Source of the DNA: Gammaproteobacteria bacterium
Lineage (GTDB): Bacteria; Pseudomonadota; Gammaproteobacteria; Xanthomonadales; SZUA-36
Length of the DNA: 62,282 nt
Reading direction: 5' to 3'
Assembly (NCBI GenBank): GCA_021772935.1
Contig: JAJFLA010000002.1
Span: forward strand, 1-62,282
This document shows positions 1 through 62,282 of this stretch, piece after piece. Position 1 is the first letter of the stretch. Each line of letters starts with the position of its first letter. The position numbers and the translations under genes were made by a program. The notes under the pieces were generated by a model. It was not told the DNA's origin. It made no database searches and saw nothing but the letters and a program-made list of their open reading frames with translations.

Positions 1-54
1 TACCGCAACAACGCTGTTGTTGCTATGTAGATCAATTCCGCAATAAAGTGTCAT
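1..54 (-). CDS. IS110-family transposase, N-terminal fragment
   Basis: Only 18 codons are inside the window, reading MTLYCGIDLHSNNSVVAV. The GIDLHSNN stretch is the first beta strand of the RuvC-like DEDD domain of IS110 transposases, with the first acidic catalytic residue (D8). The start ATG is at 54-52 with AGGAG six bases before it. The gene continues beyond the left edge, so intactness cannot be judged. Confidence 0.8.
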   Translation of the reverse strand, partial: MTLYCGIDLHSNNSVVAV

Positions 55-140
55 TATCGTCTCCTATTTTTTGTGGTTTCGTTTCGGTTTGCACTTTAAC
101 GAGTACCACAATATTTAGGAGGCGGCTAGAGGATTATCAG
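1..140 (-). mobile_element. IS110-family element, 5' end (left window edge)
   Basis: This is the 5' end of an insertion sequence running off the window: about 86 bp of leader plus the first 18 codons of the transposase. Positions 1-140 are an exact reverse complement of 62142-62281, so the window lies between two inverted copies. The boundary at 140 follows CTGA of a palindromic repeat whose CCCC end is displaced. The leader holds ttgtggt/accacaa arms and an AGGAG ribosome site (65-61 on the minus strand). IS110 elements make no target duplication and use an RNA guide for target choice (family knowledge). The leader looks short for a complete guide RNA upstream of the gene, so the guide may lie downstream as in the IS1111 subgroup. 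Confidence 0.8.
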
Positions 141-203
141 ACTCAAATGCAGCAGATGGCTATGAATAATCACACGGGAGTGGGTGCATTTGAATCTGAC
201 CCC
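137..203. repeat. REP-like palindromic repeat, interrupted by IS110
   Basis: One copy of the dispersed repeat of this window. Its right end reads GCATTTGAATCTGACCCC (186-203). Its left end lacks the outer GGGG because the IS110 element replaces it right after TCAG (137-140). The centre (about 35 bp) is not conserved with other copies. It resembles REP/BIME-type sequences linked to REP-associated tyrosine transposases, but no such transposase is in the window. Confidence 0.75.
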
Positions 204-226
204 GGTCTGAAGGGATCAGGTGTCGG

Positions 227-808
227 TTAGGTGACTCCAACCACGCCTTGTTCGAATGCCTCACTGCTCGCCTGGGTTAGTTCTGGTCGGGCCAGATTGT
301 TGATGGTTTCTCGAATGCATTCGATCGGAAGCGGGAATGCCTTCAGCCCGGTGGCTCGACCCAGGACGTAGAGGTTACGCATGATGGGTGTGATATCTGG
401 TGTTGCTTCGCTGATGTATATAACTTGTTGGATATGTTCCTCGAGGTAACGAATAAAACTATCCGTGTCGGGGTAACTGGCTTGCTGTGAGCTCACCGAG
501 TGCGGGATCATTTTATGACTGTCAATGACAGCACAACTGTGAGGGTGCAGGTACTTGAGGTTGCGCTGGGCCTCCAGCGGTTCCAGCCCGATCATGAAAT
601 CCGCCTGGCCTTCATCGACAAAACCATAGGTGTTTTCGCCAAAGGTCAGGCTGGCTGTAACCGAACCCCCGCGTTGTGACAGACCATGGATTTCGCTGGT
701 GCCTACTTTCAGACCCGCCAGGGTGGCGGCGTTGACCAACAGTTTTACCAGGAAAACCCCGCCCTGGCCCCCGACACTTGCCAGTACCAGTTTTTTTCGC
801 TGCGGCAT
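227..808 (-). CDS. iorB: Indolepyruvate oxidoreductase beta subunit
   Basis: About 193 aa from the chosen start. The product is the gamma-type domain of 2-oxoacid:acceptor oxidoreductases, which pairs with IorA to convert aryl-pyruvates plus CoA to aryl-acetyl-CoA. The N-terminal VGGQGG glycine loop and the following EIHGLSQRGGSV stretch are hallmark IorB motifs. It lies 58 bp after the iorA-type gene on the same strand, so the two form a subunit pair. An ATG further out at 856 is in frame, but its first residues are encoded by a palindromic repeat. The ATG at 808 (MPQRKKLVL) is therefore the likely native start, although no strong ribosome site is visible. It has no ferredoxin domain, unlike the second IorB at 54997. 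Confidence 0.88.
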   Translation of the reverse strand: MPQRKKLVLASVGGQGGVFLVKLLVNAATLAGLKVGTSEIHGLSQRGGSVTASLTFGENTYGFVDEGQADFMIGLEPLEAQRNLKYLHPHSCAVIDSHKMIPHSVSSQQASYPDTDSFIRYLEEHIQQVIYISEATPDITPIMRNLYVLGRATGLKAFPLPIECIRETINNLARPELTQASSEAFEQGVVGVT

Positions 809-827
809 GTCCGTAGACTGAGTGGAC

Positions 828-901
828 GGGGAGGCAGATTCAAATACATTACACATTAGTCAATGCTTACACAGGAGTTAGTTGTATTTGAGTCTGACCC
901 C
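828..901. repeat. REP-like palindromic repeat between iorA and iorB
   Basis: A degenerate copy of the repeat. One end reads GGGGAGGCAGATTCAAATAC (828-847) and the other GTATTTGAGTCTGACCCC (884-901). It spans the iorA/iorB junction: it encodes the last residues and stop codon of the upstream gene and creates an extra upstream ATG for iorB. The ends match other copies, while the centre does not. Confidence 0.65.
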
Positions 902-3900
902 TGTGGGCCACATTGTCGGTAGAAGTCCAGTGTATGGCGTCATTGGGGCAGACATCGATACACAGCCCACAGCGGATACAGCTTTGCTGGTTGACCACTA
1001 CATGGCCATCAAGTTTGTGTAGTGATGGACAGCCGAAATTGTCAATACAATGGTTGCAGCGTTCGCAGCTTTGATAAAGATTGAATGGTCTTATTTGCTG
1101 TCCAATGACTTCACTATCTATATCGGTTGATGTGAACAAGGTGCTGAAAGCACGCCGTTCAACGGCTTCGTCGCTTAAATTATCAAGGGCTGTTTGACCT
1201 TCGTAATCATAACTATAATTTTCAAGTTTTTTGCGCACATCGATAGCAGCCTTCTTGCCGCTGCCGATGGCACCAATGAGGCTTTGCTGATTGTTTGCAG
1301 CCAGGTCGCCGGCGACAAAAATATTACCCGGCAAGCCACTGGCCGGCCCGTGAAGCCTGCCGAGCGAATCCCGTTGTGCTACTGACACGTTGTCAGGCAG
1401 TAATTCTTCAGCGTGTTGACCAATGGCGGTGATGACATAATCAACATCGAAACGGGTGAGATCCTCATCGTTGCTGTAACGTTTCAGATAAACCTGGCGT
1501 TGCCCGTTATCCAGTGTGTCGACACGCTCGACACAACTATCATTCAGGATGGTGATACCTGCGGCACGGACATGGCCGATTTCTTCCTGAAAGGCAGGCA
1601 TGTTGGCTTCAGCCTCCAGGCAGGACACGATGGTATGGCCATCCGGGTTTAATTTCTGTGCCGAGCGCGCGGCATCCATTGCCGAATTACCCCCACCGAT
1701 CACCAGCACCGTGGCACCCACCTCAAATGTTATTTCACCGGCATTGAAGGCACGAAGAAAATCGATTGAATTGAATTTTTTGCTCTCAGAAAAGCTGTTT
1801 TCAATCACGGCCAAAGTGACAGGCTGACTTAATCCAGCCGCTATGATGACGGCATCGAAGTCAGCGGCCAGTTCCGGCAGCTGTATGGATTTGCCCAGTG
1901 ACACATTGAAGCAGAAGTTAACACCCAATTTTTCCAGCAAACCGACTTCCTGATCGTATTTGGCTTTATCAAGACGAAAATTGGGAATCACATGGCTCAA
2001 TAAACCACCAGCTTTTGAATCCCGTTCAAAAACGGTGACATCATACCCTGTCTGGATCAGGTCATAAGCCGAGCTTAAGCCCGCCGGACCACCGCCAACA
2101 ATGGCAACCTGCAAGCCCTTTTTCTGTTGTGCGTTGGTACGTTCGATGATCTGCGAAAAATCAGCAAAATGTTCATCCAATGATGCAACAAAGTTTTTGA
2201 GGTATTTAATCGGTATTTTATCCCCATGATCACCTTCGCAGGGGCGATGGCAGATTTCACCGCAGGTATGAGCAAAAAGCATCTTGTCGCGCACGATTTC
2301 CAGCGCAATTTTATAGTTTTCAGCCTGGATAGCGCTGACAAAGCCATGGTTGCAAATATTCGCCGGGCACTGTTGCTCATGACCTGCTATGTGTTTTTTG
2401 CCGAGGCTTTTTGCACGCGCCCTCGCCAGGCCTGAATCAATGTTACAAAGTTGTGAACAGTTGAGTGCAGGGTCCTCGTGATTGGCACAGGTTTTACACT
2501 TATTTTGATCGACGATAATTTTCTGTTCGGGTCTGGGCTCGTGCTTGTTTAACATGATGCAGGGAGATTTTGATATCAGTACCGAAACGCCCTGGAAATC
2601 GACCGCCTGTTTCACTTTGTCACAGGTGTTATTCAACTCGAAAGGATCGATAGTTTCGACGTAATCAACCCCCAGGCCCTTAATCAGCGCCTCAATATCG
2701 ATATGCCGGCTTTGGGTATCGCCACGAGCCCCTGGGTTATCCTGACAACCGGTCATGGCGATGGTGCGATTATCAAAAACAATGACCGTCATATTGGCGT
2801 TGGTGTACACGGCATTGAGCAGGGAAGGGATGGCAGAGTGGAAAAAGGAGCCATCGCCGACAAGTGCGATGATCTTGGTTTTGCATGATTCACCCAGTGC
2901 ACGGTCCAGGCCCTGCGCCATGGAGACACTCATACCCATATGATTGACCGTGTCCATCATGTTCAGAGGTGCCAACCCACCCAGGCCCAGACAACCGATA
3001 TCGCCGCACAAAATGACCTCGTCTTTTTCACGCGGTAGCGCCAACTTTAAGCCGTAGTAGGTCGCCCGGTGAGGGCAGCCCGTACACAGGCTGGGAGGGC
3101 GAATAGGTAGATCTCCTGACATTGCGCGACTACCACTAAGGTGGTGAGTCGTCTTGTTTTCCAGGGTTTTGCCGGTAAATAATGCCAGTGCGTGATTGAC
3201 AATATCCTGTGAGTACTCACCCACCAGGCTTAAGTGGAAATCATCTTTACCCAAAATTCCTACATGAATAGAATTTCTTTGAGCAACGATGCGTACACCA
3301 TTTTCGATGATGGGATCGAGTTCTTCCAGCACCAGTATCTTTGTTAGCCCCAGTTTCAGAAAATCCAGAACTATGTCGGCAGGGAATGGGTTAATCAAGC
3401 CGATCTTCAGGATGTTGAGATCATCAATCAAGTCGTGGGTGTTAGCCTGTTCCAGAAAGTAAGCTGCCGGAACCCCGGAAACAATGATGCCGAAGTTCGA
3501 TGTGTTTTTTGATTGACTTATACGATTGTATTGACGACTAAATGGTATGAGGCTTTCGCCGCTTAGTTTGTCCAGCAGTCGTTGGTGTGCGGTCGCCGTT
3601 TTCGCTGGTATATTGATATGCCGTGGCGATCTTTCAAAAACCCCCTGTGTTGGCCGGGCTTCTATTTGCTGGAAATCAAACGACCCCCTGGAGTGGGAGA
3701 CCCGTGTGGTCATGCGTAATATCACCGGTAGCCGGGTTTTTGCGGATAGGGAAAAAGCTGCCCTGGTCATTTCAAAGGCTTCTTCGGGTGTGGCTGGATC
3801 GAATAATGGCACTGAGGCGTGTTTGCCCCAGTGTCGTGAATCCTGTTCGTTGGAAGAAGAATGACAACCAGGGTCATCGCATACCACGATGACCAAAGAT

Positions 3901-4295
3901 CCCGTGATGGTTTGATAGGGGATTGTCATCAGGGCGTCAGAGGCGACGTTAAGACCAACATTTTTCATGCAGCAAAGTGCGGATCGCTTGCCAATGGCGA
4001 AAGCGATCGCCTTTTCCAGGGCAATTTTTTCGTTGACGCTGTACTCGAAATAAACTGGTGATGAGATCAGCTCGGAAAATACTCCCTGTGGATCATGGCT
4101 GAGCTGAAACTGCCTGATACTGGAGAAGGCTTCGGATATTTCGGTAGAAGGTGTACCGGGGTAAGAGAAAACGCCACCCACACCAGCTTCGAGAGCCCCG
4201 CGGACAATGGCATCATTGCCGGTGACACAGACTTCATGCGGTTCCTCAAAAGAAGTCAGATACTGAATGATCTTTTGATTCAGTGCTGTGTTCAC
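867..4295 (-). CDS. iorA: IorA-type TPP oxidoreductase with inserted GltD-like FAD/NAD(P) module
   Basis: 1142 aa against about 600-650 for ordinary IorA. Residues 20-590 are the IorA core: the N-terminal pyrimidine domain with YPGTPSTEI (45-53), LCTGCPHR (403-410) and the TPP site VGDGSFF (479-485). A GltD-like module follows: Cys-rich helical Fe-S domain (598-690, C600/C603/C613/C617 and PANICNHGFVSAI), FAD loop GGGPAG (734-739) and NAD(P) loop VIGGGNSAMD (865-874). The usual terminal ferredoxin domain comes last (C1077-C1089, then CIRCGLCIDVCP 1106-1117). The GltD unit thus sits inside IorA, between the TPP domain and the Fe-S tail. By analogy with the GltD-like subunit of phenylglyoxylate dehydrogenase, it probably passes electrons to NAD(P)+. 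The start is GTG with GGAGG close upstream. The last ~11 residues come from a palindromic repeat. Confidence 0.9.
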   Translation of the reverse strand: MNTALNQKIIQYLTSFEEPHEVCVTGNDAIVRGALEAGVGGVFSYPGTPSTEISEAFSSIRQFQLSHDPQGVFSELISSPVYFEYSVNEKIALEKAIAFAIGKRSALCCMKNVGLNVASDALMTIPYQTITGSLVIVVCDDPGCHSSSNEQDSRHWGKHASVPLFDPATPEEAFEMTRAAFSLSAKTRLPVILRMTTRVSHSRGSFDFQQIEARPTQGVFERSPRHINIPAKTATAHQRLLDKLSGESLIPFSRQYNRISQSKNTSNFGIIVSGVPAAYFLEQANTHDLIDDLNILKIGLINPFPADIVLDFLKLGLTKILVLEELDPIIENGVRIVAQRNSIHVGILGKDDFHLSLVGEYSQDIVNHALALFTGKTLENKTTHHLSGSRAMSGDLPIRPPSLCTGCPHRATYYGLKLALPREKDEVILCGDIGCLGLGGLAPLNMMDTVNHMGMSVSMAQGLDRALGESCKTKIIALVGDGSFFHSAIPSLLNAVYTNANMTVIVFDNRTIAMTGCQDNPGARGDTQSRHIDIEALIKGLGVDYVETIDPFELNNTCDKVKQAVDFQGVSVLISKSPCIMLNKHEPRPEQKIIVDQNKCKTCANHEDPALNCSQLCNIDSGLARARAKSLGKKHIAGHEQQCPANICNHGFVSAIQAENYKIALEIVRDKMLFAHTCGEICHRPCEGDHGDKIPIKYLKNFVASLDEHFADFSQIIERTNAQQKKGLQVAIVGGGPAGLSSAYDLIQTGYDVTVFERDSKAGGLLSHVIPNFRLDKAKYDQEVGLLEKLGVNFCFNVSLGKSIQLPELAADFDAVIIAAGLSQPVTLAVIENSFSESKKFNSIDFLRAFNAGEITFEVGATVLVIGGGNSAMDAARSAQKLNPDGHTIVSCLEAEANMPAFQEEIGHVRAAGITILNDSCVERVDTLDNGQRQVYLKRYSNDEDLTRFDVDYVITAIGQHAEELLPDNVSVAQRDSLGRLHGPASGLPGNIFVAGDLAANNQQSLIGAIGSGKKAAIDVRKKLENYSYDYEGQTALDNLSDEAVERRAFSTLFTSTDIDSEVIGQQIRPFNLYQSCERCNHCIDNFGCPSLHKLDGHVVVNQQSCIRCGLCIDVCPNDAIHWTSTDNVAHRGQTQIQLTPV

Positions 4296-4324
4296 AGACC
4301 TCCCCGGCTGGGGTTGGAGCGACT

Positions 4325-4395
4325 GGGGTCAGACTCAAATGCGTCGAACATTGCCTTGTGATTGACAGGTTCTTTGCGCATTTGAATCTGACCCC
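4325..4395. repeat. REP-like palindromic repeat
   Basis: A complete copy: GGGGTCAGACTCAAATGC at 4325-4342 and GCATTTGAATCTGACCCC at 4378-4395, around an unconserved centre. It lies between the DUF1329 gene and the iorA start (4295), so it occupies the likely promoter region of the ior pair. Confidence 0.85.
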
Positions 4396-4417
4396 AATAA
4401 TTCAGTACTGTGCGTGA

Positions 4418-5734
4418 TCAGCGACCTGACTTACGCAGGTTTTGAACGGAAAACAATTTCGGCTGATTGGCATCATCGGTCACCTGGCTTTTGAACTGTA
4501 GCGTTGTACAGTGCTCGGCCTGGATGTCGATAACAACTGCATAGTCGTCCAGTGCAACACCTTTTCCTTTGTTAACTGCCAAATGGTGGTCTGAATGTGC
4601 TTTGCCGATCGGGAACCACTTCCACATATCGCCTTTGCGGTCATAAGTGACCAGCGAGGCCATGGTCATTGTTTGTGCATCCAGATTGATGACGCGCTTT
4701 CCGATGGGATGATTGGGGTCCTTGGGTTTGCCAACCAGTGTAAAGCTCTTGCGTAACTGATAGGTCACTTTGGGGAAACAGTTTCCCTGGCCCTCAACGT
4801 CAATAAACTGATAGCCATCGGCATCCTGGGCGGGAACATCTGCCAGTTCCATATCGTTGTGATAATAAAATGGCATCAGCAGATTGCGGGTGCCCGCATA
4901 TTCCCAGGTGTAATCCGTCACGCGGCCGTTATAGCCCTCGAAATCCTCAATCATCAGGTCACTACCCAGAAATGCGTCGGTAATTTGACCCGCTGCCAAA
5001 CGGCGCACCCGGCGCTGGAAACCAACGTAGAGCCAGGCGTTGTCACGTCGCGTGTCATCCTGGTAGCGATGGATCAGGATTTGCGTATTGGCCAGGTCGA
5101 AAGGTTCTTTAACAATACCGTAAATACCACGATAGATTTCCCCGGGATTATTTACATAGGCTGGCTTGGGATCAAATGTGACCCGATGGTTGTGATTGAG
5201 AAAATGCCATTCAAATTTTAACTGGCGCTCAACCTTGGCGGTTTTAACATTGCGGAAGGTCCACCAGAACGGGTAGATGGTTTCACTGTCACCCGAGTTG
5301 AAGCCGTATTGATAATTCCACACCAGTTTCTGACCCGCTAGCGGATCATCGGCTTGCGGTTCCTGGGGAAATGCACGACCCGCAACAAAATTATTCAAGG
5401 TCCCGTTATCAGCGATAGACACCTCACCAGCGTGCTGACGAGTGGCGTTTACATAATCTTCAGTGAGCGGAAAGTCCGTGGTTGGTGCCGTTCGAATGCT
5501 GACCCAGCCGTCTTTGACAAAGCGGAGCAATGCTTCATCGAGGATCGACTGGAATTGATCAACATTATTTTGATCAATGACCACTCCGGGGGTATACCCG
5601 TCCGCGGCCGGTGTCCAGTCATTGTAGGGATAGAAGGATTGGTTGATGTCTTCGTCGGTAAATGAATCGGCTGCAACGGTCTGTGAAAGCCCGACCATAC
5701 AGATGATCAATATTTTTAATGTGCCTTGTTTCAT
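4418..5734 (-). CDS. DUF1329 family outer-membrane-associated protein
   Basis: 438 aa with a signal peptide (cleavage near VAADS, residues 20-24). The body matches DUF1329: RIxNPGEIYRG-like region, a long beta-rich LolA/LolB-type fold, and a C-terminal half with DMWKWFPIGK. The family is exported and of unknown function. It is habitually encoded next to DUF1302 beta-barrels and RND permeases, as here: 12 bp separate it from the DUF1302 gene upstream. By position it is the last gene of a four-gene minus-strand operon (YCF48-type lipoprotein, RND permease, DUF1302, DUF1329). A role as periplasmic carrier or adaptor for a hydrophobic compound is an inference from its LolA-like relatives. Confidence 0.85.
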   Translation of the reverse strand: MKQGTLKILIICMVGLSQTVAADSFTDEDINQSFYPYNDWTPAADGYTPGVVIDQNNVDQFQSILDEALLRFVKDGWVSIRTAPTTDFPLTEDYVNATRQHAGEVSIADNGTLNNFVAGRAFPQEPQADDPLAGQKLVWNYQYGFNSGDSETIYPFWWTFRNVKTAKVERQLKFEWHFLNHNHRVTFDPKPAYVNNPGEIYRGIYGIVKEPFDLANTQILIHRYQDDTRRDNAWLYVGFQRRVRRLAAGQITDAFLGSDLMIEDFEGYNGRVTDYTWEYAGTRNLLMPFYYHNDMELADVPAQDADGYQFIDVEGQGNCFPKVTYQLRKSFTLVGKPKDPNHPIGKRVINLDAQTMTMASLVTYDRKGDMWKWFPIGKAHSDHHLAVNKGKGVALDDYAVVIDIQAEHCTTLQFKSQVTDDANQPKLFSVQNLRKSGR

Positions 5735-5746
5735 GGTGGCCTCCTG

Positions 5747-7768
5747 TTAGAAACGATACCGAAGTGTCAGTTGATATTCATCTTCATTGATGCCCATGCC
5801 AAACGGACCAGCACGGAAGCGTCCAATGGGTTCGAAACCAGCGAGCCCCAGAGAACTGAAGGGTGCGCCGCAAAGCGGTGAACCGGCAGCAGCCAAAGGT
5901 GGTGCGCAGGTAAATGGTGGGAAGGGGTTGGCGCCGCGATTGTCGTCGAACACCTGAGCACCGTCACCAAACTTCAGGTTGATAGCGGCAGTCAAACGCC
6001 AGCTATTACTAATTTTCCAGTCGACCGATGGGGAAACTACACCGCTGCCTGCCTTAAAATCGTAGGCAGTCAGAATCTGCGGGGTTAACCGGTCATTCAT
6101 ATAATTCCCCTGGAACAGGAAGGTTGTTATGTAATTATTCTTCCAGTCGACCATTCCGACCTCGGATAAAGTCGGCACACCCTGAGCGTTAACTCGCTGT
6201 AATTCATGATCCAGCAGATGTTGTCCGAAGACCTGCAGTGAAAGCAGGAAAGCCCGGTTTTTATTCAAAAACGGGATAAAAGTGGGTCGATCAATACCGA
6301 TGACCCAGCGCACCACGTCCGATTCTGAAAACAGGCGTTCCCTGAGTGTATTTGGGAATTCTTCACCTGAAGTGTGCGCGACTTCGACACGGAACGCAGA
6401 TTTCAGGGATTCCACGTAAAAGTCAGCAGATGCACCCACCAGGGTCAGGCGCGGGAAATCGATATCGAATGTCAGTGAGTACGGGTGGAATTGTGATTCA
6501 ATATTGGGTGTGAATGGGTTGTCGCTTTCTATACCGCCTCTTAACGAGGGCATTTGTGAGGTGTAACGCAATACGTTGAAAGAAAATCCGATGCCACTCA
6601 TGACACCTTCAACCCGGAATCCATAGTCCTGTGAATCGTTGAAGTCAGGTTTGTTGGCCTGTCGTATGCCCAGGGAATGGGCAGGGAAATCCACTGCCAG
6701 TCCTGAGTCCGGGAAATTCCATACGGTACAGCCGTTTTCCCAGCAATTGTTCATTGCTCTGAAAAAGTTGCCGGCACCCAGAATTGCATAAGGCTCACCA
6801 CCCTGACCAAGATTATTGGGCCGGAAGTCCTCGAATTTCCAGATACCCTGGAAGTTAATGTCTTCAAACGGGCCGCTGGCACCGGCACGCCATTCCACAT
6901 TGAGGATACCCATTGGAATACGGATATCTTCAAGCTCGTCAAAAATGTTGTGACGTGAGAAATCGACCGGGTTGATGACATCCAGTACACGAAAAAGATC
7001 GGTTCTGCCCCACACGACCTGTTGGCGACCGATACGAAAGCCCAACTCATGGCCATTGTCGTATGCGATTGTTGCATCCAGATAGAGCTCGCGGATGAAA
7101 TCGAAACGACTGTTGAACTCGGCGTAACGAAGGTCGTTCAGGCTGTCATCCATGTAGCCATCGATACAACCACGGCTGTCTATACTGCATGGCCGTGTCG
7201 GGTAGGCAAGCACGACCCCACCGTTTTCGAATTGATGAACATCTTCACCGACCAGGCCCAAGCCCTGGTTCGGGTTGCCTGAACCGATGTTTCCACCCGG
7301 CACACCGGGTAAAGGGATTGCACCGGTGGCAATGGGTGGTGGGAAGATACCGGCAAAACACGGATTTGTAGACGGTGGAAAGGGTGGCGTATTGGGGTTG
7401 CCGGTGGCGAGAATGCCGAAGAAAGCAGGGTTACCGGGTGCTGGGTAACACACTGAGCGACCGGAGTTTTCTCCAAACTCGTCGTCGTTTAAATCATAGA
7501 CGGCGTCATAGCTGCCCCGGAAGGTCCCATTGATCGAGACCTCCGAAAAAAGTCCTGAAGGTTGCCATGCCCTGGAGAGTTCCAATTGCAGGGTAGTCCT
7601 TGATTTGGTAAGGCCAACACCATGCTCCCGGAAAAACGTTGCATTCTCAATGAAGCCCCGAATCTCAGTGTCCTGTGCATAGGCTGTGGGCACGACCAAT
7701 AAGGTCGCGAGCAAGCATACCAGGGCAACTAGCGTGGCAGTGAAATGACTTGTGCTTTTAGGATTCAC
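5747..7768 (-). CDS. DUF1302 family outer-membrane protein
   Basis: 673 aa. The signal peptide ends near TAYAQ (about residue 31). The mature protein alternates short beta strands and turns, contains RIGRQQVVWGRTDLFRVLDV (a recognisable DUF1302 segment in the middle) and ends in LTLRYRF, with the terminal aromatic residue expected of a beta-barrel. The region around residues 95-190 is rich in Pro/Gly/Asn and looks like a loop insertion. It begins two bases after the stop of the RND permease gene, so the genes are co-transcribed. The probable role is the outer-membrane channel of the adjacent exporter. The substrate is unknown. Confidence 0.87.
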   Translation of the reverse strand: MNPKSTSHFTATLVALVCLLATLLVVPTAYAQDTEIRGFIENATFFREHGVGLTKSRTTLQLELSRAWQPSGLFSEVSINGTFRGSYDAVYDLNDDEFGENSGRSVCYPAPGNPAFFGILATGNPNTPPFPPSTNPCFAGIFPPPIATGAIPLPGVPGGNIGSGNPNQGLGLVGEDVHQFENGGVVLAYPTRPCSIDSRGCIDGYMDDSLNDLRYAEFNSRFDFIRELYLDATIAYDNGHELGFRIGRQQVVWGRTDLFRVLDVINPVDFSRHNIFDELEDIRIPMGILNVEWRAGASGPFEDINFQGIWKFEDFRPNNLGQGGEPYAILGAGNFFRAMNNCWENGCTVWNFPDSGLAVDFPAHSLGIRQANKPDFNDSQDYGFRVEGVMSGIGFSFNVLRYTSQMPSLRGGIESDNPFTPNIESQFHPYSLTFDIDFPRLTLVGASADFYVESLKSAFRVEVAHTSGEEFPNTLRERLFSESDVVRWVIGIDRPTFIPFLNKNRAFLLSLQVFGQHLLDHELQRVNAQGVPTLSEVGMVDWKNNYITTFLFQGNYMNDRLTPQILTAYDFKAGSGVVSPSVDWKISNSWRLTAAINLKFGDGAQVFDDNRGANPFPPFTCAPPLAAAGSPLCGAPFSSLGLAGFEPIGRFRAGPFGMGINEDEYQLTLRYRF

Positions 7769-7770
7769 TT

Positions 7771-10125
7771 TTATTTCTCCTGTTGGACTTGTCGAGTAAT
7801 GAACTCAGGTGTGAATTTTTTTAACCAGGCGGGCACCAGGAAAATGGATGCCATTGCATTCAGGGCCAACATGACGATCAACAGTTTTGCCGCATCGGCC
7901 TGGAATTTAAGATCAGATACGAATACCCACATCATGACACCGCATATCAGTGTCACTGCGGTAAACCCGATCGCCTTGCCGGTCTTTTCCAAGGCGATTT
8001 TAATCGCCCCGTCAAGACCATTGCCATTGTGGTATTCCGCGCGAATGCGATCCATTAGATAGATGGAATAATCGATGCCTACACCAATACCGACCGCGAT
8101 AATCGGTACCGTATTAACGTTAATACCAATACCGACAAGCCCCATGTAGGCGTAGGACAGTACGGTTGCAAATGACATGGCCATCAGCATGATCAGACCG
8201 GCGTGAAAGGACGAATAGAAAGCCGCAACAGACAGGAATATCAAGGCGAAAACCAATGGAATAATAATCAGATTGGTTTTGAATGCCGCATCATTGATGG
8301 CAGCATTGACGCCGATCGTGCCGCCAGCCAGTTTTAATGTAAATCCGTCAATTTTCGACTCTTCGCGGTCTTTCCACTGATTGATCATTTCGATCGCACG
8401 ACGGATGGTCGCACCCTGGTGATCCTTGTAGTAAAAAACGATATTTGCGTTGGTCTCGTCGGTATCAAGGAACTCGAGCAAGGCACCCTGAACGGGGCTG
8501 GACATCATGTAGAGAAACATCAAACCACCGACCAGTCGTGGGTCATCCGGCAAGGCGTTCCAGCGCGGGTCATTGTAATGTGTGATCCGGTTGACTGCGC
8601 GAATCAGGTCCGGCAAGCCCTTGGTACCACCCAACTCGGGGTCTGTCAGCATAAATGCCTGCAGGTCGGCCAGTGCCTTGACCACTTCGGGGCGTTTCAG
8701 ACCGCCCAGTTCATCGGTGTGACCGATAACATAGAGTTCCTCGGAACCGGGAAAGGCATCATTAATAATCTTGGAAGAGATATTGTAGTCGTGGTCTGCA
8801 TACAATAACGGCGATCCAGGCTCGGTCTCACCGATCGTCACTTTTGTACTGGCGCCCAACGCGGCGATAAAAAGTAAAGCGCAAACAGTAAGAATTGTGA
8901 CTGGTGCGCGTGGCCTGGTCACAATGTCTGCAAGCTTGTTGAATAGCTTGGCCATCGCACTGCTGCCGGCTGGTCGAACTGTAGGTGTCGGTAAAAGTTG
9001 CAGAATGCACGGAATCGAAATAATCACGGTAATGATAACTGACAGGGCCCACAGGCAAGCATAAACGGCTAGCTTGTCATTGATCGGCACAGAGCCGACA
9101 GCGATCAGCAGCAGACCGATTGCATCCGAGACCACCCCGAGTGATCCTGGTCTGAAAAGGTTGGTAAATGCCACATGAGCGGCGTGTGGCCCATCATGTC
9201 CTTGCTTGATTTCCTGGTAGTAACGTTCAATCAGCTGGATACCGTGCGACATCGCGCGGGCAGATATTAAAAACGGTACCACCAGCATCAACGGGTCGAG
9301 GTTGTAGCCCAGTAATGACAGCATACCCAAACCCCAGATCGAGGTGAAAATAATACCGCTCACCGGCAGGAAGATGCCGTACAAATTACGGAAATGGAAA
9401 ATCAGCAAGCCCAGCATAATGACGACGGTCAGCAGGAAAATCGTGATAATCTGGTTTGCATAGATTGAGACCCAACCGACCAGGACCGGTTGCCCGGTGG
9501 CATATATCTTGATGCCATCACCGGTTTCCTGTTTACGTATGGATTGTAGTTGCAGGAAAACCTTTTCGTAATCAAGCGCACCTTCGTTCAGGGTGCCCCG
9601 GATCAAGGCCGACTTCATATCGGGTGCGACCAGCAGCCCAAAAACACGCGGGTCTGCTAAAACATCTTCCCTTATGCCATCAAGCTCGGCCGCGCTGTAG
9701 CCGCCTTTTAGAGGGTCGTAATAGGTTGAAGATTTTACCGTGCCCTCACCACTTAACCAGACCTTGCGCACATTGCGGTGGGTCAGACTGGTGACCAGAT
9801 TGTGGTTGATACCATCAAGCGCATCGACGGCCATCGTGATGCGATGGATACGATCCAGAATGTCGTTATTAATGATCGAGCCTTCTTCGACGGTAACCGC
9901 GACGATGATGTTGTTGGCTCCACCGAAAGTATCCCTGATTTCATTATGTAGCTGAATATAAGGGTGATCCTGGGGCAGAAGATCGGCGAAGTCCGAGACA
10001 ATGCGTACCATGGGCACCCGCATGGCGAATACGAGTGTTATCGCAGAGATCATGATCAGCGTGCTTTTTGGGTGCTTCCAAATGAACTCCAAAAAATGAT
10101 TCAGTGCTTTACTGAAGCTACTCAT
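7771..10125 (-). CDS. RND/MMPL family exporter permease
   Basis: About 784 aa from the chosen ATG. It shows the duplicated RND plan: a TM segment near the N-terminus (STLIMISAITLVFAM), a large periplasmic domain, a block of five TM helices, then a second periplasmic domain and six more helices. GIGVGIDYSIYLMDRIR in TM block two is the typical MMPL/HpnN-like signature. A longer frame reaches 10194, but the ATG at 10125 (MSSFSKALNHF) overlaps the stop of the upstream lipoprotein gene as ATGAGTAG, which indicates translational coupling. The DUF1302 and DUF1329 neighbours suggest export of a lipid-like or other hydrophobic metabolite to the outer membrane (inference). Confidence 0.88.
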   Translation of the reverse strand: MSSFSKALNHFLEFIWKHPKSTLIMISAITLVFAMRVPMVRIVSDFADLLPQDHPYIQLHNEIRDTFGGANNIIVAVTVEEGSIINNDILDRIHRITMAVDALDGINHNLVTSLTHRNVRKVWLSGEGTVKSSTYYDPLKGGYSAAELDGIREDVLADPRVFGLLVAPDMKSALIRGTLNEGALDYEKVFLQLQSIRKQETGDGIKIYATGQPVLVGWVSIYANQIITIFLLTVVIMLGLLIFHFRNLYGIFLPVSGIIFTSIWGLGMLSLLGYNLDPLMLVVPFLISARAMSHGIQLIERYYQEIKQGHDGPHAAHVAFTNLFRPGSLGVVSDAIGLLLIAVGSVPINDKLAVYACLWALSVIITVIISIPCILQLLPTPTVRPAGSSAMAKLFNKLADIVTRPRAPVTILTVCALLFIAALGASTKVTIGETEPGSPLLYADHDYNISSKIINDAFPGSEELYVIGHTDELGGLKRPEVVKALADLQAFMLTDPELGGTKGLPDLIRAVNRITHYNDPRWNALPDDPRLVGGLMFLYMMSSPVQGALLEFLDTDETNANIVFYYKDHQGATIRRAIEMINQWKDREESKIDGFTLKLAGGTIGVNAAINDAAFKTNLIIIPLVFALIFLSVAAFYSSFHAGLIMLMAMSFATVLSYAYMGLVGIGINVNTVPIIAVGIGVGIDYSIYLMDRIRAEYHNGNGLDGAIKIALEKTGKAIGFTAVTLICGVMMWVFVSDLKFQADAAKLLIVMLALNAMASIFLVPAWLKKFTPEFITRQVQQEK

Positions 10126-11158
10126 CGAGTGTTCCGAGACTCGCCAGTTCACCCCTATCCGGCAGTGTGATGGTAAACAATGCGCCACCCCCACCGGCGG
10201 TTATGAATTTATCGTCGCTGAGACCGATGATGCCACGCAGGTAGGTGCGGGATTTCATCGCGCCATTGAGCACGGTCCAGGATGTATCATCGATTCTGTG
10301 GTACACAATGGTGGTGTTGTCGCCAACTGCGACCAGTGTGTTACCAAAACCAGTAATGCCGTAAAGAGGCAGGTTGGTTCCGCTAGGCGTTTGCTGCCAG
10401 CTTTGACCACCATCGAGGGTTTTCCAAATGGTTCCATTGAGCCCTACGACCCATCCTGTGAGCGGGTTGTTGAACCAGGTACTCTGCGGGTAAAAGCTGT
10501 CGGGCAGGTCGCTGGCCCGGTACCAGCTAGAACCATTGTTTACGGTCAGAAGTACCGTACCAAATTCACCGGTCACGATGCCATGCTGTTGGTCAACAAA
10601 CTGTATGGTGGTCAGGTAAAGATCCTCATCGAGAGACCAGCTTTCCCAGCTCGCGCCGGCGTCAACTGAGTGCAAAATGGTGCTGAAGCTACCCGTTACC
10701 CAGATAACATTTAACGAATCACAGGTCATCGCCTGGGGCTCGGTCATTTCGGGAAGTGCTTGACGCAGCCAACTGCCATCAGGCTGGATGGACCAGATTC
10801 CATCGGTCTTGTCGATGGCGTGAAAGCGACCATCGGGGCAGGCAGTGACGTCGACCAGGAAAGGTTTGCCGGGCAATGTGGAGCGTTGCCAATGGTCGCC
10901 ACCATCGCTTGATTGCACGATCCTGCCCATGCCGCCTACGCTGACCACTGTGTCCTGATGATGGGCGATTGCCTGGAACAGATCGGCACGGTGTGTCGCC
11001 TGGGATCGTTGGGCATTAACACCGCTTAGATCGAGAGGTGCCTCGCAAGCAGCCAGGAGTATGACCAGCAGCACAAAGATTTTACGGCTCAAATTCTGAC
11101 GGCAGCCAGTGCGCGGGTAATGTGATTTAAATGCACTTGTAAAATATTTCATGTGCAC
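10118..11158 (-). CDS. YCF48/BNR-repeat lipoprotein
   Basis: 346 aa. A hydrophobic stretch followed by LAAC (about residues 34-38) is a lipobox, so the protein is probably lipid-anchored. The body is a beta-propeller of BNR/YCF48 type: repeated SxDGGxxW motifs (SSDGGDHW, SVDAGASW, TVNNGSSW, TLDGGQSW) spaced about 45-50 residues. YCF48-like proteins are commonly encoded beside RND/DUF1302/DUF1329 sets. It is the first gene of the operon, its 3' end overlapping the permease by 8 bp. Function beyond a likely assembly or adaptor role is not established. Confidence 0.83.
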   Translation of the reverse strand: MHMKYFTSAFKSHYPRTGCRQNLSRKIFVLLVILLAACEAPLDLSGVNAQRSQATHRADLFQAIAHHQDTVVSVGGMGRIVQSSDGGDHWQRSTLPGKPFLVDVTACPDGRFHAIDKTDGIWSIQPDGSWLRQALPEMTEPQAMTCDSLNVIWVTGSFSTILHSVDAGASWESWSLDEDLYLTTIQFVDQQHGIVTGEFGTVLLTVNNGSSWYRASDLPDSFYPQSTWFNNPLTGWVVGLNGTIWKTLDGGQSWQQTPSGTNLPLYGITGFGNTLVAVGDNTTIVYHRIDDTSWTVLNGAMKSRTYLRGIIGLSDDKFITAGGGGALFTITLPDRGELASLGTLDE

Positions 11159-11259
11159 TCTGCCGACAGTAGCCTTAGGGGCGATTCAAAAACACACTGG
11201 ATCGATATGTGTGAGAATTGTGTGAAACCCCGCGTCATTTCTGTTATTGCCGTTATGTT

Positions 11260-12474
11260 TTAACTGATGCCATAGTCTTTCCCATATTCTGCAACGACAA
11301 AATCAATATCCTTGTCACCTCTACCGGATAAATTTACCAGGATAGATGATGATGGTTTTTCTGCCGCCAATTTAAAAGAATAGGCGAGGGCGTGGGCTGA
11401 TTCGATGGCTGGGATAATGCCTTCGAGCCTGGATAGCTCAAAAAACGCATCGATAGATTCTTTATCACTGATGGATGCATAATTGACCCGCCCGATATCC
11501 TTCAGATAGCTATGCTGTGGGCCGACCGCAGGATAATCGAGCCCACTGGCAACCGAATAAACCTCCTGTGGTTCGCCGTTATCATCCATCAGCATGTAAG
11601 AATTGAAACCATGCATAACGCCTGGTTTTCCCTTGGTAATTGAAGCGGCATGTTCGCCATCCTCTTCGAGGCTTCTTCCGGCGGGTTCTACACCATAGAG
11701 GGAAACATCATCGTCTTCCAGAAATGCAGTGAAAATCCCCATGGCATTAGAACCACCACCAACACAGGCAACCACGTTGGCAGGCAACCCACCAGTCATT
11801 TCCCGAAACTGTACTTTTGCTTCATTACCAACAACGGACTGGAAATCACGAACCATCATCGGGAAAGGGTGGGGGCCTACCACCGAACCGATAGCATAAA
11901 GCTGGTTTACCGGGTCTTTTAAATAACCCTCAAAAGCAGCATCGACCGCTTCTTTTAAGGTTTGTCTACCATGCGTAGCTGGTATTACTTTAGCGCCCAA
12001 AATATGCATCCGGACCACGTTGGGATGTTCTTTGGCAATATCCACTTCCCCCATGTAAATATCGCATTCCAGGCCGAGTAGTGCCGCAGCGGTTGCAAGC
12101 GCTACGCCATGTTGGCCGGCGCCGGTCTCAGCAATAATTTTTTTCTTACCCATTTTTTTGGCGAGAAGGGCTTCGCCAAGACAGTGGTTAATTTTGTGTG
12201 CACCCGTGTGGTTAAGGTCTTCACGTTTCAGGTAAATTTCACTGCCGTATTTTCGGGATAGATTTTTAGCGTGAAAAATAGGACTTGGACGTCCTACATA
12301 ATGTTTGTACAAAGCGGCCAACTCTTCCAAAAAGCTTTTTTCTTGTATTATTTTTTTGTATTCGCTTGTGATCTCATCCATGACACCTTGTAATTCGGGT
12401 GGAATGAATGCGCCTCCATATTCCCCAAAATAACCATTCTCATCAGGGAGGTGGTGTTGAAAAGTATTTTGCAT
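11260..12474 (-). CDS. trpB: Tryptophan synthase beta chain
   Basis: 404 aa, normal TrpB length. It carries the N-terminal [11 protein letters not shown] motif, [19 protein letters not shown] with the PLP-binding lysine, ETGAGQHG (catalytic Glu) and the phosphate-binding GGGSNA loop. Canonical TrpB joins indole and serine to make tryptophan, fed by TrpA. No trpA or other trp gene is nearby, so this is an orphan, single-gene transcription unit with its own promoter-like region and palindrome. It sits beside genes for indolepyruvate oxidation, but a functional link is speculative. Scavenging free indole is another possibility. Confidence 0.92.
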
Positions 12475-12499
12475 GATGACTGCTCTCTTTGAGATTAAA

Positions 12500-12556
12500 G
12501 TTTAAGCTTAAACGAATTTTGTAGTAACTATAATGCTACCCTTGGTATCAAGGCAA
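12500..12556 (-). promoter_or_regulatory. Candidate trpB promoter with perfect palindrome
   Basis: On the minus strand TTGCCT (12556-12551) and TATAGT (12532-12527) are 18 bp apart. A perfect 14-bp palindrome GTTTAAGCTTAAAC (12500-12513) sits roughly at +7 to +20 of the predicted transcript, a usual operator position. The binding protein is unknown. The promoter boxes are only moderate matches to sigma-70 consensus. Confidence 0.4.
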
Positions 12557-12609
12557 GCACGATGACTAAAAACGGATGAAATATATGTCATGATGTATTT
12601 AAGAACCCT

Positions 12610-12754
12610 GGGGTCAGATTCAAATGCGGTACACAGCAATCAATTATAAAGGTGAAATTCAGGGGTCAGATTCAAATGCGGTACACAGCAATCAATTATC
12701 ATGCATCATTGAGCGCATTTGAGTCTGACCCCAAGCCTGTGCGAGTCTGACCCC
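12610..12754. repeat. REP-like repeat cluster with duplicated half-elements
   Basis: One full palindromic copy (12662-12732) is preceded by a second left half (12610-12645) and followed by a lone right end GAGTCTGACCCC (12743-12754). The left halves are identical over about 36 bp, including the part beyond the conserved end (CGGTACACAGCAATCAATTAT), so this is a recent local duplication. The 308-bp gap between trpB and the deiodinase-like gene holds this cluster and the trpB promoter, nothing else recognisable. Confidence 0.85.
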
Positions 12755-12782
12755 GGTTTAAGCAAGCAGGATTATTTAGCAC

Positions 12783-13481
12783 ATGTCATACAATCTGGAA
12801 CGCTTCCAATTATCCGACTATGACCTGACGCGGTTCCCCGGACCAAAAGCGGGAGAAATGGCACCGGATTTCGAGCTTACATCTCTGGATGGTGGGCCGT
12901 TAAAAATATCATCCTTCAAAGGCCGTTGGCTGGTGATTGAAACCGCCAGTACCTCTTGCATGATGTATGCGCGAAACGTCGACAAGATCGGTCTGCTCAG
13001 GAAAAAATATCCGGATGTGGAATGGTTGCTTGCTTATGTTCGCGAAGCACATCCAGGTGGCCGTCGGCCAGCCCACACCAGTGTGGGGCAGAAACTTGCG
13101 TTGGCGAAATCTCTGCAGACTGACTTTGGTGAGACACGTCAGGTTGCCATCGACACACTCGAAGGCGATATGCATCGCGCTTATGGCAGTCTGCCGAATA
13201 TGGCCTATGTACTGAACCCGGATGGGAAGATTGTATACCGCTGCGATTGGCTCAGTGTGCCAGAACTTGAGAGAGTGCTCTATCAACGACCGGATACGGA
13301 GTGCAACCAGCACACATTGACCGACGATTTGGTCTACCCATCGGTCTGGCTCACAGGCAAAATTCTGTGGCGATCCGGGTTCGCTGCTATTTGGGACTTC
13401 CTGCGAGCGGTTCCAAAACTGTTACCGGCTCACCGGGAAGCGGACAAGCATTACCGGGGACAAAAGAAAACAGACGATTAG
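12783..13481 (+). CDS. Deiodinase-like redoxin family protein
   Basis: 232 aa with a thioredoxin fold: APDFEL-SLDGG at 28-39, a strand, then ASTSCMMY where redoxins carry the active Cys. The segment YVREAHPGG matches the YIxEAHPxDGW signature of iodothyronine-deiodinase-like proteins, and AYGSLPNMAYVLNPDGKIVY is a redoxin strand with cis-proline (LPNMAYV). The position that is selenocysteine in animal deiodinases appears as Cys here; no in-frame UGA is present. The C-terminal ~50 residues are extra. Bacterial members are presumed thiol redox proteins; the substrate is unknown. It stands alone, 28 bp after the repeat cluster, and has only a weak ribosome site. Confidence 0.7.
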   Translation: MSYNLERFQLSDYDLTRFPGPKAGEMAPDFELTSLDGGPLKISSFKGRWLVIETASTSCMMYARNVDKIGLLRKKYPDVEWLLAYVREAHPGGRRPAHTSVGQKLALAKSLQTDFGETRQVAIDTLEGDMHRAYGSLPNMAYVLNPDGKIVYRCDWLSVPELERVLYQRPDTECNQHTLTDDLVYPSVWLTGKILWRSGFAAIWDFLRAVPKLLPAHREADKHYRGQKKTDD

Positions 13482-13698
13482 ACGCTGGATTGATGCCGTT
13501 GCAATTCCTTGTTTCTGGGGTTTTTAATATCCACGGGGGTTGGAAAATGTAACTTTAATGCTGCAAGTCCTCAGCTGGCAATACATCTAATTGTTGCGGG
13601 ATAGTGTTTCTATTTGCGCAGGATAATCACCCACAGAAGCTGTATTATCAGATTGATAGATAAGTAGTCCGGAAGTGTGTATTTAATGAGATTTATGG

Positions 13699-16092
13699 GT
13701 GAATAAAAGGTTTGTTCCCGTGGCATTGGCTGGCGCGCTGCTGCTTATCGTGCTTGTTTTGACCCTGCAGCACGGCAATGAGCCCCGTGATCCTGAGGTT
13801 GAAGCACAGGTTCAGCTTCAACTACCGGAGTTGAGCGATTTTGATTACGAACGGGTCGCTGCACGTATCTTTCAGAACGAGACCGGTGGCCAGTCACGTT
13901 ACCTGACTTACTGGGGTGATGGTGAGGACTTCCCTTCCTTGGGAATCGGCCATTTCATTTGGTACCCCCGTGGTGTGGATGCCCCATTTGACGAATCCTT
14001 TCCCGGCATGGTTGCTTTTGTAACACAGCAAGCTGCCGGTAATAGGCAGTTACCTGCCTGGATGCGTGATCTGCAACCATTTGATGCCCCCTGGAACAGT
14101 AAACAACAATTCGACCAAGCTTGGTCTTCGGCTAACATGAGCGAGCTTCGGCAATGGTTGCAAGCAACCAGGCAGCTGCAGGCGAGGTATATCGTATCGA
14201 CATTTAGAGAACGCTGGAGAAAGGTACAGCTTCCGCCGGAGCAAAAACAACGATTGACCAGGCTGTTGCAGAAGATGGTAGATACCGCAGAAGGTTTGTT
14301 TGCCGTTGTTGATTATTACAACTTCAAGGGTCTCGGGATTAATTCGCGGGAACGCTACCAGGAACAGGGTTGGGGTCTGATCCAGGTTTTGGAGGGTATG
14401 GTGCAGTCAGACAATGGTGACGGGGAGTGCCTGGACCCTGTCGAACAGTTCATACAAGCGGCTACAGTCCGCTTGCGTTTGCGTGTTGAATTATCACCAC
14501 CTGAACGAAATGAAGGTCGTTGGCTGAATGGCTGGTTAAAGAGATTGCAGGCTTATACAGTCAATGACACGGGTGCTGTTAAATTCACCGGCCCAGGTTT
14601 TCGTATAAAACCATATCTTCAAAATCCGGACAACCATGCTGTAACCCTTAGCTGGTTCAGCAATGACAACCGGGCAGGGCGTCTGGCGGTGTGGAGCGAG
14701 GGTACAGGCAGTACTGAGAATAACCGTGTTTTCGATTCCAGCCCGAAAAAGGCAGAAGCACTGGCCTACCACCCTGCGGAAGTCATGGTTAAGGCCGGCT
14801 GTGCAAATCCAACTGTGCCGTTTTTACATGAGGTGCGGATAGATGGTCTCGAATCGGGCGCGGCTTATCACTACCAGGTGACCCAGGATGAAGACACTGC
14901 TGATGGAGTTTTTCAAACGGTGGCCAACGATGGCAGGGCCGTGCGGTTTATCGTATATGCCGACAGCGAAACAGAGCCGGAGTCGACCGGTAAACACGCA
15001 TCCTGGCCCGGAATTGATCCATCGACAAGCTTGCGTTTATACCCTGTGGACCAAACAAGTGGTTATGCACAAAATCTTAAGGTCATCCGCCAAAGACAGC
15101 CGGATTTTGTAGCCATTGCCGGGGACCTTGTGCAATCGGGCGGTGAGCAACGTGACTGGGACGAATTCTGGTCACAGAATGCAACACTTGCAGCATCCAC
15201 ATTCATTATGCCGGCACTTGGAAACCACGATTATTTTGGCGGCCCCGGTGTGCTGGGTAAGTATGAAAGCTTAGATTCAGAGCGTGCTGTTCGAAAGTAC
15301 AAGACCTATTTTGATCTTCCTGCGAACAAGGCTGTCAATGCGGAACACCTGGAAAGATACTATGCGCTCGACTACGGCGTCATCACGCTGATTGTTCTTG
15401 ATACCACTGATGGTCAACCGCATCGAACTGACAATGACACCAACTGGCGTTTGTCCGGTGAGCATGATGGTGGGGTTGCGCCGGATTGGCACCCCGGCTC
15501 CGGGCAGTATCGTTGGTTGCAAAACGAGTTACGCCGGGCACAGCAGGGCAGCCGTTTCACATTCGTGATGTTTCATGGCGCACCCTGGTCCTCCGGTATT
15601 CACGCTTTACCGCCCGGTGATGGGCCAGATGAGGATATTTTATCGGCACTGCCGTTGCGAGATTTAACACCATTGTTCATTGAGTACGGTGTGGATGCTG
15701 TTTTCAATGGGCATGATGAAATGTATGAGCATTCAATAATATCCGGGCTTGAAATAACACCAGTCGGCACACAGCAGGCGCACGACATCCATTTTTTTGA
15801 TATTGGTATTGGTGGTGATGGCTTGCGCGGACCGTATGAAAACGTTTCGAATCCCCACCAGGTGTTTTTGGCGCATACGGATGCGGTGGAAACCTACGCC
15901 GCAGATGGCGTACTCGAAGATGGTGGCAAGCACTATGGGCATATGGAAATCAATGTTGAAAGGGTTTCAGACGGACAATGGCAGGCGCAACTGGATGCTG
16001 TTTATATTTTCCCACTGATGGATGCTGATGGCTCGGTACTTGCGTTTGAACGACGTCTTTACAATGATTCATATACCATTATTGCTGATTGA
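13699..16092 (+). CDS. Metallophosphoesterase with N-terminal domain of unknown function
   Basis: 797 aa, GTG start, N-terminal membrane anchor or signal (AGALLLIVLVLTLQ). Residues ~45-250 form a domain I cannot assign, with IFQNETGG and SLGIGHFIWYP conserved-looking blocks and many aromatic residues. Residues ~290-400 look like the Fn3-like N-terminal domain of purple acid phosphatases. Residues ~410-720 are a calcineurin-like phosphoesterase with AGDLVQSGG, GNHDYFGG, FHGAPWS and NGHDEMYEH metal-binding motifs. The first motif reads YADSE rather than the usual DxH, so the metal site may be atypical. It probably acts in the periplasm on a phosphomonoester or diester. It has no operon partner. 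Confidence 0.75.
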   Translation: MNKRFVPVALAGALLLIVLVLTLQHGNEPRDPEVEAQVQLQLPELSDFDYERVAARIFQNETGGQSRYLTYWGDGEDFPSLGIGHFIWYPRGVDAPFDESFPGMVAFVTQQAAGNRQLPAWMRDLQPFDAPWNSKQQFDQAWSSANMSELRQWLQATRQLQARYIVSTFRERWRKVQLPPEQKQRLTRLLQKMVDTAEGLFAVVDYYNFKGLGINSRERYQEQGWGLIQVLEGMVQSDNGDGECLDPVEQFIQAATVRLRLRVELSPPERNEGRWLNGWLKRLQAYTVNDTGAVKFTGPGFRIKPYLQNPDNHAVTLSWFSNDNRAGRLAVWSEGTGSTENNRVFDSSPKKAEALAYHPAEVMVKAGCANPTVPFLHEVRIDGLESGAAYHYQVTQDEDTADGVFQTVANDGRAVRFIVYADSETEPESTGKHASWPGIDPSTSLRLYPVDQTSGYAQNLKVIRQRQPDFVAIAGDLVQSGGEQRDWDEFWSQNATLAASTFIMPALGNHDYFGGPGVLGKYESLDSERAVRKYKTYFDLPANKAVNAEHLERYYALDYGVITLIVLDTTDGQPHRTDNDTNWRLSGEHDGGVAPDWHPGSGQYRWLQNELRRAQQGSRFTFVMFHGAPWSSGIHALPPGDGPDEDILSALPLRDLTPLFIEYGVDAVFNGHDEMYEHSIISGLEITPVGTQQAHDIHFFDIGIGGDGLRGPYENVSNPHQVFLAHTDAVETYAADGVLEDGGKHYGHMEINVERVSDGQWQAQLDAVYIFPLMDADGSVLAFERRLYNDSYTIIAD

Positions 16093-16095
16093 CCG

Positions 16096-16107
16096 GAATA
16101 AATAATC
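16096..16107. promoter_or_regulatory. Weak copy of the island operator, upstream of the RpiR gene
   Basis: GAATAAATAATC matches 10 of 12 positions of the GAATAAATTATTC palindrome found at three promoters of the muropeptide island. It lies 63 bp before the regulator gene, which would fit autoregulation. The second half-site is imperfect, so this is tentative. Confidence 0.25.
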
Positions 16108-16170
16108 GACGTAAGGTCGACCTGCTGTGTTAATTTATGCACCTCAAAGAAATTAACTGGAATTAAAGTT

Positions 16171-17007
16171 ATGTCCTGTCTTGTGAAAATGCGGGCAGTC
16201 CGGGAAGAATTGTCAGCCAATGAAAGGAAAATTGCTGACTTCATCCTGAATAATTCGGCACTCATCAGGGACTATTCTTCGCAAAATCTTGCAGCTTCTG
16301 TTGGCGTCAGTCAGTCCAGTATTATCAAGTTCAGCCAGAAACTTAATTACCGTGGTTTCACTGACCTGAAACTTGCCATCCACGAGTCGGTTGTTAAGAA
16401 CGACAATGACGGGCAGTCAGATAAAAAGGATGGGCATGACAGAAAGGCTATCTCCATACCGGAACAGCTTTACGGCATCAAGACCGAAGCGCTGTTGACC
16501 ACAATGGAGCTGAATGATGAGGACCGTATCCTGGCTGCAGTTCAAGTGCTGGAAAAAAGCAAACGGATACAAATTATTGCGTTGGGATCAGGTTCGCTGG
16601 TTGCCCGGAATTTCGCCAGTTTGTTGATACAGATCGGTAAGTCAGTTATTGCTGAAGTGGATACCTATATTCAGCTATCCAGCATTGCAACACTGAGTAA
16701 GGGAGATGCCATTCTGGTTATTTCGTTTTCCGGACAGTCTGCAAAAATGATTCAGATGGTTCAACAGGCAAAAAAGGCTGGTGTGGCTGTCCTGTCGTTG
16801 ACCAATTACAGTGCAAATCCAATCAGGTCCTTGGCCGACGTACAGTTGTTCTCCGTCAACAGGGAAGGAGGCTTTGAAGTCCCACAGATAGTTTCCAGCG
16901 CTTCCCAACAACACGTGGTGGATGTGCTGTTTAGTTTTATGCTGAAACGGGACGCAAAAGCCAAGCAGCTACTGACACTTAGCCGTAAAGCAGTTGAGGG
17001 TCTTTAA
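16171..17007 (+). CDS. RpiR/MurR-family transcriptional regulator
   Basis: 278 aa. N-terminal HTH_6 domain (residues 1-75) with LSANERKIADFILNN and SVGVSQSSIIKFSQKL, then a SIS sugar-phosphate-binding domain (~125-260) with IIALGSGSLVARNFA and VISFSGQSAKMI. RpiR proteins sense phosphosugars; the E. coli relative MurR controls MurNAc use and responds to MurNAc-6-phosphate. It opens the peptidoglycan-catabolism island, making it the likely local regulator. Its 3' end overlaps the convergent glutamine amidotransferase gene by 39 bp. Start ATG with GGAA eight bases upstream. The ligand is inferred from context only. Confidence 0.87.
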   Translation: MSCLVKMRAVREELSANERKIADFILNNSALIRDYSSQNLAASVGVSQSSIIKFSQKLNYRGFTDLKLAIHESVVKNDNDGQSDKKDGHDRKAISIPEQLYGIKTEALLTTMELNDEDRILAAVQVLEKSKRIQIIALGSGSLVARNFASLLIQIGKSVIAEVDTYIQLSSIATLSKGDAILVISFSGQSAKMIQMVQQAKKAGVAVLSLTNYSANPIRSLADVQLFSVNREGGFEVPQIVSSASQQHVVDVLFSFMLKRDAKAKQLLTLSRKAVEGL

Positions 17008-17565
17008 AAAGTTTCCGATCACTTGTCTGCCAGTGCTTCCCGAGCTTTCCGGGTGAAATTGAACCCCCCATATGGGTTTTTTCTGGTGTTTCATGGCTTC
17101 ATTGAAACAGTGTGAAGATGTAGCCAGGTGAATGAAAGCCTGCGGCAGGGTAATCTCTTCGGTGTGGTCCTGTTGGAATGTTTCCATTTTGGCAAGCCCA
17201 TTAAACAAGGGGTCGGGTTGCAGCAGTTCGACCTGTCGTTGACTACGATCTTCTTTTCCAGTCGAAACCTCAGCACCGTACAACAGGCCGATGACCTGGT
17301 GGCCGAAACAAATACCCAGCACTGGTATATCAAGCACACGCAAAGCTTCGAAATCCACCAAAAAATTAGTGCCCGTGTCGCAAATCAGTGCTGGGTTACC
17401 GCTGATAATAAAGGCGTCCGGTGGGTCATTTGCGATACCTGGCAGTTGTGGGGGGCGTATCAAGTAGGGCTCGGCGCCCAGTTCCGCAAGTATACGGCTG
17501 ATGTCGGCTACCTTGCTGCTACTGCAGTCAACGATGGCGATTTTTGCATTGATAGTCGTCATCAT
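16969..17565 (-). CDS. Class I glutamine amidotransferase (GuaA-GATase-like)
   Basis: 198 aa, a single GATase domain. The nucleophile is in GICFGHQ (residue ~88) and the His-Glu pair in VQFHPES. It most resembles the stand-alone amidotransferase subunit of GMP synthase, but no synthetase partner is adjacent, and it lies tail-to-tail with the RpiR regulator within the muropeptide island. GatD-type amidotransferases that amidate peptidoglycan D-Glu belong to the same superfamily, and gamma-glutamyl hydrolases have related folds, so a role on D-isoglutamine of muropeptides is conceivable but not shown. Confidence 0.72.
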   Translation of the reverse strand: MMTTINAKIAIVDCSSSKVADISRILAELGAEPYLIRPPQLPGIANDPPDAFIISGNPALICDTGTNFLVDFEALRVLDIPVLGICFGHQVIGLLYGAEVSTGKEDRSQRQVELLQPDPLFNGLAKMETFQQDHTEEITLPQAFIHLATSSHCFNEAMKHQKKPIWGVQFHPESSGSTGRQVIGNFLKTLNCFTAKCQ

Positions 17566-17854
17566 TCATCCTCTCATGCATTGCCTGTTTGGTCTTTGAA
17601 TCCATTTGGAGAGTGGAGGTCTGTCAACTCATCTTAACTCGGGTGCCGACGAATGACGATAGGCTCATCCGCCTCCATCAGACTTTGGGTAGCAGTGGCC
17701 TTGTGTTGTATGAAGAGGCCATAATGGGTAAGTTCTCGGTTGCGATAAAAAAATAATATATTGCATATGAACGTGTTTTGCAGGAATATTTAATTACTGT
17801 ACTTATAACAACAATTGAGTGCTTATCAACACCCACAAGAGCAGATAAAAAAGC

Positions 17855-19231
17855 ATGTCGACTAACTGGTTAACTGTCTTGCCCCCGCTGGTTGCGATCG
17901 TCGTGGTGTTGTGGCGGCGTGAGGTTATTCTCGCACTTTTCATGGCAGTCTTTACCTCGGAGTTACTACAACAATCATCTGTTTTTCTGGGTATCCCGCT
18001 ATCCGGGCTGGCCACACTGGAAAGGATCATTGAAGTATTTGAGGATAAGGATAATGCACGCATCCTGATTTTTAGCCTGATGATTGGTGCCTTGCTCGCA
18101 TTTATCCGTCAATCCGGTGGCGTGACTGCCATGGTCAGTTCAATTATCCGGCGTGGGATTGCACGAAATCCGAGGCAGGCGGCCTTGTTAGCATCAGGCG
18201 TGGGTGTTGCGGTTTTTGTGGAATCCAACCTGAGTGTCCTGACTGCTGGCATATTGTCCCGTGGCATCTTCGATCGTTTCGGTTTAAGCCGTGCCAAGCT
18301 GGCCTATATTATTGACAGTACATCGGCACCGATATGCATCTTAATCCTGTTGAACGCCTGGGGTGCCTATATCCTGATATTACTAAACAGTTACGAATTT
18401 GAGGTGACCGCAGCCCAGGTTTTGTGGGGCACAATTCCGTTGAATTTTTATGCGTTGGTAACACTGCTAATCGTGCTGTTCACGGCTTGGACAGGAAAAT
18501 ATTTTGGTCCCTTGGCAAGAAGTGAAGTTAAGGCAAACAATGTCGACGCTGCGCAATTGCAGATTGAAGCAACACATCCGGCCTACATGTTGGTACCGTT
18601 GATCGTAATGGTTGTCGGTATGATCGGTTTTATGATCTGGACTGGTGATGGCGTAATGGCTAACGGTAGCGGTTCCCGCTCGGTACTGTACGCGACTGCC
18701 CTTGCTTGTCTTGTTGCTTATTTGATGATGATTGCCGGTGGCAGATTCAACCATATCAAACTGGTAAAAATTGGTTTTGAAGGCATGGGTGAGTTGTTGC
18801 CGCTGGTAACAATTGTGTTGTTCTCCCTGGCGCTCGGTTCAAGCCTCAAGGATCTTGGGACCGGTATATTCATCGCCGGACTGGTGGGGGATTTTCTTCC
18901 CCTGTACATGGTCGTTCCTATGCTATTCCTGGCTGGGGCACTGATTTCTTTCTCAACTGGAACCTCCTGGGGCACGTTTGCGATTCTGATCCCTATCGGC
19001 GTGCCGTTGATTCAGACCCTGGGTCTGCCACCCTCTCTGGTACTCGCCGCGATACTTGGCGGTGGTGTCTTTGGTGATCACTGTTCACCGATTTCCGACA
19101 CAACAGCCGTTTCTTCCATTGCATCGGGCTGTGACATCCTTGAGCATGTAAGAACACAATTACCCTATGCGTTGGTCGCCGGTTTCATCACACTGCTGAT
19201 TTATATGGCCGTGAGTCTGGTTTATTTGTAA
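17855..19231 (+). CDS. NhaC-family Na+/H+ antiporter
   Basis: 458 aa, about 11-12 hydrophobic helices with SGVGVAVFVESNLSVLTAG, IDSTSAPICILI and GGGVFGDHCSPISDTT, the last being the NhaC signature. Members exchange Na+ for H+ or for organic acids. It is the first gene of a plus-strand run (antiporter, serine hydrolase, alanine racemase). Na+ extrusion could support the Na+-coupled SSS symporter later in the island (inference). The preceding 289 bp contain no gene; they are AT-rich near 17745-17820 and hold a degenerate operator-like GAATATTTAATTA at 17784. Confidence 0.87.
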   Translation: MSTNWLTVLPPLVAIVVVLWRREVILALFMAVFTSELLQQSSVFLGIPLSGLATLERIIEVFEDKDNARILIFSLMIGALLAFIRQSGGVTAMVSSIIRRGIARNPRQAALLASGVGVAVFVESNLSVLTAGILSRGIFDRFGLSRAKLAYIIDSTSAPICILILLNAWGAYILILLNSYEFEVTAAQVLWGTIPLNFYALVTLLIVLFTAWTGKYFGPLARSEVKANNVDAAQLQIEATHPAYMLVPLIVMVVGMIGFMIWTGDGVMANGSGSRSVLYATALACLVAYLMMIAGGRFNHIKLVKIGFEGMGELLPLVTIVLFSLALGSSLKDLGTGIFIAGLVGDFLPLYMVVPMLFLAGALISFSTGTSWGTFAILIPIGVPLIQTLGLPPSLVLAAILGGGVFGDHCSPISDTTAVSSIASGCDILEHVRTQLPYALVAGFITLLIYMAVSLVYL

Positions 19232-19292
19232 ACAGGGCAGCTTCTACTAAATGTATATTGAATATCGTGACTTAAGGAGGAAAGGCTTCCAG

Positions 19293-20930
19293 ATGATGTA
19301 CCCGGAAATTGATATGCCTGCGTGCCAGGTGGGAAATGGATCTGTATTGACCTGGCTCAGATGGCCAGTGTGTTCACTACTGCTGTTGTGCGCATCAGGT
19401 CCCTGGGCGGCTGAGCGCGAGGGCATCAGTGATGAAGCACTGGGGAAGCTGACCGGGCGGGCAATGTCGGAGTTTAGTGTGCCAGGCATGGCCATTGGCA
19501 TCGTCAAGGCTAATAAAATCGTGCTTGCGAAGGGTTTCGGTGTCCGGGAACTTGGCAAGGCGGGCAAGATTGATTCGGACACCTTGTTTAAGATCGCATC
19601 CAACAGCAAAGCATTTACGACCGCGGCATTAGCCATCCTGGTTGAGGATGGATTGATTTCATGGGACGGCCTGGTTATTGATTATATTCCAGAATTTCGT
19701 ATGCATGATCCGTGGGTGACTGCCGGGTTCACAGTGACGGACCTACTGACACACCGCAGTGGTTTGCAGAGTTTCGTCGGTGACATGTTACTGTGGCCGG
19801 AACCCAATTCATTCACACGTGCAGATATCATTCATGCCCTTCGGTATTTTAAACCGGTCAGCGGTTTTCGTACCGAGTACGCCTACGATAACCTGCTGTA
19901 CATCGTAGCCGGTGAGATTGTTCCGCGTGTCAGTGATAAGTCCTGGGGCGAGTTTGTCGAGAGTCGGATCATGCGGCCGGCAGGGATGAAACGCTGCTTC
20001 GCCAGCAAGATACCAAAAAAGGAAATGAAAAATATAGCCGCGCCCCACGGTGTGATCGAAGGACAATTGTCGGTGATTGAACGTGGACGGATACCTCGTC
20101 AGCCACCGATATCGGCGGCGGCTGGTGGGGTTGTTTGCAGTCTGGATGACATGCTGACCTGGGCCATGATTCAGTTAAACCGGGGTGCCACCACAACGGG
20201 GCTGAAGTTGTTCAGTGCAGCACAGAGTGAGGAATTGTGGCAGCCGCGTACACTGAGAACTGTGAGTGAACGTGATTTTAAGTTTTACAGGACACATTTT
20301 AAGGCTTACGGCCTCGGTTGGCGCCTGGCTGATGTACACGGGTTCAAGCAAGTGTCACATACTGGAACACTGGCTGGGATGAAGTCTTATGTTGTTCTCA
20401 TCCCGGAGCTGGAACTGGGTATCGTGCTGCTTAGCAACGGCTCGAGCTCCACTGCACGCTCGGCGGTGATGAATACGATTGTGCGTTCGTTCATGCCGGT
20501 TGAACAAGTGGATTGGATACAAGTTCTTACGGATGAAATAGAAGCCAGGAGACAGGAAGAGGAATTGACTGCGACCGGTGCGGAACAAGCAGCTGAAGCA
20601 CCAGCAAAAAAAGTGCTGGAGGCTTGTTGTGTGCCTGATTATTCGCTGTTCACCGGCCGTTACCGGGACCCGTGGTTTGGGGATGTGACGATTCACCTGA
20701 AAGAAGATAAGCTGATCTTCACATCAGACAGATCCCCGAAACTTCTGGGCGACATGTTTCACCATGACGGCAACCGTTTTGTGGTTCGTTGGGTTGACAG
20801 GACGCTGGAGGCCGATGCTTACGTCCTGTTTGAGAGGGACGGAGATGGCCGGACCATTGCCATGAGTATGTCAAAGCTCGATGATGGTGATTTTGATTTT
20901 GAGGATCTCAATTTCTCTTGGGTAGAGTGA
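19293..20930 (+). CDS. Serine hydrolase of the class C beta-lactamase/DD-peptidase fold
   Basis: About 545 aa from the ATG at 19293, chosen because AAGGAGG (19274-19280) precedes it; an in-frame ATG exists at 19251. A signal peptide (LLLLCASGPWAA) sends it out of the cytoplasm. The catalytic SxxK is SNSK, the tyrosine motif YDN in YAYDNLLY, and HTGTLAGM replaces KTG. The C-terminal ~100 residues fit a DUF3471-type beta domain. Relatives include AmpH, D-aminopeptidases and esterases. The gene after it encodes alanine racemase, and the region handles muropeptides, so release of D-amino acids from peptidoglycan peptides is the likely job. Confidence 0.83.
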   Translation: MMYPEIDMPACQVGNGSVLTWLRWPVCSLLLLCASGPWAAEREGISDEALGKLTGRAMSEFSVPGMAIGIVKANKIVLAKGFGVRELGKAGKIDSDTLFKIASNSKAFTTAALAILVEDGLISWDGLVIDYIPEFRMHDPWVTAGFTVTDLLTHRSGLQSFVGDMLLWPEPNSFTRADIIHALRYFKPVSGFRTEYAYDNLLYIVAGEIVPRVSDKSWGEFVESRIMRPAGMKRCFASKIPKKEMKNIAAPHGVIEGQLSVIERGRIPRQPPISAAAGGVVCSLDDMLTWAMIQLNRGATTTGLKLFSAAQSEELWQPRTLRTVSERDFKFYRTHFKAYGLGWRLADVHGFKQVSHTGTLAGMKSYVVLIPELELGIVLLSNGSSSTARSAVMNTIVRSFMPVEQVDWIQVLTDEIEARRQEEELTATGAEQAAEAPAKKVLEACCVPDYSLFTGRYRDPWFGDVTIHLKEDKLIFTSDRSPKLLGDMFHHDGNRFVVRWVDRTLEADAYVLFERDGDGRTIAMSMSKLDDGDFDFEDLNFSWVE

Positions 20931-20967
20931 TGAATCTATTTGCCAATCCCCCAGTTCCAATGCAACC

Positions 20968-22056
20968 GTGCCAAAGCTGATGCGTCCCACGACTGCATGC
21001 GTCAATTTGGGTGCCATCGTTAATAATTACCGGCTTGCCGGGCGTTACGCGCCCGCGTCAAGCAGTGTCGCTGTGATCAAGGCGAATGCCTATGGTCATG
21101 GCCTGGTGGATGTCGCGAAGGCACTTCAGTCAGAGGCGCCGGCTTTTGCGGTCGCCTTTTTTGATGAGGCTGTTCAGTTGAGGGATGCGGGCATCAGCAA
21201 ACCAATCCTGGTGTTACAGGGTGTCAACTGTGCTGCTGATATTGCCGAAGCTGTGGCCAGGGACTTCTGGTTGCTGTTGCATCATCAGCGACAAATTGAA
21301 TGGGTTCTTGCTTCAAAATTAGTCGCTCCGGTCAAAGTCTGGTTAAAGATTGAAACCGGCATGCATCGCCTGGGTCTTGTGCCCGAAGCAATCGATCAAG
21401 TCTGTGCAGACCTGTTGAACTCATCCAATGTCCAACAGGGTTTGGTGCTGTGTACCCAACTAGCTTGTGCCGATGATCTCGCTAACCCCATGACCATGCG
21501 GCAGGTAAGTACGATACGATCCTACGCTCAAAAGCATAATCTCGCCCTCAGTATTGCCAATTCAGCAGCTATCCTGGGTTGGCCGGAAACTCACGCTGAT
21601 TGGAACAGGCCAGGTTATATGCTGTATGGCAACAGTCCGATGGGTGGCGGCTCATTCGGATTGAATCCGGCTATGACCATGAAATCCGAAATCATCGACA
21701 TCAAGAATATCCCGCCAGGCGGTGGCACTGGTTACGGACTTGACTGGGTAGCCAATAAGCAATCAGTAGTAGGCACGGTGGCTATTGGTTATGGAGATGG
21801 TTATCCGCGTCATGCACCGAATGGCACGCCTGTGCTGGTGAACGGCCAGGGTGCACCCCTGGTTGGCCGGGTTTCAATGGACCTGATTAGTGTGGATCTG
21901 ACGAAGCTTGAAAAAGTGGAAGTCGGCGATCCGGTGGAACTTTGGGGGCAAGACCTCAGTGTCAATGAGGTGGCTGCGGCTGCGGGTACCATTGGTTATG
22001 AAATTCTTGCCGGTCTGACCGGTCGTGTTCCGTTGGTCTATCAGACTGAAGATTGA
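20968..22056 (+). CDS. alr: Alanine racemase
   Basis: 362 aa, normal length for the fold-III PLP enzyme. PLP lysine K38 lies in VIKANAYGHG, the second catalytic base is probably the Tyr of GTGYGLDW (~residue 256), and GYGDGYPR and GRVSMDL follow. It interconverts L- and D-alanine in the cytoplasm. Two starts compete: GTG at 20968 and ATG at 20980, neither with a good ribosome site. In this context it may serve as the catabolic racemase (DadX role) using D-alanine released by the serine hydrolase and LD-carboxypeptidase. Confidence 0.92.
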   Translation: MPKLMRPTTACVNLGAIVNNYRLAGRYAPASSSVAVIKANAYGHGLVDVAKALQSEAPAFAVAFFDEAVQLRDAGISKPILVLQGVNCAADIAEAVARDFWLLLHHQRQIEWVLASKLVAPVKVWLKIETGMHRLGLVPEAIDQVCADLLNSSNVQQGLVLCTQLACADDLANPMTMRQVSTIRSYAQKHNLALSIANSAAILGWPETHADWNRPGYMLYGNSPMGGGSFGLNPAMTMKSEIIDIKNIPPGGGTGYGLDWVANKQSVVGTVAIGYGDGYPRHAPNGTPVLVNGQGAPLVGRVSMDLISVDLTKLEKVEVGDPVELWGQDLSVNEVAAAAGTIGYEILAGLTGRVPLVYQTED

Positions 22057-22087
22057 ATCAGTAATTAATATAAAGTATTACAATGAT

Positions 22088-23500
22088 TTAACGAATTTGT
22101 TTAATGTTATACATCAAATCAATATACTTGGACTCACGCGAACCATATAGTGGGATAAAGGGGGTGACCGATACACCATTCAGAAGGCCCTCGTAGTACT
22201 CCCCATTTGCATCTGTATAGCGGAATACAGACACATCGTGGATAACATAGGGCTGCCCATCCACCTTTCCGATATACATTAGTACGTGTCCTGGAACGTA
22301 GATCAGGTCGCCCACATCCATCCCGTGCAGGATCTGCAGTTTTTCTTCCAGGGTACTGGCTGGGCCAAAACGAGTGTTTTCTCCGAAGGTTCCAGAGCCC
22401 TGCTGGCCGGTATTGCGGGGCATCTGGATACCAAAGGTCTTGTAGATTTCCATCACAAACCCGGTGCAGTCCCGCGCATTGTTGGAATGACCCCAGCCAT
22501 AGCGTTCACCCAGGAACTTGAATGCCTGATGGATGATGTTTTCCCGGGTGAAGGGGATGTATCCCTTGTTGACATCCTTGTTGCGAGCAATGAGTGCTGG
22601 TTTGATTTCCAGCTTGCCCGTACTGTTTCGTACCGGCAGCAACACGGTGAAACTTGTGTAAGGATTTTGACCGTACAGTCGGTTGTTTTCGATCGCTCGG
22701 TCTGCCAGTGGGAGGCGTACGCCCATGTCGAGCTGTAGTTCTGAAAGAACAGTGATCTCGGGGTTGTATGCTGTTATTACCTTGTCTCCTGTTATGACAA
22801 GAAAACGTGCTGCATTTTTATATTCCAATATAGTCTGACGGTCTCCAATAGCAATATCCTTGCTTTTGACCCATGCCGCGTAATTGTAAGACTGTACGAA
22901 CGACCACTCACGGTTGGCGCTGACATGCAGCACAGCCAACGCATCACCTGGGAACAGGCCGTTTTCCTGAAATCGGTCCAGATTCTGGTTTTCACGCGAT
23001 TTGTAGAAGCTATCATCGGTCGGATAAGTGCGCATATCTGAGCGGGTTACAACAAGCGCGAACTGGACCCGGACCGACTCGCCAATATTTTCCAGACCAA
23101 GCTCAGCCGTATATTTCCCGTAGCCTTCCGAGTTCAGAATTTCACCATTGACGTGATAGAGCTCAGATTTGTAGGGCTTGCTAATGGCCTGAATGCTTTC
23201 CTTGACTTGCTGGCCCGAGAGCAGATCGGGGAAAAGGTCAAGGTCCACCATATGTTGGTCGGTGCTAAATACCCTGTTATTGAATTCCGATATCTCTGTC
23301 TCGGTTTTCAGTACCTTTCGATTCTTTTCCAATTGTTCAACCCAGAAACTTGCTGATAAGTGCATTTCTTCAATTCCGATGACATCTGTGGACCATGTTC
23401 CAGGCTGCGTGCTTTCCTGTTGCAAGATTTCTGCAGCACTACAGGTAGCACTACAGATGCTCACTAATAAACTACATAAAATGAATTTAGTTATTCTCAT
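22088..23500 (-). CDS. NlpC/P60 peptidoglycan endopeptidase with SH3 domains
   Basis: 470 aa with signal peptide (to ~A23). The order is a helical N-terminal domain, two SH3b-like beta regions (~140-300) and the C-terminal NlpC/P60 domain with catalytic C345 (ARDCTGF), H405 (PGHVLMY) and H421 (VIHDVS). This arrangement matches YkfC-type gamma-D-glutamyl-L-diamino acid endopeptidases, which cut muropeptide stems after L-Ala-gamma-D-Glu. The product L-Ala-D-Glu is the substrate of the epimerase at 25787. It is transcribed divergently from the LD-carboxypeptidase gene, sharing an intergenic region with two palindromes. Confidence 0.85.
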   Translation of the reverse strand: MRITKFILCSLLVSICSATCSAAEILQQESTQPGTWSTDVIGIEEMHLSASFWVEQLEKNRKVLKTETEISEFNNRVFSTDQHMVDLDLFPDLLSGQQVKESIQAISKPYKSELYHVNGEILNSEGYGKYTAELGLENIGESVRVQFALVVTRSDMRTYPTDDSFYKSRENQNLDRFQENGLFPGDALAVLHVSANREWSFVQSYNYAAWVKSKDIAIGDRQTILEYKNAARFLVITGDKVITAYNPEITVLSELQLDMGVRLPLADRAIENNRLYGQNPYTSFTVLLPVRNSTGKLEIKPALIARNKDVNKGYIPFTRENIIHQAFKFLGERYGWGHSNNARDCTGFVMEIYKTFGIQMPRNTGQQGSGTFGENTRFGPASTLEEKLQILHGMDVGDLIYVPGHVLMYIGKVDGQPYVIHDVSVFRYTDANGEYYEGLLNGVSVTPFIPLYGSRESKYIDLMYNIKQIR

Positions 23501-23599
23501 TTATCGACCATCACAGCAGGCTTAAATAGAGTTTAATCGTTTCCCCGCATGTATCGATAGACAGGGGTGTTGAATAAAATTTTAATCCGTCTGTTATCA

Positions 23600-23649
23600 T
23601 TGATGAATATATAATGGAACGCTAGCATTCCAATAAGAATAAATTATTC
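23600..23649. promoter_or_regulatory. Divergent promoter region with operator GAATAAATTATTC
   Basis: Plus strand: TTGATG (23600-23605), 17 bp, TAGCAT (23623-23628). Minus strand: TATATT is preceded 16 bp away by TTGGAA. A perfect inverted repeat GAATAA-A-TTATTC occupies 23637-23649, just downstream of the plus-strand -10 box. A second near-perfect palindrome GGAACGCTAGCATTCC lies at 23616-23631. The first palindrome is repeated exactly at 26983 and nearly at 28154, so it is probably the binding site of the island's regulator. The promoter boxes are moderate matches. Confidence 0.55.
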
Positions 23650-23696
23650 TAAACGCGCTGGCCGATGGCTGCAAATCTATATTGAAGGAATACCAG

Positions 23697-24635
23697 GTGA
23701 CTGGACAGATAAAACCAAGAAGACTGGCCACTGGGGCAAAAATTGGCATCATCAGTCCTTCATATTGGTTGGAACAGGAACGACTGGCGCGTGCTGTTAA
23801 GGTTTTTGAGGACGTGGGTTATAAAGTGGTCTTGGGGAAAAACACTGGCTTGAGAGAAAACAAGTGTGCCGGATCACCCCGACAAAGGGCCGAGGACATC
23901 ATGGCCATGTTTGAAGATGTAACGGTCAATGCCATCATTTGCGCTCGAGGGGGGTATGGTGTTAACCGGGTCTTACCATTGCTGGACTATGACAGCATCA
24001 GGGAGAAACCCAAAATATTCATCGGCTACAGCGATATCACCGGATGTTTAACTTCATTCGCTCAAAAATCCAAGCTGGTCACATTTCATGGGCCGATGTT
24101 AACGACCTTTGGGGAACAAACGATTGATTACAATTTGCATGTCTTTCAGCAGGTGTTATCCGGCCAGAATGACATACGTATAAGGTCTACACAGGCTTGC
24201 CGGGCGCGTAGTCTTAAACCCGGTTGTGCCAGGGGCCCGCTGTGGGGTGGCAACCTTAGCCTGGTGATTGATAGGTTGGGCACGAAAGATCAGATTGATA
24301 CCCGGGGGTCGATTCTGTTTTTAGAGGAGATCGATGAAAAGTTATACGCTTTTGAGCGCATGATGCTGCATTTACACAACAGTGGCAGCCTTGATCAAAT
24401 CAAGGGTCTTATAATAGGGGAGGCGTTGGAAATGGGCGATAGTGAAGTTCCATTTGGAAAGGATATTGATGAAATCGTGCTCGATGTGTGCAGTGACCTG
24501 GATATTCCCATCATCAGTAATTTCCCCTGTGGACATGGTGATTATCAGGCTACTCTACCTGTCTCCCATGAAGTTGAAATTCACGCTGATGCCGAGGATC
24601 CCCATATTCTGATCCCCGAATCACCTGTTATTTGA
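23697..24635 (+). CDS. ldcA: Muramoyl-tetrapeptide LD-carboxypeptidase (S66)
   Basis: About 312 aa. The S66 fold is shown by IGIISPS near the N-terminus, ARGGYG, the nucleophile Ser in GYSDIT, the Glu in LFLEEIDEK and the His in FPCGHGDYQATLP. The enzyme removes the terminal D-Ala of tetrapeptide stems in the cytoplasm. GTG at 23697 is chosen because GAAGGA stands seven bases before it; a TTG at 23682 is also in frame. The SpmA-like gene follows after 19 bp. The operator palindrome lies 47 bp upstream, so the gene is probably regulated with the epimerase and the TonB receptor. Confidence 0.9.
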   Translation: MTGQIKPRRLATGAKIGIISPSYWLEQERLARAVKVFEDVGYKVVLGKNTGLRENKCAGSPRQRAEDIMAMFEDVTVNAIICARGGYGVNRVLPLLDYDSIREKPKIFIGYSDITGCLTSFAQKSKLVTFHGPMLTTFGEQTIDYNLHVFQQVLSGQNDIRIRSTQACRARSLKPGCARGPLWGGNLSLVIDRLGTKDQIDTRGSILFLEEIDEKLYAFERMMLHLHNSGSLDQIKGLIIGEALEMGDSEVPFGKDIDEIVLDVCSDLDIPIISNFPCGHGDYQATLPVSHEVEIHADAEDPHILIPESPVI

Positions 24636-24654
24636 CAAGAAACAAGGAAAAGGA

Positions 24655-25245
24655 ATGCTTAATTACATCTGGTTCGGAATGATGGCGATCAGCGTTGTTG
24701 CCGGCATCTTCACCGGGAAAATTGACGCCGTAACAGAAGCAGCGATCAATATGTCAAGGCTGGCGGTTGAAATATCCATTGGTCTGATTGGAATCATGGC
24801 CCTTTGGCTCGGAATTATGAAAATTGCCGAGGCATCAGGTTTGATTAAAATTATAGCCAGGGGCTTAAGGCCCATTACCATCCGTCTGTTTCCCGATGTT
24901 CCTGAAGATCATCCTGCGATTGGATCAATTGTGCTTAACATGGCAGCCAATATGCTGGGACTGGGGAACGCGGCAACCCCCCTGGGGCTTAAAGCCATGG
25001 CGGAGTTGCAGGAACTGAACCCACAAAAAGATACCGCGACCAATGCCATGGTAATGTTCCTGGCGATCAATACATCCAGTGTTCAACTGATTGTGCCGGC
25101 AACCGTGGTCGCTTTGATGGGAGTGGCAGTCAGTCAGATATTTATCACCACCATACTGGCCACGCTCTGCTCGACAATAACTGCTATTTTTATGGTCAGG
25201 ATGCTGCAGAAAATGAAGCGGTTTTCAGTGGAAAATGCATCATGA
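24655..25245 (+). CDS. SpmA-like nucleoside-recognition (Gate) membrane protein
   Basis: 196 aa, about five hydrophobic helices. SPM-A features include AAINMSRLAVEISIGLIGIMALWLG and NMAANMLGLGNAATPLGLKAM, with the family's conserved Asn/Gly-rich loop. The ribosome site AAGGAAAAGGA precedes the ATG. SpmA and SpmB were named for spore core dehydration in Bacillus, but Gate-domain pairs also occur in non-sporulating bacteria, where their cargo is unknown. Sandwiched between LD-carboxypeptidase and dipeptide epimerase, the pair is a candidate carrier for murein peptides (inference). Confidence 0.83.
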   Translation: MLNYIWFGMMAISVVAGIFTGKIDAVTEAAINMSRLAVEISIGLIGIMALWLGIMKIAEASGLIKIIARGLRPITIRLFPDVPEDHPAIGSIVLNMAANMLGLGNAATPLGLKAMAELQELNPQKDTATNAMVMFLAINTSSVQLIVPATVVALMGVAVSQIFITTILATLCSTITAIFMVRMLQKMKRFSVENAS

Positions 25246-25790
25246 TTGAGTCTTTTGTAGAGAGCTTGAATTTTGGTTCGAAATTTATTATTCCACTTTT
25301 GCTCGTGGGTATCCCCATGTACGCCCTCAGTGTCAGGAAAGTCAAAGTTTATGAAGTATTTGTCGAAGGCGCCAAGGATGGGTTCAGTATTGCGGTCAGA
25401 ATTATTCCCTACCTGGTGGCAATTCTGGTGGCTGTGGGCATGTTTCGGGCATCGGGTGCACTGGATTTATTACTGAATTTTCTCTCCCCTGTACTGGTAT
25501 TCATCGGTTTTCCGCCCGAAAACCTCCCGCTGGCGCTGATGCGTCCCTTGTCCGGAAGCGGTTCGTTGGGGTTGCTGACCGACCTGGTGAATCAACACGG
25601 TGCTGATTCGCTGACTGCAAAAATCGGCGCGACCATGTTTGGGTCTTCGGAAACTACGTTTTATGTACTCGCGGTGTATTTCGGCTCAGTCAGTATCAGT
25701 CGCAGTCGTCATGCTCTCATAGCGGGTTTGACGGCCGATGCAGTGGGCGCACTCAGTGCGGTGTATTTTTGTAAATTGCTACTTACTTAG
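25242..25790 (+). CDS. SpmB-like nucleoside-recognition (Gate) membrane protein
   Basis: 182 aa, the partner of the preceding SpmA-like protein. It contains GAKDGFSIAVRIIPYLVAILVA-type amphipathic and TM segments, LMRPLSGSGSLGLL and GSSETTFYVLAVYFGSVS, all typical of SpmB. Its ATG overlaps the SpmA-like stop as ATGA, so the two are made together and probably form one membrane complex. The 3' end overlaps the convergent epimerase gene by 4 bp. Confidence 0.83.
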   Translation: MIESFVESLNFGSKFIIPLLLVGIPMYALSVRKVKVYEVFVEGAKDGFSIAVRIIPYLVAILVAVGMFRASGALDLLLNFLSPVLVFIGFPPENLPLALMRPLSGSGSLGLLTDLVNQHGADSLTAKIGATMFGSSETTFYVLAVYFGSVSISRSRHALIAGLTADAVGALSAVYFCKLLLT

Positions 25791-26926
25791 CCGGTACTTT
25801 TTCTCGCCCAATTTTTTTTTGGTGCTGTTTTAATGTCGAGCATTGTGAGGTTGTCAATCTTGCTAATACCGAGACCGGGTAAATCCGTGATGGTAATTTC
25901 GGCATTGTTGAACTGCACACCGCTTCTGACCGGGTCGTACTGACCCAGTGAAGGTGTATCAAGATCGATCTTGGTGATGACCGAAGACTTAGCAACCGCG
26001 ATATGGGCCGCCGCTGCAACCCCGATGCTGGATTCGAGCATGCAGCCGATCATGCAATCAACACCATAAATACCGGCAATATCGGCAATCTTAATGGCAT
26101 TTGAAATTCCACCGGTTTTCATCAGCTTGATGTTGATGATGTCTGCGGCACGCATTCTTATCAATTCAATGGCTTCTTTAGGACCGAATGAACTTTCGTC
26201 AGCCATGACGGGAGTGTGGATACGTTCGGTGACATATTTCATACCTTCAATATCGTCACCTTTTACCGGTTGTTCCACCAGCTCAAGTTGCACGCCACTG
26301 TCTTCGAGTGTGCGCAATACAGAGACGGTTTGTTTGGGTGTCCAGCCCTGGTTGGCATCCAGTCTTATCAATGCGCGTTCGTTGACGGCTGCATAAATGG
26401 CCTTGATACGTTCAATATCCAGCGCAGGGTCTTTGCCAACCTTTATCTTGAGTGTTTCAAAGCCAAGATCAATCGCGGCCATGGTGTCTTCCACCATCTT
26501 ATCGATGTAATCCACGCTGATCGTAATATCGGTAGTGATGACGTTGTCGCCTCCACCGAGTAATTTATACAATGGTGCGCCATAAAGTTGGCCATACAAG
26601 TCATAAACAGCGATTTCTGTCGCAGCTTTGGCGCTAAAATTTTTGACGATGGAATTTTGGATGCTATCGGTGAGAGTGTTCAGGTCCTCGATTTCCCGCC
26701 CGATCAAGCCCGGCGAAATGACCTTGTTGATAGCTTCAATAATAGAGCCATGGGTTTCACCCGTGATGACCGCCGTGGCTGGTGCACTGCCATAACCGAC
26801 GTGACCGGTATCTGTTTCCATGATGACGACGACATCTTCGATTTCCTTGACCGTTCTCATGGAGGTTTTAAATGGTGTTTTCAGCGGCACACCGAGCATG
26901 CCGAAGCGGATACTTTGAATTTTCAT
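25787..26926 (-). CDS. L-Ala-D/L-Glu epimerase (enolase superfamily)
   Basis: 379 aa, muconate-lactonizing subgroup of the enolase superfamily. It shows LKIKVGKDP (KxK motif), RLDANQGW, ELVEQPV, MADESSFGP and the C-terminal INIKLMKTGG, supplying the Mg ligands (D, E, D) and the two catalytic lysines. IGCMLESSIG is typical of dipeptide epimerases (YcjG/YkfB). It converts L-Ala-D-Glu from peptidoglycan into L-Ala-L-Glu so that ordinary peptidases can use it. It is convergent with the SpmB gene, and the operator palindrome GAATAAATTATTC lies 57 bp upstream. Confidence 0.9.
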   Translation of the reverse strand: MKIQSIRFGMLGVPLKTPFKTSMRTVKEIEDVVVIMETDTGHVGYGSAPATAVITGETHGSIIEAINKVISPGLIGREIEDLNTLTDSIQNSIVKNFSAKAATEIAVYDLYGQLYGAPLYKLLGGGDNVITTDITISVDYIDKMVEDTMAAIDLGFETLKIKVGKDPALDIERIKAIYAAVNERALIRLDANQGWTPKQTVSVLRTLEDSGVQLELVEQPVKGDDIEGMKYVTERIHTPVMADESSFGPKEAIELIRMRAADIINIKLMKTGGISNAIKIADIAGIYGVDCMIGCMLESSIGVAAAAHIAVAKSSVITKIDLDTPSLGQYDPVRSGVQFNNAEITITDLPGLGISKIDNLTMLDIKTAPKKNWARKSTG

Positions 26927-26982
26927 TTCATATCTACCATGATCTGGTTGCTCTTGAGCAGTATCTTTACCTGGATATAAAG

Positions 26983-26995
26983 GAATAAATTATTC
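26983..26995. promoter_or_regulatory. Operator palindrome upstream of the epimerase gene
   Basis: GAATAAATTATTC, identical to the copy at 23637, lies 57 bp before the epimerase start. It is a perfect 6-bp inverted repeat around one base. A looser version, GAATATAAAATTC, occurs at 27057 just beyond the amidase stop. Likely target of the RpiR/MurR-type regulator (inference). Confidence 0.55.
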
Positions 26996-27070
26996 TGATA
27001 ATGTGGGTACCATAGCATAAATATAGGCCATACCACGTATTGTAGAATGCTTATTCGAATATAAAATTCG

Positions 27071-28003
27071 TCAACCGCCGGTATCTGCATTTTTGTCATT
27101 CGCTGACATTAAAAGGTCAAGCTTCAATGGATAGTATTTTTCCAGTAAGGCGTATAAAACCGCGACGGTTTCCTCGGTGAATTCGCCACTTACCTGCCAG
27201 GGTAGAAAATGCATTTGAAATGCACGCACCGTGTTTTTCGATTGGTGGTCGTGCTCACCGCTAAGTTCAATGCCGTAGCCGTAAGTGTGCAGTGCGGTTT
27301 GGAGCGTGAGCAGCGGTGGGGTTTCTTTTCTAAATTGCTCCCAGTACTTCACAACAGTATTGTCATCGTACCAGGCACCATAGCCCAGCCGGTAAAGTCT
27401 CTGCCATGGAAACCTGGGACCTGGATCTATTTTTCGCTGCGGGGCGATATCCGAGTGACCGATGATATGGGTAGGTTTGACTTCCGTGTGCCGTTCAAGG
27501 ATCCCTTTTAACAGATCAAGCAATATCTGCAGTTGTGGTTCAGCAAAATCCGGGTAAAAACAGATTCTTGCCGGTTCCAGGTCAATGGCTTCGGGAGTTA
27601 TTCTTTCCTTGGTTTCGTGGCAATAGGTCTGGTTGACCAGCTCTATTCCAATCGACATGTCGTTGAGAGCAGTTTTTCCAGCCCAATAACTTGTACCTGC
27701 ATGCCAGGCCCGTTTTTCCTCGCTTACCAGTGAATAGAGTCTCAAATTCTTATTTGAATAACTGGGATCACCAGGCTCGGGCACCAGGTAGTGGGAGCTA
27801 ACAGGTCTGTCCGAAGGTTCGGTCAGTATATCGAGTGATTCCTGGAAGTCTGCAGTAGTGTGATGGATTACCACGATCCTGACACGTGTATCCTGGTTTG
27901 CAGATTTAACAATCACGTGGTTTGGTTGTTGCAAGGCGCAGCCCATTGTTGCCAAAGTCAATGTCAACAATGTTGCAATTGGTTTTGAGTGATTGAAAAA
28001 CAT
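27071..28003 (-). CDS. AmiD-like N-acetylmuramoyl-L-alanine amidase
   Basis: About 310 aa from the ATG at 28003 (MFFNHSKPIATLL), which opens an export signal; the frame extends to 28090. An Amidase_2 domain (VVIHHTT zinc His, EEKRAWHAG, SIGIELVN, IIGHSDIAPQRKIDPGPRFPW) is followed by a C-terminal peptidoglycan-binding helix bundle. This matches AmiD, the outer-membrane amidase that removes peptides from MurNAc or anhydro-MurNAc. A Cys follows the signal (ATMGC), but the lipobox is atypical. It would split incoming muropeptides into sugar and peptide. It is transcribed divergently from the TonB receptor. Confidence 0.88.
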   Translation of the reverse strand: MFFNHSKPIATLLTLTLATMGCALQQPNHVIVKSANQDTRVRIVVIHHTTADFQESLDILTEPSDRPVSSHYLVPEPGDPSYSNKNLRLYSLVSEEKRAWHAGTSYWAGKTALNDMSIGIELVNQTYCHETKERITPEAIDLEPARICFYPDFAEPQLQILLDLLKGILERHTEVKPTHIIGHSDIAPQRKIDPGPRFPWQRLYRLGYGAWYDDNTVVKYWEQFRKETPPLLTLQTALHTYGYGIELSGEHDHQSKNTVRAFQMHFLPWQVSGEFTEETVAVLYALLEKYYPLKLDLLMSANDKNADTGG

Positions 28004-28153
28004 GAAAATAAAACTTCGAACCAGATCAGGCAATTGTTTGTGGCATTTAGTCATAGTTTTCCATGTTATTCGTAAGCCGTTGGTGTTCACGGCCCAGATT
28101 ATCCGCTTTTTGGGTGACTGACACTCAGAGCAGAAGAAAAAAATAGCACAAAG

Positions 28154-28216
28154 GAATAAATAATTCTTTACTTTCCCCTGAGTAATGATATTTTACCCTC
28201 AACAGAATAACAATTC
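28154..28216. promoter_or_regulatory. TonB-receptor promoter region with two operator-like palindromes
   Basis: GAATAAATAATTC (28154-28166) differs from the island palindrome by one base. GAATAACAATTC (28205-28216) is a second, weaker copy. Between them TTTACT and TATTTT stand 16 bp apart and could be the -35 and -10 boxes of the receptor gene. Flanking operators could allow looping repression (inference). Confidence 0.45.
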
Positions 28217-28245
28217 TTTAACTTAACCATCCGAGCGAGAATTAC

Positions 28246-31245
28246 ATGATGACAAGTCAATCAAAGTTGAAAAAAACATTTTCAAGTGAATGGAGGACGG
28301 CATGGATGCTTTTGCTGGTGGCCGTCGTAGCTGCCGTATTCAGCACACCATTACTGGCACAGCAATCGGGTGAAGTCGCTGGTCGGGTAACCGACGCCTC
28401 TGATGGGTCTGCGATTTCAGGTGTATCAATCGTGGCTACAAGTAGCAGGTTGCCAGGCACACGCGTAGCAACCACAAATGTGAATGGTGACTACAAATTG
28501 CCGCTGTTGCCACCCGGTAAATATACACTCGCATTTACATTAAAAGATGACACAAAGCGGGAACGTGCGACCCTGGTGCTTTTACAACAAAGAGCAGTGG
28601 TTGACCTTGTGGTCGATTATTCGGTTGATGAGTCGGCTCTGGAGGAAGTGCTGGTTGTCGCAACCAGTTCTCTTGCGGTAGATACGGCTGGTGCCTCCAT
28701 CAGCGCATCAGTTAGTAATGAGGTTTTCGACGCTTTACCGGTAGGTCAGGAATATCGGGATCTACTTAAACTGATACCGGGTGTGCAATACACGGAAGAT
28801 ACCGTTCGCGGCCCAAGTGCCGGTGGTAGCGGACAGGACAATACTTACCAGTTTGATGGTGTAGATGTCTCACTACCATTGTTCGGTACTCTGTCAGCTG
28901 AACCTTCAACTCATGATATCGACCAGGTATCCATTATCCGAGGTGGCGCCAAGGCGATAGGTTTTAACCGCTCTGGTGGTGTCACCATCAATACCATCAG
29001 TAAGTCAGGTAGTGATGAGTTCCATGGGGAAGCAAGTTACCAGGTACAAAGTGCGGGCATGGCCGACAGTCGCAAGGATGACAGTGCCACTGAGTTCGAA
29101 GAAGACAAGGAGTGGATCACGGCGAGCGTGAGCGGGCCCATATTGAAGGAGAAACTGTATTTTTATGGTTCTTACTATCGGCCTACGGTCGATCGCGTTA
29201 ATCGCGCAAACGCTTATGGTGAAGTGCCTGACTTTAAAAGTGAGCGTGATGAGTATTTTGGCAAACTGACGTATGCACCTACAGATAATCTGCTCATCGA
29301 TGCCAGTTTCCGCACCTCGGACCGGAGCAGTGAAAACGAGGGAATCGATGAGTTCGAAGCGGCTTCGACTTCAACTGGAGACGAGGCCTCACAGGATATT
29401 GGCATTCTGGAAGCGTCGTGGATTATTAATGACAACAGTAACGCCTATCTGAAGTTCACAGATTTTCAGCTCGATACGGCTTCACGGCCTGATACGTCGT
29501 TCGATTTTCCGATTACCATCGGTGATTCGCTGGATATCAGCAATCTGGATGCACAGGGGCGCATAAGTGTTCCAACATTGCGTCCGGGTGAGGACGCTTT
29601 CAACGCGTTTGTACAACCGATCATCAATCAGTACGGTTTTATTGAAAACGGAGTTGCCACTGGTGGTGGTGCGGTCGGTGGTGCCAGTACCATCAATGAT
29701 CAGGACTTTGCACGGCAGAGTCTCGAATTCGGTTATGACTTCACACTTGAGGGTGCCGGTCTGATGCACGATGTGCATATCGGTTATCACCGGGAAAAAA
29801 TTGAAGAGGATTTAGCCCGGACTTCGAATGGCTGGGGCTCTATTACCGTACCTGGTGGTCGCACAACCACAAGCGATGGCACGCCAATTTTTTACGAAGC
29901 CCGCTTTGAACAAATGAGTCTTCTTTCTGGCTCGGGTAATCTTATCCCAGCGATCCATTCTGAAACCAAATCGCAAAATATTGAGCTCAACGACACCATC
30001 CATTGGAATGATTTCACCTTTAATGTGGGTGTGTTGTTAAGTGAGGATAAACTGTATGGCGAGGGTCTGAAGAAAAACGATTCAAATATTTCCGGTTTTG
30101 AGTTGGCAGTGGGTAATAGGTACCTGATGAAGAAAATCAGCTTCAGCGATATGATCCAGCCACGTCTGGGTGCGACCTTTGACATGAACAACAGCACATC
30201 ATTATTTGTCAATTATGCGCGCTATCATCCGTCTGCAAGTTCGCTGGCAAGGGCTGCGTCCTGGGGTAGAAACCTGAGACGTTCCATTCGGGCGCGTTTT
30301 GACGAAAATGGTAACTTCATTGAAGTTGATCCAGTGAGATCGTCATCGGGTAAAGTCTTCCAACAAGGCATCAGCCCACGTTATGTTGATGAATTCCTGC
30401 TTGGCGCAAGCTATGAAGTCAATGACCGTCTGACAACTCGTGCACATGTACGTTACCGTGCCGGTCGAGATTTTTGGGAAGATACCAATAACAATGCACG
30501 TGTCCTGTTTGAGCCGCCTCCTGGTGTTCCACGGGAGCTCTACGTTCCCAACCTGGATGAAATTCGTGCGGAGATCGGCGGTTCGTCTTTTGTCATCGCC
30601 CAGTTGGATGGAGCCAAAACTGATTATTACGAGTTAAATCTCGAAGCCGAGTGGCGTGGAGACAACTATTATCTACAGGGCTCATATGTCTACAGTGAGT
30701 ACACTGGCAACTTTGACCAGGATAACTCGACCACAAATAACGACGGTAACGTTTTTATTGGCTCGTCAAACCTGGCCGATGACGCCGGCAGGCAATTATG
30801 GGATAACAAAGATGGAACCCTGCGTGGTGATAGGCCACACCAGTTCAAGCTGTACGGATTCTATGAATTTGGTTGGAATGGCAGCGTGGGCGGCTATTTT
30901 GTATACCAGTCCGGTCAACCATGGGAAGCGTGGGACGTAGAAGTTTTCCGTGAGCTGTTGACCAGTGTAGGTAGTGGCAGCACCAGCGATACCATTCGTT
31001 TTGCAGAGCAGGCAGGTTCAAACCGAACCAAGGCACACGCTCAGCTGGACTTAAACTACACCCAGAATTTCTTTTTTGGTGACGACGGGCGTTACAATCT
31101 CCAGTTACGTGCGGACCTGTTCAATGTCTTTGACAGTCAGACCGGTTACGACATTCAGCCCAAGGTCAACAGCGCCGGTTTTGGTGATCCGAGAAAATTC
31201 TTTAATCCGAGACGGCTGCAATTGCTGGCCAAGTTTATTTTCTGA
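28246..31245 (+). CDS. TonB-dependent receptor with carboxypeptidase-regulatory-like domain
   Basis: 999 aa. Signal peptide to about residue 39, then a CarbopepD_reg-like beta domain (GEVAGRVTDASDGSAISGV to ~130), a plug domain (~150-260, with IPGVQYTED, YQFDGVDV, VSIIRGGAKAIGF) and a long beta-barrel ending in LLAKFIF. Such receptors take up oligosaccharides or peptides in gammaproteobacteria (Oar-like). It heads a plus-strand series with symporter, nagA, nagB, murQ, kinase and MFS carrier, so its cargo is probably amino-sugar or muropeptide fragments. No TonB box is obvious. A strong hairpin follows the stop. Confidence 0.9.
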   Translation: MMTSQSKLKKTFSSEWRTAWMLLLVAVVAAVFSTPLLAQQSGEVAGRVTDASDGSAISGVSIVATSSRLPGTRVATTNVNGDYKLPLLPPGKYTLAFTLKDDTKRERATLVLLQQRAVVDLVVDYSVDESALEEVLVVATSSLAVDTAGASISASVSNEVFDALPVGQEYRDLLKLIPGVQYTEDTVRGPSAGGSGQDNTYQFDGVDVSLPLFGTLSAEPSTHDIDQVSIIRGGAKAIGFNRSGGVTINTISKSGSDEFHGEASYQVQSAGMADSRKDDSATEFEEDKEWITASVSGPILKEKLYFYGSYYRPTVDRVNRANAYGEVPDFKSERDEYFGKLTYAPTDNLLIDASFRTSDRSSENEGIDEFEAASTSTGDEASQDIGILEASWIINDNSNAYLKFTDFQLDTASRPDTSFDFPITIGDSLDISNLDAQGRISVPTLRPGEDAFNAFVQPIINQYGFIENGVATGGGAVGGASTINDQDFARQSLEFGYDFTLEGAGLMHDVHIGYHREKIEEDLARTSNGWGSITVPGGRTTTSDGTPIFYEARFEQMSLLSGSGNLIPAIHSETKSQNIELNDTIHWNDFTFNVGVLLSEDKLYGEGLKKNDSNISGFELAVGNRYLMKKISFSDMIQPRLGATFDMNNSTSLFVNYARYHPSASSLARAASWGRNLRRSIRARFDENGNFIEVDPVRSSSGKVFQQGISPRYVDEFLLGASYEVNDRLTTRAHVRYRAGRDFWEDTNNNARVLFEPPPGVPRELYVPNLDEIRAEIGGSSFVIAQLDGAKTDYYELNLEAEWRGDNYYLQGSYVYSEYTGNFDQDNSTTNNDGNVFIGSSNLADDAGRQLWDNKDGTLRGDRPHQFKLYGFYEFGWNGSVGGYFVYQSGQPWEAWDVEVFRELLTSVGSGSTSDTIRFAEQAGSNRTKAHAQLDLNYTQNFFFGDDGRYNLQLRADLFNVFDSQTGYDIQPKVNSAGFGDPRKFFNPRRLQLLAKFIF

Positions 31246-31293
31246 GTGGGGGTCGCTTGAAACACCTGTCACATATGTTGTTATAAGTGCTGT

Positions 31294-31319
31294 AATCGGC
31301 CCGGAATACCGGGCCGATT
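31294..31319 (+). terminator. Strong hairpin after the TonB receptor gene
   Basis: An exact 11-bp stem AATCGGCCCGG / CCGGGCCGATT with an AATA loop, 48 bp after the receptor stop and 40 bp before the symporter start. The following T-run is short (ATTTT). It could be a partial terminator or an RNA-stabilising 3' structure that lets the receptor be made in excess over the downstream genes. Confidence 0.6.
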
Positions 31320-31358
31320 GCTATTTTGGACGCTGATTTTTATGTTATGAGTTTTTCC

Positions 31359-32852
31359 ATGAACATACATTTACTCGATGTGACGATTGTTATCGTTTAC
31401 CTGGTGGCAGTGTTGGTCTTCGGTCTTTGGGTCGGTCGCGACCAAAGGACCTCTACAGACTATTTTCTTGGTGGGCGTTCACTGCCATGGGGTATCTTGT
31501 TGCTGTCTATTGTAGCGACGGAAACTAGCACTGTTACCTTTCTCAGCCTGCCGGGAATTCCCGCTGCCCTGAATGGGAACCTGACTTTTTTACAGATCGC
31601 AATGGGTTACATTGTTGGCCGTTTGCTGATTATCTACGTTTTATTGCCGATTTACTTTCGTAAAGAGACCTTTACCGCCTACGAGGTGTTGGAGTCGCGT
31701 TTCGGTAAGCTGAGCCGCAGACTGACTTCAATATTATTTCTTTTCACACGCAATTTGAGTGATGCGTTGAGACTTTTCCTGACGGCGCTGGTTTTGCAAA
31801 TTGTGTTGGGGCTTGATTTGACAGTTTCAGTTATTTTGCTCGGTCTCATCACGATCATCTATACGCTGGTAGGCGGTGCAAAGTCGGTTATCTGGAACGA
31901 CAGTATTCAATTTATCATCTATATGCTGGGTGCGGGTGCCGCGTTTACGATCATCATTTTGAATACACCGGGTGGATTGCAAAATTTGCTGCAGTTCGCC
32001 ACTGAAACTGACAAATTGCATTTGTTTGATTTTGATTTCAGTCTGACCAAACCAAGCATGACTTTCTGGTCAGGCCTGGTGGGAGGGGCATTTCTGACGG
32101 CGGCTACACATGGCACTGACCAACTTATGGTACAGCGTTATCTTTCAGCTAAAAACCAGCGTGATGCCTCTCTTGGCCTGGCGTTCAGTGGTGTGATTGT
32201 GTTTCTGCAGTTTGCGATTTTCTTGTTGATAGGCATCGCATTGGCCGGTTTTTTTACACAGATTCCAGGGCCAAGTCCCCTGACTAGCGGAAAGGGTGAC
32301 CAGTTATTTGCTTACTTTATCGTTAACTATATGCCCATTGGCTTGGCGGGTCTTACCCTGGCAGCCGTTTTTGCCGCAGCCATGTCGACACTTTCAAGCT
32401 CGCTGAATTCCTCGGCAACGGCGCTGATTAACGACGTTTGGCTACCATTATGCAAAGCGGAGGTTTCGCAACACAATCAATTGTGTGCCGGTCGAATGGC
32501 TACCGCTGGGTTTGGTGTTGTACAGGTCGCGATTGCAATACTCGTGGGTGTTATCGGCACCACCGAGAGCACCGTCTTCAACGTATTGAAAATCGCCGGT
32601 TTTGCGACCGGGCCGGTGTTGGGGCTTTTTTTGCTGGCAGTGTCTGCATCCCGTGTAAAGCAGCCTGCGGCCCTGCTTGGGTTTGTAGCGGGAGTGGCAG
32701 GTTTGTCGGCTGTGGCTGTGGGGACAGACTTTTACTGGCCATGGTACGCGGCAGTCGGAGCCTTGCTGACGTGGCTCGCAGCTTGGTCTATTCAGTTGCT
32801 GTTGGGCATCGGTGAAGGCTCCGGTAACCCTCAAACCGGCGCCGACACATAG
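31359..32852 (+). CDS. SSS-family sodium:solute symporter
   Basis: About 497 aa with 13-14 hydrophobic helices. SSS marks are TSTDYFLGGRSLPWG near the N-terminus, a Na+-site region ATETSTVTFLSLPG, GGAKSVIWNDSIQF and AAVFAAAMSTLSSSLNSSATAL. The start is uncertain among ATGs at 31326, 31347 and 31359; the last puts the first helix at the usual distance. It lies between the TonB receptor and nagA, so GlcNAc, MurNAc or a small muropeptide is a reasonable cargo, driven by Na+. Confidence 0.88.
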   Translation: MNIHLLDVTIVIVYLVAVLVFGLWVGRDQRTSTDYFLGGRSLPWGILLLSIVATETSTVTFLSLPGIPAALNGNLTFLQIAMGYIVGRLLIIYVLLPIYFRKETFTAYEVLESRFGKLSRRLTSILFLFTRNLSDALRLFLTALVLQIVLGLDLTVSVILLGLITIIYTLVGGAKSVIWNDSIQFIIYMLGAGAAFTIIILNTPGGLQNLLQFATETDKLHLFDFDFSLTKPSMTFWSGLVGGAFLTAATHGTDQLMVQRYLSAKNQRDASLGLAFSGVIVFLQFAIFLLIGIALAGFFTQIPGPSPLTSGKGDQLFAYFIVNYMPIGLAGLTLAAVFAAAMSTLSSSLNSSATALINDVWLPLCKAEVSQHNQLCAGRMATAGFGVVQVAIAILVGVIGTTESTVFNVLKIAGFATGPVLGLFLLAVSASRVKQPAALLGFVAGVAGLSAVAVGTDFYWPWYAAVGALLTWLAAWSIQLLLGIGEGSGNPQTGADT

Positions 32853-32895
32853 TAAGCCGCTTGTCTGGAAACAGGTCAATTGCAGAGATGATGTG

Positions 32896-34038
32896 ATGAA
32901 AAAAGCAATCATTAATGGCCGGGTCTTTGATGGGCAAGAGCTACACGATGGCTTGGCAGTTATTCTGAAGGACAGCAGGGTTGCTGGACTTTTGCCACAA
33001 CAGGATGTCCCAGAGTCGATTAAAACTCGCTGGGATTTGCAGGGGAACATGCTTGCACCTGGCTTGATTGATATGCAGGTCAATGGTGGTGGGGGAGTCA
33101 TGTTCAATGAAGCGCCCACGGTGGAGACCATCCGACGTATCGGGGTGGCTCATCGCCGCTATGGTACGACCGGCTTTATGCCGACCTTAATCAGCGGTGA
33201 TTTCACCACCATGAAACAGGCCATCGAAGCAGTTGGTCAGGCCATTGCCATCGGGGTTCCTGGCGTGCTGGGTATTCATCTTGAAGGTCCTTTTCTCAAT
33301 GCTGACAGAGGTGGTATCCACGCCGTTGATAAATTGCAAAGGCTGGATGAAACTGCGTTTGATTTACTTACTTCGCTAGCGCCAGGCCGGACCTTGGTCA
33401 CTATTGCCCCGGAGTTGACCAGCCAGGATATGATTTCCCGTCTTGCTGATCAGGGTGTACTGATTTTCGGTGGCCATAGTACAGCGACATATCTACAGAC
33501 CCGCCAAGCGCTGGATGCCGGTCTACGGGGTTTTACTCATTTGTTCAATGCTATGAGTCAGTTTGAGAGCCGGGCACCGGGTATGGTCGGGGCCGCACTG
33601 GAAGACAAGGAAAGCTGGTTCGGAATTATTGCTGATGGTCAACACGTGCATCCGGCCACCTTTGCCGTGGCTGTTGCCGCTAAACGAAAAGGTTACGCCA
33701 TATTGGTTACCGATGCCATGGCCACGGTCGGTTCCGAATGTACTGAATTCAAGTTTGATGGTGTTGAAATAGAAGTGATTGACGGCTGTTGCCGGTCCCG
33801 CTCTGGTCAACTGGCTGGATCTGACCTCGATATGATCTCGGCGGTGCGTAATGCCATCCGTTTTACCGGGATGGATTCACTGGAAGCATTACGTATGGCC
33901 TCCTGTTATCCGGCGAAGGCACTTGGATTAGAAGACCAGTTAGGTTTTATTCGTCCCGGTTTCAAAGCCAGCTTTATCGAGGTGGATGATGACTTGAACC
34001 TTTATCGCAGCTGGATTGATGGCGAGGTAAGCGAATAG
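32896..34038 (+). CDS. nagA: N-acetylglucosamine-6-phosphate deacetylase
   Basis: About 380 aa from the ATG at 32896 (MKKAIINGRVFDG); the frame is open further upstream into the symporter gene. It has the amidohydrolase metal motifs: LAPGLIDMQVNGGGG, GIHLEGPFLN, FGGHSTAT, THLFNAMS and LVTDAMATVG (catalytic Asp). It removes acetate from GlcNAc-6-P to give GlcN-6-P. nagB starts directly after its stop codon, and MurQ supplies its substrate two genes on. Confidence 0.93.
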   Translation: MKKAIINGRVFDGQELHDGLAVILKDSRVAGLLPQQDVPESIKTRWDLQGNMLAPGLIDMQVNGGGGVMFNEAPTVETIRRIGVAHRRYGTTGFMPTLISGDFTTMKQAIEAVGQAIAIGVPGVLGIHLEGPFLNADRGGIHAVDKLQRLDETAFDLLTSLAPGRTLVTIAPELTSQDMISRLADQGVLIFGGHSTATYLQTRQALDAGLRGFTHLFNAMSQFESRAPGMVGAALEDKESWFGIIADGQHVHPATFAVAVAAKRKGYAILVTDAMATVGSECTEFKFDGVEIEVIDGCCRSRSGQLAGSDLDMISAVRNAIRFTGMDSLEALRMASCYPAKALGLEDQLGFIRPGFKASFIEVDDDLNLYRSWIDGEVSE

Positions 34039-34842
34039 ATGGAAGTTATCGTTCTGAAAAATGTTGAAAACGTCGCAGCCACGGCCGGGGTCTTGCTGGG
34101 TGAACTATTACGTGTCAAACCTGCGGCTGTGCTTGGTCTGGCAACCGGCGGCACGCAACTGGCCCTTTATCACCGCCTGGTTGAAAAATATCTGGATGGA
34201 AGCCTGTCGTTTAAACAGACGACCAGCTTCAACCTGGATGAATACCTGGGAGTATCTGCTGATAATAATCAAAGTTTCCGTGCCTACATGAACCGTGAAT
34301 TTTTTGACCACATCGACATAGACAAGCACAACACATTCCTGCCTGCTTGTAATGAAGAAGATAATCCGCGACTTGTTGGTCCCCTCTACGAAAAAAAAAT
34401 CCATGACGCCGGCGGTATTGATTTGCAGGTGATGGGTATTGGTGCCAACGGCCACATAGGCTTTAATGAACCCAGTTCAAGTCTGGGCTCAAGAACACGT
34501 ATTAAAACACTTACAAAACAGACAATTGAAGATAATAGCCGTTTATTTTCGAAGGATGAGTTTCAACCAAAACTGGCCATCACGATGGGCATTGCAACGA
34601 TCATGGATGTGCGCAGAATTTTGTTGTTGGCAACCGGCGAAAACAAGGCTGATGCAGTTGGCAAAATGGTGGAGGGTCCGGTAACAGCCATGTGTCCGGC
34701 TTCTGTTTTGCAGTTGCATGAAAATGTCTCGGTTCTGCTTGATGAGAAGGCGGCAACCGGGCTCAAGAACAGGCAGTACTATGACTGGACCTATCGCCAG
34801 AATGAATCGTTGAAGGAGAGATTTGGAATTCTCCATGAATAG
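34039..34842 (+). CDS. nagB: Glucosamine-6-phosphate deaminase
   Basis: 267 aa, the usual NagB length. LGLATGGTQLALY (phosphate loop), TSFNLDEYLG, MGIGANGHIGFNEP (catalytic Asp and His region) and TMGIATIMD are family motifs. It converts GlcN-6-P into fructose-6-P and ammonia, the exit of the amino-sugar route into glycolysis. It is placed without a gap after nagA (TAG-ATG), so it is translated with it. Confidence 0.94.
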   Translation: MEVIVLKNVENVAATAGVLLGELLRVKPAAVLGLATGGTQLALYHRLVEKYLDGSLSFKQTTSFNLDEYLGVSADNNQSFRAYMNREFFDHIDIDKHNTFLPACNEEDNPRLVGPLYEKKIHDAGGIDLQVMGIGANGHIGFNEPSSSLGSRTRIKTLTKQTIEDNSRLFSKDEFQPKLAITMGIATIMDVRRILLLATGENKADAVGKMVEGPVTAMCPASVLQLHENVSVLLDEKAATGLKNRQYYDWTYRQNESLKERFGILHE

Positions 34843-34970
34843 TAGTATTCAAAAACACCGGGAACCCGGATGCGAACTATTGATAAATGAGGAAACGGGC
34901 ACCACCACACAGCTCACCCAGGGTCGCAATGGTTGTGATCAGATACCATTTCACATTACGGATTATTGCC

Positions 34971-35909
34971 ATGGCAGATTTCATTAAAACTTCCCTTGGG
35001 CAGTTGACTACCGAGGCGCGCAACCCCCTGACGCGCGACCTGGATAATCTTAGCGCAATTGAGATTGTGAAATTGATCAACTCAGAGGATGAAAAGCTCG
35101 CACATGTCGTGGGACAGGTGGCGGAACCCATTGCACGTGGAATAGAAATCATTGCGGATCGGCTTTCCAGGGGAGGGCGATTGATATACATAGGTGCGGG
35201 TACGTCCGGTCGCCTGGGCATGCTGGATGCAGTGGAATGCCCCCCAACTTTCAACACAGAGCCAGAATTGGTTGTGGGATTGATCGCTGGTGGCCCAGAG
35301 GGGTTTTTGCGGGCGGTTGAAGGTGCGGAGGATTCACTGCAAATGGGTCGGGATGATTTACAAAATATAGAGCTCGGCACTCTTGATGTTGTGGTTGGCA
35401 TCGCTGCCAGCGGGCGCACGCCATATGTTGTCGGAGCGCTTGATTATGCCCGTGAAATTGGTGCCTATGCGATTGCTTTCAGTTGTAACCAGGATGCAGA
35501 ACTGAAGCGGCATGCTGACCTGAGCATCATTCCCGTGGTAGGCCCGGAGATACTGTCCGGCTCAACTCGATTAAAGGCTGGCACGGCAACCAAGATGGTG
35601 TTAAATATGCTGACCACCGGTGCGATGGTACGTATTGGCAAGACCTATAGTAACCTTATGGTCGACTTGCGGGCGACCAATTCCAAATTGGCCGAAAGGG
35701 CCAACAGGATAGTGCAGTCTTTAACTGATTGTAGCCATGCCGAAGCGAGTACCTTGTTGGACCGCTGTGGTGGTGAAGTTAAAACAGCCATAGTCTCGAA
35801 TAAACTTGGCATTTCACCTGGAGATGCCCGCACTCATCTAAAATCCGTTAAAGGGCATTTGCGTCTTGCACTTGAATCTGCTGAATCTTCAAACGGGAAA
35901 AGTAGATAG
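34971..35909 (+). CDS. murQ: N-acetylmuramic acid 6-phosphate etherase
   Basis: About 312 aa from the ATG at 34971 (MADFIKTSLGQL); the frame is open from 34887. A SIS domain with YIGAGTSGRLGMLDAVECPPTF (catalytic Glu in this loop), GIAASGRTPYVVGAL and GSTRLKAGTATKMVLNM is diagnostic of MurQ. The enzyme cleaves the lactyl ether of MurNAc-6-P to GlcNAc-6-P and D-lactate. It is the gene that most firmly assigns the operon to peptidoglycan sugar rather than chitin use. Its last base overlaps the GTG start of the kinase gene. Confidence 0.94.
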   Translation: MADFIKTSLGQLTTEARNPLTRDLDNLSAIEIVKLINSEDEKLAHVVGQVAEPIARGIEIIADRLSRGGRLIYIGAGTSGRLGMLDAVECPPTFNTEPELVVGLIAGGPEGFLRAVEGAEDSLQMGRDDLQNIELGTLDVVVGIAASGRTPYVVGALDYAREIGAYAIAFSCNQDAELKRHADLSIIPVVGPEILSGSTRLKAGTATKMVLNMLTTGAMVRIGKTYSNLMVDLRATNSKLAERANRIVQSLTDCSHAEASTLLDRCGGEVKTAIVSNKLGISPGDARTHLKSVKGHLRLALESAESSNGKSR

Positions 35910-36904
35910 TGAGAACCTGCCCCGGTCCCGATCAATCTGCTACCCAGGTTGCCAAAAACTGCAGACTTTTGTTGGGTGTGGATGGCGGGGGGTCAAAGAC
36001 AGCAGCTCTGATCGCCACACTGGATGAATCTGGACAAATATGTATCCGTGGTCGGGGCAAGGCAGGGCCATCCAATATGCGGTTGGCAGGCAAAGAGCAA
36101 TCATTGGCCAGCCTCAACCAGGCGGTTGATGAAGCCCTGCGTGAGGCGTGTATGAAAGATTGCAAGGTGGACTATGCGGTTTTTGCCTTGGCTGGCAGTA
36201 CCTTGCCCGATGTTCGGTTTGAAGTATCCAATTGGGCAAATAATCGCGCTATTTCCGCCTGTATCGAGATTACCCACGATGTGAACCCTGTCCTTGTACG
36301 CGGTACAGAAAATGGTTGCGGTATTGCGCTGATCGTAGGCACCGGTTCGGTCGCAGTCGGCGTTGGTCCGAGTGGGAAATCAGTCACCAAAGGTGGGTGG
36401 GGCCATTGGTTTGGTGACAAAGGCAGTGGGTTTTACCTTGGCTACAAAGCGCTTGCAGCAGTGGCAGAGGCAGCTGACGAGGTCGGGCCGGCAACCATGT
36501 TATCTGAGTTGGTGATGGAAAGATTTAACACTTCAGACCCCAGGGCTATTCTCAAGGAAGTGACCGCTGGTGGTGATACCCGTTACGAAATTGCTGCGCT
36601 TGCCCCGGTGGTTCTGGATGCTGCGGTCTGCCGTGATGCGGTAGCGTGTCGCATTGTTGATCACGCGATTGCCGAGACTGTGAAACTGGTTTCATCGGTT
36701 GCGAGCAGACTGGCATTTACTGCACCGTTCCCGCTGGCGTTGGCAGGTGGTGTCGTCTGCAATAGTCAATTTTTTCGTGACAAGTTAATCACTCGACTTG
36801 GCAAACTACAGATACCACCCGGTAAGTTAACGGTAGTGGATGAGCCTGTATTGGGTTGCCTGGAAATTGCCCGCGAAAAACTGTCTGATGTTTGCTTAAA
36901 TTAG
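35909..36904 (+). CDS. BadF/BcrA-type amino-sugar kinase (probable GlcNAc/MurNAc kinase)
   Basis: 331 aa, actin-like ATPase fold: LLLGVDGGGSKTAALIA (phosphate 1), LIVGTGSVAVGV (phosphate 2), GGWGHWFGDKGSGFYLG and LALAGGVVCNS (adenosine motif). This is the family of human NAGK and of the Clostridium MurK that phosphorylates both GlcNAc and MurNAc. No PTS transporter is present in the island, so such a kinase is needed to make MurNAc-6-P for MurQ and GlcNAc-6-P for NagA. GTG start, one-base overlap with murQ. Dual specificity is inferred. Confidence 0.85.
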   Translation: MRTCPGPDQSATQVAKNCRLLLGVDGGGSKTAALIATLDESGQICIRGRGKAGPSNMRLAGKEQSLASLNQAVDEALREACMKDCKVDYAVFALAGSTLPDVRFEVSNWANNRAISACIEITHDVNPVLVRGTENGCGIALIVGTGSVAVGVGPSGKSVTKGGWGHWFGDKGSGFYLGYKALAAVAEAADEVGPATMLSELVMERFNTSDPRAILKEVTAGGDTRYEIAALAPVVLDAAVCRDAVACRIVDHAIAETVKLVSSVASRLAFTAPFPLALAGGVVCNSQFFRDKLITRLGKLQIPPGKLTVVDEPVLGCLEIAREKLSDVCLN

Positions 36905-36928
36905 GTCAAAAATACAAGGTACAGAAGT

Positions 36929-38266
36929 ATGAAAACAGAGCATGGCTATCAACAAGTGAGCCCGTGGTCATGGATTCCAAGTCTTTACTTTGCAAGCGGG
37001 CTGCCCTATGTCGTTGTCATGAGTGTTTCAGTGATCATGTACAAGCGGTTGGGGGTTTCAAATACAGATATAGCCCTTTACACGAGCTGGTTATATCTGC
37101 CTTGGGTCATCAAGCCATTCTGGAGCCCGGTCGTTGATATTCTGAGGACCAAGAGAGCCTGGATTATTGCGATGCAGCTATTGATTGGGGCGGGTTTGGG
37201 TGGCGTCGCACTTACTATTCCGACTGATGATTTTTTGAGAAATTCACTGGCCTTCCTGTGGTTGCTGGCCTTCAGCTCTGCCACCCACGACATTGCCGCA
37301 GATGGATTTTATATGCTCGGTCTTTCCAAACATGACCAGACCTGGTTTGTGGGTATCCGTAGTACCTTTTATCGTCTTGCGATGATTGTGGGTCAGGGGC
37401 TCCTCATTATGCTGGCTGGGCAGATAGAAAGTGTCATGCAGGCTGCTGGCACTGTCACAGCGACCCAGGTTGGGTCTGCTGTTGAGCACGGTACGGTGCT
37501 GGCCTGGACAATAACGTTTTATGTGATGGCGGGAATGTTTGTATTGTTCTTTGCCTGGCACCGGTTTGCACTGCCACGACCGCTTAAGGACAAGCCAACA
37601 CTGCATGAAACTTACACCGACATCATGCGGGACTTTTGGCAGACCTTTGTCGCTTTCTTTCGAAAACCTCAGATTGGACTGATTCTCGCTTTCCTGCTTC
37701 TTTTCAGATTTTCCGAAGCCCAGTTGGTCAAGTTGACAGCACCGTTTTTACTGGACTCACCGGAACTGGGTGGCTTGGCGCTCAGTACCGCTCAGGTTGG
37801 TTTTGCCTACGGGACGATAGGTGTATTAATGTTGACCATTGGTGGCTTGCTGGGCGGGTTTTTGGCGGCCCGGCATGGCTTGAAGCGCTGGCTGTTATGG
37901 ATGGTTATCGCGATCAACCTGCCAAATGCAGTCTATATTTTTCTCTCAACGGCACTGCCCGACAATCTTCTGATTATCAATCTGGCGATCGGTGTCGAAC
38001 AGTTTGGTTATGGATTTGGTTTTGCAGCCTATATGTTGTATATGCTTTATGTTGCCAACGGCGCCCATCAGACGGCCCATTATGCAATCTGCACGGGATT
38101 TATGGCGCTCGGTATGATGATCCCGGGGATGTTCAGCGGCTGGTTACAGGAACTCATCGGCTATCAAAATTTCTTTATCTGGGTGTTGGCCGCGACAGTT
38201 CCTTCGTTTATTGTTGCCTTGTTGATTCCTTTGGATTCGTCCTTTGGAAAGAAAACAGAGTCTTGA
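36929..38266 (+). CDS. AmpG-like MFS permease
   Basis: 445 aa, 12 predicted helices. The beginning SPWSWIPSLYFASGLPYVVV, LPWVIKPFWSPVVD and SSATHDIAADGFYM follow the AmpG/PAT pattern (AmpG: GxxSGLP, KxxWxPLxD, DIAxDA). AmpG imports anhydro-muropeptides into the cytoplasm. It is the last gene of the receptor-to-permease series, 24 bp after the kinase. Whether it carries muropeptides or free amino sugars cannot be told from sequence. Confidence 0.85.
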   Translation: MKTEHGYQQVSPWSWIPSLYFASGLPYVVVMSVSVIMYKRLGVSNTDIALYTSWLYLPWVIKPFWSPVVDILRTKRAWIIAMQLLIGAGLGGVALTIPTDDFLRNSLAFLWLLAFSSATHDIAADGFYMLGLSKHDQTWFVGIRSTFYRLAMIVGQGLLIMLAGQIESVMQAAGTVTATQVGSAVEHGTVLAWTITFYVMAGMFVLFFAWHRFALPRPLKDKPTLHETYTDIMRDFWQTFVAFFRKPQIGLILAFLLLFRFSEAQLVKLTAPFLLDSPELGGLALSTAQVGFAYGTIGVLMLTIGGLLGGFLAARHGLKRWLLWMVIAINLPNAVYIFLSTALPDNLLIINLAIGVEQFGYGFGFAAYMLYMLYVANGAHQTAHYAICTGFMALGMMIPGMFSGWLQELIGYQNFFIWVLAATVPSFIVALLIPLDSSFGKKTES

Positions 38267-38515
38267 AAAACGGAGTGATTTGGTTTCTTTGAGCACGTAG
38301 CTGTATATGGGCTTGCCCCAGGTCATGTTTGAGTATGCGCTCGGTCCATTTTCTTACGTAAAAAACCGTTTTTTGCGGATATGAATTCGACCGTCATAGT
38401 TTTAGTCTAAGCAATTTGGAGTCGACAAGATTTGCTTAGGTCAAAATGTATGCTTAAAGGTATGATGACCGCTACTCAGTTAGCAATCCCCTTAGCCGGA
38501 ATACTCGACAGACCC

Positions 38516-40315
38516 ATGACTTCCATTGACGATACACTCCACCAGGTTTTTGGTTTGCAGCAATTCAGGCCTTTTCAGCAGGACATTATCGAGCAGGTAG
38601 TGAACGGCGGAGATGCTTTTGTGTTGATGCCAACGGGCGGTGGAAAATCGCTTTGTTACCAGTTGCCGGCACTACATCGCCCAGGTCTGGGGATTGTGGT
38701 CTCGCCGTTGATTTCCCTGATGAAAGACCAGGTGGATTCATTGTTGGCCAATGGCGTCAGGGCAGCCATGTATAACTCTACATTGACAACGGAAGAAGCC
38801 AGGACTGTGTTGTCGCGGCTTTACAATGGCGAAATCGACATTTTGTATGTAGCACCGGAACGGATGATGCGACCTGGTTTCATCAGCAGCCTGGAACATA
38901 TCCCCTTGGCTTTGATCGCTATCGACGAGGCTCATTGTGTTTCGCAATGGGGACACGACTTCCGACCAGAATACGCAGCACTTGGCGAATTACGGGAGTA
39001 CTTCCCCGAGGTACCCTTCATTGCCTTGACTGCGACCGCCGATCCTCAGACCCGCGATGATATTGTTGCGGTGCTTGGGTTGCATGATGCACGCCAATTC
39101 ACAACCAGTTTTGATCGGCCAAATATCCGTTACACCGTGTTGGAAAAACACCAGCCACAGAGTCAGTTGAATCGGTTTTTGGGTAATCAGACAGACAGTT
39201 CCGGTATCGTTTATGCCTTATCCCGAAAGCGGGTAGAGGAGATTGCCGGGTATCTTTGTGATCGTGGGTTTTCAGCCGCGGCGTATCACGCCGGTCTTGC
39301 TGCTGAAACACGTCGGCAGGTGCAAGAGCGTTTCATATGTGATGACGTATTGATTGTGGTCGCAACAGTGGCGTTTGGTATGGGTATAGATAAACCCAAT
39401 GTGCGCTTTGTGGTCCATTACGATCTGCCACGACACATGGAAGGCTACTACCAGGAAACTGGGCGTGCCGGCCGCGATGGTCTGGCAGCTGATGCGCTAC
39501 TGCTGTTCGGTATGCAGGACGTGGCCACGGCCCGTTATCACCTGGAGCAAGGTGGCAGCGAGAACCAGCGTCGAATCGATGCGCACAAATTGAATTCGAT
39601 GGTTGGCTTTGCCGAGAGCCTGACGTGTCGTCGGCGTGTGTTGTTGGGTTATCTGGGTGAGCAGATGGAAACAGATTGCGGCAACTGTGATATTTGCCTC
39701 GACCCACCACAGCAATACGATGCCACCGAGGCTGCGCGTAAGGTGTTGTCTTGCGTCTATCGCGTGGGTCAGAGCTTTGGTATCAGACATGTGGTGGATG
39801 TATTACGTGGTGCGGATAACGAGCGCATTCGCAAGTTCAATCATGAGCGACTCACGACCTATGGCATCGGTATGGAACATAGTGCGGCTGAATGGTCATC
39901 GATCGTGCGCCAGCTGATTCATCGGGGTTATTTAATCCAGGATATCGCCACTTTCTCGGTCCTGAAACTGACACCCCAGGCCTTGCGTTTATTGCGGGCA
40001 GAAGAGACGCTGGAACTGGCTCGACCGCGTTTGCTGGAAAAGCACAAGAAGAAGAAAAGAAAATCCGGTCCGATTGCCGAGTTGGGTGAAGATGACCTAC
40101 GCTTGTTCGAAACCTTGCGGGAGTTGCGTAAGCAACTGTCCGCAGAGCAGGGGGTGCCACCTTACGTCATTTTTGGTGATGCCGCATTGGTGGAAATGAG
40201 TCGTGAGCGACCATGCAACGCGACCCAGTTTCTTGAGATTAATGGCGTCGGCCAGGTCAAGCTGGAACGTCATGGGGCGATGTTTTTGGAAGCAATAGCC
40301 TGCGACGAGGCCTAA
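38516..40315 (+). CDS. recQ: ATP-dependent DNA helicase RecQ
   Basis: About 599 aa from the ATG at 38516; the frame is open from 38432 without improving similarity. Order: helicase core with FRPFQQDII (motif 0), MPTGGGKSLCYQLP (Walker A), IDEAHCVSQWGHDFRPEY (DEAH, aromatic loop), ALTATADPQ, GMGIDKPNVRFVVHYD and QETGRAGRDG; RQC zinc domain (CRRRVLL, CGNCDIC); winged helix; and C-terminal HRDC domain (VPPYVIFGDAALVEM). It unwinds recombination intermediates. It is convergent with yceH; the junction holds two tandem palindromic repeats. The 249-bp gap before it holds no gene. Confidence 0.95.
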   Translation: MTSIDDTLHQVFGLQQFRPFQQDIIEQVVNGGDAFVLMPTGGGKSLCYQLPALHRPGLGIVVSPLISLMKDQVDSLLANGVRAAMYNSTLTTEEARTVLSRLYNGEIDILYVAPERMMRPGFISSLEHIPLALIAIDEAHCVSQWGHDFRPEYAALGELREYFPEVPFIALTATADPQTRDDIVAVLGLHDARQFTTSFDRPNIRYTVLEKHQPQSQLNRFLGNQTDSSGIVYALSRKRVEEIAGYLCDRGFSAAAYHAGLAAETRRQVQERFICDDVLIVVATVAFGMGIDKPNVRFVVHYDLPRHMEGYYQETGRAGRDGLAADALLLFGMQDVATARYHLEQGGSENQRRIDAHKLNSMVGFAESLTCRRRVLLGYLGEQMETDCGNCDICLDPPQQYDATEAARKVLSCVYRVGQSFGIRHVVDVLRGADNERIRKFNHERLTTYGIGMEHSAAEWSSIVRQLIHRGYLIQDIATFSVLKLTPQALRLLRAEETLELARPRLLEKHKKKKRKSGPIAELGEDDLRLFETLRELRKQLSAEQGVPPYVIFGDAALVEMSRERPCNATQFLEINGVGQVKLERHGAMFLEAIACDEA

Positions 40316-40341
40316 GCTGCACAACAAGGGGTCATGCCAGA

Positions 40342-40500
40342 GGGGTCAGATTCAAATGCAGCAAACAATGATCAATCAGTCACACCTGGCCCAGGTGCAT
40401 TTGAGTCTGACCCCAGGGTGTGCCAGAGCGGTCAGGTTCAAACGCAGCAAACAATGATCAATCAGTCACACCTGGCTCAGGTGCATTTGAGTCTGCCCCC
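40342..40500. repeat. Two tandem REP-like palindromic repeats
   Basis: Copies at 40342-40414 and 40428-40500 are nearly identical throughout, including the centre (gcaaacaatgatcaatcagt), so this is a recent tandem duplication. The second has drifted ends (GCGGTCAGGTTCAAACGC, TCTGCCCCC). They fill the convergent recQ/yceH junction and could act as a two-way transcription end. Confidence 0.88.
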
Positions 40501-40510
40501 AGGGACTTGT

Positions 40511-41140
40511 CTAATCGTTGTTGGCCCCGACAGTAGTACCGTCTTCAATGACACTCAACCTGCGACGTATTTCTTCCAATTCAGCCTCCAGCTCAGCTAC
40601 TCTGGCACTCAAACCCGTTGAAGGTTTTGGCGTGGATGGCTCTGAAATATCGGGCTCACCACTAAGCAGGTGTGCATAACGGCCTTCTTTCTGACCAGGG
40701 CTACGGGGTAGGGCGGCTACCATTGGCAGATCGTGATCGATCAGCTGTTGCAAAGCAAATTGCACATCATCCAGGTCATCGAATGCAAACAGACGCTGCG
40801 AATGAGTTTTTAATTCACCTGGGGTTTGTGGGCCCCGTAGCATCAGCACACATATCAGGGCGATACCCTTGCTGTGCAGCTTGAGGGCTTTGTTGGCGAG
40901 ATGTTCGAACTTTGCCACACGTGCACCCCATTGTTCGCGTACCAGGTCCATCGCTTCGAGTTCACGGATTGTGTGGCCAACCTCACCTTCGCTGTAGCTT
41001 ACGATTGGGTAACGGGAGGACTTCTGGTTGCAGGCGTTGCGCAGGGCATTAAGGGTCAACGGGTATTGCTCGGGTGTACTTTCTTTTTTTTCCATCAGGC
41101 AGCCGAGTACGCGTACCTGGATTGCTGTTAATATTTGCAC
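40511..41140 (-). CDS. yceH: YceH family protein (DUF480)
   Basis: 209 aa, GTG start with GGAG seven bases upstream. Two winged-helix domains: LTAIQVRVLGCLMEKKESTPEQYPLTL and ALRNACNQKSSRYPIVSYSE at the N-terminus, LMLRGPQTPGELKTHSQRLFAF in the second. The C-terminus ends in a short coiled coil (ARVAELEAELEEIRRRL). The family is conserved in proteobacteria, presumed DNA-binding, function unknown. It follows the giant fusion gene on the same strand, with a palindromic repeat between. Confidence 0.92.
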   Translation of the reverse strand: MQILTAIQVRVLGCLMEKKESTPEQYPLTLNALRNACNQKSSRYPIVSYSEGEVGHTIRELEAMDLVREQWGARVAKFEHLANKALKLHSKGIALICVLMLRGPQTPGELKTHSQRLFAFDDLDDVQFALQQLIDHDLPMVAALPRSPGQKEGRYAHLLSGEPDISEPSTPKPSTGLSARVAELEAELEEIRRRLSVIEDGTTVGANND

Positions 41141-41190
41141 GGCTACACTCCGTTCATGTTTTTGGAGATTCTACCGGATTTGCAGGTTAA

Positions 41191-41262
41191 GGGGTCAGAT
41201 TCAAATGCATCACGCATCAGTTATTTAATCAAACAACTTCATGTGCATTTGAGTCTGACCCC
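41191..41262. repeat. REP-like palindromic repeat overlapping a gene end
   Basis: Full copy with ends GGGGTCAGATTCAAATGC (41191-41208) and GCATTTGAGTCTGACCCC (41245-41262). The stop codon (41229-41231) and last ten residues (GSDSNAHEVV) of the giant fusion protein lie inside it, so the repeat supplies that protein's C-terminus. Confidence 0.85.
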
Positions 41263-44200
41263 GGTGTGGAGTCTGATGCCGATTTGGTTTGGTCTGTTGT
41301 AGTTGTTTCGTCCAATTCGATGCTCAGTACCTGACGCGAGCCGACAAAGACTTCTCCGGTTTGCCCATGTATGGATACCACATCACCTGCATGCACTGTA
41401 TGCCCAGGTTTACCGTTGGCCTTGGTGAAGATGGCCTTATCCGCGCTAACCCTGAGTTCAGGTACACCCAGCACGGCACTGTAGGGTTTATCTTCAATGC
41501 CATGTATGCAGACTGCGGCGTGTGAAGTTGAACCACCCCTGGACGCGAGTAAGCCGTCAACCTTCAGGATTAAGGGTATTTCATCAGGGGTCGGGTTTTC
41601 CAGCAGCAGCAATACGCCATCCGCTTCACCGGCTTTGCCGTCTAAAATTTCGGTCAGACGTTTGACATCTTTCAGGTTAAAAGCGACCAGGCCGCGAAAC
41701 GCGCCACCACTAATGCCAATACCTTGTCCTGACGGTAGACCCGGATCTTTAAAAGTGCGTGGATTGGCATACAAATCCATCTGTGCGCTGCGTGCCTGCA
41801 AGACACTTAATACACCACGGTCTACGGTGAATTCAATTTCTGCATCTGAGCCCAGGAAGCGTCTCAGTCGGGCGCTGACGTGATTGAGTTTGCGTTCCAG
41901 CATGGGTGCCAAACTATGCAAACGTTGTACCGGCTCGAAGGATTTGGCTGCAGTCGTACCGCCGACCAGGTCATCACCGCAGGCACTGAACTTTACATCA
42001 CCGGTAAATTCCCGGAAGCCTGTGGCTTGCATACGAGTATTGGGAATGACGCCAGTGAGTGAAATGCTCGTCTCATCAATGCCAACCTGTAGTTTTTGTC
42101 GGTTGGTACGGTTTCCGGAAGCCATCTGCTGCACGGTTACCGCCGTGTTCCATCCCTGGCTTAAATGTTTGATTTCTCGATATTGGCGGGCGCGATCACT
42201 ATCCCAGGATGCATGTACTGCCGCTATAGCGGTTTGCAACTGGAGTTCGGCGTCGTTCAGGATCAACTTGAGTTGATCTGCGTAACCTGCCTCTCGAATC
42301 GCCTCTTTTGAGGCTTCAACTACTTCGCGCATGGCTGCGCCAGGAAGGTCGGTTTTAAGTGAGACGCCCAGACGTCGCTTGATGTTTTCAATCAGATCAA
42401 GTGCCTCAAGATCGAGATTCCAGACAGCTGATGCATAGGAGACCAGAAAGCGCCGGTAAGCGTCCCATGCATACCACTCGTCATCGCGTGCCAGGGCTTC
42501 GGCGATAGTCTCGGTCATGCCGACAAACACCATTGTTGTCAACATACCTGGCATTGAGAAAACCGAGCCACCACGTACGGCGAGTAGTAAGGGTGCTTCA
42601 GGGTCACCGAGCCGTGCCGGCGAGCCCTCCTTACAGGCAATGTCTTTTTCCATCAAGCGCACGTGTTTCAACACTTCACGTTCAAAACGTTGTTGTTCTT
42701 TGTTGTGCAACTCCAGACGGGGCAAGACCGTTGGTATAATGAAACCATCGCGGGTGGGAATCCCAAGATAAGCGATGTAAATCAGCCCGCTACCCTTGCC
42801 ACCATAGCGTGCCTGTAGACTGGCGGCCTGTCTGTTCTCGACACGATAATTAATATCTTTGCGGTGCGACAGGTGAACGAAATCCCAGGGGTCTTCACCC
42901 GCACCGCCAAGCGTCGTTTGTTCTATCACACGACCACTTTCAGAGAGGAAACCACGTGCCAGGTCCGAAAAATGTACGAGGCTGTTCAGGTCATGCATGG
43001 TTCTCTGGAAGTTAGCCAGCACCGCACGCATTTCGTTAGGTCCATAACCCAGGTGTTCCGCCATCACCTCGTAAGCGTTGCTGACACGATGCACAAGACG
43101 ATGGTAGTTGCGCTGTATTTGTTCCAGCACATCGAGTAATTCAGAGGGTCTGCGCGCTGCGTTCACGAGCATCGCGGACAGATCCCAAAGTTCACGTGAA
43201 AACAGGCCATCCCGATCAAGGTTGCCAGCGCACAGGTGTACGATATTTAAACACTCTTCCAGTACCAGACCATGCTCCTGGTAATCAGAGGCGACGTGCC
43301 TCAGGGCAAAAAACCCCAACTCTTCCAAAATACAATCGAGTTGGTGTAACAGGTAGCGTTGAGTTGAGAATATGCCGTTCCCTGCGAGGGTTGTAAGCTC
43401 GCGCCGGAGACTGCAGCTACGTTCAAAAGCACCAAACTGTTCTTTACCTTGATAAAGCTCGAGTAACTCATCCAGTGCGGAAAACAACGGCACCTGATGA
43501 TCACGACGAATACATGTGCAAAATTCAGTCACCGCTTTACGTATTTCAGCTTCAACTTTTCTAGCAGGATAGTCGGCGTTGCCTGGCAGGTTTTTCTGTA
43601 AAGTTTCCAGGCTGGTCTTAAACGCCTCGCTTGCTTCTACGCTCCAGCTACCGTCTCGCAATTTACTGGCCAGACTGCGCAGACGGTGTTGATATACCCA
43701 CGGGTTGCTCGCCTGGATACCTTTAATCACCAATGATTCGAGCTCTTCTTCCAGGCTATTGCCTGATTCACAAGCCACCAGTTCGTTCTTATAAGTGTCA
43801 CGCCACTCGCTGAGTCGTCTTGCAATTTGTGAGCTACCCAGGAGTTGTTCAAGATTGGAAACAATACGTTTTACAAGGTCAGAAATCTCTGTGTTTGAGC
43901 GCGCAGCCTCATCAGTGGGTCCTGGTATCTCGCGGTCCGGGTCTGGGAAATCCGCTGTGCCTGTGTCTAACCACTGCTGATATGCTCGTGCCAGCTTGAG
44001 TGTGTGTTTACCCATCGCATGGTGTGTGCTTCTGCGGATCTCGTTGGTAATTGTGCTGCCGCGGACAAACACCTCGGCAAGGTCGATGGTGTCCTGCCAG
44101 ACCTCGTCGATCAGCTTTGGTTGTGATACCAGACCCGAGATGCTGCGTACGAGAATACTTGTTGGCAAACGCAAGCGCTCGGCGAAGGGGCCGTTCATGA

Positions 44201-47200
44201 ACTCGGCTAGTTCGAGTCGCACACGGGTAATTTCTGGTTTCAGATTCTTGGCGCCGGGCATTCCCCGATATGAGCTACTGCAAAGACGCGCAACCAGGAA
44301 GCGCAACAGGTACACAGCCTCATGGCGGCTACCACAGCTATTCAGACGTCTGAGCAGTCGGGCCAGATCACGTAGTCTTGCAACCTGGATGGTAGGCATA
44401 TCGTCGATGTGCAGATGATAAATCTCACGCTCAAGGTCGATAACATCACCCTGAAGTCCTGCCAGGTCGGTGATCAGGGCATCGGTAACAAGTGTGCCGT
44501 GAGGTAATTGCAATTGCCTCACGAGCTGTTCTGAATCTTTTTGCAGGGCGTAAATTGACAAGTTGCCATGTGCGTCGTATGGCACGATCAGGGTGTCTTT
44601 TGCTTTGAAGATACGATGGTTGGCAATTTCGAACATCCTGTAACGGTGTCCCAGAAACGTCATCGTTTCCAGGTAACAACGAAGCGTGATTTTGCTATTG
44701 TTGCCCTCGCCGTCATTGTTGGTGTCGCGCAGATAGGCATCGACCAGCGTGCGATTCAGCTTGGTTATATGCGCCTGTTCCTGAGCGCTAAAAGACATGT
44801 CTTCATCGACAACTGCAACCGCGCTGGGGATAAAAGGTGCTGTTACTGTGGTCTGTTCATCAACCGGGTGATAAATTCCCGTTACTTTGCGTAAGGCGTC
44901 ATAAAGTGGCAATCCCTGGGACTCAAGTTTGGTGTTCACCTCCCGCAGGGCAGTCAAGTAGTCATCAAAGAGACTGCCTTGAATGGCGATACCATGTTTG
45001 CCGGCGAGACGCTCAATGATGACGAGCATTTCCTCTCGCAGAAACTCGTATAGTTCTTGTCCACGCACATGCGCGATACCGCGTGCGAGTGCAAGTGAAG
45101 TTGATAAAATTGCATTCATGCCAAGATTTTGCTTACGCTGCATAACCTGAATTTCAGTCTGCTGGCTTGCGTCGTCAGTGAGCTTTCCACGACGTCTGGC
45201 GGTGGAGAGTTCCAGTTTTAGCAAGGCGCGGTCAATATCAAACAAACTCCAGTTTGCAATGTTTTCCTCTTCAAATAGTGGTGCGGCAAATTCATGTACG
45301 TGATCGACTGCATTCAAGCAACCCTTGCCTTCGTAGCGTTGGCTGCGCTTAAACAGCGCCAACAGGGCTTTGTCCTGGGTCGACTCGATTTGAGTACGAC
45401 TAACTTTGGCACCAAATGCAAAAACACCAGGCTCAATTTCCTTGACCAGTTGCGCGTGCCGTTCGACTGCTTCCACATATTCAGCACGTTCGAATACACT
45501 ATCAACCAGGTGTACGGCCTCACCGGTTCCGGACGAAGTTCCAAGGGGTGTTGCACCATGAAATGATAAACGTACGCGGCTTTCAGGGTTACCGCCCGGC
45601 AAGGCCAGGCGGACGTCAACACCCACCGTGGGAATACCAGCGTTGGTGGGTTCTTCGCGCGCCCGAAGACGTTCAACGATAGCAAATTCCGGTCTTTCGG
45701 GCTCTCTTACATCGGCCTCCAGTACCCGTTCCATCTGTGTTGTGACGGCCTGGTACTTGACCAGTCGCTCGGTATTCGCACCGCCACCGGCTTTGAGCCC
45801 CAGTGCATTGGTTGCCAGCGCAATGTGTGCCTCCATATCGTCGTTTGGGCTCTTGGAGCGGTGCGAAACGATCAGGTTCAAGTCCTTACCGAGGGTTACA
45901 AGTACGGCCAGCAAAGTCTCGTATAGCGAACCAATTTGATTGGCTTTTACCAACACGGAATTTATTAACTTTTTCTCTGTGGCCATTTCGATGGTGCGGT
46001 CATTGGTGGTCACCAGGTCGTCACCGATCACCAGTACACGATCTCCCAATTTATCGAGCAGCTTGTGCCAGCCCTCAAGATCGTCTTCGGAGAAGCCGTC
46101 TTCAATAGAAAGGATTGGAATATTGAGGTCAACAATCGCAGTCTCATAAATCGCCAGTACTGCGTCACGGTCCATCACTTTCTTCGCGTGATCGCGCCAG
46201 AAAAGATACATGCCAACGCTGTCAGGCATGTCAAATTCTTTGCGGTAAGCAATTTCCAGTTCGGATAGCGCAGGGTCGAGTGCTATGGCGACATCCACAC
46301 CGGGGCGATAACCGCACTCCTTTATCGTCTGCTTCATCATGACCCACAGACGTAGTTCGGGTAGTTCGTATTCTCCACGGTCAACATAAGGTGCCAGTCC
46401 ACCCTCAAGGCCGATGCCCATAACACGACAGCCTTCAGCTTTCTCAAGGATCTCTTTCAGACGATTTTGCAGACGCACGGTCATTTCCTGTGCTTCCTGC
46501 GAATCTACAGCACCCAGGATCAGGAACATGGCTTCCTGCATGCTGATATTGGATTCTGGGTATTCCTTTTCTGTATGTCGTCCACCCATTCCACAGTTAC
46601 GGAATTGCCAGGGTGCTCTGATGATACCAATGTGCGGGTGGCTGGCTATCTGCATGCTGCGTTCGACAATACGGCACTTGGCTGCTGCTGCCATACCGGC
46701 CCAACTCTCGCTGTCCGGCAGCGCTGCGGCAGCTTCATTGGCACGTTTTTCGCGGTTGCGGAATTCACGATACTTGCCTGGGTCGGCCAACAGGAAATCG
46801 AGACCGGTGACCATACCCAGGCCAAGCAGCACTCGTCCAAGGTTAAGTACAAAAGTCACGTCCTGTAAAAGCCCGATAGCCAACAGGATCAAACCGACCG
46901 GCAGTGCCAACCGGGCGACCTTGAGGCTAGCGCGCGGACCGGCTGCCGCAACTGCCAGATTGTAGGGCGCATCAGGGTAATAATTGAGCCCTTCGCGCTT
47001 GATCCCGGTCGCGTGTCCGTAAGGTGTGCGTATAAACAGGTGAAGCAGATAAGGCAAGCGTGCTGCAAAAGAGCCAACAAGCCGGGCTTCAATGGAATCC
47101 TGGATCGAATCGCTGAGTGCGCGTAGACGCGCTGCCTCCAGAAAGTGGCCCATTTCGTGAAATGCAATGGCACAGTGGAAGACGGTATAGGTGAAAATTG

Positions 47201-47522
47201 CCGAGATGATGGTCTCGGGGCTCATGAAAATAAAGCGCAGCACCGCTTCCCTTGTCGCTGCTTCGTCGGGGATTGCCAATACCGAGGAAATAAATGCCAC
47301 ATGAAAGGAAACGAGGATGTGGTTGGCAATTACCCACCCCTCTTGTAAATAGGACTTTTCTTTAACTATATCCATACACGCAGGACTGATAGGAGCACCA
47401 GCGGAAGATTTTTTTGCTTGCCTGACCAGTGATACGGCGGATTTCATGGCGCCCGTGCTCTTCAGTTGGGCGAAACTATATCCGTGGGGTCTAAACCCAA
47501 CAATGATCTGGGTCAACTGCAA
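41229..47522 (-). CDS. M50-like protease / permuted enolase / PPDK-like fusion protein
   Basis: 2097 aa. Residues 60-250: membrane domain with about four helices, HEMGH (122-126), AAAGPRASL (192-200) and LDF (241-243), the pattern of M50 site-2-type metalloproteases. Residues 298-602: enolase barrel with H316, E330, E373, D416, E474, D501, K526, H554-R555-S556 and K577 matching the active site. Residues 615-830: the enolase N-terminal domain (PTVGVDV 631-637, GTSSGTGEAV 661-670, LGMNAILSTSLALARG 800-815) placed after the barrel, a circular permutation. Residues ~830-1560: helical, unassigned. Residues 1570-1915: PPDK ATP-grasp (GGKGSGL 1574-1580, VRGGSVFSMPGM 1649-1660). Residues 1925-2065: phosphohistidine domain (GGSTSHAA, H2001). 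The PEP/pyruvate barrel is missing. The start is TTG at 47522 or ATG at 47447. Possible roles: PEP-linked phosphorelay or regulated proteolysis; none is proven. Confidence 0.85.
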   Translation of the reverse strand: MQLTQIIVGFRPHGYSFAQLKSTGAMKSAVSLVRQAKKSSAGAPISPACMDIVKEKSYLQEGWVIANHILVSFHVAFISSVLAIPDEAATREAVLRFIFMSPETIISAIFTYTVFHCAIAFHEMGHFLEAARLRALSDSIQDSIEARLVGSFAARLPYLLHLFIRTPYGHATGIKREGLNYYPDAPYNLAVAAAGPRASLKVARLALPVGLILLAIGLLQDVTFVLNLGRVLLGLGMVTGLDFLLADPGKYREFRNREKRANEAAAALPDSESWAGMAAAAKCRIVERSMQIASHPHIGIIRAPWQFRNCGMGGRHTEKEYPESNISMQEAMFLILGAVDSQEAQEMTVRLQNRLKEILEKAEGCRVMGIGLEGGLAPYVDRGEYELPELRLWVMMKQTIKECGYRPGVDVAIALDPALSELEIAYRKEFDMPDSVGMYLFWRDHAKKVMDRDAVLAIYETAIVDLNIPILSIEDGFSEDDLEGWHKLLDKLGDRVLVIGDDLVTTNDRTIEMATEKKLINSVLVKANQIGSLYETLLAVLVTLGKDLNLIVSHRSKSPNDDMEAHIALATNALGLKAGGGANTERLVKYQAVTTQMERVLEADVREPERPEFAIVERLRAREEPTNAGIPTVGVDVRLALPGGNPESRVRLSFHGATPLGTSSGTGEAVHLVDSVFERAEYVEAVERHAQLVKEIEPGVFAFGAKVSRTQIESTQDKALLALFKRSQRYEGKGCLNAVDHVHEFAAPLFEEENIANWSLFDIDRALLKLELSTARRRGKLTDDASQQTEIQVMQRKQNLGMNAILSTSLALARGIAHVRGQELYEFLREEMLVIIERLAGKHGIAIQGSLFDDYLTALREVNTKLESQGLPLYDALRKVTGIYHPVDEQTTVTAPFIPSAVAVVDEDMSFSAQEQAHITKLNRTLVDAYLRDTNNDGEGNNSKITLRCYLETMTFLGHRYRMFEIANHRIFKAKDTLIVPYDAHGNLSIYALQKDSEQLVRQLQLPHGTLVTDALITDLAGLQGDVIDLEREIYHLHIDDMPTIQVARLRDLARLLRRLNSCGSRHEAVYLLRFLVARLCSSSYRGMPGAKNLKPEITRVRLELAEFMNGPFAERLRLPTSILVRSISGLVSQPKLIDEVWQDTIDLAEVFVRGSTITNEIRRSTHHAMGKHTLKLARAYQQWLDTGTADFPDPDREIPGPTDEAARSNTEISDLVKRIVSNLEQLLGSSQIARRLSEWRDTYKNELVACESGNSLEEELESLVIKGIQASNPWVYQHRLRSLASKLRDGSWSVEASEAFKTSLETLQKNLPGNADYPARKVEAEIRKAVTEFCTCIRRDHQVPLFSALDELLELYQGKEQFGAFERSCSLRRELTTLAGNGIFSTQRYLLHQLDCILEELGFFALRHVASDYQEHGLVLEECLNIVHLCAGNLDRDGLFSRELWDLSAMLVNAARRPSELLDVLEQIQRNYHRLVHRVSNAYEVMAEHLGYGPNEMRAVLANFQRTMHDLNSLVHFSDLARGFLSESGRVIEQTTLGGAGEDPWDFVHLSHRKDINYRVENRQAASLQARYGGKGSGLIYIAYLGIPTRDGFIIPTVLPRLELHNKEQQRFEREVLKHVRLMEKDIACKEGSPARLGDPEAPLLLAVRGGSVFSMPGMLTTMVFVGMTETIAEALARDDEWYAWDAYRRFLVSYASAVWNLDLEALDLIENIKRRLGVSLKTDLPGAAMREVVEASKEAIREAGYADQLKLILNDAELQLQTAIAAVHASWDSDRARQYREIKHLSQGWNTAVTVQQMASGNRTNRQKLQVGIDETSISLTGVIPNTRMQATGFREFTGDVKFSACGDDLVGGTTAAKSFEPVQRLHSLAPMLERKLNHVSARLRRFLGSDAEIEFTVDRGVLSVLQARSAQMDLYANPRTFKDPGLPSGQGIGISGGAFRGLVAFNLKDVKRLTEILDGKAGEADGVLLLLENPTPDEIPLILKVDGLLASRGGSTSHAAVCIHGIEDKPYSAVLGVPELRVSADKAIFTKANGKPGHTVHAGDVVSIHGQTGEVFVGSRQVLSIELDETTTTDQTKSASDSTPGSDSNAHEVV

Positions 47523-47864
47523 CCGCAGAAGCTGGATATTCAGATACCAATTCCGGGCTTTGATTCAGGTATAGCTCAAAGCTTGCCGTCGTGAAACACC
47601 TGTTGCTGTCATTGCTCAGAACGCTTTGGTGATATGCCAACCCAGAAACAAATTCGTACCTGAATTGAGGCTCCAGGAGCCTGTCGGATTTAAGATGTCG
47701 AGAATGAATACAAGCAAGCCCATGTTTAAACTTTGCCAAGCAGTTCCAATCTTTCAATCAGGGAAAAGACCAGACTGAACATGCAAAAAGACGTGGTCTT
47801 AGGTGCTCCCTCACACTAATATTAGAAACCAAATTCATAGAACCAAAAATAGAGAGCAAATAAA
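47523..47864. other. Intergenic region between divergent fusion-protein and OsmC genes
   Basis: 342 bp without a convincing gene. It must contain the promoters of the giant minus-strand gene and of the OsmC gene. A short inverted repeat AGGCTCCAGGAGCCT lies near 47669. No REP-like element, operator palindrome or RNA gene was recognised. Confidence 0.5.
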
Positions 47865-48458
47865 ATGACAGAACTGAAGTCCTTCCACGTTGGCGAACGC
47901 GCTGATACAACACCTGCCCCAAGCCAATACGAAGCAGGGCCATTCAAGAAATCACGGCCACCAGAACCGCTTCACTTTGAAGTCAATCTTATTGCCGAGG
48001 CGCATGGGCGGCAAAAGAAAAGTGGCGTGGTTCAGGTGAATATTCCCGGATTTAGCCCGGTAAAACTATTTTGTGACGAGCAACCACCCGTTGGCGATGA
48101 TACAGCACCACCGCCACTTGCCTTCTTTGCGGCTGGCATCGGATTTTGTTTAATGACTCATCTCACCGATATTCTCACAGCACGTAAAATTCAGGTTGAT
48201 TCGTTGCGTCTTGAACAGCGGATTCGTTTTATGACAAATCTTGGAACGATGCGGACGCTTGGTCACACAACTGAAGGTCAGTGTGAAAAAGTAGAAACCC
48301 ATGTGATTATCGAAAGCCCTGAGTCAGAAGAAAAGATCCGCGCGCTACTCGATGAAGCAGAGGGGGCTTGTATGGCACATCACGCCCTGCGGAACCCCAT
48401 CCCCTGGTCCACACGTCTGGTATATAACGAAAAGGAAATCGAAAGCCGAGAAGGCTAA
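47865..48458 (+). CDS. OsmC-family protein
   Basis: 197 aa. The OsmC/Ohr fold is indicated by the central GDDTAPPPLAFFAAGIGFCLMTH segment (first Cys at the start of the long helix) and a C-terminal EGACMAHHALRNPIPW with the second Cys. Family members reduce organic peroxides with the two thiols or handle other electrophiles. The first ~35 residues are extra and polar. The 3' end overlaps the convergent aldolase gene by 4 bp. Confidence 0.72.
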   Translation: MTELKSFHVGERADTTPAPSQYEAGPFKKSRPPEPLHFEVNLIAEAHGRQKKSGVVQVNIPGFSPVKLFCDEQPPVGDDTAPPPLAFFAAGIGFCLMTHLTDILTARKIQVDSLRLEQRIRFMTNLGTMRTLGHTTEGQCEKVETHVIIESPESEEKIRALLDEAEGACMAHHALRNPIPWSTRLVYNEKEIESREG

Positions 48459-49066
48459 AGCAACTCCCTGGCGATGCGCAATACTCGCGTAACCGCCTCC
48501 TCCAGCGTTGTACCGAAACTGATTAGTCCCTCATCATGACCAGCGAGCACGGCGATTCCGGCGTCTTTGAAGCCTGCCATCCGGTAGAGTCGATCGAGTT
48601 CGCGGGCCATGTCAGGCGTGCCGTAGGCAACGTTCGGGTCGGTGGTCGGCAGCTTGTCGAGGTTGCGCTGCCAGAGTTCGGCGCTGTGGACGTGTACGAC
48701 CGCGCCGATCGCGTCACCCAGTGCGTAGATTGCAGCATGTGTCATAGCTTCCGACGAGGCCTGGACAGGCCCGCTGCACCTGACAATATTGCTGCGGATG
48801 TCGCAATCGGTAACCAACGAATAATGTTGCTCATCGGTGACCTTCAAATGACCGGTTTGTGTGCCACTGATCAAGAACAGGTCGCGCGAGCCGCGCCGCA
48901 CACTTATGTTGCCGTAGCCGATGCCTAGATCCTCGTACTGGCCGATCAGCCCGGCTTCGAACAATGGCTTGCGCCAGGTATCGAGATCTCGTGCCGCCAT
49001 GATGTGTGTGGCGGGCCCCGGTGTCCAGTGGCTGAGGTACTTGATATAGCCTTCGTCGAATGTCAA
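48455..49066 (-). CDS. Class II aldolase/adducin family protein
   Basis: About 203 aa from a TTG at 49066, preferred because AGAAGG stands seven bases upstream and the conserved domain begins there; a longer frame to 49249 adds a hydrophobic stretch unlike the family. GYGNISVR, SGTQTGHL, VHVHS (zinc His pair) and the C-terminal GHDEGLISFGTTLEEA fit fuculose-phosphate-aldolase-like enzymes. A retro-aldol cleavage or decarboxylation with bound Zn is expected, substrate unknown. It is flanked upstream by a transposase remnant. Confidence 0.78.
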   Translation of the reverse strand: MTFDEGYIKYLSHWTPGPATHIMAARDLDTWRKPLFEAGLIGQYEDLGIGYGNISVRRGSRDLFLISGTQTGHLKVTDEQHYSLVTDCDIRSNIVRCSGPVQASSEAMTHAAIYALGDAIGAVVHVHSAELWQRNLDKLPTTDPNVAYGTPDMARELDRLYRMAGFKDAGIAVLAGHDEGLISFGTTLEEAVTRVLRIARELL

Positions 49067-49275
49067 TCCAGTACCTTCTCGGGAAGCGGTTCGGTAAAGC
49101 CAGAGTATAGATGAATAAAAGATAATTACCCACAAACCTGCGATTTCGAAAAATGAGATACACCATGGGGAGAGATCGATTGCTTTCAGCGATTCAGCGG
49201 CAAGATTGAACATCCTTTTAATGCTGCCCATACTTCGAGCCTGTCGCATTGAAACAGATTAAAATTGGCCGACGA

Positions 49276-49368
49276 CACTTGGCCGATACGTGCTCCATGA
49301 CTGGCCAAATCAGCCTGGAATTCCGGCCAATACTCTCGGATGATTTGATAGAGAAATGTCGTTTCAGG
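49276..49368 (-). pseudogene. Remnant of an IS91-like transposase N-terminus
   Basis: One minus-strand frame reads PETTFLYQIIREYWPEFQ and continues ADLASHGARIGQV, closely resembling the start of IS91-family transposases (LYQ-x-x-x-E-x-W-x-x-F-x-x-x-L-A-S-x-G). The frame is closed by stops on both sides and the zinc-finger part is absent. It fills the gap between the aspartate kinase and the aldolase. Recognition is from memory of the family pattern, so moderate confidence only. Confidence 0.4.
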
Positions 49369-49400
49369 CCCAGTGACATGCCTGGTTTGAGCTTACTGAC

Positions 49401-50846
49401 TCAGTTCCCCAGATCGCACCATGCAGGACCAAAGACCTCTGATTCGTATTCTTCTTCAGCAATATTACCGAGCAATGACTCATGCAAGGTCTTCAGAAGT
49501 TGATGGGCATCCGCTGCATGCACTAACAGACTGATGCACAAATCATTGGCTGACTGGGACAACATCAATAAGGGATGACTGGCAAAAAATTCCGAGCCGG
49601 GGTCTATCCTGGCTAAGGCTACACGCGAACCGCGGCCGACCAGGTTTATTGCACTACATTGAGCGAAAACCGTCACCGCACATCGCTGCCGTAGTGTTGC
49701 TGCCAGATCGGACAGGGCAGTATCGTCCAGGTAATTACTGAGTTTATTGATCGCCAGCGTGGTCGTGGTCTCTGAGGTAGCCACCAGATCGACGGAAATA
49801 CCCGCCTCGCTGATTTGCGTGAATACCCAGGCCAGGAATCCGATTTGTTCACGCATATCCAGGTTCTGCAGCAGTAACACGGCCATTTGTGGTTGGCAAC
49901 ACACGCCGCGAATACCCTCCGTGACAGTGGCAGAAGTCTTGTCACAATGTTGTATTGTGGTTCCGGTGAATCCAATCCGACCCAGGTCACAAATCCGTAT
50001 GGGTATATCGGCGCTCGCGGCTGCACGAATACAGCGTGAATGTACGACTTTTGCACCACTGGCAGCCATTTCGAGTGCTTCGTCATAATCGAGTGTACGT
50101 AACAGGCGGGCAGTAGGGATCACCCTTGGGTCGGCACTGAACAAGCCTGGCACATCTGTCCATAATTCAACATGACTGGCGGCCAGGCGGCTCGCCAGTA
50201 GCACCGCTGAGGTATCTGAACCACCACGACCCAATAACGCTGTTCCGCCCTGCGGGTGCATAGCCACAAACCCCTGGGTGATCAACAGAGGGGCCTTTTT
50301 TGCCCATCGCTTTTGAATCACGGGGTCAGCGCCACTGGTGCAGCGCACCGAAAGCCAGGCACGTTTGACATGTAAGCGGTCTTCTGCAAGCGCGTGCAAA
50401 GCCTCTCGGGCATCCACCCAATCAATCGCCAGGTTTCGCGCCAGCACACGTTGCCCGATGTGGGTACTTAACCATTCCCCAACCGTTAACAGTGCGGCTA
50501 TACCTGCATAGCGACCGGCCTCGTTAGTGGCAGTGGAAATCTGCTTTAATGATGATGTGATATGTTCAACGGCTTCGTCGAGCAGGTCGTCCGCCTTAAT
50601 ACCCAGTTCTGTTGCCAATTGTTGGTGTAGAGACAGAATATCTGTGAGTTTTCTGTCATCGTAGGTGCTCGCCTGTCCGGCCAGGTCTTGCAATGCATTG
50701 GTGACACCCGCCACGGCAGAACAAACCAGCAAAACACGATAGCCTTCGTCCAGACGTTGCCGGGCCAGCAATTCAATCGTTTCCCACTGTCGCTTGCCAG
50801 TGACACTGGTGCCGCCAAATTTAAGTACCAACCACTGGTCAGTCAC
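49401..50846 (-). CDS. Aspartate kinase, LysAC type lacking the decarboxylase half
   Basis: 481 aa, GTG start. The kinase domain has LVLKFGGTSV, LLGRGGSDTSA and LWTDVPGLFSADPR, LDYDEALEMAASGAKVVHSRC; two ACT regions follow (VDLVATSETTTTLAI and the C-terminal LMLSQSANDL). It makes aspartyl-phosphate for lysine, DAP, Thr and Met. The whole sequence, including the end VFGPAWCDL, matches the kinase part of bifunctional aspartate kinase/DAP decarboxylase of Xanthomonas type, where FGPTW marks the linker to the decarboxylase. Here the reading frame stops right after that linker, beside an IS91-like remnant, so the decarboxylase half may have been lost or split. Confidence 0.87.
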   Translation of the reverse strand: MTDQWLVLKFGGTSVTGKRQWETIELLARQRLDEGYRVLLVCSAVAGVTNALQDLAGQASTYDDRKLTDILSLHQQLATELGIKADDLLDEAVEHITSSLKQISTATNEAGRYAGIAALLTVGEWLSTHIGQRVLARNLAIDWVDAREALHALAEDRLHVKRAWLSVRCTSGADPVIQKRWAKKAPLLITQGFVAMHPQGGTALLGRGGSDTSAVLLASRLAASHVELWTDVPGLFSADPRVIPTARLLRTLDYDEALEMAASGAKVVHSRCIRAAASADIPIRICDLGRIGFTGTTIQHCDKTSATVTEGIRGVCCQPQMAVLLLQNLDMREQIGFLAWVFTQISEAGISVDLVATSETTTTLAINKLSNYLDDTALSDLAATLRQRCAVTVFAQCSAINLVGRGSRVALARIDPGSEFFASHPLLMLSQSANDLCISLLVHAADAHQLLKTLHESLLGNIAEEEYESEVFGPAWCDLGN

Positions 50847-50911
50847 TCATTTAACCCCACTCATTATTCATGCTGGCACGTTACCCGATGGTGTCTGGAC
50901 AGTACAGCACG

Positions 50912-51466
50912 CTATCCGCTTACCTTTTCTGCAATGTCATGAACCCGGATTACACCCGCTTGCACAACTTTGGCATTGATGCCACGTAAACTAAGCTGTT
51001 TGCCGATACCAGAATTGACAAACATCATTGCTTCCAGACCAAACCGGGCGACAAACTTTTTGCAGCCTGTGTGCGGAGGTGATGTTACTTCTATGATGGC
51101 TGAGCCAATTGAGAGTCGTGTTCCCGGCGGAAGGTTTTCGGTACTTAAATCCATATCAATATAGAGTTGGTCCCCTGCTAAAGACCAACGTTCTGGCTGT
51201 TGCGCCACCAGTGCTATGACACGTGAATTCATAATGTTTAACTGCATCTCCGGGTCTGCAGCACCATCTTCAGTTTTACGGTTCCCACGTTTTAGCCAAT
51301 TATCACCCAGCAAACCTTCAAGCAGATCGAGTCTGCCTTCTTCCAGCGTTTCTCTTTTTTCGGTTTCGGGTCTTCTTACAATCAGATTCAAAATACCTTT
51401 GTTTTTTGGCGATCTGCGGATATCGTGCAAACCGGACTCAAGTTCTTCTTTATTGAGATGTTTCAT
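50912..51466 (-). CDS. MOSC domain protein
   Basis: 184 aa. The MOSC beta-barrel carries the conserved cysteine in PHTGCKKFVARFG, preceded by GTRLSIGSAIIEVT and followed by LSLRGINAKVVQAGVI. MOSC domains bind the sulfur or molybdenum cofactor and occur in molybdenum-cofactor sulfurases and N-hydroxylated-base reductases. Stand-alone members are little studied. There is no molybdenum gene nearby. Confidence 0.85.
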   Translation of the reverse strand: MKHLNKEELESGLHDIRRSPKNKGILNLIVRRPETEKRETLEEGRLDLLEGLLGDNWLKRGNRKTEDGAADPEMQLNIMNSRVIALVAQQPERWSLAGDQLYIDMDLSTENLPPGTRLSIGSAIIEVTSPPHTGCKKFVARFGLEAMMFVNSGIGKQLSLRGINAKVVQAGVIRVHDIAEKVSG

Positions 51467-51569
51467 AAGATATGTTTTCCGAAATCATTTTTCATGACCT
51501 GTTTGAGCGTCTTTTCGACATGCAAGCTTAATCTTTTGTCTGTGTTATCTCTTCAGCAAGCTTAAGGCG

Positions 51570-52826
51570 TCAGACAGAACACCGCTCAATTTGAGCCCCG
51601 AGACTTTGTAATTTGACTTCGAGTTTTTCGTAACCCCGGTCAAGGTGGTATATCCGGCTGACAACCGTTTCGTCTGCAGTGGCCAGTCCGGCCAATATCA
51701 GGCTGGCACTGGCGCGCAGGTCTGTCGCCATAACTTGAGCTCCACTAAGACCAGCCTTCTCGCCACGGACCACGGCCACCTGAGATTTGGGGGTTATCTT
51801 CGCACCCATACGAACCAATTCCTGCACGTGCATAAAACGATTTTCAAAAATCCGTTCCGTAATCACAGACGTACCATCGGCCTGGGTCATCAAGGCCATA
51901 AACTGTGCCTGCAGGTCGGTGGGGAAACCTGGATACGGTGCAGTGTTGACATCAACTGCACGCCATCGATCGCAGGGTTTGACGCGCATCCAGTCCACTC
52001 CGGTATCAATTTCAAACCCACATGCGGTCATTTTATTGATCAGGGCATCGACATCTGAGGGCACACAATCGATAACCTTGACATCGCCGCCTGTGATTGC
52101 TCCGGCAAGGAGTAATGTGCCCGCTTCAATGCGGTCCGGTATGACCCGATGATCAGTGGGCTTAAGTTCATCGACACCTTCAATGGTGATTACACTGGTG
52201 CCTTCGCCTTCAATTTGGGCTCCCATGCTACGTAAACAGCGAGCCAGGTCGGAAATTTCAGGTTCTTTGGCGACATTTTCCAATATTGTGGTTCCCTTAC
52301 AAAGTGTCGCTGCCATCATGATGTTTTCCGTGCCACCAACAGTGGCAAAATCAAACACGATACGATCACCCACCAGTTTTTTGGCTTTGGCGATGACATA
52401 GCCATGTTCAATTTCAATTTGCGCACCAAGCTGACGTAGCGGTTCGATATGAAGGTTGATAGGGCGGGAGCCAATGGCACAACCACCGGGCAGGCTGACT
52501 TTGGCCTTGCCATACCGTGCCAGCAAGGGTCCAAGACAGAGGATGCTGGCGCGCATTTTGCGCACGATGTCATACGGTGCAACCAGGCTTTCAGGCTGGT
52601 TTACTGTGACTTTCATTTGCGTCCCAATTCTTTGAGTTTCGCAATTGAGGTGATTGAGCAGCAACTCTGTGGACTCGATATCTTTCAAAAGCGGGACATT
52701 ATCAAAGCGATGTTCGCCTTCCGCCAGCAACGAGGAAAACAGCAAAGGCAATGCCGCATTCTTTGCGCCGCTAACCGCAACGCTACCCTTCAACGGTTTA
52801 CCGCCTTTGATAATAATGATGTCCAT
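51570..52826 (-). CDS. murA: UDP-N-acetylglucosamine 1-carboxyvinyltransferase
   Basis: About 418 aa from the ATG at 52826, which has AAGGACAG in front and gives the normal MurA start (MDIIIIKGG). VSGAKNAALPLL (substrate Lys-Asn), LPGGCAIGSRP (active-site Cys that fosfomycin alkylates) and TAPYPGFPTDLQAQ are diagnostic. It transfers enolpyruvate from PEP to UDP-GlcNAc, the first committed step of peptidoglycan synthesis. A longer frame to 52925 is unlikely to be used. Confidence 0.95.
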   Translation of the reverse strand: MDIIIIKGGKPLKGSVAVSGAKNAALPLLFSSLLAEGEHRFDNVPLLKDIESTELLLNHLNCETQRIGTQMKVTVNQPESLVAPYDIVRKMRASILCLGPLLARYGKAKVSLPGGCAIGSRPINLHIEPLRQLGAQIEIEHGYVIAKAKKLVGDRIVFDFATVGGTENIMMAATLCKGTTILENVAKEPEISDLARCLRSMGAQIEGEGTSVITIEGVDELKPTDHRVIPDRIEAGTLLLAGAITGGDVKVIDCVPSDVDALINKMTACGFEIDTGVDWMRVKPCDRWRAVDVNTAPYPGFPTDLQAQFMALMTQADGTSVITERIFENRFMHVQELVRMGAKITPKSQVAVVRGEKAGLSGAQVMATDLRASASLILAGLATADETVVSRIYHLDRGYEKLEVKLQSLGAQIERCSV

Positions 52827-53071
52827 TTTCTGTCCTTGCAGAGGTAAATTATTCAGTCGGCAGGGCGATGGAATCATCACCACAAAGCATGAAGAAGTGT
52901 GCATGATCTGGAGCACGATGTACATCGCCGTTAAGTCAAATTATCCACCCACTCAAAGGTGTAAAGTCTCTTTTTTCTCGTACTGGAGGCGATATTGTTA
53001 CATACGTCAAGCTGTTGCTAGGGAGAAGAGGGTGATTTCATCTTCCTGGCTGAAAATAATTGCGATATATT

Positions 53072-53100
53072 TTGATAAAGTTGTCCATATATGATACAAA
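53072..53100 (+). promoter_or_regulatory. Candidate promoter of the ior/kor operon
   Basis: TTGATA (53072-53077) and TACAAA (53095-53100) are separated by 17 bp in an AT-rich stretch 50 bp before the operon's first ATG. Each box matches sigma-70 consensus at four positions or more. No operator palindrome from the muropeptide island is present here. Confidence 0.45.
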
Positions 53101-53149
53101 ATAAAAATTAATTAGCATTAATATGTATCGTAACGTCGGAGTAGGCGAA

Positions 53150-55000
53150 ATGAGTGAAGTTATCGAGCCGCGAGTTTCTTCAAATGCGCCTGAAAGTCTG
53201 AACATCATTACCCAGACCGGGCAGGGTGCCCGACCGATGACGGGTAATGAAGCCATTGCCCGCGGTGTGTGGGAAGCTGGTTGTCGTGTTGCTGCGGCTT
53301 ATCCCGGTACACCCAGTACCGAGATACTGGAAAACCTGGCAAAGTACCCGAGCCAAGACCTGCATGCACAGTGGTCGACGAATGAAAAGATCGCGCTGGA
53401 TGTCGCCTATGGTGCATCTTATGGTGGTGTGCGGGCTTTCTGTGCGATGAAGCATGTTGGTCTGAATGTTGCAGCAGATGCTTTGCTTACCCAAGCCTAT
53501 ATCGGCGTCAATGGCGGCATGGTGCTGGCTGTGTGTGACGATCCGGGGATTCACAGTTCGCAAAACGAACAGGATACACGTTTGTTTGGCAAACTCGCCA
53601 ACGTGCCAGTGCTGGAACCTTCAGATGCGCAGGAGGCACTTGATTATACCCGTTGGGCTTATGAGCTCAGCGAGCAGTTTGATACACCCATTATTGTTCG
53701 CAGCACGACCCGGATTGCCCACACCCGTAGCCCTGTAGTTGTCGGCGAGCGCCAGGAATTTGAAAGCCAGGGATTTGTTGAACGACCAGAAAATATCGCA
53801 CTACCTACAACGGCACGTCGTCGTCATCCAGTGGTGATCGAACGTGAATCCCTGATGGAAACATACTTCAGTGAGTCGGCAAAGACTCAATGGATAAAGG
53901 GTGATACCAGTGTCGGTATCATTACTGCGGGCATGTCGTACAGTTATGTCAGAGAGGTATTGCAAGGATTCAGCATATTGAAATTACCGGCGTCTTTTCC
54001 GCTGGCCCGTGACAGCGTTCGTGAGTTCTGCGACTCGGTGGAGCGTGTCATTGTGGTTGAGGAACTGGAGCCATTCCTCGAAACAGAAATTGCCGCAATG
54101 GGCTACAAGGTGGAAGGCAAGGTGTTTTTCCCAAGGGCGGGTGAACTTTCACCCGAGCTGGTCCATGAAGGTTTTGCAAAAGCCGGTTTGCTTGAATCAC
54201 GCAAGATAAAGAGCATGCTCAATTTTGATGAACTGGTGCGCCCACCCGTGCTGTGCTCAGGTTGTCCTCATACCGGTGGTTATATGGCATTGCGTGCACT
54301 CGATGCCCGTGTTGCTGGTGATATTGGCTGCTATACACTTGCCGCAATGCAACCCTTACAAGCCATGGACACCTGCGTGTCGATGGGTTCCAGTATTGGT
54401 ACGGCTGTCGGTCTTGCCAAAGCAGGCAATGAAACCAGACCCATTGTGGCCACCATTGGTGATTCCACCTTTCTGCATGGTGGCATTCCTGGTTTGATCG
54501 ATGCCGTTTATAACCAGGCTAATATCACCGTGTTATTGCTCAACAACAGTACTACCGCAATGACGGGTGGTCAGGACCATCCCGGTACCGGCAGAACCTT
54601 ACGTGGCGATGAAACTCACCAGGTGAATTATGCAGAAGTCTGCAGGGCGGTGGGTGTGAAGTCGCTGAAGGAAGTTGATTCATATGACCTTGGTGTACTC
54701 TACCAGGCCATTCGCGAAGCAACCGAGTATAAGGGTGTTTCAGTGGTCATCGCTAACCGGCCGTGTGTGCTGGACCCGGTCAAGATCAAAGGACCCGCAT
54801 TCCAGATTCGCGCTGAAGGGTGCACAGCCTGTCAATCCTGTATGAACCTCGGTTGTCCGGCTCTGTCCTGGAGTGACGAAATGCTGGATGGCCATCACAA
54901 GATTAAAATTGATGAAACATCGTGCATCGGTTGCACCTTGTGTGTACAGATATGCCCCAGTGATTGTATCCGCCCGGCGCTGGAGTTAAACCCGTCATGA
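53150..55000 (+). CDS. iorA: Indolepyruvate oxidoreductase alpha subunit
   Basis: About 616 aa from the ATG at 53150 (MSEVIEPRVS), preceded by GGAG; an ATG at 53123 is also in frame. Domains: pyrimidine-binding N-terminus (GNEAIARG, YPGTPSTEI), LCSGCPHTGGY, TPP motif IGDSTFLHGG with NNSTTAMTGGQDHPG, and two 4Fe-4S clusters at the end (CTACQSCMNLGCP, CIGCTLCVQICP). It oxidatively decarboxylates aryl-pyruvates with CoA. It is of ordinary length, without the GltD insertion of the first iorA. First gene of a five-gene coupled operon; its TGA overlaps the iorB start. Confidence 0.92.
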   Translation: MSEVIEPRVSSNAPESLNIITQTGQGARPMTGNEAIARGVWEAGCRVAAAYPGTPSTEILENLAKYPSQDLHAQWSTNEKIALDVAYGASYGGVRAFCAMKHVGLNVAADALLTQAYIGVNGGMVLAVCDDPGIHSSQNEQDTRLFGKLANVPVLEPSDAQEALDYTRWAYELSEQFDTPIIVRSTTRIAHTRSPVVVGERQEFESQGFVERPENIALPTTARRRHPVVIERESLMETYFSESAKTQWIKGDTSVGIITAGMSYSYVREVLQGFSILKLPASFPLARDSVREFCDSVERVIVVEELEPFLETEIAAMGYKVEGKVFFPRAGELSPELVHEGFAKAGLLESRKIKSMLNFDELVRPPVLCSGCPHTGGYMALRALDARVAGDIGCYTLAAMQPLQAMDTCVSMGSSIGTAVGLAKAGNETRPIVATIGDSTFLHGGIPGLIDAVYNQANITVLLLNNSTTAMTGGQDHPGTGRTLRGDETHQVNYAEVCRAVGVKSLKEVDSYDLGVLYQAIREATEYKGVSVVIANRPCVLDPVKIKGPAFQIRAEGCTACQSCMNLGCPALSWSDEMLDGHHKIKIDETSCIGCTLCVQICPSDCIRPALELNPS

Positions 55001-55911
55001 ACGCCACGGTAACCGGACCTACAAACGTTCTGATCGTCGGTGTCGGTGGCCAGGGCGTCATCATGGTGTCGAAAATACTCGCAAGATTGAGCCAGCAACA
55101 GGGTTTGCAGGTCAAGCAAAGTGAAGTACATGGTATGGCCAAACGTGGCGGTTCCGTGTTTAGCCATATTCGTTTTGGTGAAGAGGTGTGGTCACCGACC
55201 ATACCCATGGGCGAGGCCGATGTTGTGCTGGGGCTTGAGTGGGCCGAAGGTCTGCGTTGGCTACGCTATCTGAAACCGGATAGTGGCACGTTTATCTCGG
55301 ATACCAAGAGAATAGTTCCACCATTTTCTTGCCGTGACAGACAGCACGATGCCAAACATGGTTATGCACATCATACGGTTGCTGACATTGTCGCGCAGGT
55401 ACCCAATACCTTCGCACCGGATGCCACTGGAATGGCAATCGAACTGGGAAATGAGAGGGTTGCCAATACTATCCTGTTGGGTGTGCTTTCTACCGTCATG
55501 GATTTCCCGGTAAAAGACTGGTTAAAAGTGTTACCTGAATTTGTGCCTGCAAAGACACTGGAGACCAATCTCAAGGCTTTCAAAGCGGGTCGTGCCTGGA
55601 CGAAAAAACCACATGAGCCCGATTTGCGTCAGACAACGGTACAAGCACAGGCTGGCCCGTTGATGCGTCGTCAGGTCAGTCTGGAAATCACTGAGGAATG
55701 GTGTAAAAGTTGTGATATTTGCGTGAAGATGTGTCCAGAGCGTTGCCTTGCGCTGGATCAACGTCAGATCGTCAAGCTGGTCAAACCGCAAGCCTGTACC
55801 GGTTGCCGGGTTTGTGAGTGGTTATGCCCGGATTTTGCCATTGCGGTTCATGTCGAGGCGGTGCCTGCAGAAAACATTTCAGTTGTAACAGCCACAGAGG
55901 TAAGAGTCTGA
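54997..55911 (+). CDS. iorB: Indolepyruvate oxidoreductase beta subunit fused to a 2x[4Fe-4S] ferredoxin
   Basis: About 304 aa from the ATG at 54997, which overlaps the iorA stop (ATGA). Residues 1-190 are IorB (VGVGGQGVIM, EVHGMAKRGGSVFSHIRFG). Residues ~225-290 form a bacterial ferredoxin with CKSCDICVKMCP and CTGCRVCEWLCP, like the delta subunit of 2-oxoglutarate ferredoxin oxidoreductase (KorD). KorA, KorB and KorC follow but no separate korD, so the ferredoxin tail may serve the Kor complex as well as Ior, or bridge them (inference). Confidence 0.9.
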   Translation: MNATVTGPTNVLIVGVGGQGVIMVSKILARLSQQQGLQVKQSEVHGMAKRGGSVFSHIRFGEEVWSPTIPMGEADVVLGLEWAEGLRWLRYLKPDSGTFISDTKRIVPPFSCRDRQHDAKHGYAHHTVADIVAQVPNTFAPDATGMAIELGNERVANTILLGVLSTVMDFPVKDWLKVLPEFVPAKTLETNLKAFKAGRAWTKKPHEPDLRQTTVQAQAGPLMRRQVSLEITEEWCKSCDICVKMCPERCLALDQRQIVKLVKPQACTGCRVCEWLCPDFAIAVHVEAVPAENISVVTATEVRV

Positions 55912-57056
55912 TGTCAGAAATACCACAACGACAGAGTCTGCAGGGCAACCAGGCTTGCGCGCTCGGTGCAATTGCCGCTGGTTGTCGTTTGTTTGCCGGT
56001 TACCCCATTACACCGTCATCCGAGATTGCCGAACGCATGTCAAAAGAGTTGCCAGCGGTCGATGGTGTGTTTATTCAGATGGAAGATGAAATCGCCTCAA
56101 TGGCGGCTTGCCTGGGCGGCTCGATGGGTGGGGTTAAATCCATGACTGCAACATCCGGGCCCGGCTTTTCGCTCAAACAGGAAAATATCGGTTACGGAAT
56201 TCAGGCCGAAGTGCCGTGTGTCGTGATCAACGTGATGCGTGGTGGGCCGAGTACCGGTATGCCGACCCGTCCAGCGCAGGGTGATGTCATGCAGGCTCGT
56301 TGGGGAACTCACGGTGATCATCCGATAATTGTATTGACACCAGCGTCGGTTCAGGAGATATATCAGCAAACCATCCAGGCTTTCAATTTTTCCGAGACCT
56401 ACCGGATACCCGTGGTGGTGTTGTATGACGAAGCCATCGGGCACCTTATTGATACGGTGGATCTCCCGCATGCGAAAGATATAGAAACTACAGAAAGGAA
56501 ATGGGCAAGCGGCCCTGCCAGTGATTACCTGCCTTACCAGGCGGACGAAGATGGTATCCCGCCGATGCCGTTACCTGGTGATGGCTATCGTACGCATACA
56601 ACAGGTCTGACGCATTTGGAAAACGGCTTCCCGACCCAGGTTCCAGCCGATGTGACCCGTGTTACCAGCCGTTTATTGGATAAGATTGAGAATCACCGGG
56701 ATGCAATAGAGCAATATGAACTGATAAGTTGCGAAGACGCAGAAATCCTGCTGGTAGCATTTGGCATCACTGCCCGCTCCAGTGAACGCGCAATCAATAT
56801 TGCGAGAGAGAAAGGTATCAAGGTGGGCCTGCTACGACCGGTCACCCTGTGGCCGTTTCCTGAGAAGGTTTTTAAGCAACTTGCCGAGCGAGCAAAACAC
56901 GTACTTGTTGCCGAAATGAATGCCGGTCAGCTGATACTGGAAATAGAACGTCTGTGCCCGAGTGGCACAATGGTGAGCGGTATCAACAAATTTGATGGCG
57001 AGTCCATTCAACCGGATGAAATCCTGTCCAGGATCGAGGAGTGCGGTCATGAGTGA
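55911..57056 (+). CDS. korA: 2-oxoacid:ferredoxin oxidoreductase alpha subunit (KorA-like)
   Basis: 381 aa from the ATG at 55911, which shares a base with the preceding stop (TGATG). GNQACALGAIAAGCRLFAGYPITPSSEIAE, MEDEIASMAACLGGSMGGVKSMTATSGPG and MRGGPSTGMPTRPAQGD are KorA/PorA domain I motifs, here broken by ordinary residues; the C-terminal half has the domain II strand-loop LLRPVTLWPFP. It binds CoA and 2-oxoacid with KorB. 2-Oxoglutarate is the most likely substrate from family similarity, but branched or aryl 2-oxoacids are possible. Confidence 0.9.
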   Translation: MSEIPQRQSLQGNQACALGAIAAGCRLFAGYPITPSSEIAERMSKELPAVDGVFIQMEDEIASMAACLGGSMGGVKSMTATSGPGFSLKQENIGYGIQAEVPCVVINVMRGGPSTGMPTRPAQGDVMQARWGTHGDHPIIVLTPASVQEIYQQTIQAFNFSETYRIPVVVLYDEAIGHLIDTVDLPHAKDIETTERKWASGPASDYLPYQADEDGIPPMPLPGDGYRTHTTGLTHLENGFPTQVPADVTRVTSRLLDKIENHRDAIEQYELISCEDAEILLVAFGITARSSERAINIAREKGIKVGLLRPVTLWPFPEKVFKQLAERAKHVLVAEMNAGQLILEIERLCPSGTMVSGINKFDGESIQPDEILSRIEECGHE

Positions 57057-57921
57057 TGCAGTAATGCCTTTAAAGCTCACGGAAAAACCTGCGCACAAGA
57101 CAACGGGGCAATTTGAGATACGGGATTATCTTCGATTGGACTTGTTTCCACATTTCCTTTGCCCGGGTTGTGGTCATGGTATCGCTTTGCGCGCTTTGCT
57201 CTGGGCCATTCATGATCTGGATATTGAAAAAGACCAGTTGGCGGTTGTCAGTGGCATTGGTTGTTCAGGACGGTTGAGTGCTTATATTGATGCCAATACG
57301 TTTCACACCACTCACGGGCGTCCAATTGCGTTTGCCACTGGTCTGAAGCTGGCGCGTCCTGATCTGCATGTCATTGTTATCACCGGTGATGGTGATTGTC
57401 TGGCCATTGGTGGTAACCACCTTATCCACGCTGCGCGTCGTAACCTGGATATCACCTGTATCATGTTAAATAATGAAGTCTACGGTATGACCGGCGGCCA
57501 GGTTTCTCCCACCACCAGTCTCGACAGGTTTACAACAACAACACCAATGGGCAATCAGGAGCCGGGATTTGATGCCTGTGCGCTCGCCAAGGGTGCCGGA
57601 GCGACGTTTGTTGGGCGAGAAGTCACCCTGCAAACTACCGCCCTGAAAAACCTGATGCAGGAAGGGATTGCTCATCAGGGTTTCTCGTTTGTTGAAGTTA
57701 TTTCCGATTGCACAGAAGTTTATGGTCGAAAGAATGATCTTGGCTCTTCTCCGGAAATGGTGTTGAGTCAGAAGCGTAGTATTCTGCCCAAGTTTGATGG
57801 CACGGCGGTTGATAAGCCTTTCCGTGCTGGTGATTGGGAAACCGGGGTTTTGTCACGTGAAGACAGGCCTGAGTATTATGCCGCCTATCGGGCGCACTGC
57901 CATCGGGTGCTTGGAAAATGA
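57049..57921 (+). CDS. korB: 2-oxoacid:ferredoxin oxidoreductase beta subunit (KorB-like)
   Basis: 290 aa from the ATG at 57049, overlapping korA by 8 bp (ATGAGTGA). FLCPGCGHGIALRAL (cluster Cys), SGIGCSGR, HTTHGRPIAFATGLKLARP, and the TPP motif GDGDCLAIGGNH with NNEVYGMTGGQVSPTT are diagnostic. It carries TPP and a 4Fe-4S cluster. The stop overlaps the next start (ATGA). Fully consistent with a functional partner of the alpha subunit. Confidence 0.92.
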   Translation: MSDAVMPLKLTEKPAHKTTGQFEIRDYLRLDLFPHFLCPGCGHGIALRALLWAIHDLDIEKDQLAVVSGIGCSGRLSAYIDANTFHTTHGRPIAFATGLKLARPDLHVIVITGDGDCLAIGGNHLIHAARRNLDITCIMLNNEVYGMTGGQVSPTTSLDRFTTTTPMGNQEPGFDACALAKGAGATFVGREVTLQTTALKNLMQEGIAHQGFSFVEVISDCTEVYGRKNDLGSSPEMVLSQKRSILPKFDGTAVDKPFRAGDWETGVLSREDRPEYYAAYRAHCHRVLGK

Positions 57922-58457
57922 GTGCGGGCAACGGATATGAGATTCGACTGAGTGGCACAGGTGGTCAGGGTCTGGGTCTCAGTGGCAAAATGCTGGCGGC
58001 AGCCCTGAGCTCTGAAGGCATGCATGTTGCGCAGTCACAAAGTTATGAGCCCACTTCGCGGGGAGGAATGAGTCGTTCTGACCTGGTGGTTAGCAGGGAA
58101 ACGGCTGACTACCCGTTGGCGACGGGTCTGGATTATCTGCTAATCCTGGACAAACGGGCAATGTCCATTTCCGAAGGCATGATTAACAAGGATGCCCTGG
58201 TGCTGGTAGATGAAGAACTGGTCCCTGAACCACCCAGTGGTGAATTTAGAGTCCATTCGTTACCACTAAGCAAAACTGCGATATCACTGGGCAACCTGCG
58301 TGTTACTAATGTTGTCAGCCTGGGCGCGCTCATTGCACTGGGAGATATCTGCGACCTGCAAACAATGGAAGCAGCGATCAGGCGCAACACACCAGCGAAG
58401 TACGCACAAATGAATCTGGATGCAGTTCGTGCCGGGTTTGAATTAGTCAATAACTAG
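57918..58457 (+). CDS. korC: 2-oxoacid:ferredoxin oxidoreductase gamma subunit (KorC-like)
   Basis: 179 aa. RLSGTGGQGLGLSGKMLA glycine loop, QSYEPTSRGGMSRSDLVVS and NVVSLGALIAL fit the gamma subunit. Its ATG overlaps the korB stop by four bases. It completes the alpha-beta-gamma set; the missing delta is probably the ferredoxin tail on IorB. The stop codon lies in an 11-bp tandem repeat. No clear terminator follows in the next 250 bp. Confidence 0.9.
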   Translation: MSAGNGYEIRLSGTGGQGLGLSGKMLAAALSSEGMHVAQSQSYEPTSRGGMSRSDLVVSRETADYPLATGLDYLLILDKRAMSISEGMINKDALVLVDEELVPEPPSGEFRVHSLPLSKTAISLGNLRVTNVVSLGALIALGDICDLQTMEAAIRRNTPAKYAQMNLDAVRAGFELVNN

Positions 58458-58477
58458 TCAATAACTAGTCAACAACA
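58445..58477. repeat. 11-bp tandem repeat across the korC stop
   Basis: TAGTCAATAAC occurs twice and then once as TAGTCAACAAC. The first unit overlaps the last korC codons and each unit contributes a TAG, giving stacked stop codons. It is a likely slippage product without evident function. Confidence 0.7.
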
Positions 58478-58710
58478 GATCATAGGGCGCTTGCCAGCAT
58501 ACGCGGATGAACCGGAGCTGATTGCGATGCTGCCATCATCCTGTTTGTGGCTTGGGGACAGGGTTGAAATCAGTTTTTCTGAGCAAGCCGGAAAGATATA
58601 GAGAAAAATGTTATGCATCGCAAACCCTGTTTCAAATTAAGGTCAGCCGTATTTGCTGTCAAATGAGTTAACATTGACATCCGGGTTTACGCGATAAAAC
58701 AGGAGCGCCC

Positions 58711-59532
58711 ATGGGGAAGCAAGAAAAACCTGATGATATCTATACCAGAAAAGGTACTATCAAAAAAAAGGTCTATGAAAAGGAACTCGCCCGCTTACAG
58801 GTTGAACTGGTCAAGTTGCAGGCATGGATTAAACATAAGCAACTGAAAATAGTTGTTATATTTGAAGGCCGTGATGCTGCTGGAAAAGGTGGCACGATCA
58901 AGAGAATTACAGAACCTTTGAACCCGAGAACCTGTAGGGTTGTGGCACTACCAGCACCAACCGACCGGGAAAAAACCCAATGGTATTTCCAGCGTTATGC
59001 CAACCACCTTCCCGCTGCTGGTGAAATGGTGATTATGGATCGTAGTTGGTATAACCGCGCTGGTGTAGAAAAGGTGATGGGGTTTTGTACGGCGCAAGAG
59101 CATGAAGAATTTATGCGTTCCTGCCCAGAATTTGAACGTATGCTGAAACGAAGTGGTATTTTATTGATCAAATACTGGTTTTCAGTCAGTGACAAGGAAC
59201 AGGAAAAACGCTTTCAGGGTCGCCTGCTTGATCCAACAAAAAGGTGGAAGCTAAGCCCGATGGATCTGGAATCAAGAAAAAAATGGCTCGAATATTCAAA
59301 AGCTAAAGATTTCATGTTTGCGCATACTGATATCAAGCAAGCGCCTTGGTATGTGGTTAATTCCGACGTTAAAAAGCATGCCCGGCTGAACTGTATTTCG
59401 CATTTGTTGAGCCTGGTCGATTATCAGGATCTGACTCCCAAAAAAATTGATTTATCGGAACGACCCACAACAGGAGTTGGTTATATCCGTCCGCCGCTGG
59501 AAGACCAGGGCTTTGTACCGGAAGTTTTCTAA
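58711..59532 (+). CDS. ppk2: Polyphosphate kinase 2
   Basis: 273 aa, single-domain PPK2. Walker A in FEGRDAAGKGGTIKRI, Walker B and lid in VIMDRSWYNRAGVE, plus KYWFSVSDKEQEKRFQGR and the aromatic-rich C-terminus. It transfers phosphate between polyphosphate and nucleoside mono- or diphosphates; the class (ADP- or AMP-directed) is not decided here. Ribosome site AGGAG just upstream. The 253-bp gap before it holds no gene. Confidence 0.93.
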   Translation: MGKQEKPDDIYTRKGTIKKKVYEKELARLQVELVKLQAWIKHKQLKIVVIFEGRDAAGKGGTIKRITEPLNPRTCRVVALPAPTDREKTQWYFQRYANHLPAAGEMVIMDRSWYNRAGVEKVMGFCTAQEHEEFMRSCPEFERMLKRSGILLIKYWFSVSDKEQEKRFQGRLLDPTKRWKLSPMDLESRKKWLEYSKAKDFMFAHTDIKQAPWYVVNSDVKKHARLNCISHLLSLVDYQDLTPKKIDLSERPTTGVGYIRPPLEDQGFVPEVF

Positions 59533-59549
59533 GGAGCCTCTGAACAAGT

Positions 59550-60095
59550 CTATAAAGGGCGTTTTGCTGGCTTTCTGGCAACTATTTGTGCCACGGCACG
59601 ATCCGGGTTTTGCAGGATACCTTCGAAACTGTGAATAATTTCCCAATCCTGGAATATGCTTGCCAGTTCACCTGGCTGGAGTAAATAATCTGAATTTTTA
59701 GGACGTCCGAAGCGCCGGTTCTCAATCGTGAAGGTTTCATAGACTACCAGTCCACCAGTGGCTACAGCGTTCATAAGGGCAGGGAACAATGGCCGATGAA
59801 GATAGCGAAAGACAAGGATGGCGCTATAGCATTGCCCGGACAAGGGTTCAATCCCTGCTTGTTCGAGGTCAAGCTGCCAGACCCGGCCCGACAAGCCGGC
59901 TTCCTGTAAATGCTGCTCTACCAGCGACAAAGCAGTGGCTGACTTATCGGCAAATGTCACCGGCAGACCCATTTTAGCCAACAGCAGGCCGTTGTGTCCT
60001 GCTCCACTTGCAAGATCCAGGATCGGTAGCGAGTGATCCAGATTCATCAATAAATCCAGGTGGTCCAGTAACAGGTCATGGGCTGAGCGAGGCAT
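59550..60095 (-). CDS. Class I SAM-dependent methyltransferase
   Basis: 181 aa. Rossmann motif I ILDLASGAGHNGLLLA, acidic motif II VTFADKSATAL, motif IV YSAILVFRYLHRPL and the following GGLVVYETFT strand place it with TehB-like methyltransferases. The substrate is unknown. It stands tail-to-tail with ppk2 and has no strong ribosome site. Confidence 0.8.
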   Translation of the reverse strand: MPRSAHDLLLDHLDLLMNLDHSLPILDLASGAGHNGLLLAKMGLPVTFADKSATALSLVEQHLQEAGLSGRVWQLDLEQAGIEPLSGQCYSAILVFRYLHRPLFPALMNAVATGGLVVYETFTIENRRFGRPKNSDYLLQPGELASIFQDWEIIHSFEGILQNPDRAVAQIVARKPAKRPL

Positions 60096-60130
60096 TGAAT
60101 TTATTCTAGAAATAACATTGAATATATTAT

Positions 60131-60520
60131 TTAACCTTTTGTATCAACGTCAGAAAGTATAATTTTTTTATGATATATTGAATAATACCTCAGGCTGCCG
60201 GGCGCGTGTGAAATGATACCGGAAATAATGATGATAACTGCGAATAAAAAGCTGGCCCAGTCCGGTGTGAGTAGTACAAATACAAGTAGGATAAGCTTCA
60301 ATACGATCGTAAGTCCACGCACCTGAACGATCCAGACCGGGTTTGAGATCAGGTCTATCAACATTATCAGGCTACCGCTGACAAGGGCTAGCCACCAATA
60401 GCCAAACCATAAAGATTTTTCAAGACCAAACAATATGCCGCCACCAACACCAACCACAGCCAGCAAATGCAGCGTACGCAAGCTGATCTTTGTCCAGCGT
60501 TTGACAGTAGTGATGTTCAC
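60131..60520 (-). CDS. Small membrane protein, function unknown
   Basis: 129 aa, GTG start with GGAGG five bases upstream, a strong initiation signal. Four hydrophobic segments (LHLLAVVGVGGGILFG, WLALVSGSLIMLIDL, LTIVLKLILLVFVLL, FLFAVIIIISGIISH) with short loops, then a charged tail. I do not recognise a family. It follows another membrane protein gene on the same strand with a strong hairpin between. Confidence 0.7.
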   Translation of the reverse strand: MNITTVKRWTKISLRTLHLLAVVGVGGGILFGLEKSLWFGYWWLALVSGSLIMLIDLISNPVWIVQVRGLTIVLKLILLVFVLLTPDWASFLFAVIIIISGIISHAPGSLRYYSIYHKKIILSDVDTKG

Positions 60521-60574
60521 ATTTACCTCCGCTTTAGCGTCAGGTTCGATTTAGGCCTGATAGCATGTATGTCC

Positions 60575-60618
60575 GGCTGGATACATTTTCGTATTTAAAT
60601 GTATCCAGCCTCTTTTTT
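60575..60618 (+). terminator. Strong hairpin with T-run
   Basis: A 14-bp perfect stem GGCTGGATACATTT / AAATGTATCCAGCC with an 8-nt loop, followed by TCTTTTTT on the plus strand. It has the form of a rho-independent terminator for plus-strand transcription, yet both neighbouring genes are on the minus strand and no plus-strand gene ends here. In the minus direction the U-run is missing. Confidence 0.65.
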
Positions 60619-61180
60619 AGTTCGGCCATAACCAGGCGAATGATCCCGCAACCACTAGTCCATATATCACTGCATCAAATAGGTATTTCGCGGTCGTGGG
60701 CCAGGGGTGTCCGTACCAAATGCTCATTGGAATAACGGCCCAGCCAAAAGCCAGAAAGCCGACGGTAGAGACAAAACGAAACACGACCATATAATCCGCA
60801 CCCGCCGAGAGCACTTGTGTGGCGCAGTACGCAATCAATATGCAGCCAAGCAGGAAAAAACCGATCTGCTGAGGCATCAGCTTGCCCATGTTCGGCAGGC
60901 CGTTTGGAAACACAGTAAGAATAGCGACAGGTCCCTTATTGAATTTTTCCTGAACCTCTGGTTTGTTCATTTCTGACATTTCAGTGCAGTAGGGAAGCGT
61001 ATGAATTCCAAGTTTTGGTGAACCGTTTCTAACGGCCGTCATGACCTCTTCTTCGTTTGAAAGTGATTGATAATCAGAGTTGTGATACTTGGCCACAACA
61101 TGAATGAGAGCACTCGCGATCCATGCCAGTAACGTACCGAGCACGATTGGCATCCAAAGTTGTAGTAGTGTAATGGTCAC
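60617..61180 (-). CDS. Membrane protein, function unknown
   Basis: 187 aa, GTG start preceded by GGGAGAA. One N-terminal helix (LWMPIVLGTLLAWIASALIHVV), a ~60-residue soluble loop, and three C-terminal helices (IGFFLLGCILIAYC, FRFVSTVGFLAFGWAVIPMSIW, YLFDAVIYGLVVAGSFAWLW). No family recognised. The last residues overlap the T-run of the hairpin described above. The gap to the next gene (202 bp) shows nothing recognisable. Confidence 0.72.
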   Translation of the reverse strand: MTITLLQLWMPIVLGTLLAWIASALIHVVAKYHNSDYQSLSNEEEVMTAVRNGSPKLGIHTLPYCTEMSEMNKPEVQEKFNKGPVAILTVFPNGLPNMGKLMPQQIGFFLLGCILIAYCATQVLSAGADYMVVFRFVSTVGFLAFGWAVIPMSIWYGHPWPTTAKYLFDAVIYGLVVAGSFAWLWPN

Positions 61181-61382
61181 TTGATTCTCCCGTTTGGTGT
61201 TTTTTAATTGTACGCGAAATAATTGCGTTTAGTTAAGGAGGACTGAAGGAGAACCGCGACGTCCACGTCTTTCTGCAAGAGAAATAGTTCATGTACCACC
61301 GTATGCGGGATGACGCATTTCGTGGTAACGGTAAGTAAATACCAAACCAATTGGAACTGGGGTGCTTGAATGCTAAGGGTCG

Positions 61383-62030
61383 CTAGCTAAAAACCCAGAA
61401 ATATTCATCCAGACGTGGCACACCGGCCGCAACAGCACGCGGCATTTCCGCTAGCATATCCACCTGCTCAACGAGACTGAGTTGGCTCTGCCACAAATGC
61501 TCGACTTCCTCGGTAGCAACGCTGAAGGGTGGTCCTTCCATAGCGCTGGATTCATATTCAAGCGTTACCAGTAAACCCCTGGGTGAGAGAGACAGGGTCT
61601 TACGGCATGCCGCGACGTAGGCCGTACGCATTTCTTTGGGCAGCGCCACCAGAGCAGCGCGATCATAAAGTGCTGTTATCGGCAGGCCATTGTAATCATC
61701 GGCCCATTGGATGAAATCAGTAACAAATATACAAATATTTCGTTCATTGGCACGATAGCAACGGTGCCCGTATTCAATGCTTTCTTGCCATGTGAGCTTG
61801 TTTTCACTAAAAAAAGCAATGACCGCTGATTCTACAAATTCGATACCAATAACATTGAGTCCACGTTCTTCAAGCCATAAGAGGTCCTGGGATTTTCCGC
61901 ACAAAGGTACCAGAACCGTTGTGCCTGGTTTTTCTACCGGCCAGTATCTCTCTAAAGCAGGGTGTATATCGGACCGATGAAAGCCGATGTTGCCCTGATC
62001 CCAGGTTTTGATCCAGAAGTTTGCGCGCAT
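61383..62030 (-). CDS. tpm: Thiopurine S-methyltransferase family protein
   Basis: 215 aa, full TPMT length. FWIKTWDQGNIGFHRSDIHPAL, VLVPLCGKSQDLLWLEERG (SAM site), VIGIEFVESAV and ALYDRAALVALPKEMR match bacterial TPMT closely. In bacteria the enzyme methylates selenium and tellurium oxyanions or thiols; the natural substrate is uncertain. It is the last complete gene of the window. Confidence 0.92.
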   Translation of the reverse strand: MRANFWIKTWDQGNIGFHRSDIHPALERYWPVEKPGTTVLVPLCGKSQDLLWLEERGLNVIGIEFVESAVIAFFSENKLTWQESIEYGHRCYRANERNICIFVTDFIQWADDYNGLPITALYDRAALVALPKEMRTAYVAACRKTLSLSPRGLLVTLEYESSAMEGPPFSVATEEVEHLWQSQLSLVEQVDMLAEMPRAVAAGVPRLDEYFWVFS

Positions 62031-62076
62031 TTTTTTTAAAGAGTCAAGTTCTAGTTAAAGGGTCAGGTTTAAGTCA

Positions 62077-62145
62077 GGGGTCAGGTTCAATTAATTCATT
62101 TAAATGATTCTAAACTAACCGCTCGATTAAATTGATTGAACCTGA
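62077..62145. repeat. REP-like repeat variant, interrupted by IS110
   Basis: GGGGTCAGGTTCAATTAATT at the left and AATTGATTGAACCTGA at the right form a palindromic variant of the repeat family (end motif GAACCTGACCCC). The final CCCC is replaced by the IS110 end directly after CTGA. A further decayed start (GGGTCAGGTTTAAG) lies at 62060. Confidence 0.7.
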
Positions 62146-62282
62146 TAATCCTCTAGCCGCCTCCTAAATATTGTGGTACTCGTTAAAGTGCAAACCGAAA
62201 CGAAACCACAAAAAATAGGAGACGATAATGACACTTTATTGCGGAATTGATCTACATAGCAACAACAGCGTTGTTGCGGTAC
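62142..62282 (+). mobile_element. IS110-family element, 5' end (right window edge)
   Basis: The inverted, identical partner of positions 1-140 (140 of 140 bases). It contains the same leader, AGGAG ribosome site and transposase start, and is inserted at the same point of the palindromic repeat, after CTGA. Identity of both ends indicates recent transposition. Confidence 0.82.
62228..62282 (+). CDS. IS110-family transposase, N-terminal fragment
   Basis: First 18 codons of the transposase, the same peptide as at 1-54 (GIDLHSNN RuvC-like strand). It runs off the right edge, so nothing more can be said about it. Confidence 0.8.
   Translation, partial: MTLYCGIDLHSNNSVVAV

Follow-up and report, generated by a model that had tools for sequence, protein, structure and literature searches.

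Can a single bacterial gene that joins a membrane protease-like core, an enolase and pyruvate-phosphate-dikinase (PPDK) modules be real, and what might its product do? The question is raised by one frame in the window, which is the whole stretch of 62,282 nucleotides of gammaproteobacterial DNA that was analyzed. A preliminary description had reported a single 2097-aa frame, and the frame is indeed uninterrupted from its TTG. The same description had named the lack of any homologue of the same order in another genome, or an assembly artefact, as grounds for abandoning the idea. Full-length fused relatives with intact frames were found in ten other assemblies, and five more loci of the fused order are incomplete because the contig ends or the frame is broken. 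Since the ten further intact frames keep the same order in separate records, an assembly artefact or chance frame is excluded; nothing was found in its favor, and we regard its probability as negligible. The fused protein is under purifying selection (dN/dS 0.02–0.17, where dS was computable). The start of the gene is likely the ATG at 47447, because this ATG column is kept in 9 of 10 aligned upstream regions (out of frame in one of these, L034) and because a conserved promoter has its -10 hexamer upstream of it, with 27 nt in between. The features are listed in Table 1.

Table 1. Features of the fused gene and its upstream region (window positions)
Feature	Position	Strand	Details
Whole open frame	41229–47522	-	2097 codons from TTG
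Likely CDS	41229–47447	-	ATG start, 2072 aa
FNR-type box TTGACCCAGATCAT	47503–47516	-	Center -41.5 if -10 hexamer spans -12 to -7
-10 hexamer TATAGT of FNR-type promoter	47475–47480	-	
Membrane M50/S2P-like core	46698–47345	-	Residues 60–275; HEMGH 122–126, AAGP 193–196, D242
Enolase C-terminal (barrel) domain, first in order	45723–46625	-	Residues 300–600; catalytic residues kept
Enolase N-terminal domain, second in order	45003–45689	-	Residues 612–840; profile match 719–828
New mostly helical domain	42903–44825	-	Residues 900–1540 (~640 aa); invariant VWQDTIDL and NEIRRSTHH
PPDK-type ATP-grasp domain	41778–42845	-	Residues 1560–1915; K1576, R1650, E1897, Q1909, R1911
Swivelling phosphohistidine domain	41337–41777	-	Residues 1916–2062; His2001 in GGSTSHAAV

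The N-terminal core had been described as an M50-like membrane metalloprotease, and the HEMGH, AAGP and aspartate landmarks were located. The combination typical of M50/S2P proteases, an HExxH motif and a more distant Asp within or close to membrane segments, is present as H122, E123 and H126 (each invariant in 12/12) and D242 (15/15); here and below, residue counts cover only the alignment rows with letters at the given position. Hydropathy places hydrophobic stretches at residues 63–87, 93–122 and 197–249, which would correspond to about four membrane segments. The window protein alone matches Pfam Peptidase_M50 weakly and under the cut-off (E 0.82; 9.4 bits against a gathering threshold of 27.2), and all 10 of the 10 aligned members match it at E ≤ 10, the best with E 8.4e-5.

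Both enolase domains were matched over their Pfam cut-offs, Enolase_C at residues 312–594 (7.7e-48) and Enolase_N at residues 719–828 (1.8e-11); residues 612–718 were assigned to the N-domain by motif reading only. This is not the order of enolase, in which the N-domain comes before the C-domain. Judged by the order of these matches, the enolase is circularly permuted, with its barrel ahead of its N-domain. As had been claimed, the catalytic residues are present: eleven positions that we take to be those binding 2-phosphoglycerate (2-PG)/PEP and Mg (H316, E330, E373, D416, E474, D501, K526, H554, R555, S556 and K577) are invariant in 15/15 or 16/16. The alignment is ambiguous at the enolase loop serine, S664 is Ala in 5/15 and T666 is Ser in 2/15. 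The equivalog profile TIGR01060 was not reached (205.3 bits against a cut-off of 300). Across seven genomes, the fused barrel is 87–94% identical to that of the window, and the housekeeping enolase barrel of the same genomes is 75–92% identical. By this comparison, conservation between genomes is about equal for the fused barrel and for housekeeping enolase, and the fused barrel is the most conserved part of the fused protein in 7/7 comparisons. The genome also encodes an ordinary enolase, whose barrel shares 31% identity with the fused one. A NAPRT/enolase frame in L081 is unrelated and contains a run of X. No earlier report of a circularly permuted enolase was found in the literature, judged largely from titles and abstract openings.

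The PPDK-type half also gave Pfam matches over the cut-offs, to PPDK_N (residues 1611–1825, 3.6e-12) and to the PEP-utilizers/His domain (residues 1968–2056, 1.9e-6). K1576, R1650, E1897, Q1909, R1911, T1999 and H2001 are conserved in 18/18, and S2000 is replaced by Ala in 1/18. These results bear out the proposed ATP-grasp and phosphohistidine domains and, with the other modules in one frame, support the idea that central-metabolite enzymes are tied to a membrane protease-like core. The half scored 240.4 bits with the PPDK profile TIGR01828 (cut-off 843.45) and 22.9 bits with the PEP synthase profile, and PPDKs are its best solved-structure relatives. The PEP/pyruvate barrel PF02896 had no Pfam match in the fused protein, either after the swivel domain or elsewhere; the genome's two matches lie on other contigs. 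Phosphate exchange with PEP, which had been suggested, is therefore unsupported, because the barrel that does so in PPDK is absent. ATP is likely the phosphate donor. Of the two roles suggested earlier, a PEP/ATP-sensing signaling machine and a phosphotransferase, either may apply. Profile and Foldseek searches gave no convincing family or fold match for the helical domain, which may hold the phosphate acceptor. Structure prediction, proposed earlier as a check, yielded weak models (mean pLDDT 53.6 and 61.0), with which Foldseek matched the N-terminal half to enolase and the grasp to PPDK and gave no convincing counterpart of the helical domain.

The helical and PPDK-type domains (the C-half) stand alone in five loci, and thus the C-half does not need the protease. 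The protease and enolase half was not found without the C-half in 39 genomes of the family. A pattern scan of genome contigs, which reaches close relatives only, gave 19 loci, all in gammaproteobacterial MAGs. The C-module was detected in 19/61 relatives' genomes and in 19/299 genomes of the order, all of one family (19/39 of that family); in the class sample (369 genomes) and the phylum sample (398 genomes), only the genome itself had it. The M50 part occurs in 15/39 family genomes, every one also with the C-module; the search for it came back empty for the L035 and L038 genomes and is of a kind whose empty answer shows nothing. In the class sample, the M50 part had one weak partial match (G048, E 2.7e-5, 56 positions). 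No plasmid record covers 80% of the fused protein, and the 19 pattern matches on viral contigs include no relatives. A role in anti-phage defense was rejected, with no PADLOC match. The neighbors of the homologues, which were to be searched, vary: the commonest neighbor cluster occurs in 4/21 loci, many with short flanks, so neither an operon partner nor a constant pathway neighbor emerged. In L039 and L040 another gene directly follows, and the L039 copy scanned encodes a tandem PPK2 protein. PPK2-type proteins can recycle AMP.

Upstream of the gene, TGAY-N4-RTCA followed after 22 nt by TANNGT was found at 11/12 loci, at 0 with nine other spacings and in 1 of 24,000 shuffled regions. One added locus brings to 12/13 the loci in which the fused gene is preceded by a class II FNR-type promoter with exactly this spacing. 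At the fused locus L082 the promoter is absent at the start and the only match is a relaxed one 568 nt upstream; the five C-only genes have no FNR box within up to 600 nt upstream. The genome contains 13 matches to the promoter pattern and 1 to the reversed pattern used as a control; among the 13 are the fused gene itself and a pair of identical copies that share a contig. The ten open frames scanned downstream of the motif include hemN, a NarK-family transporter, a fumarate-reductase-type flavoprotein and two 2-oxoacid oxidoreductase parts. A search of the genome with PF00325, one of several Crp-type helix-turn-helix models, found one protein; it scores over the cut-off as an Fnr, carries ETISR and adjoins hemN. 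Both a box at -41.5 and an Fnr are thus present, and the fused gene is apparently switched on at low oxygen, presumably by binding of Fnr at this promoter. Such control was not part of the preliminary description, nor were the circular permutation, the missing PPDK barrel and the autonomous C-half.

We tentatively favor a low-oxygen-induced membrane protein whose S2P-like protease is gated by the enolase and the phosphohistidine dikinase, both of them working on the PEP node or reporting its state, although we would not be surprised to see this fail. Fnr would turn the gene on at low oxygen, and the membrane core would bear the permuted enolase, then the ATP-driven dikinase half, on the cytosolic side. 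The enolase would interconvert 2-PG and PEP, and His2001 would be charged by ATP with release of AMP. The swivel domain would carry the phosphate to the helical domain and its bound acceptor. The extent to which these cytosolic centers are occupied or turn over would then gate the M50 core in cutting a membrane substrate. The sharper claim that a protease senses through a glycolytic enzyme and a phosphohistidine relay built into it, the enolase working in permuted form and 2-PG/PEP flux and ATP directly setting cleavage when oxygen is missing, we consider doubtful. No gating interface was seen in the fused protein. Further points against a gated protease are the M50 score below cut-off, the autonomy of the C-half, the weak structure models, the ambiguity at the loop serine and the variation at S664, T666 and S2000, the lack of the FNR box upstream of the five C-only genes and of the promoter at the start of L082, and the finding that SpoIVFB can do without its CBS domain to some degree in vivo (PMC6242693).

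Another explanation, which we hold to be possible but unlikely, is a purely metabolic PEP-node enzyme that channels carbon at the membrane in anoxia, with the M50 core as an anchor or for self-processing. Enolase and PPDK act one after the other and have PEP in common, and successive steps are often united in fusions. The FNR-type motif groups the fused gene with fumarate-reductase-type and 2-oxoacid oxidoreductase genes, and the near-housekeeping conservation of the barrel fits as well. However, the fused protein lacks the PEP/pyruvate barrel, and a mere anchor does not need the invariant HExxH and D242. The ordinary enolase and two PEP-barrel proteins already encoded in the genome also argue against it, and they are the reason for rejecting a housekeeping role.

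A rather improbable alternative gives the dikinase a hydroxy acid or another small molecule as substrate; once this is phosphorylated, the enolase-type domain would eliminate from it, in an anaerobic catabolic or cofactor pathway. Dikinases with an exchanged acceptor domain do exist, namely rifampin phosphotransferase (PMC4844700) and HpeHI (PMC12167813), according to the available parts of these papers. The helical domain, which has no convincing match, and the gene directly after L039 and L040, a tandem PPK2 gene in L039, would suit such chemistry, but the eleven 2-PG/PEP and Mg positions of a true enolase are kept and pathway neighbors are not constant. Enolase is known to moonlight, and the cytosolic enzymes could in principle be a non-catalytic scaffold in a structural protein; the invariance of the main catalytic residues and the rank of the barrel as most conserved part make this very improbable.

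If the favored reading is true, a central glycolytic enzyme is physically linked to membrane signaling within an anaerobic regulon. The permutation, if true, is a natural one in one of life's most conserved enzymes, and the dikinase half brings with it an unrecognized putative acceptor domain. Since the pieces can be made and assayed separately, metabolic sensing becomes testable. No such protease-enolase-dikinase fusion was found in the literature, judged from titles and abstract openings, with subscription papers largely outside reach.

Among known systems, the promoter resembles FNR/ANR class II promoters in the box centered at -41.5 and the genome's own Fnr beside hemN, but in most loci the right half-site of this putative site is RTCAT, not ATCAA. 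Enolase (TIGR01060/PF00113 and PF03952) shares both domains and the eleven positions, whereas the fused version is permuted, joined to a membrane protein, interrupted by insertions and below the family cut-off. PPDK (TIGR01828) shares the ATP-grasp and swivel His domains with conserved K, R, E, Q, R and His, but the fused protein lacks the C-terminal PF02896 barrel and has the 640-aa helical domain ahead of the grasp. Rifampin phosphotransferase and HpeHI/CreHI/PpsAB likewise combine the grasp and swivel His with an acceptor domain in place of the PEP barrel, a role that the helical domain would take here, although this domain was unmatched in the searches made. Phenolic-substrate kinases are reported, in the available part of the source, to be closer to PEP synthase (PMC12167813), whereas the fused grasp is PPDK-type (240.4 against 22.9 bits). 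In SpoIVFB (S2P group 3), too, a cytosolic nucleotide-binding module comes after an M50-type core; in the fused protein, which matches weakly in sequence and whose protease activity is putative, enolase and dikinase replace the CBS domain. In the part of the SpoIVFB paper available, the CBS domain is proposed to gate proteolysis and is not strictly needed in vivo (PMC6242693). The gating proposed here for the cytosolic centers would resemble that proposed for this domain.

We confirmed that the fused gene, described preliminarily as a single frame, is unbroken and real, and the claimed enolase and PPDK grasp and phosphohistidine modules were recovered by profile search, in which all four domains scored above their Pfam cut-offs. 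Peptidase_M50 matches the N-terminal core of the window protein weakly (E 0.82); at E <= 10 it is matched by 10 of the 10 aligned members, with a best value of 8.4e-5. The start codon is likely ATG 47447. Nine of ten aligned upstream regions have an ATG at this column, one of them (L034) out of frame, and ATG 47447 is 27 nt away from the conserved promoter's -10 hexamer. The last ~11 codons of the frame and its stop lie inside a dispersed inverted-repeat element (GGGGTCAGACTCAAATGCA ... TGCATTTGAATCTGACCCC); among the matches listed, short similar stretches occur at nine other places in the genome.

Positions of the fused gene, its domains and other features (residues counted from the TTG start of the 2097-codon frame; L-numbers are loci in related assemblies or the same genome)
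Feature	Position	Remark
Fused gene	41229-47522 (-)	
Enolase_C	residues 312-594	Pfam, above cut-off
Enolase_N	residues 719-828	Pfam, above cut-off
PPDK_N	residues 1611-1825	Pfam, above cut-off
PEP-utilizers mobile (His) domain	residues 1968-2056	Pfam, above cut-off
Inverted-repeat element	41191-41262	
Two consecutive sets of 2-oxoacid:ferredoxin oxidoreductase-like genes	53123-58457	First gene scanned, others by reading
Single-domain polyphosphate kinase 2 (PPK2)	58711-59532	The window's own
Tandem-domain PPK2	L039:6881-8428	Scanned; same strand, behind fused gene
Remnant second copy of the fused gene's promoter and start region	L033:293-500	Two blocks, 89% identical; ~7 kb upstream of the intact fused gene
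Nicotinate phosphoribosyltransferase-like part and divergent second enolase (normal domain order) in one frame	L081:1421-4186	Runs of X between parts; join may be an assembly gap

The preliminary description held that the fusion would fall if it were an assembly artefact or had no homologue of the same order. An artefact is ruled out by ten further full-length frames with this order in other loci (L029, L033, L034, L036, L037, L039, L040, L041, L044 and L047; 2,037-2,201 aa stop to stop). The pattern scan of genome contigs gave 19 loci, and five more of them (L030, L031, L032, L045 and L046) have the fused order cut by a contig end or frame break. The C-half, comprising the helical domain, grasp and swivel His, stands by itself in five loci: four scanned ones (L035, L042, L043 and L038, the last with a frame break) and L083 in genome G012. 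Among the order's 299 searched genomes, 19 carry the C-module, every one belonging to a single family of 39, and beyond the window's own genome none was found in the class sample (369 genomes) or phylum sample (398). The M50 part occurs in 15 of the 39 family genomes, every one of which has the C-module; it was looked for and not found in G012, G030, G033 (82% complete) and G036 (76% complete). At four of 21 loci (L034, L029, L047 and L082), the fused gene has a large oxidoreductase gene, read as molybdopterin-type, divergently upstream of it.

Two C-only sets fall within fused clades of the tree. L042 and L043 group with the fused L036 (support 96/92), and L035 lies inside a 10-row clade (85/93, not starred); G012 is on a long branch at the midpoint root. 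L036 (fused) and L043 (C-only) have three neighbours in common, so loss or gain of the N-half happened at the locus itself.

The enolase part is circularly permuted, with the barrel first and the N-domain after it. Residues 304-603 align to residues 143-410 of the genome's own enolase (31%), and the N-domain match comes only after that. Residues 608-845 scored 66 against canonical residues 1-138, compared to 12.9 +/- 5.8 (maximum 31) for 300 shuffles; the beginning of that domain (612-718) was placed by motif reading only, as pairwise alignment does not locate it. Eleven catalytic or Mg positions, whose roles we take from yeast and E. coli enolase, are invariant (15 or 16 rows with letters), and loop residues S664 and T666 vary. 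In each of seven relatives no other part of the fused protein is as conserved as the barrel, which is 87-94% identical to the window's (housekeeping barrel, 75-92%). Across five pairs, dN/dS was 0.02-0.17 wherever dS was computable, a rough range because dS was often above 1.5.

Sequence matches mark the grasp and swivel domains as PPDK-type. They scored 240.4 bits with TIGR01828 (cut-off 843.45) versus 22.9 with PEP synthase, and PPDKs were the best solved relatives. All 18 rows keep K1576, R1650, E1897, Q1909, R1911, T1999 and His2001 unchanged. The domain scan found no PEP/pyruvate barrel in the protein. Within VWQD and NEIRRSTHH of the ~640-aa helical domain, the ten positions counted are the same in 19 of 19 rows. 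The only family to match this domain was MbeD_MobD, over a short stretch (7 of 12 members, best 1.4e-4, the window below cut-off); solved sequences gave Leiomodin-2 alone (E 0.009), and no fold match was better than E 0.24, the grasp's PPDK match excepted. Two papers describe dikinases whose PEP barrel is exchanged for another acceptor domain (PMC4844700; PMC12167813). This analogy makes the helical domain the candidate acceptor site of the fused protein.

Upstream of the fused gene, TGAY-N4-RTCA, exactly 22 nt and TANNGT occur in 11 of 12 loci, or 12 of 13 with L045, which was added later. Nine other spacings gave no match, shuffled upstream regions contained the motif in 1 of 24,000, and the window plus 11 loci (518,670 nt, both strands) held 12 matches. 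The motif is absent at the start of the fused gene in L082, and no FNR-type box precedes the five C-only genes within the upstream stretches of up to 600 nt covered. Placing the -10 hexamer at -12 to -7 puts the centre of the box at -41.5, which is the class II FNR position (PMC7349173). In the genome, TTGAY-N4-RTCA-N23-TANNNT had 13 matches, of which one is the fused gene itself and two are identical copies lying on the same contig, versus one for the reversed control. Ten downstream ORFs were scanned, leaving out L115 (a copy of L114) and L121. Above curated cut-offs were hemN, a doubled-CXXCH protein, a PorC/KorC-type subunit, a member of the 'nitrous oxide-stimulated promoter family' and a flavoprotein of the succinate dehydrogenase/fumarate reductase kind. 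The flavoprotein scored best with the fumarate reductase model, just under that model's cut-off, in a frame truncated at the end of the locus. A NarK-family transporter and a 2-oxoacid oxidoreductase alpha subunit, each with its frame truncated in this way, and OsmC-like and CoxB/NosZ-like proteins fell below cut-off, and one ORF had no match. A search of the genome with PF00325, the only Crp-type model used, found one protein, which is Fnr (230.6 bits against a cut-off of 228). Its gene adjoins hemN, and it has ETISR, CxxCxxxxxC and a further Cys aligned with one in a solved FNR, these cysteines presumably being cluster ligands. The promoter motif, Fnr and the downstream genes thus make FNR-type, low-oxygen control of the fused gene a prediction well supported by sequence.

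Because the main residues of the protease, enolase and dikinase centres are kept, we take all three to work. Structure models were too weak to settle the interfaces. The tandem PPK2 gene of L039 has a homologue in L040, which likewise follows the fused gene in the same orientation (gaps of 33 and 88 nt), and this would fit AMP release at these two loci only. Tentatively, and by a narrow margin, we prefer a metabolite- and ATP-gated membrane protease to a purely metabolic enzyme at the PEP node, which is only slightly less likely. New small-molecule chemistry seems improbable, and the gated protease is favoured over it.

The modules are of known kinds; we know of no whole protein of such make-up, and no such fusion was found in the literature searched, most subscription journals being outside its reach. 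In S2P group 3, an M50 core is followed by a cytosolic nucleotide-binding part, and the fused protein is predicted to have that geometry. The CBS domain of SpoIVFB, which binds ATP in vitro, has been proposed as a reporter of energy status, though it is not a strict requirement in vivo (PMC6242693). This geometry and precedent favour the gated protease, in which metabolites and ATP would gate proteolysis by the membrane M50 core.
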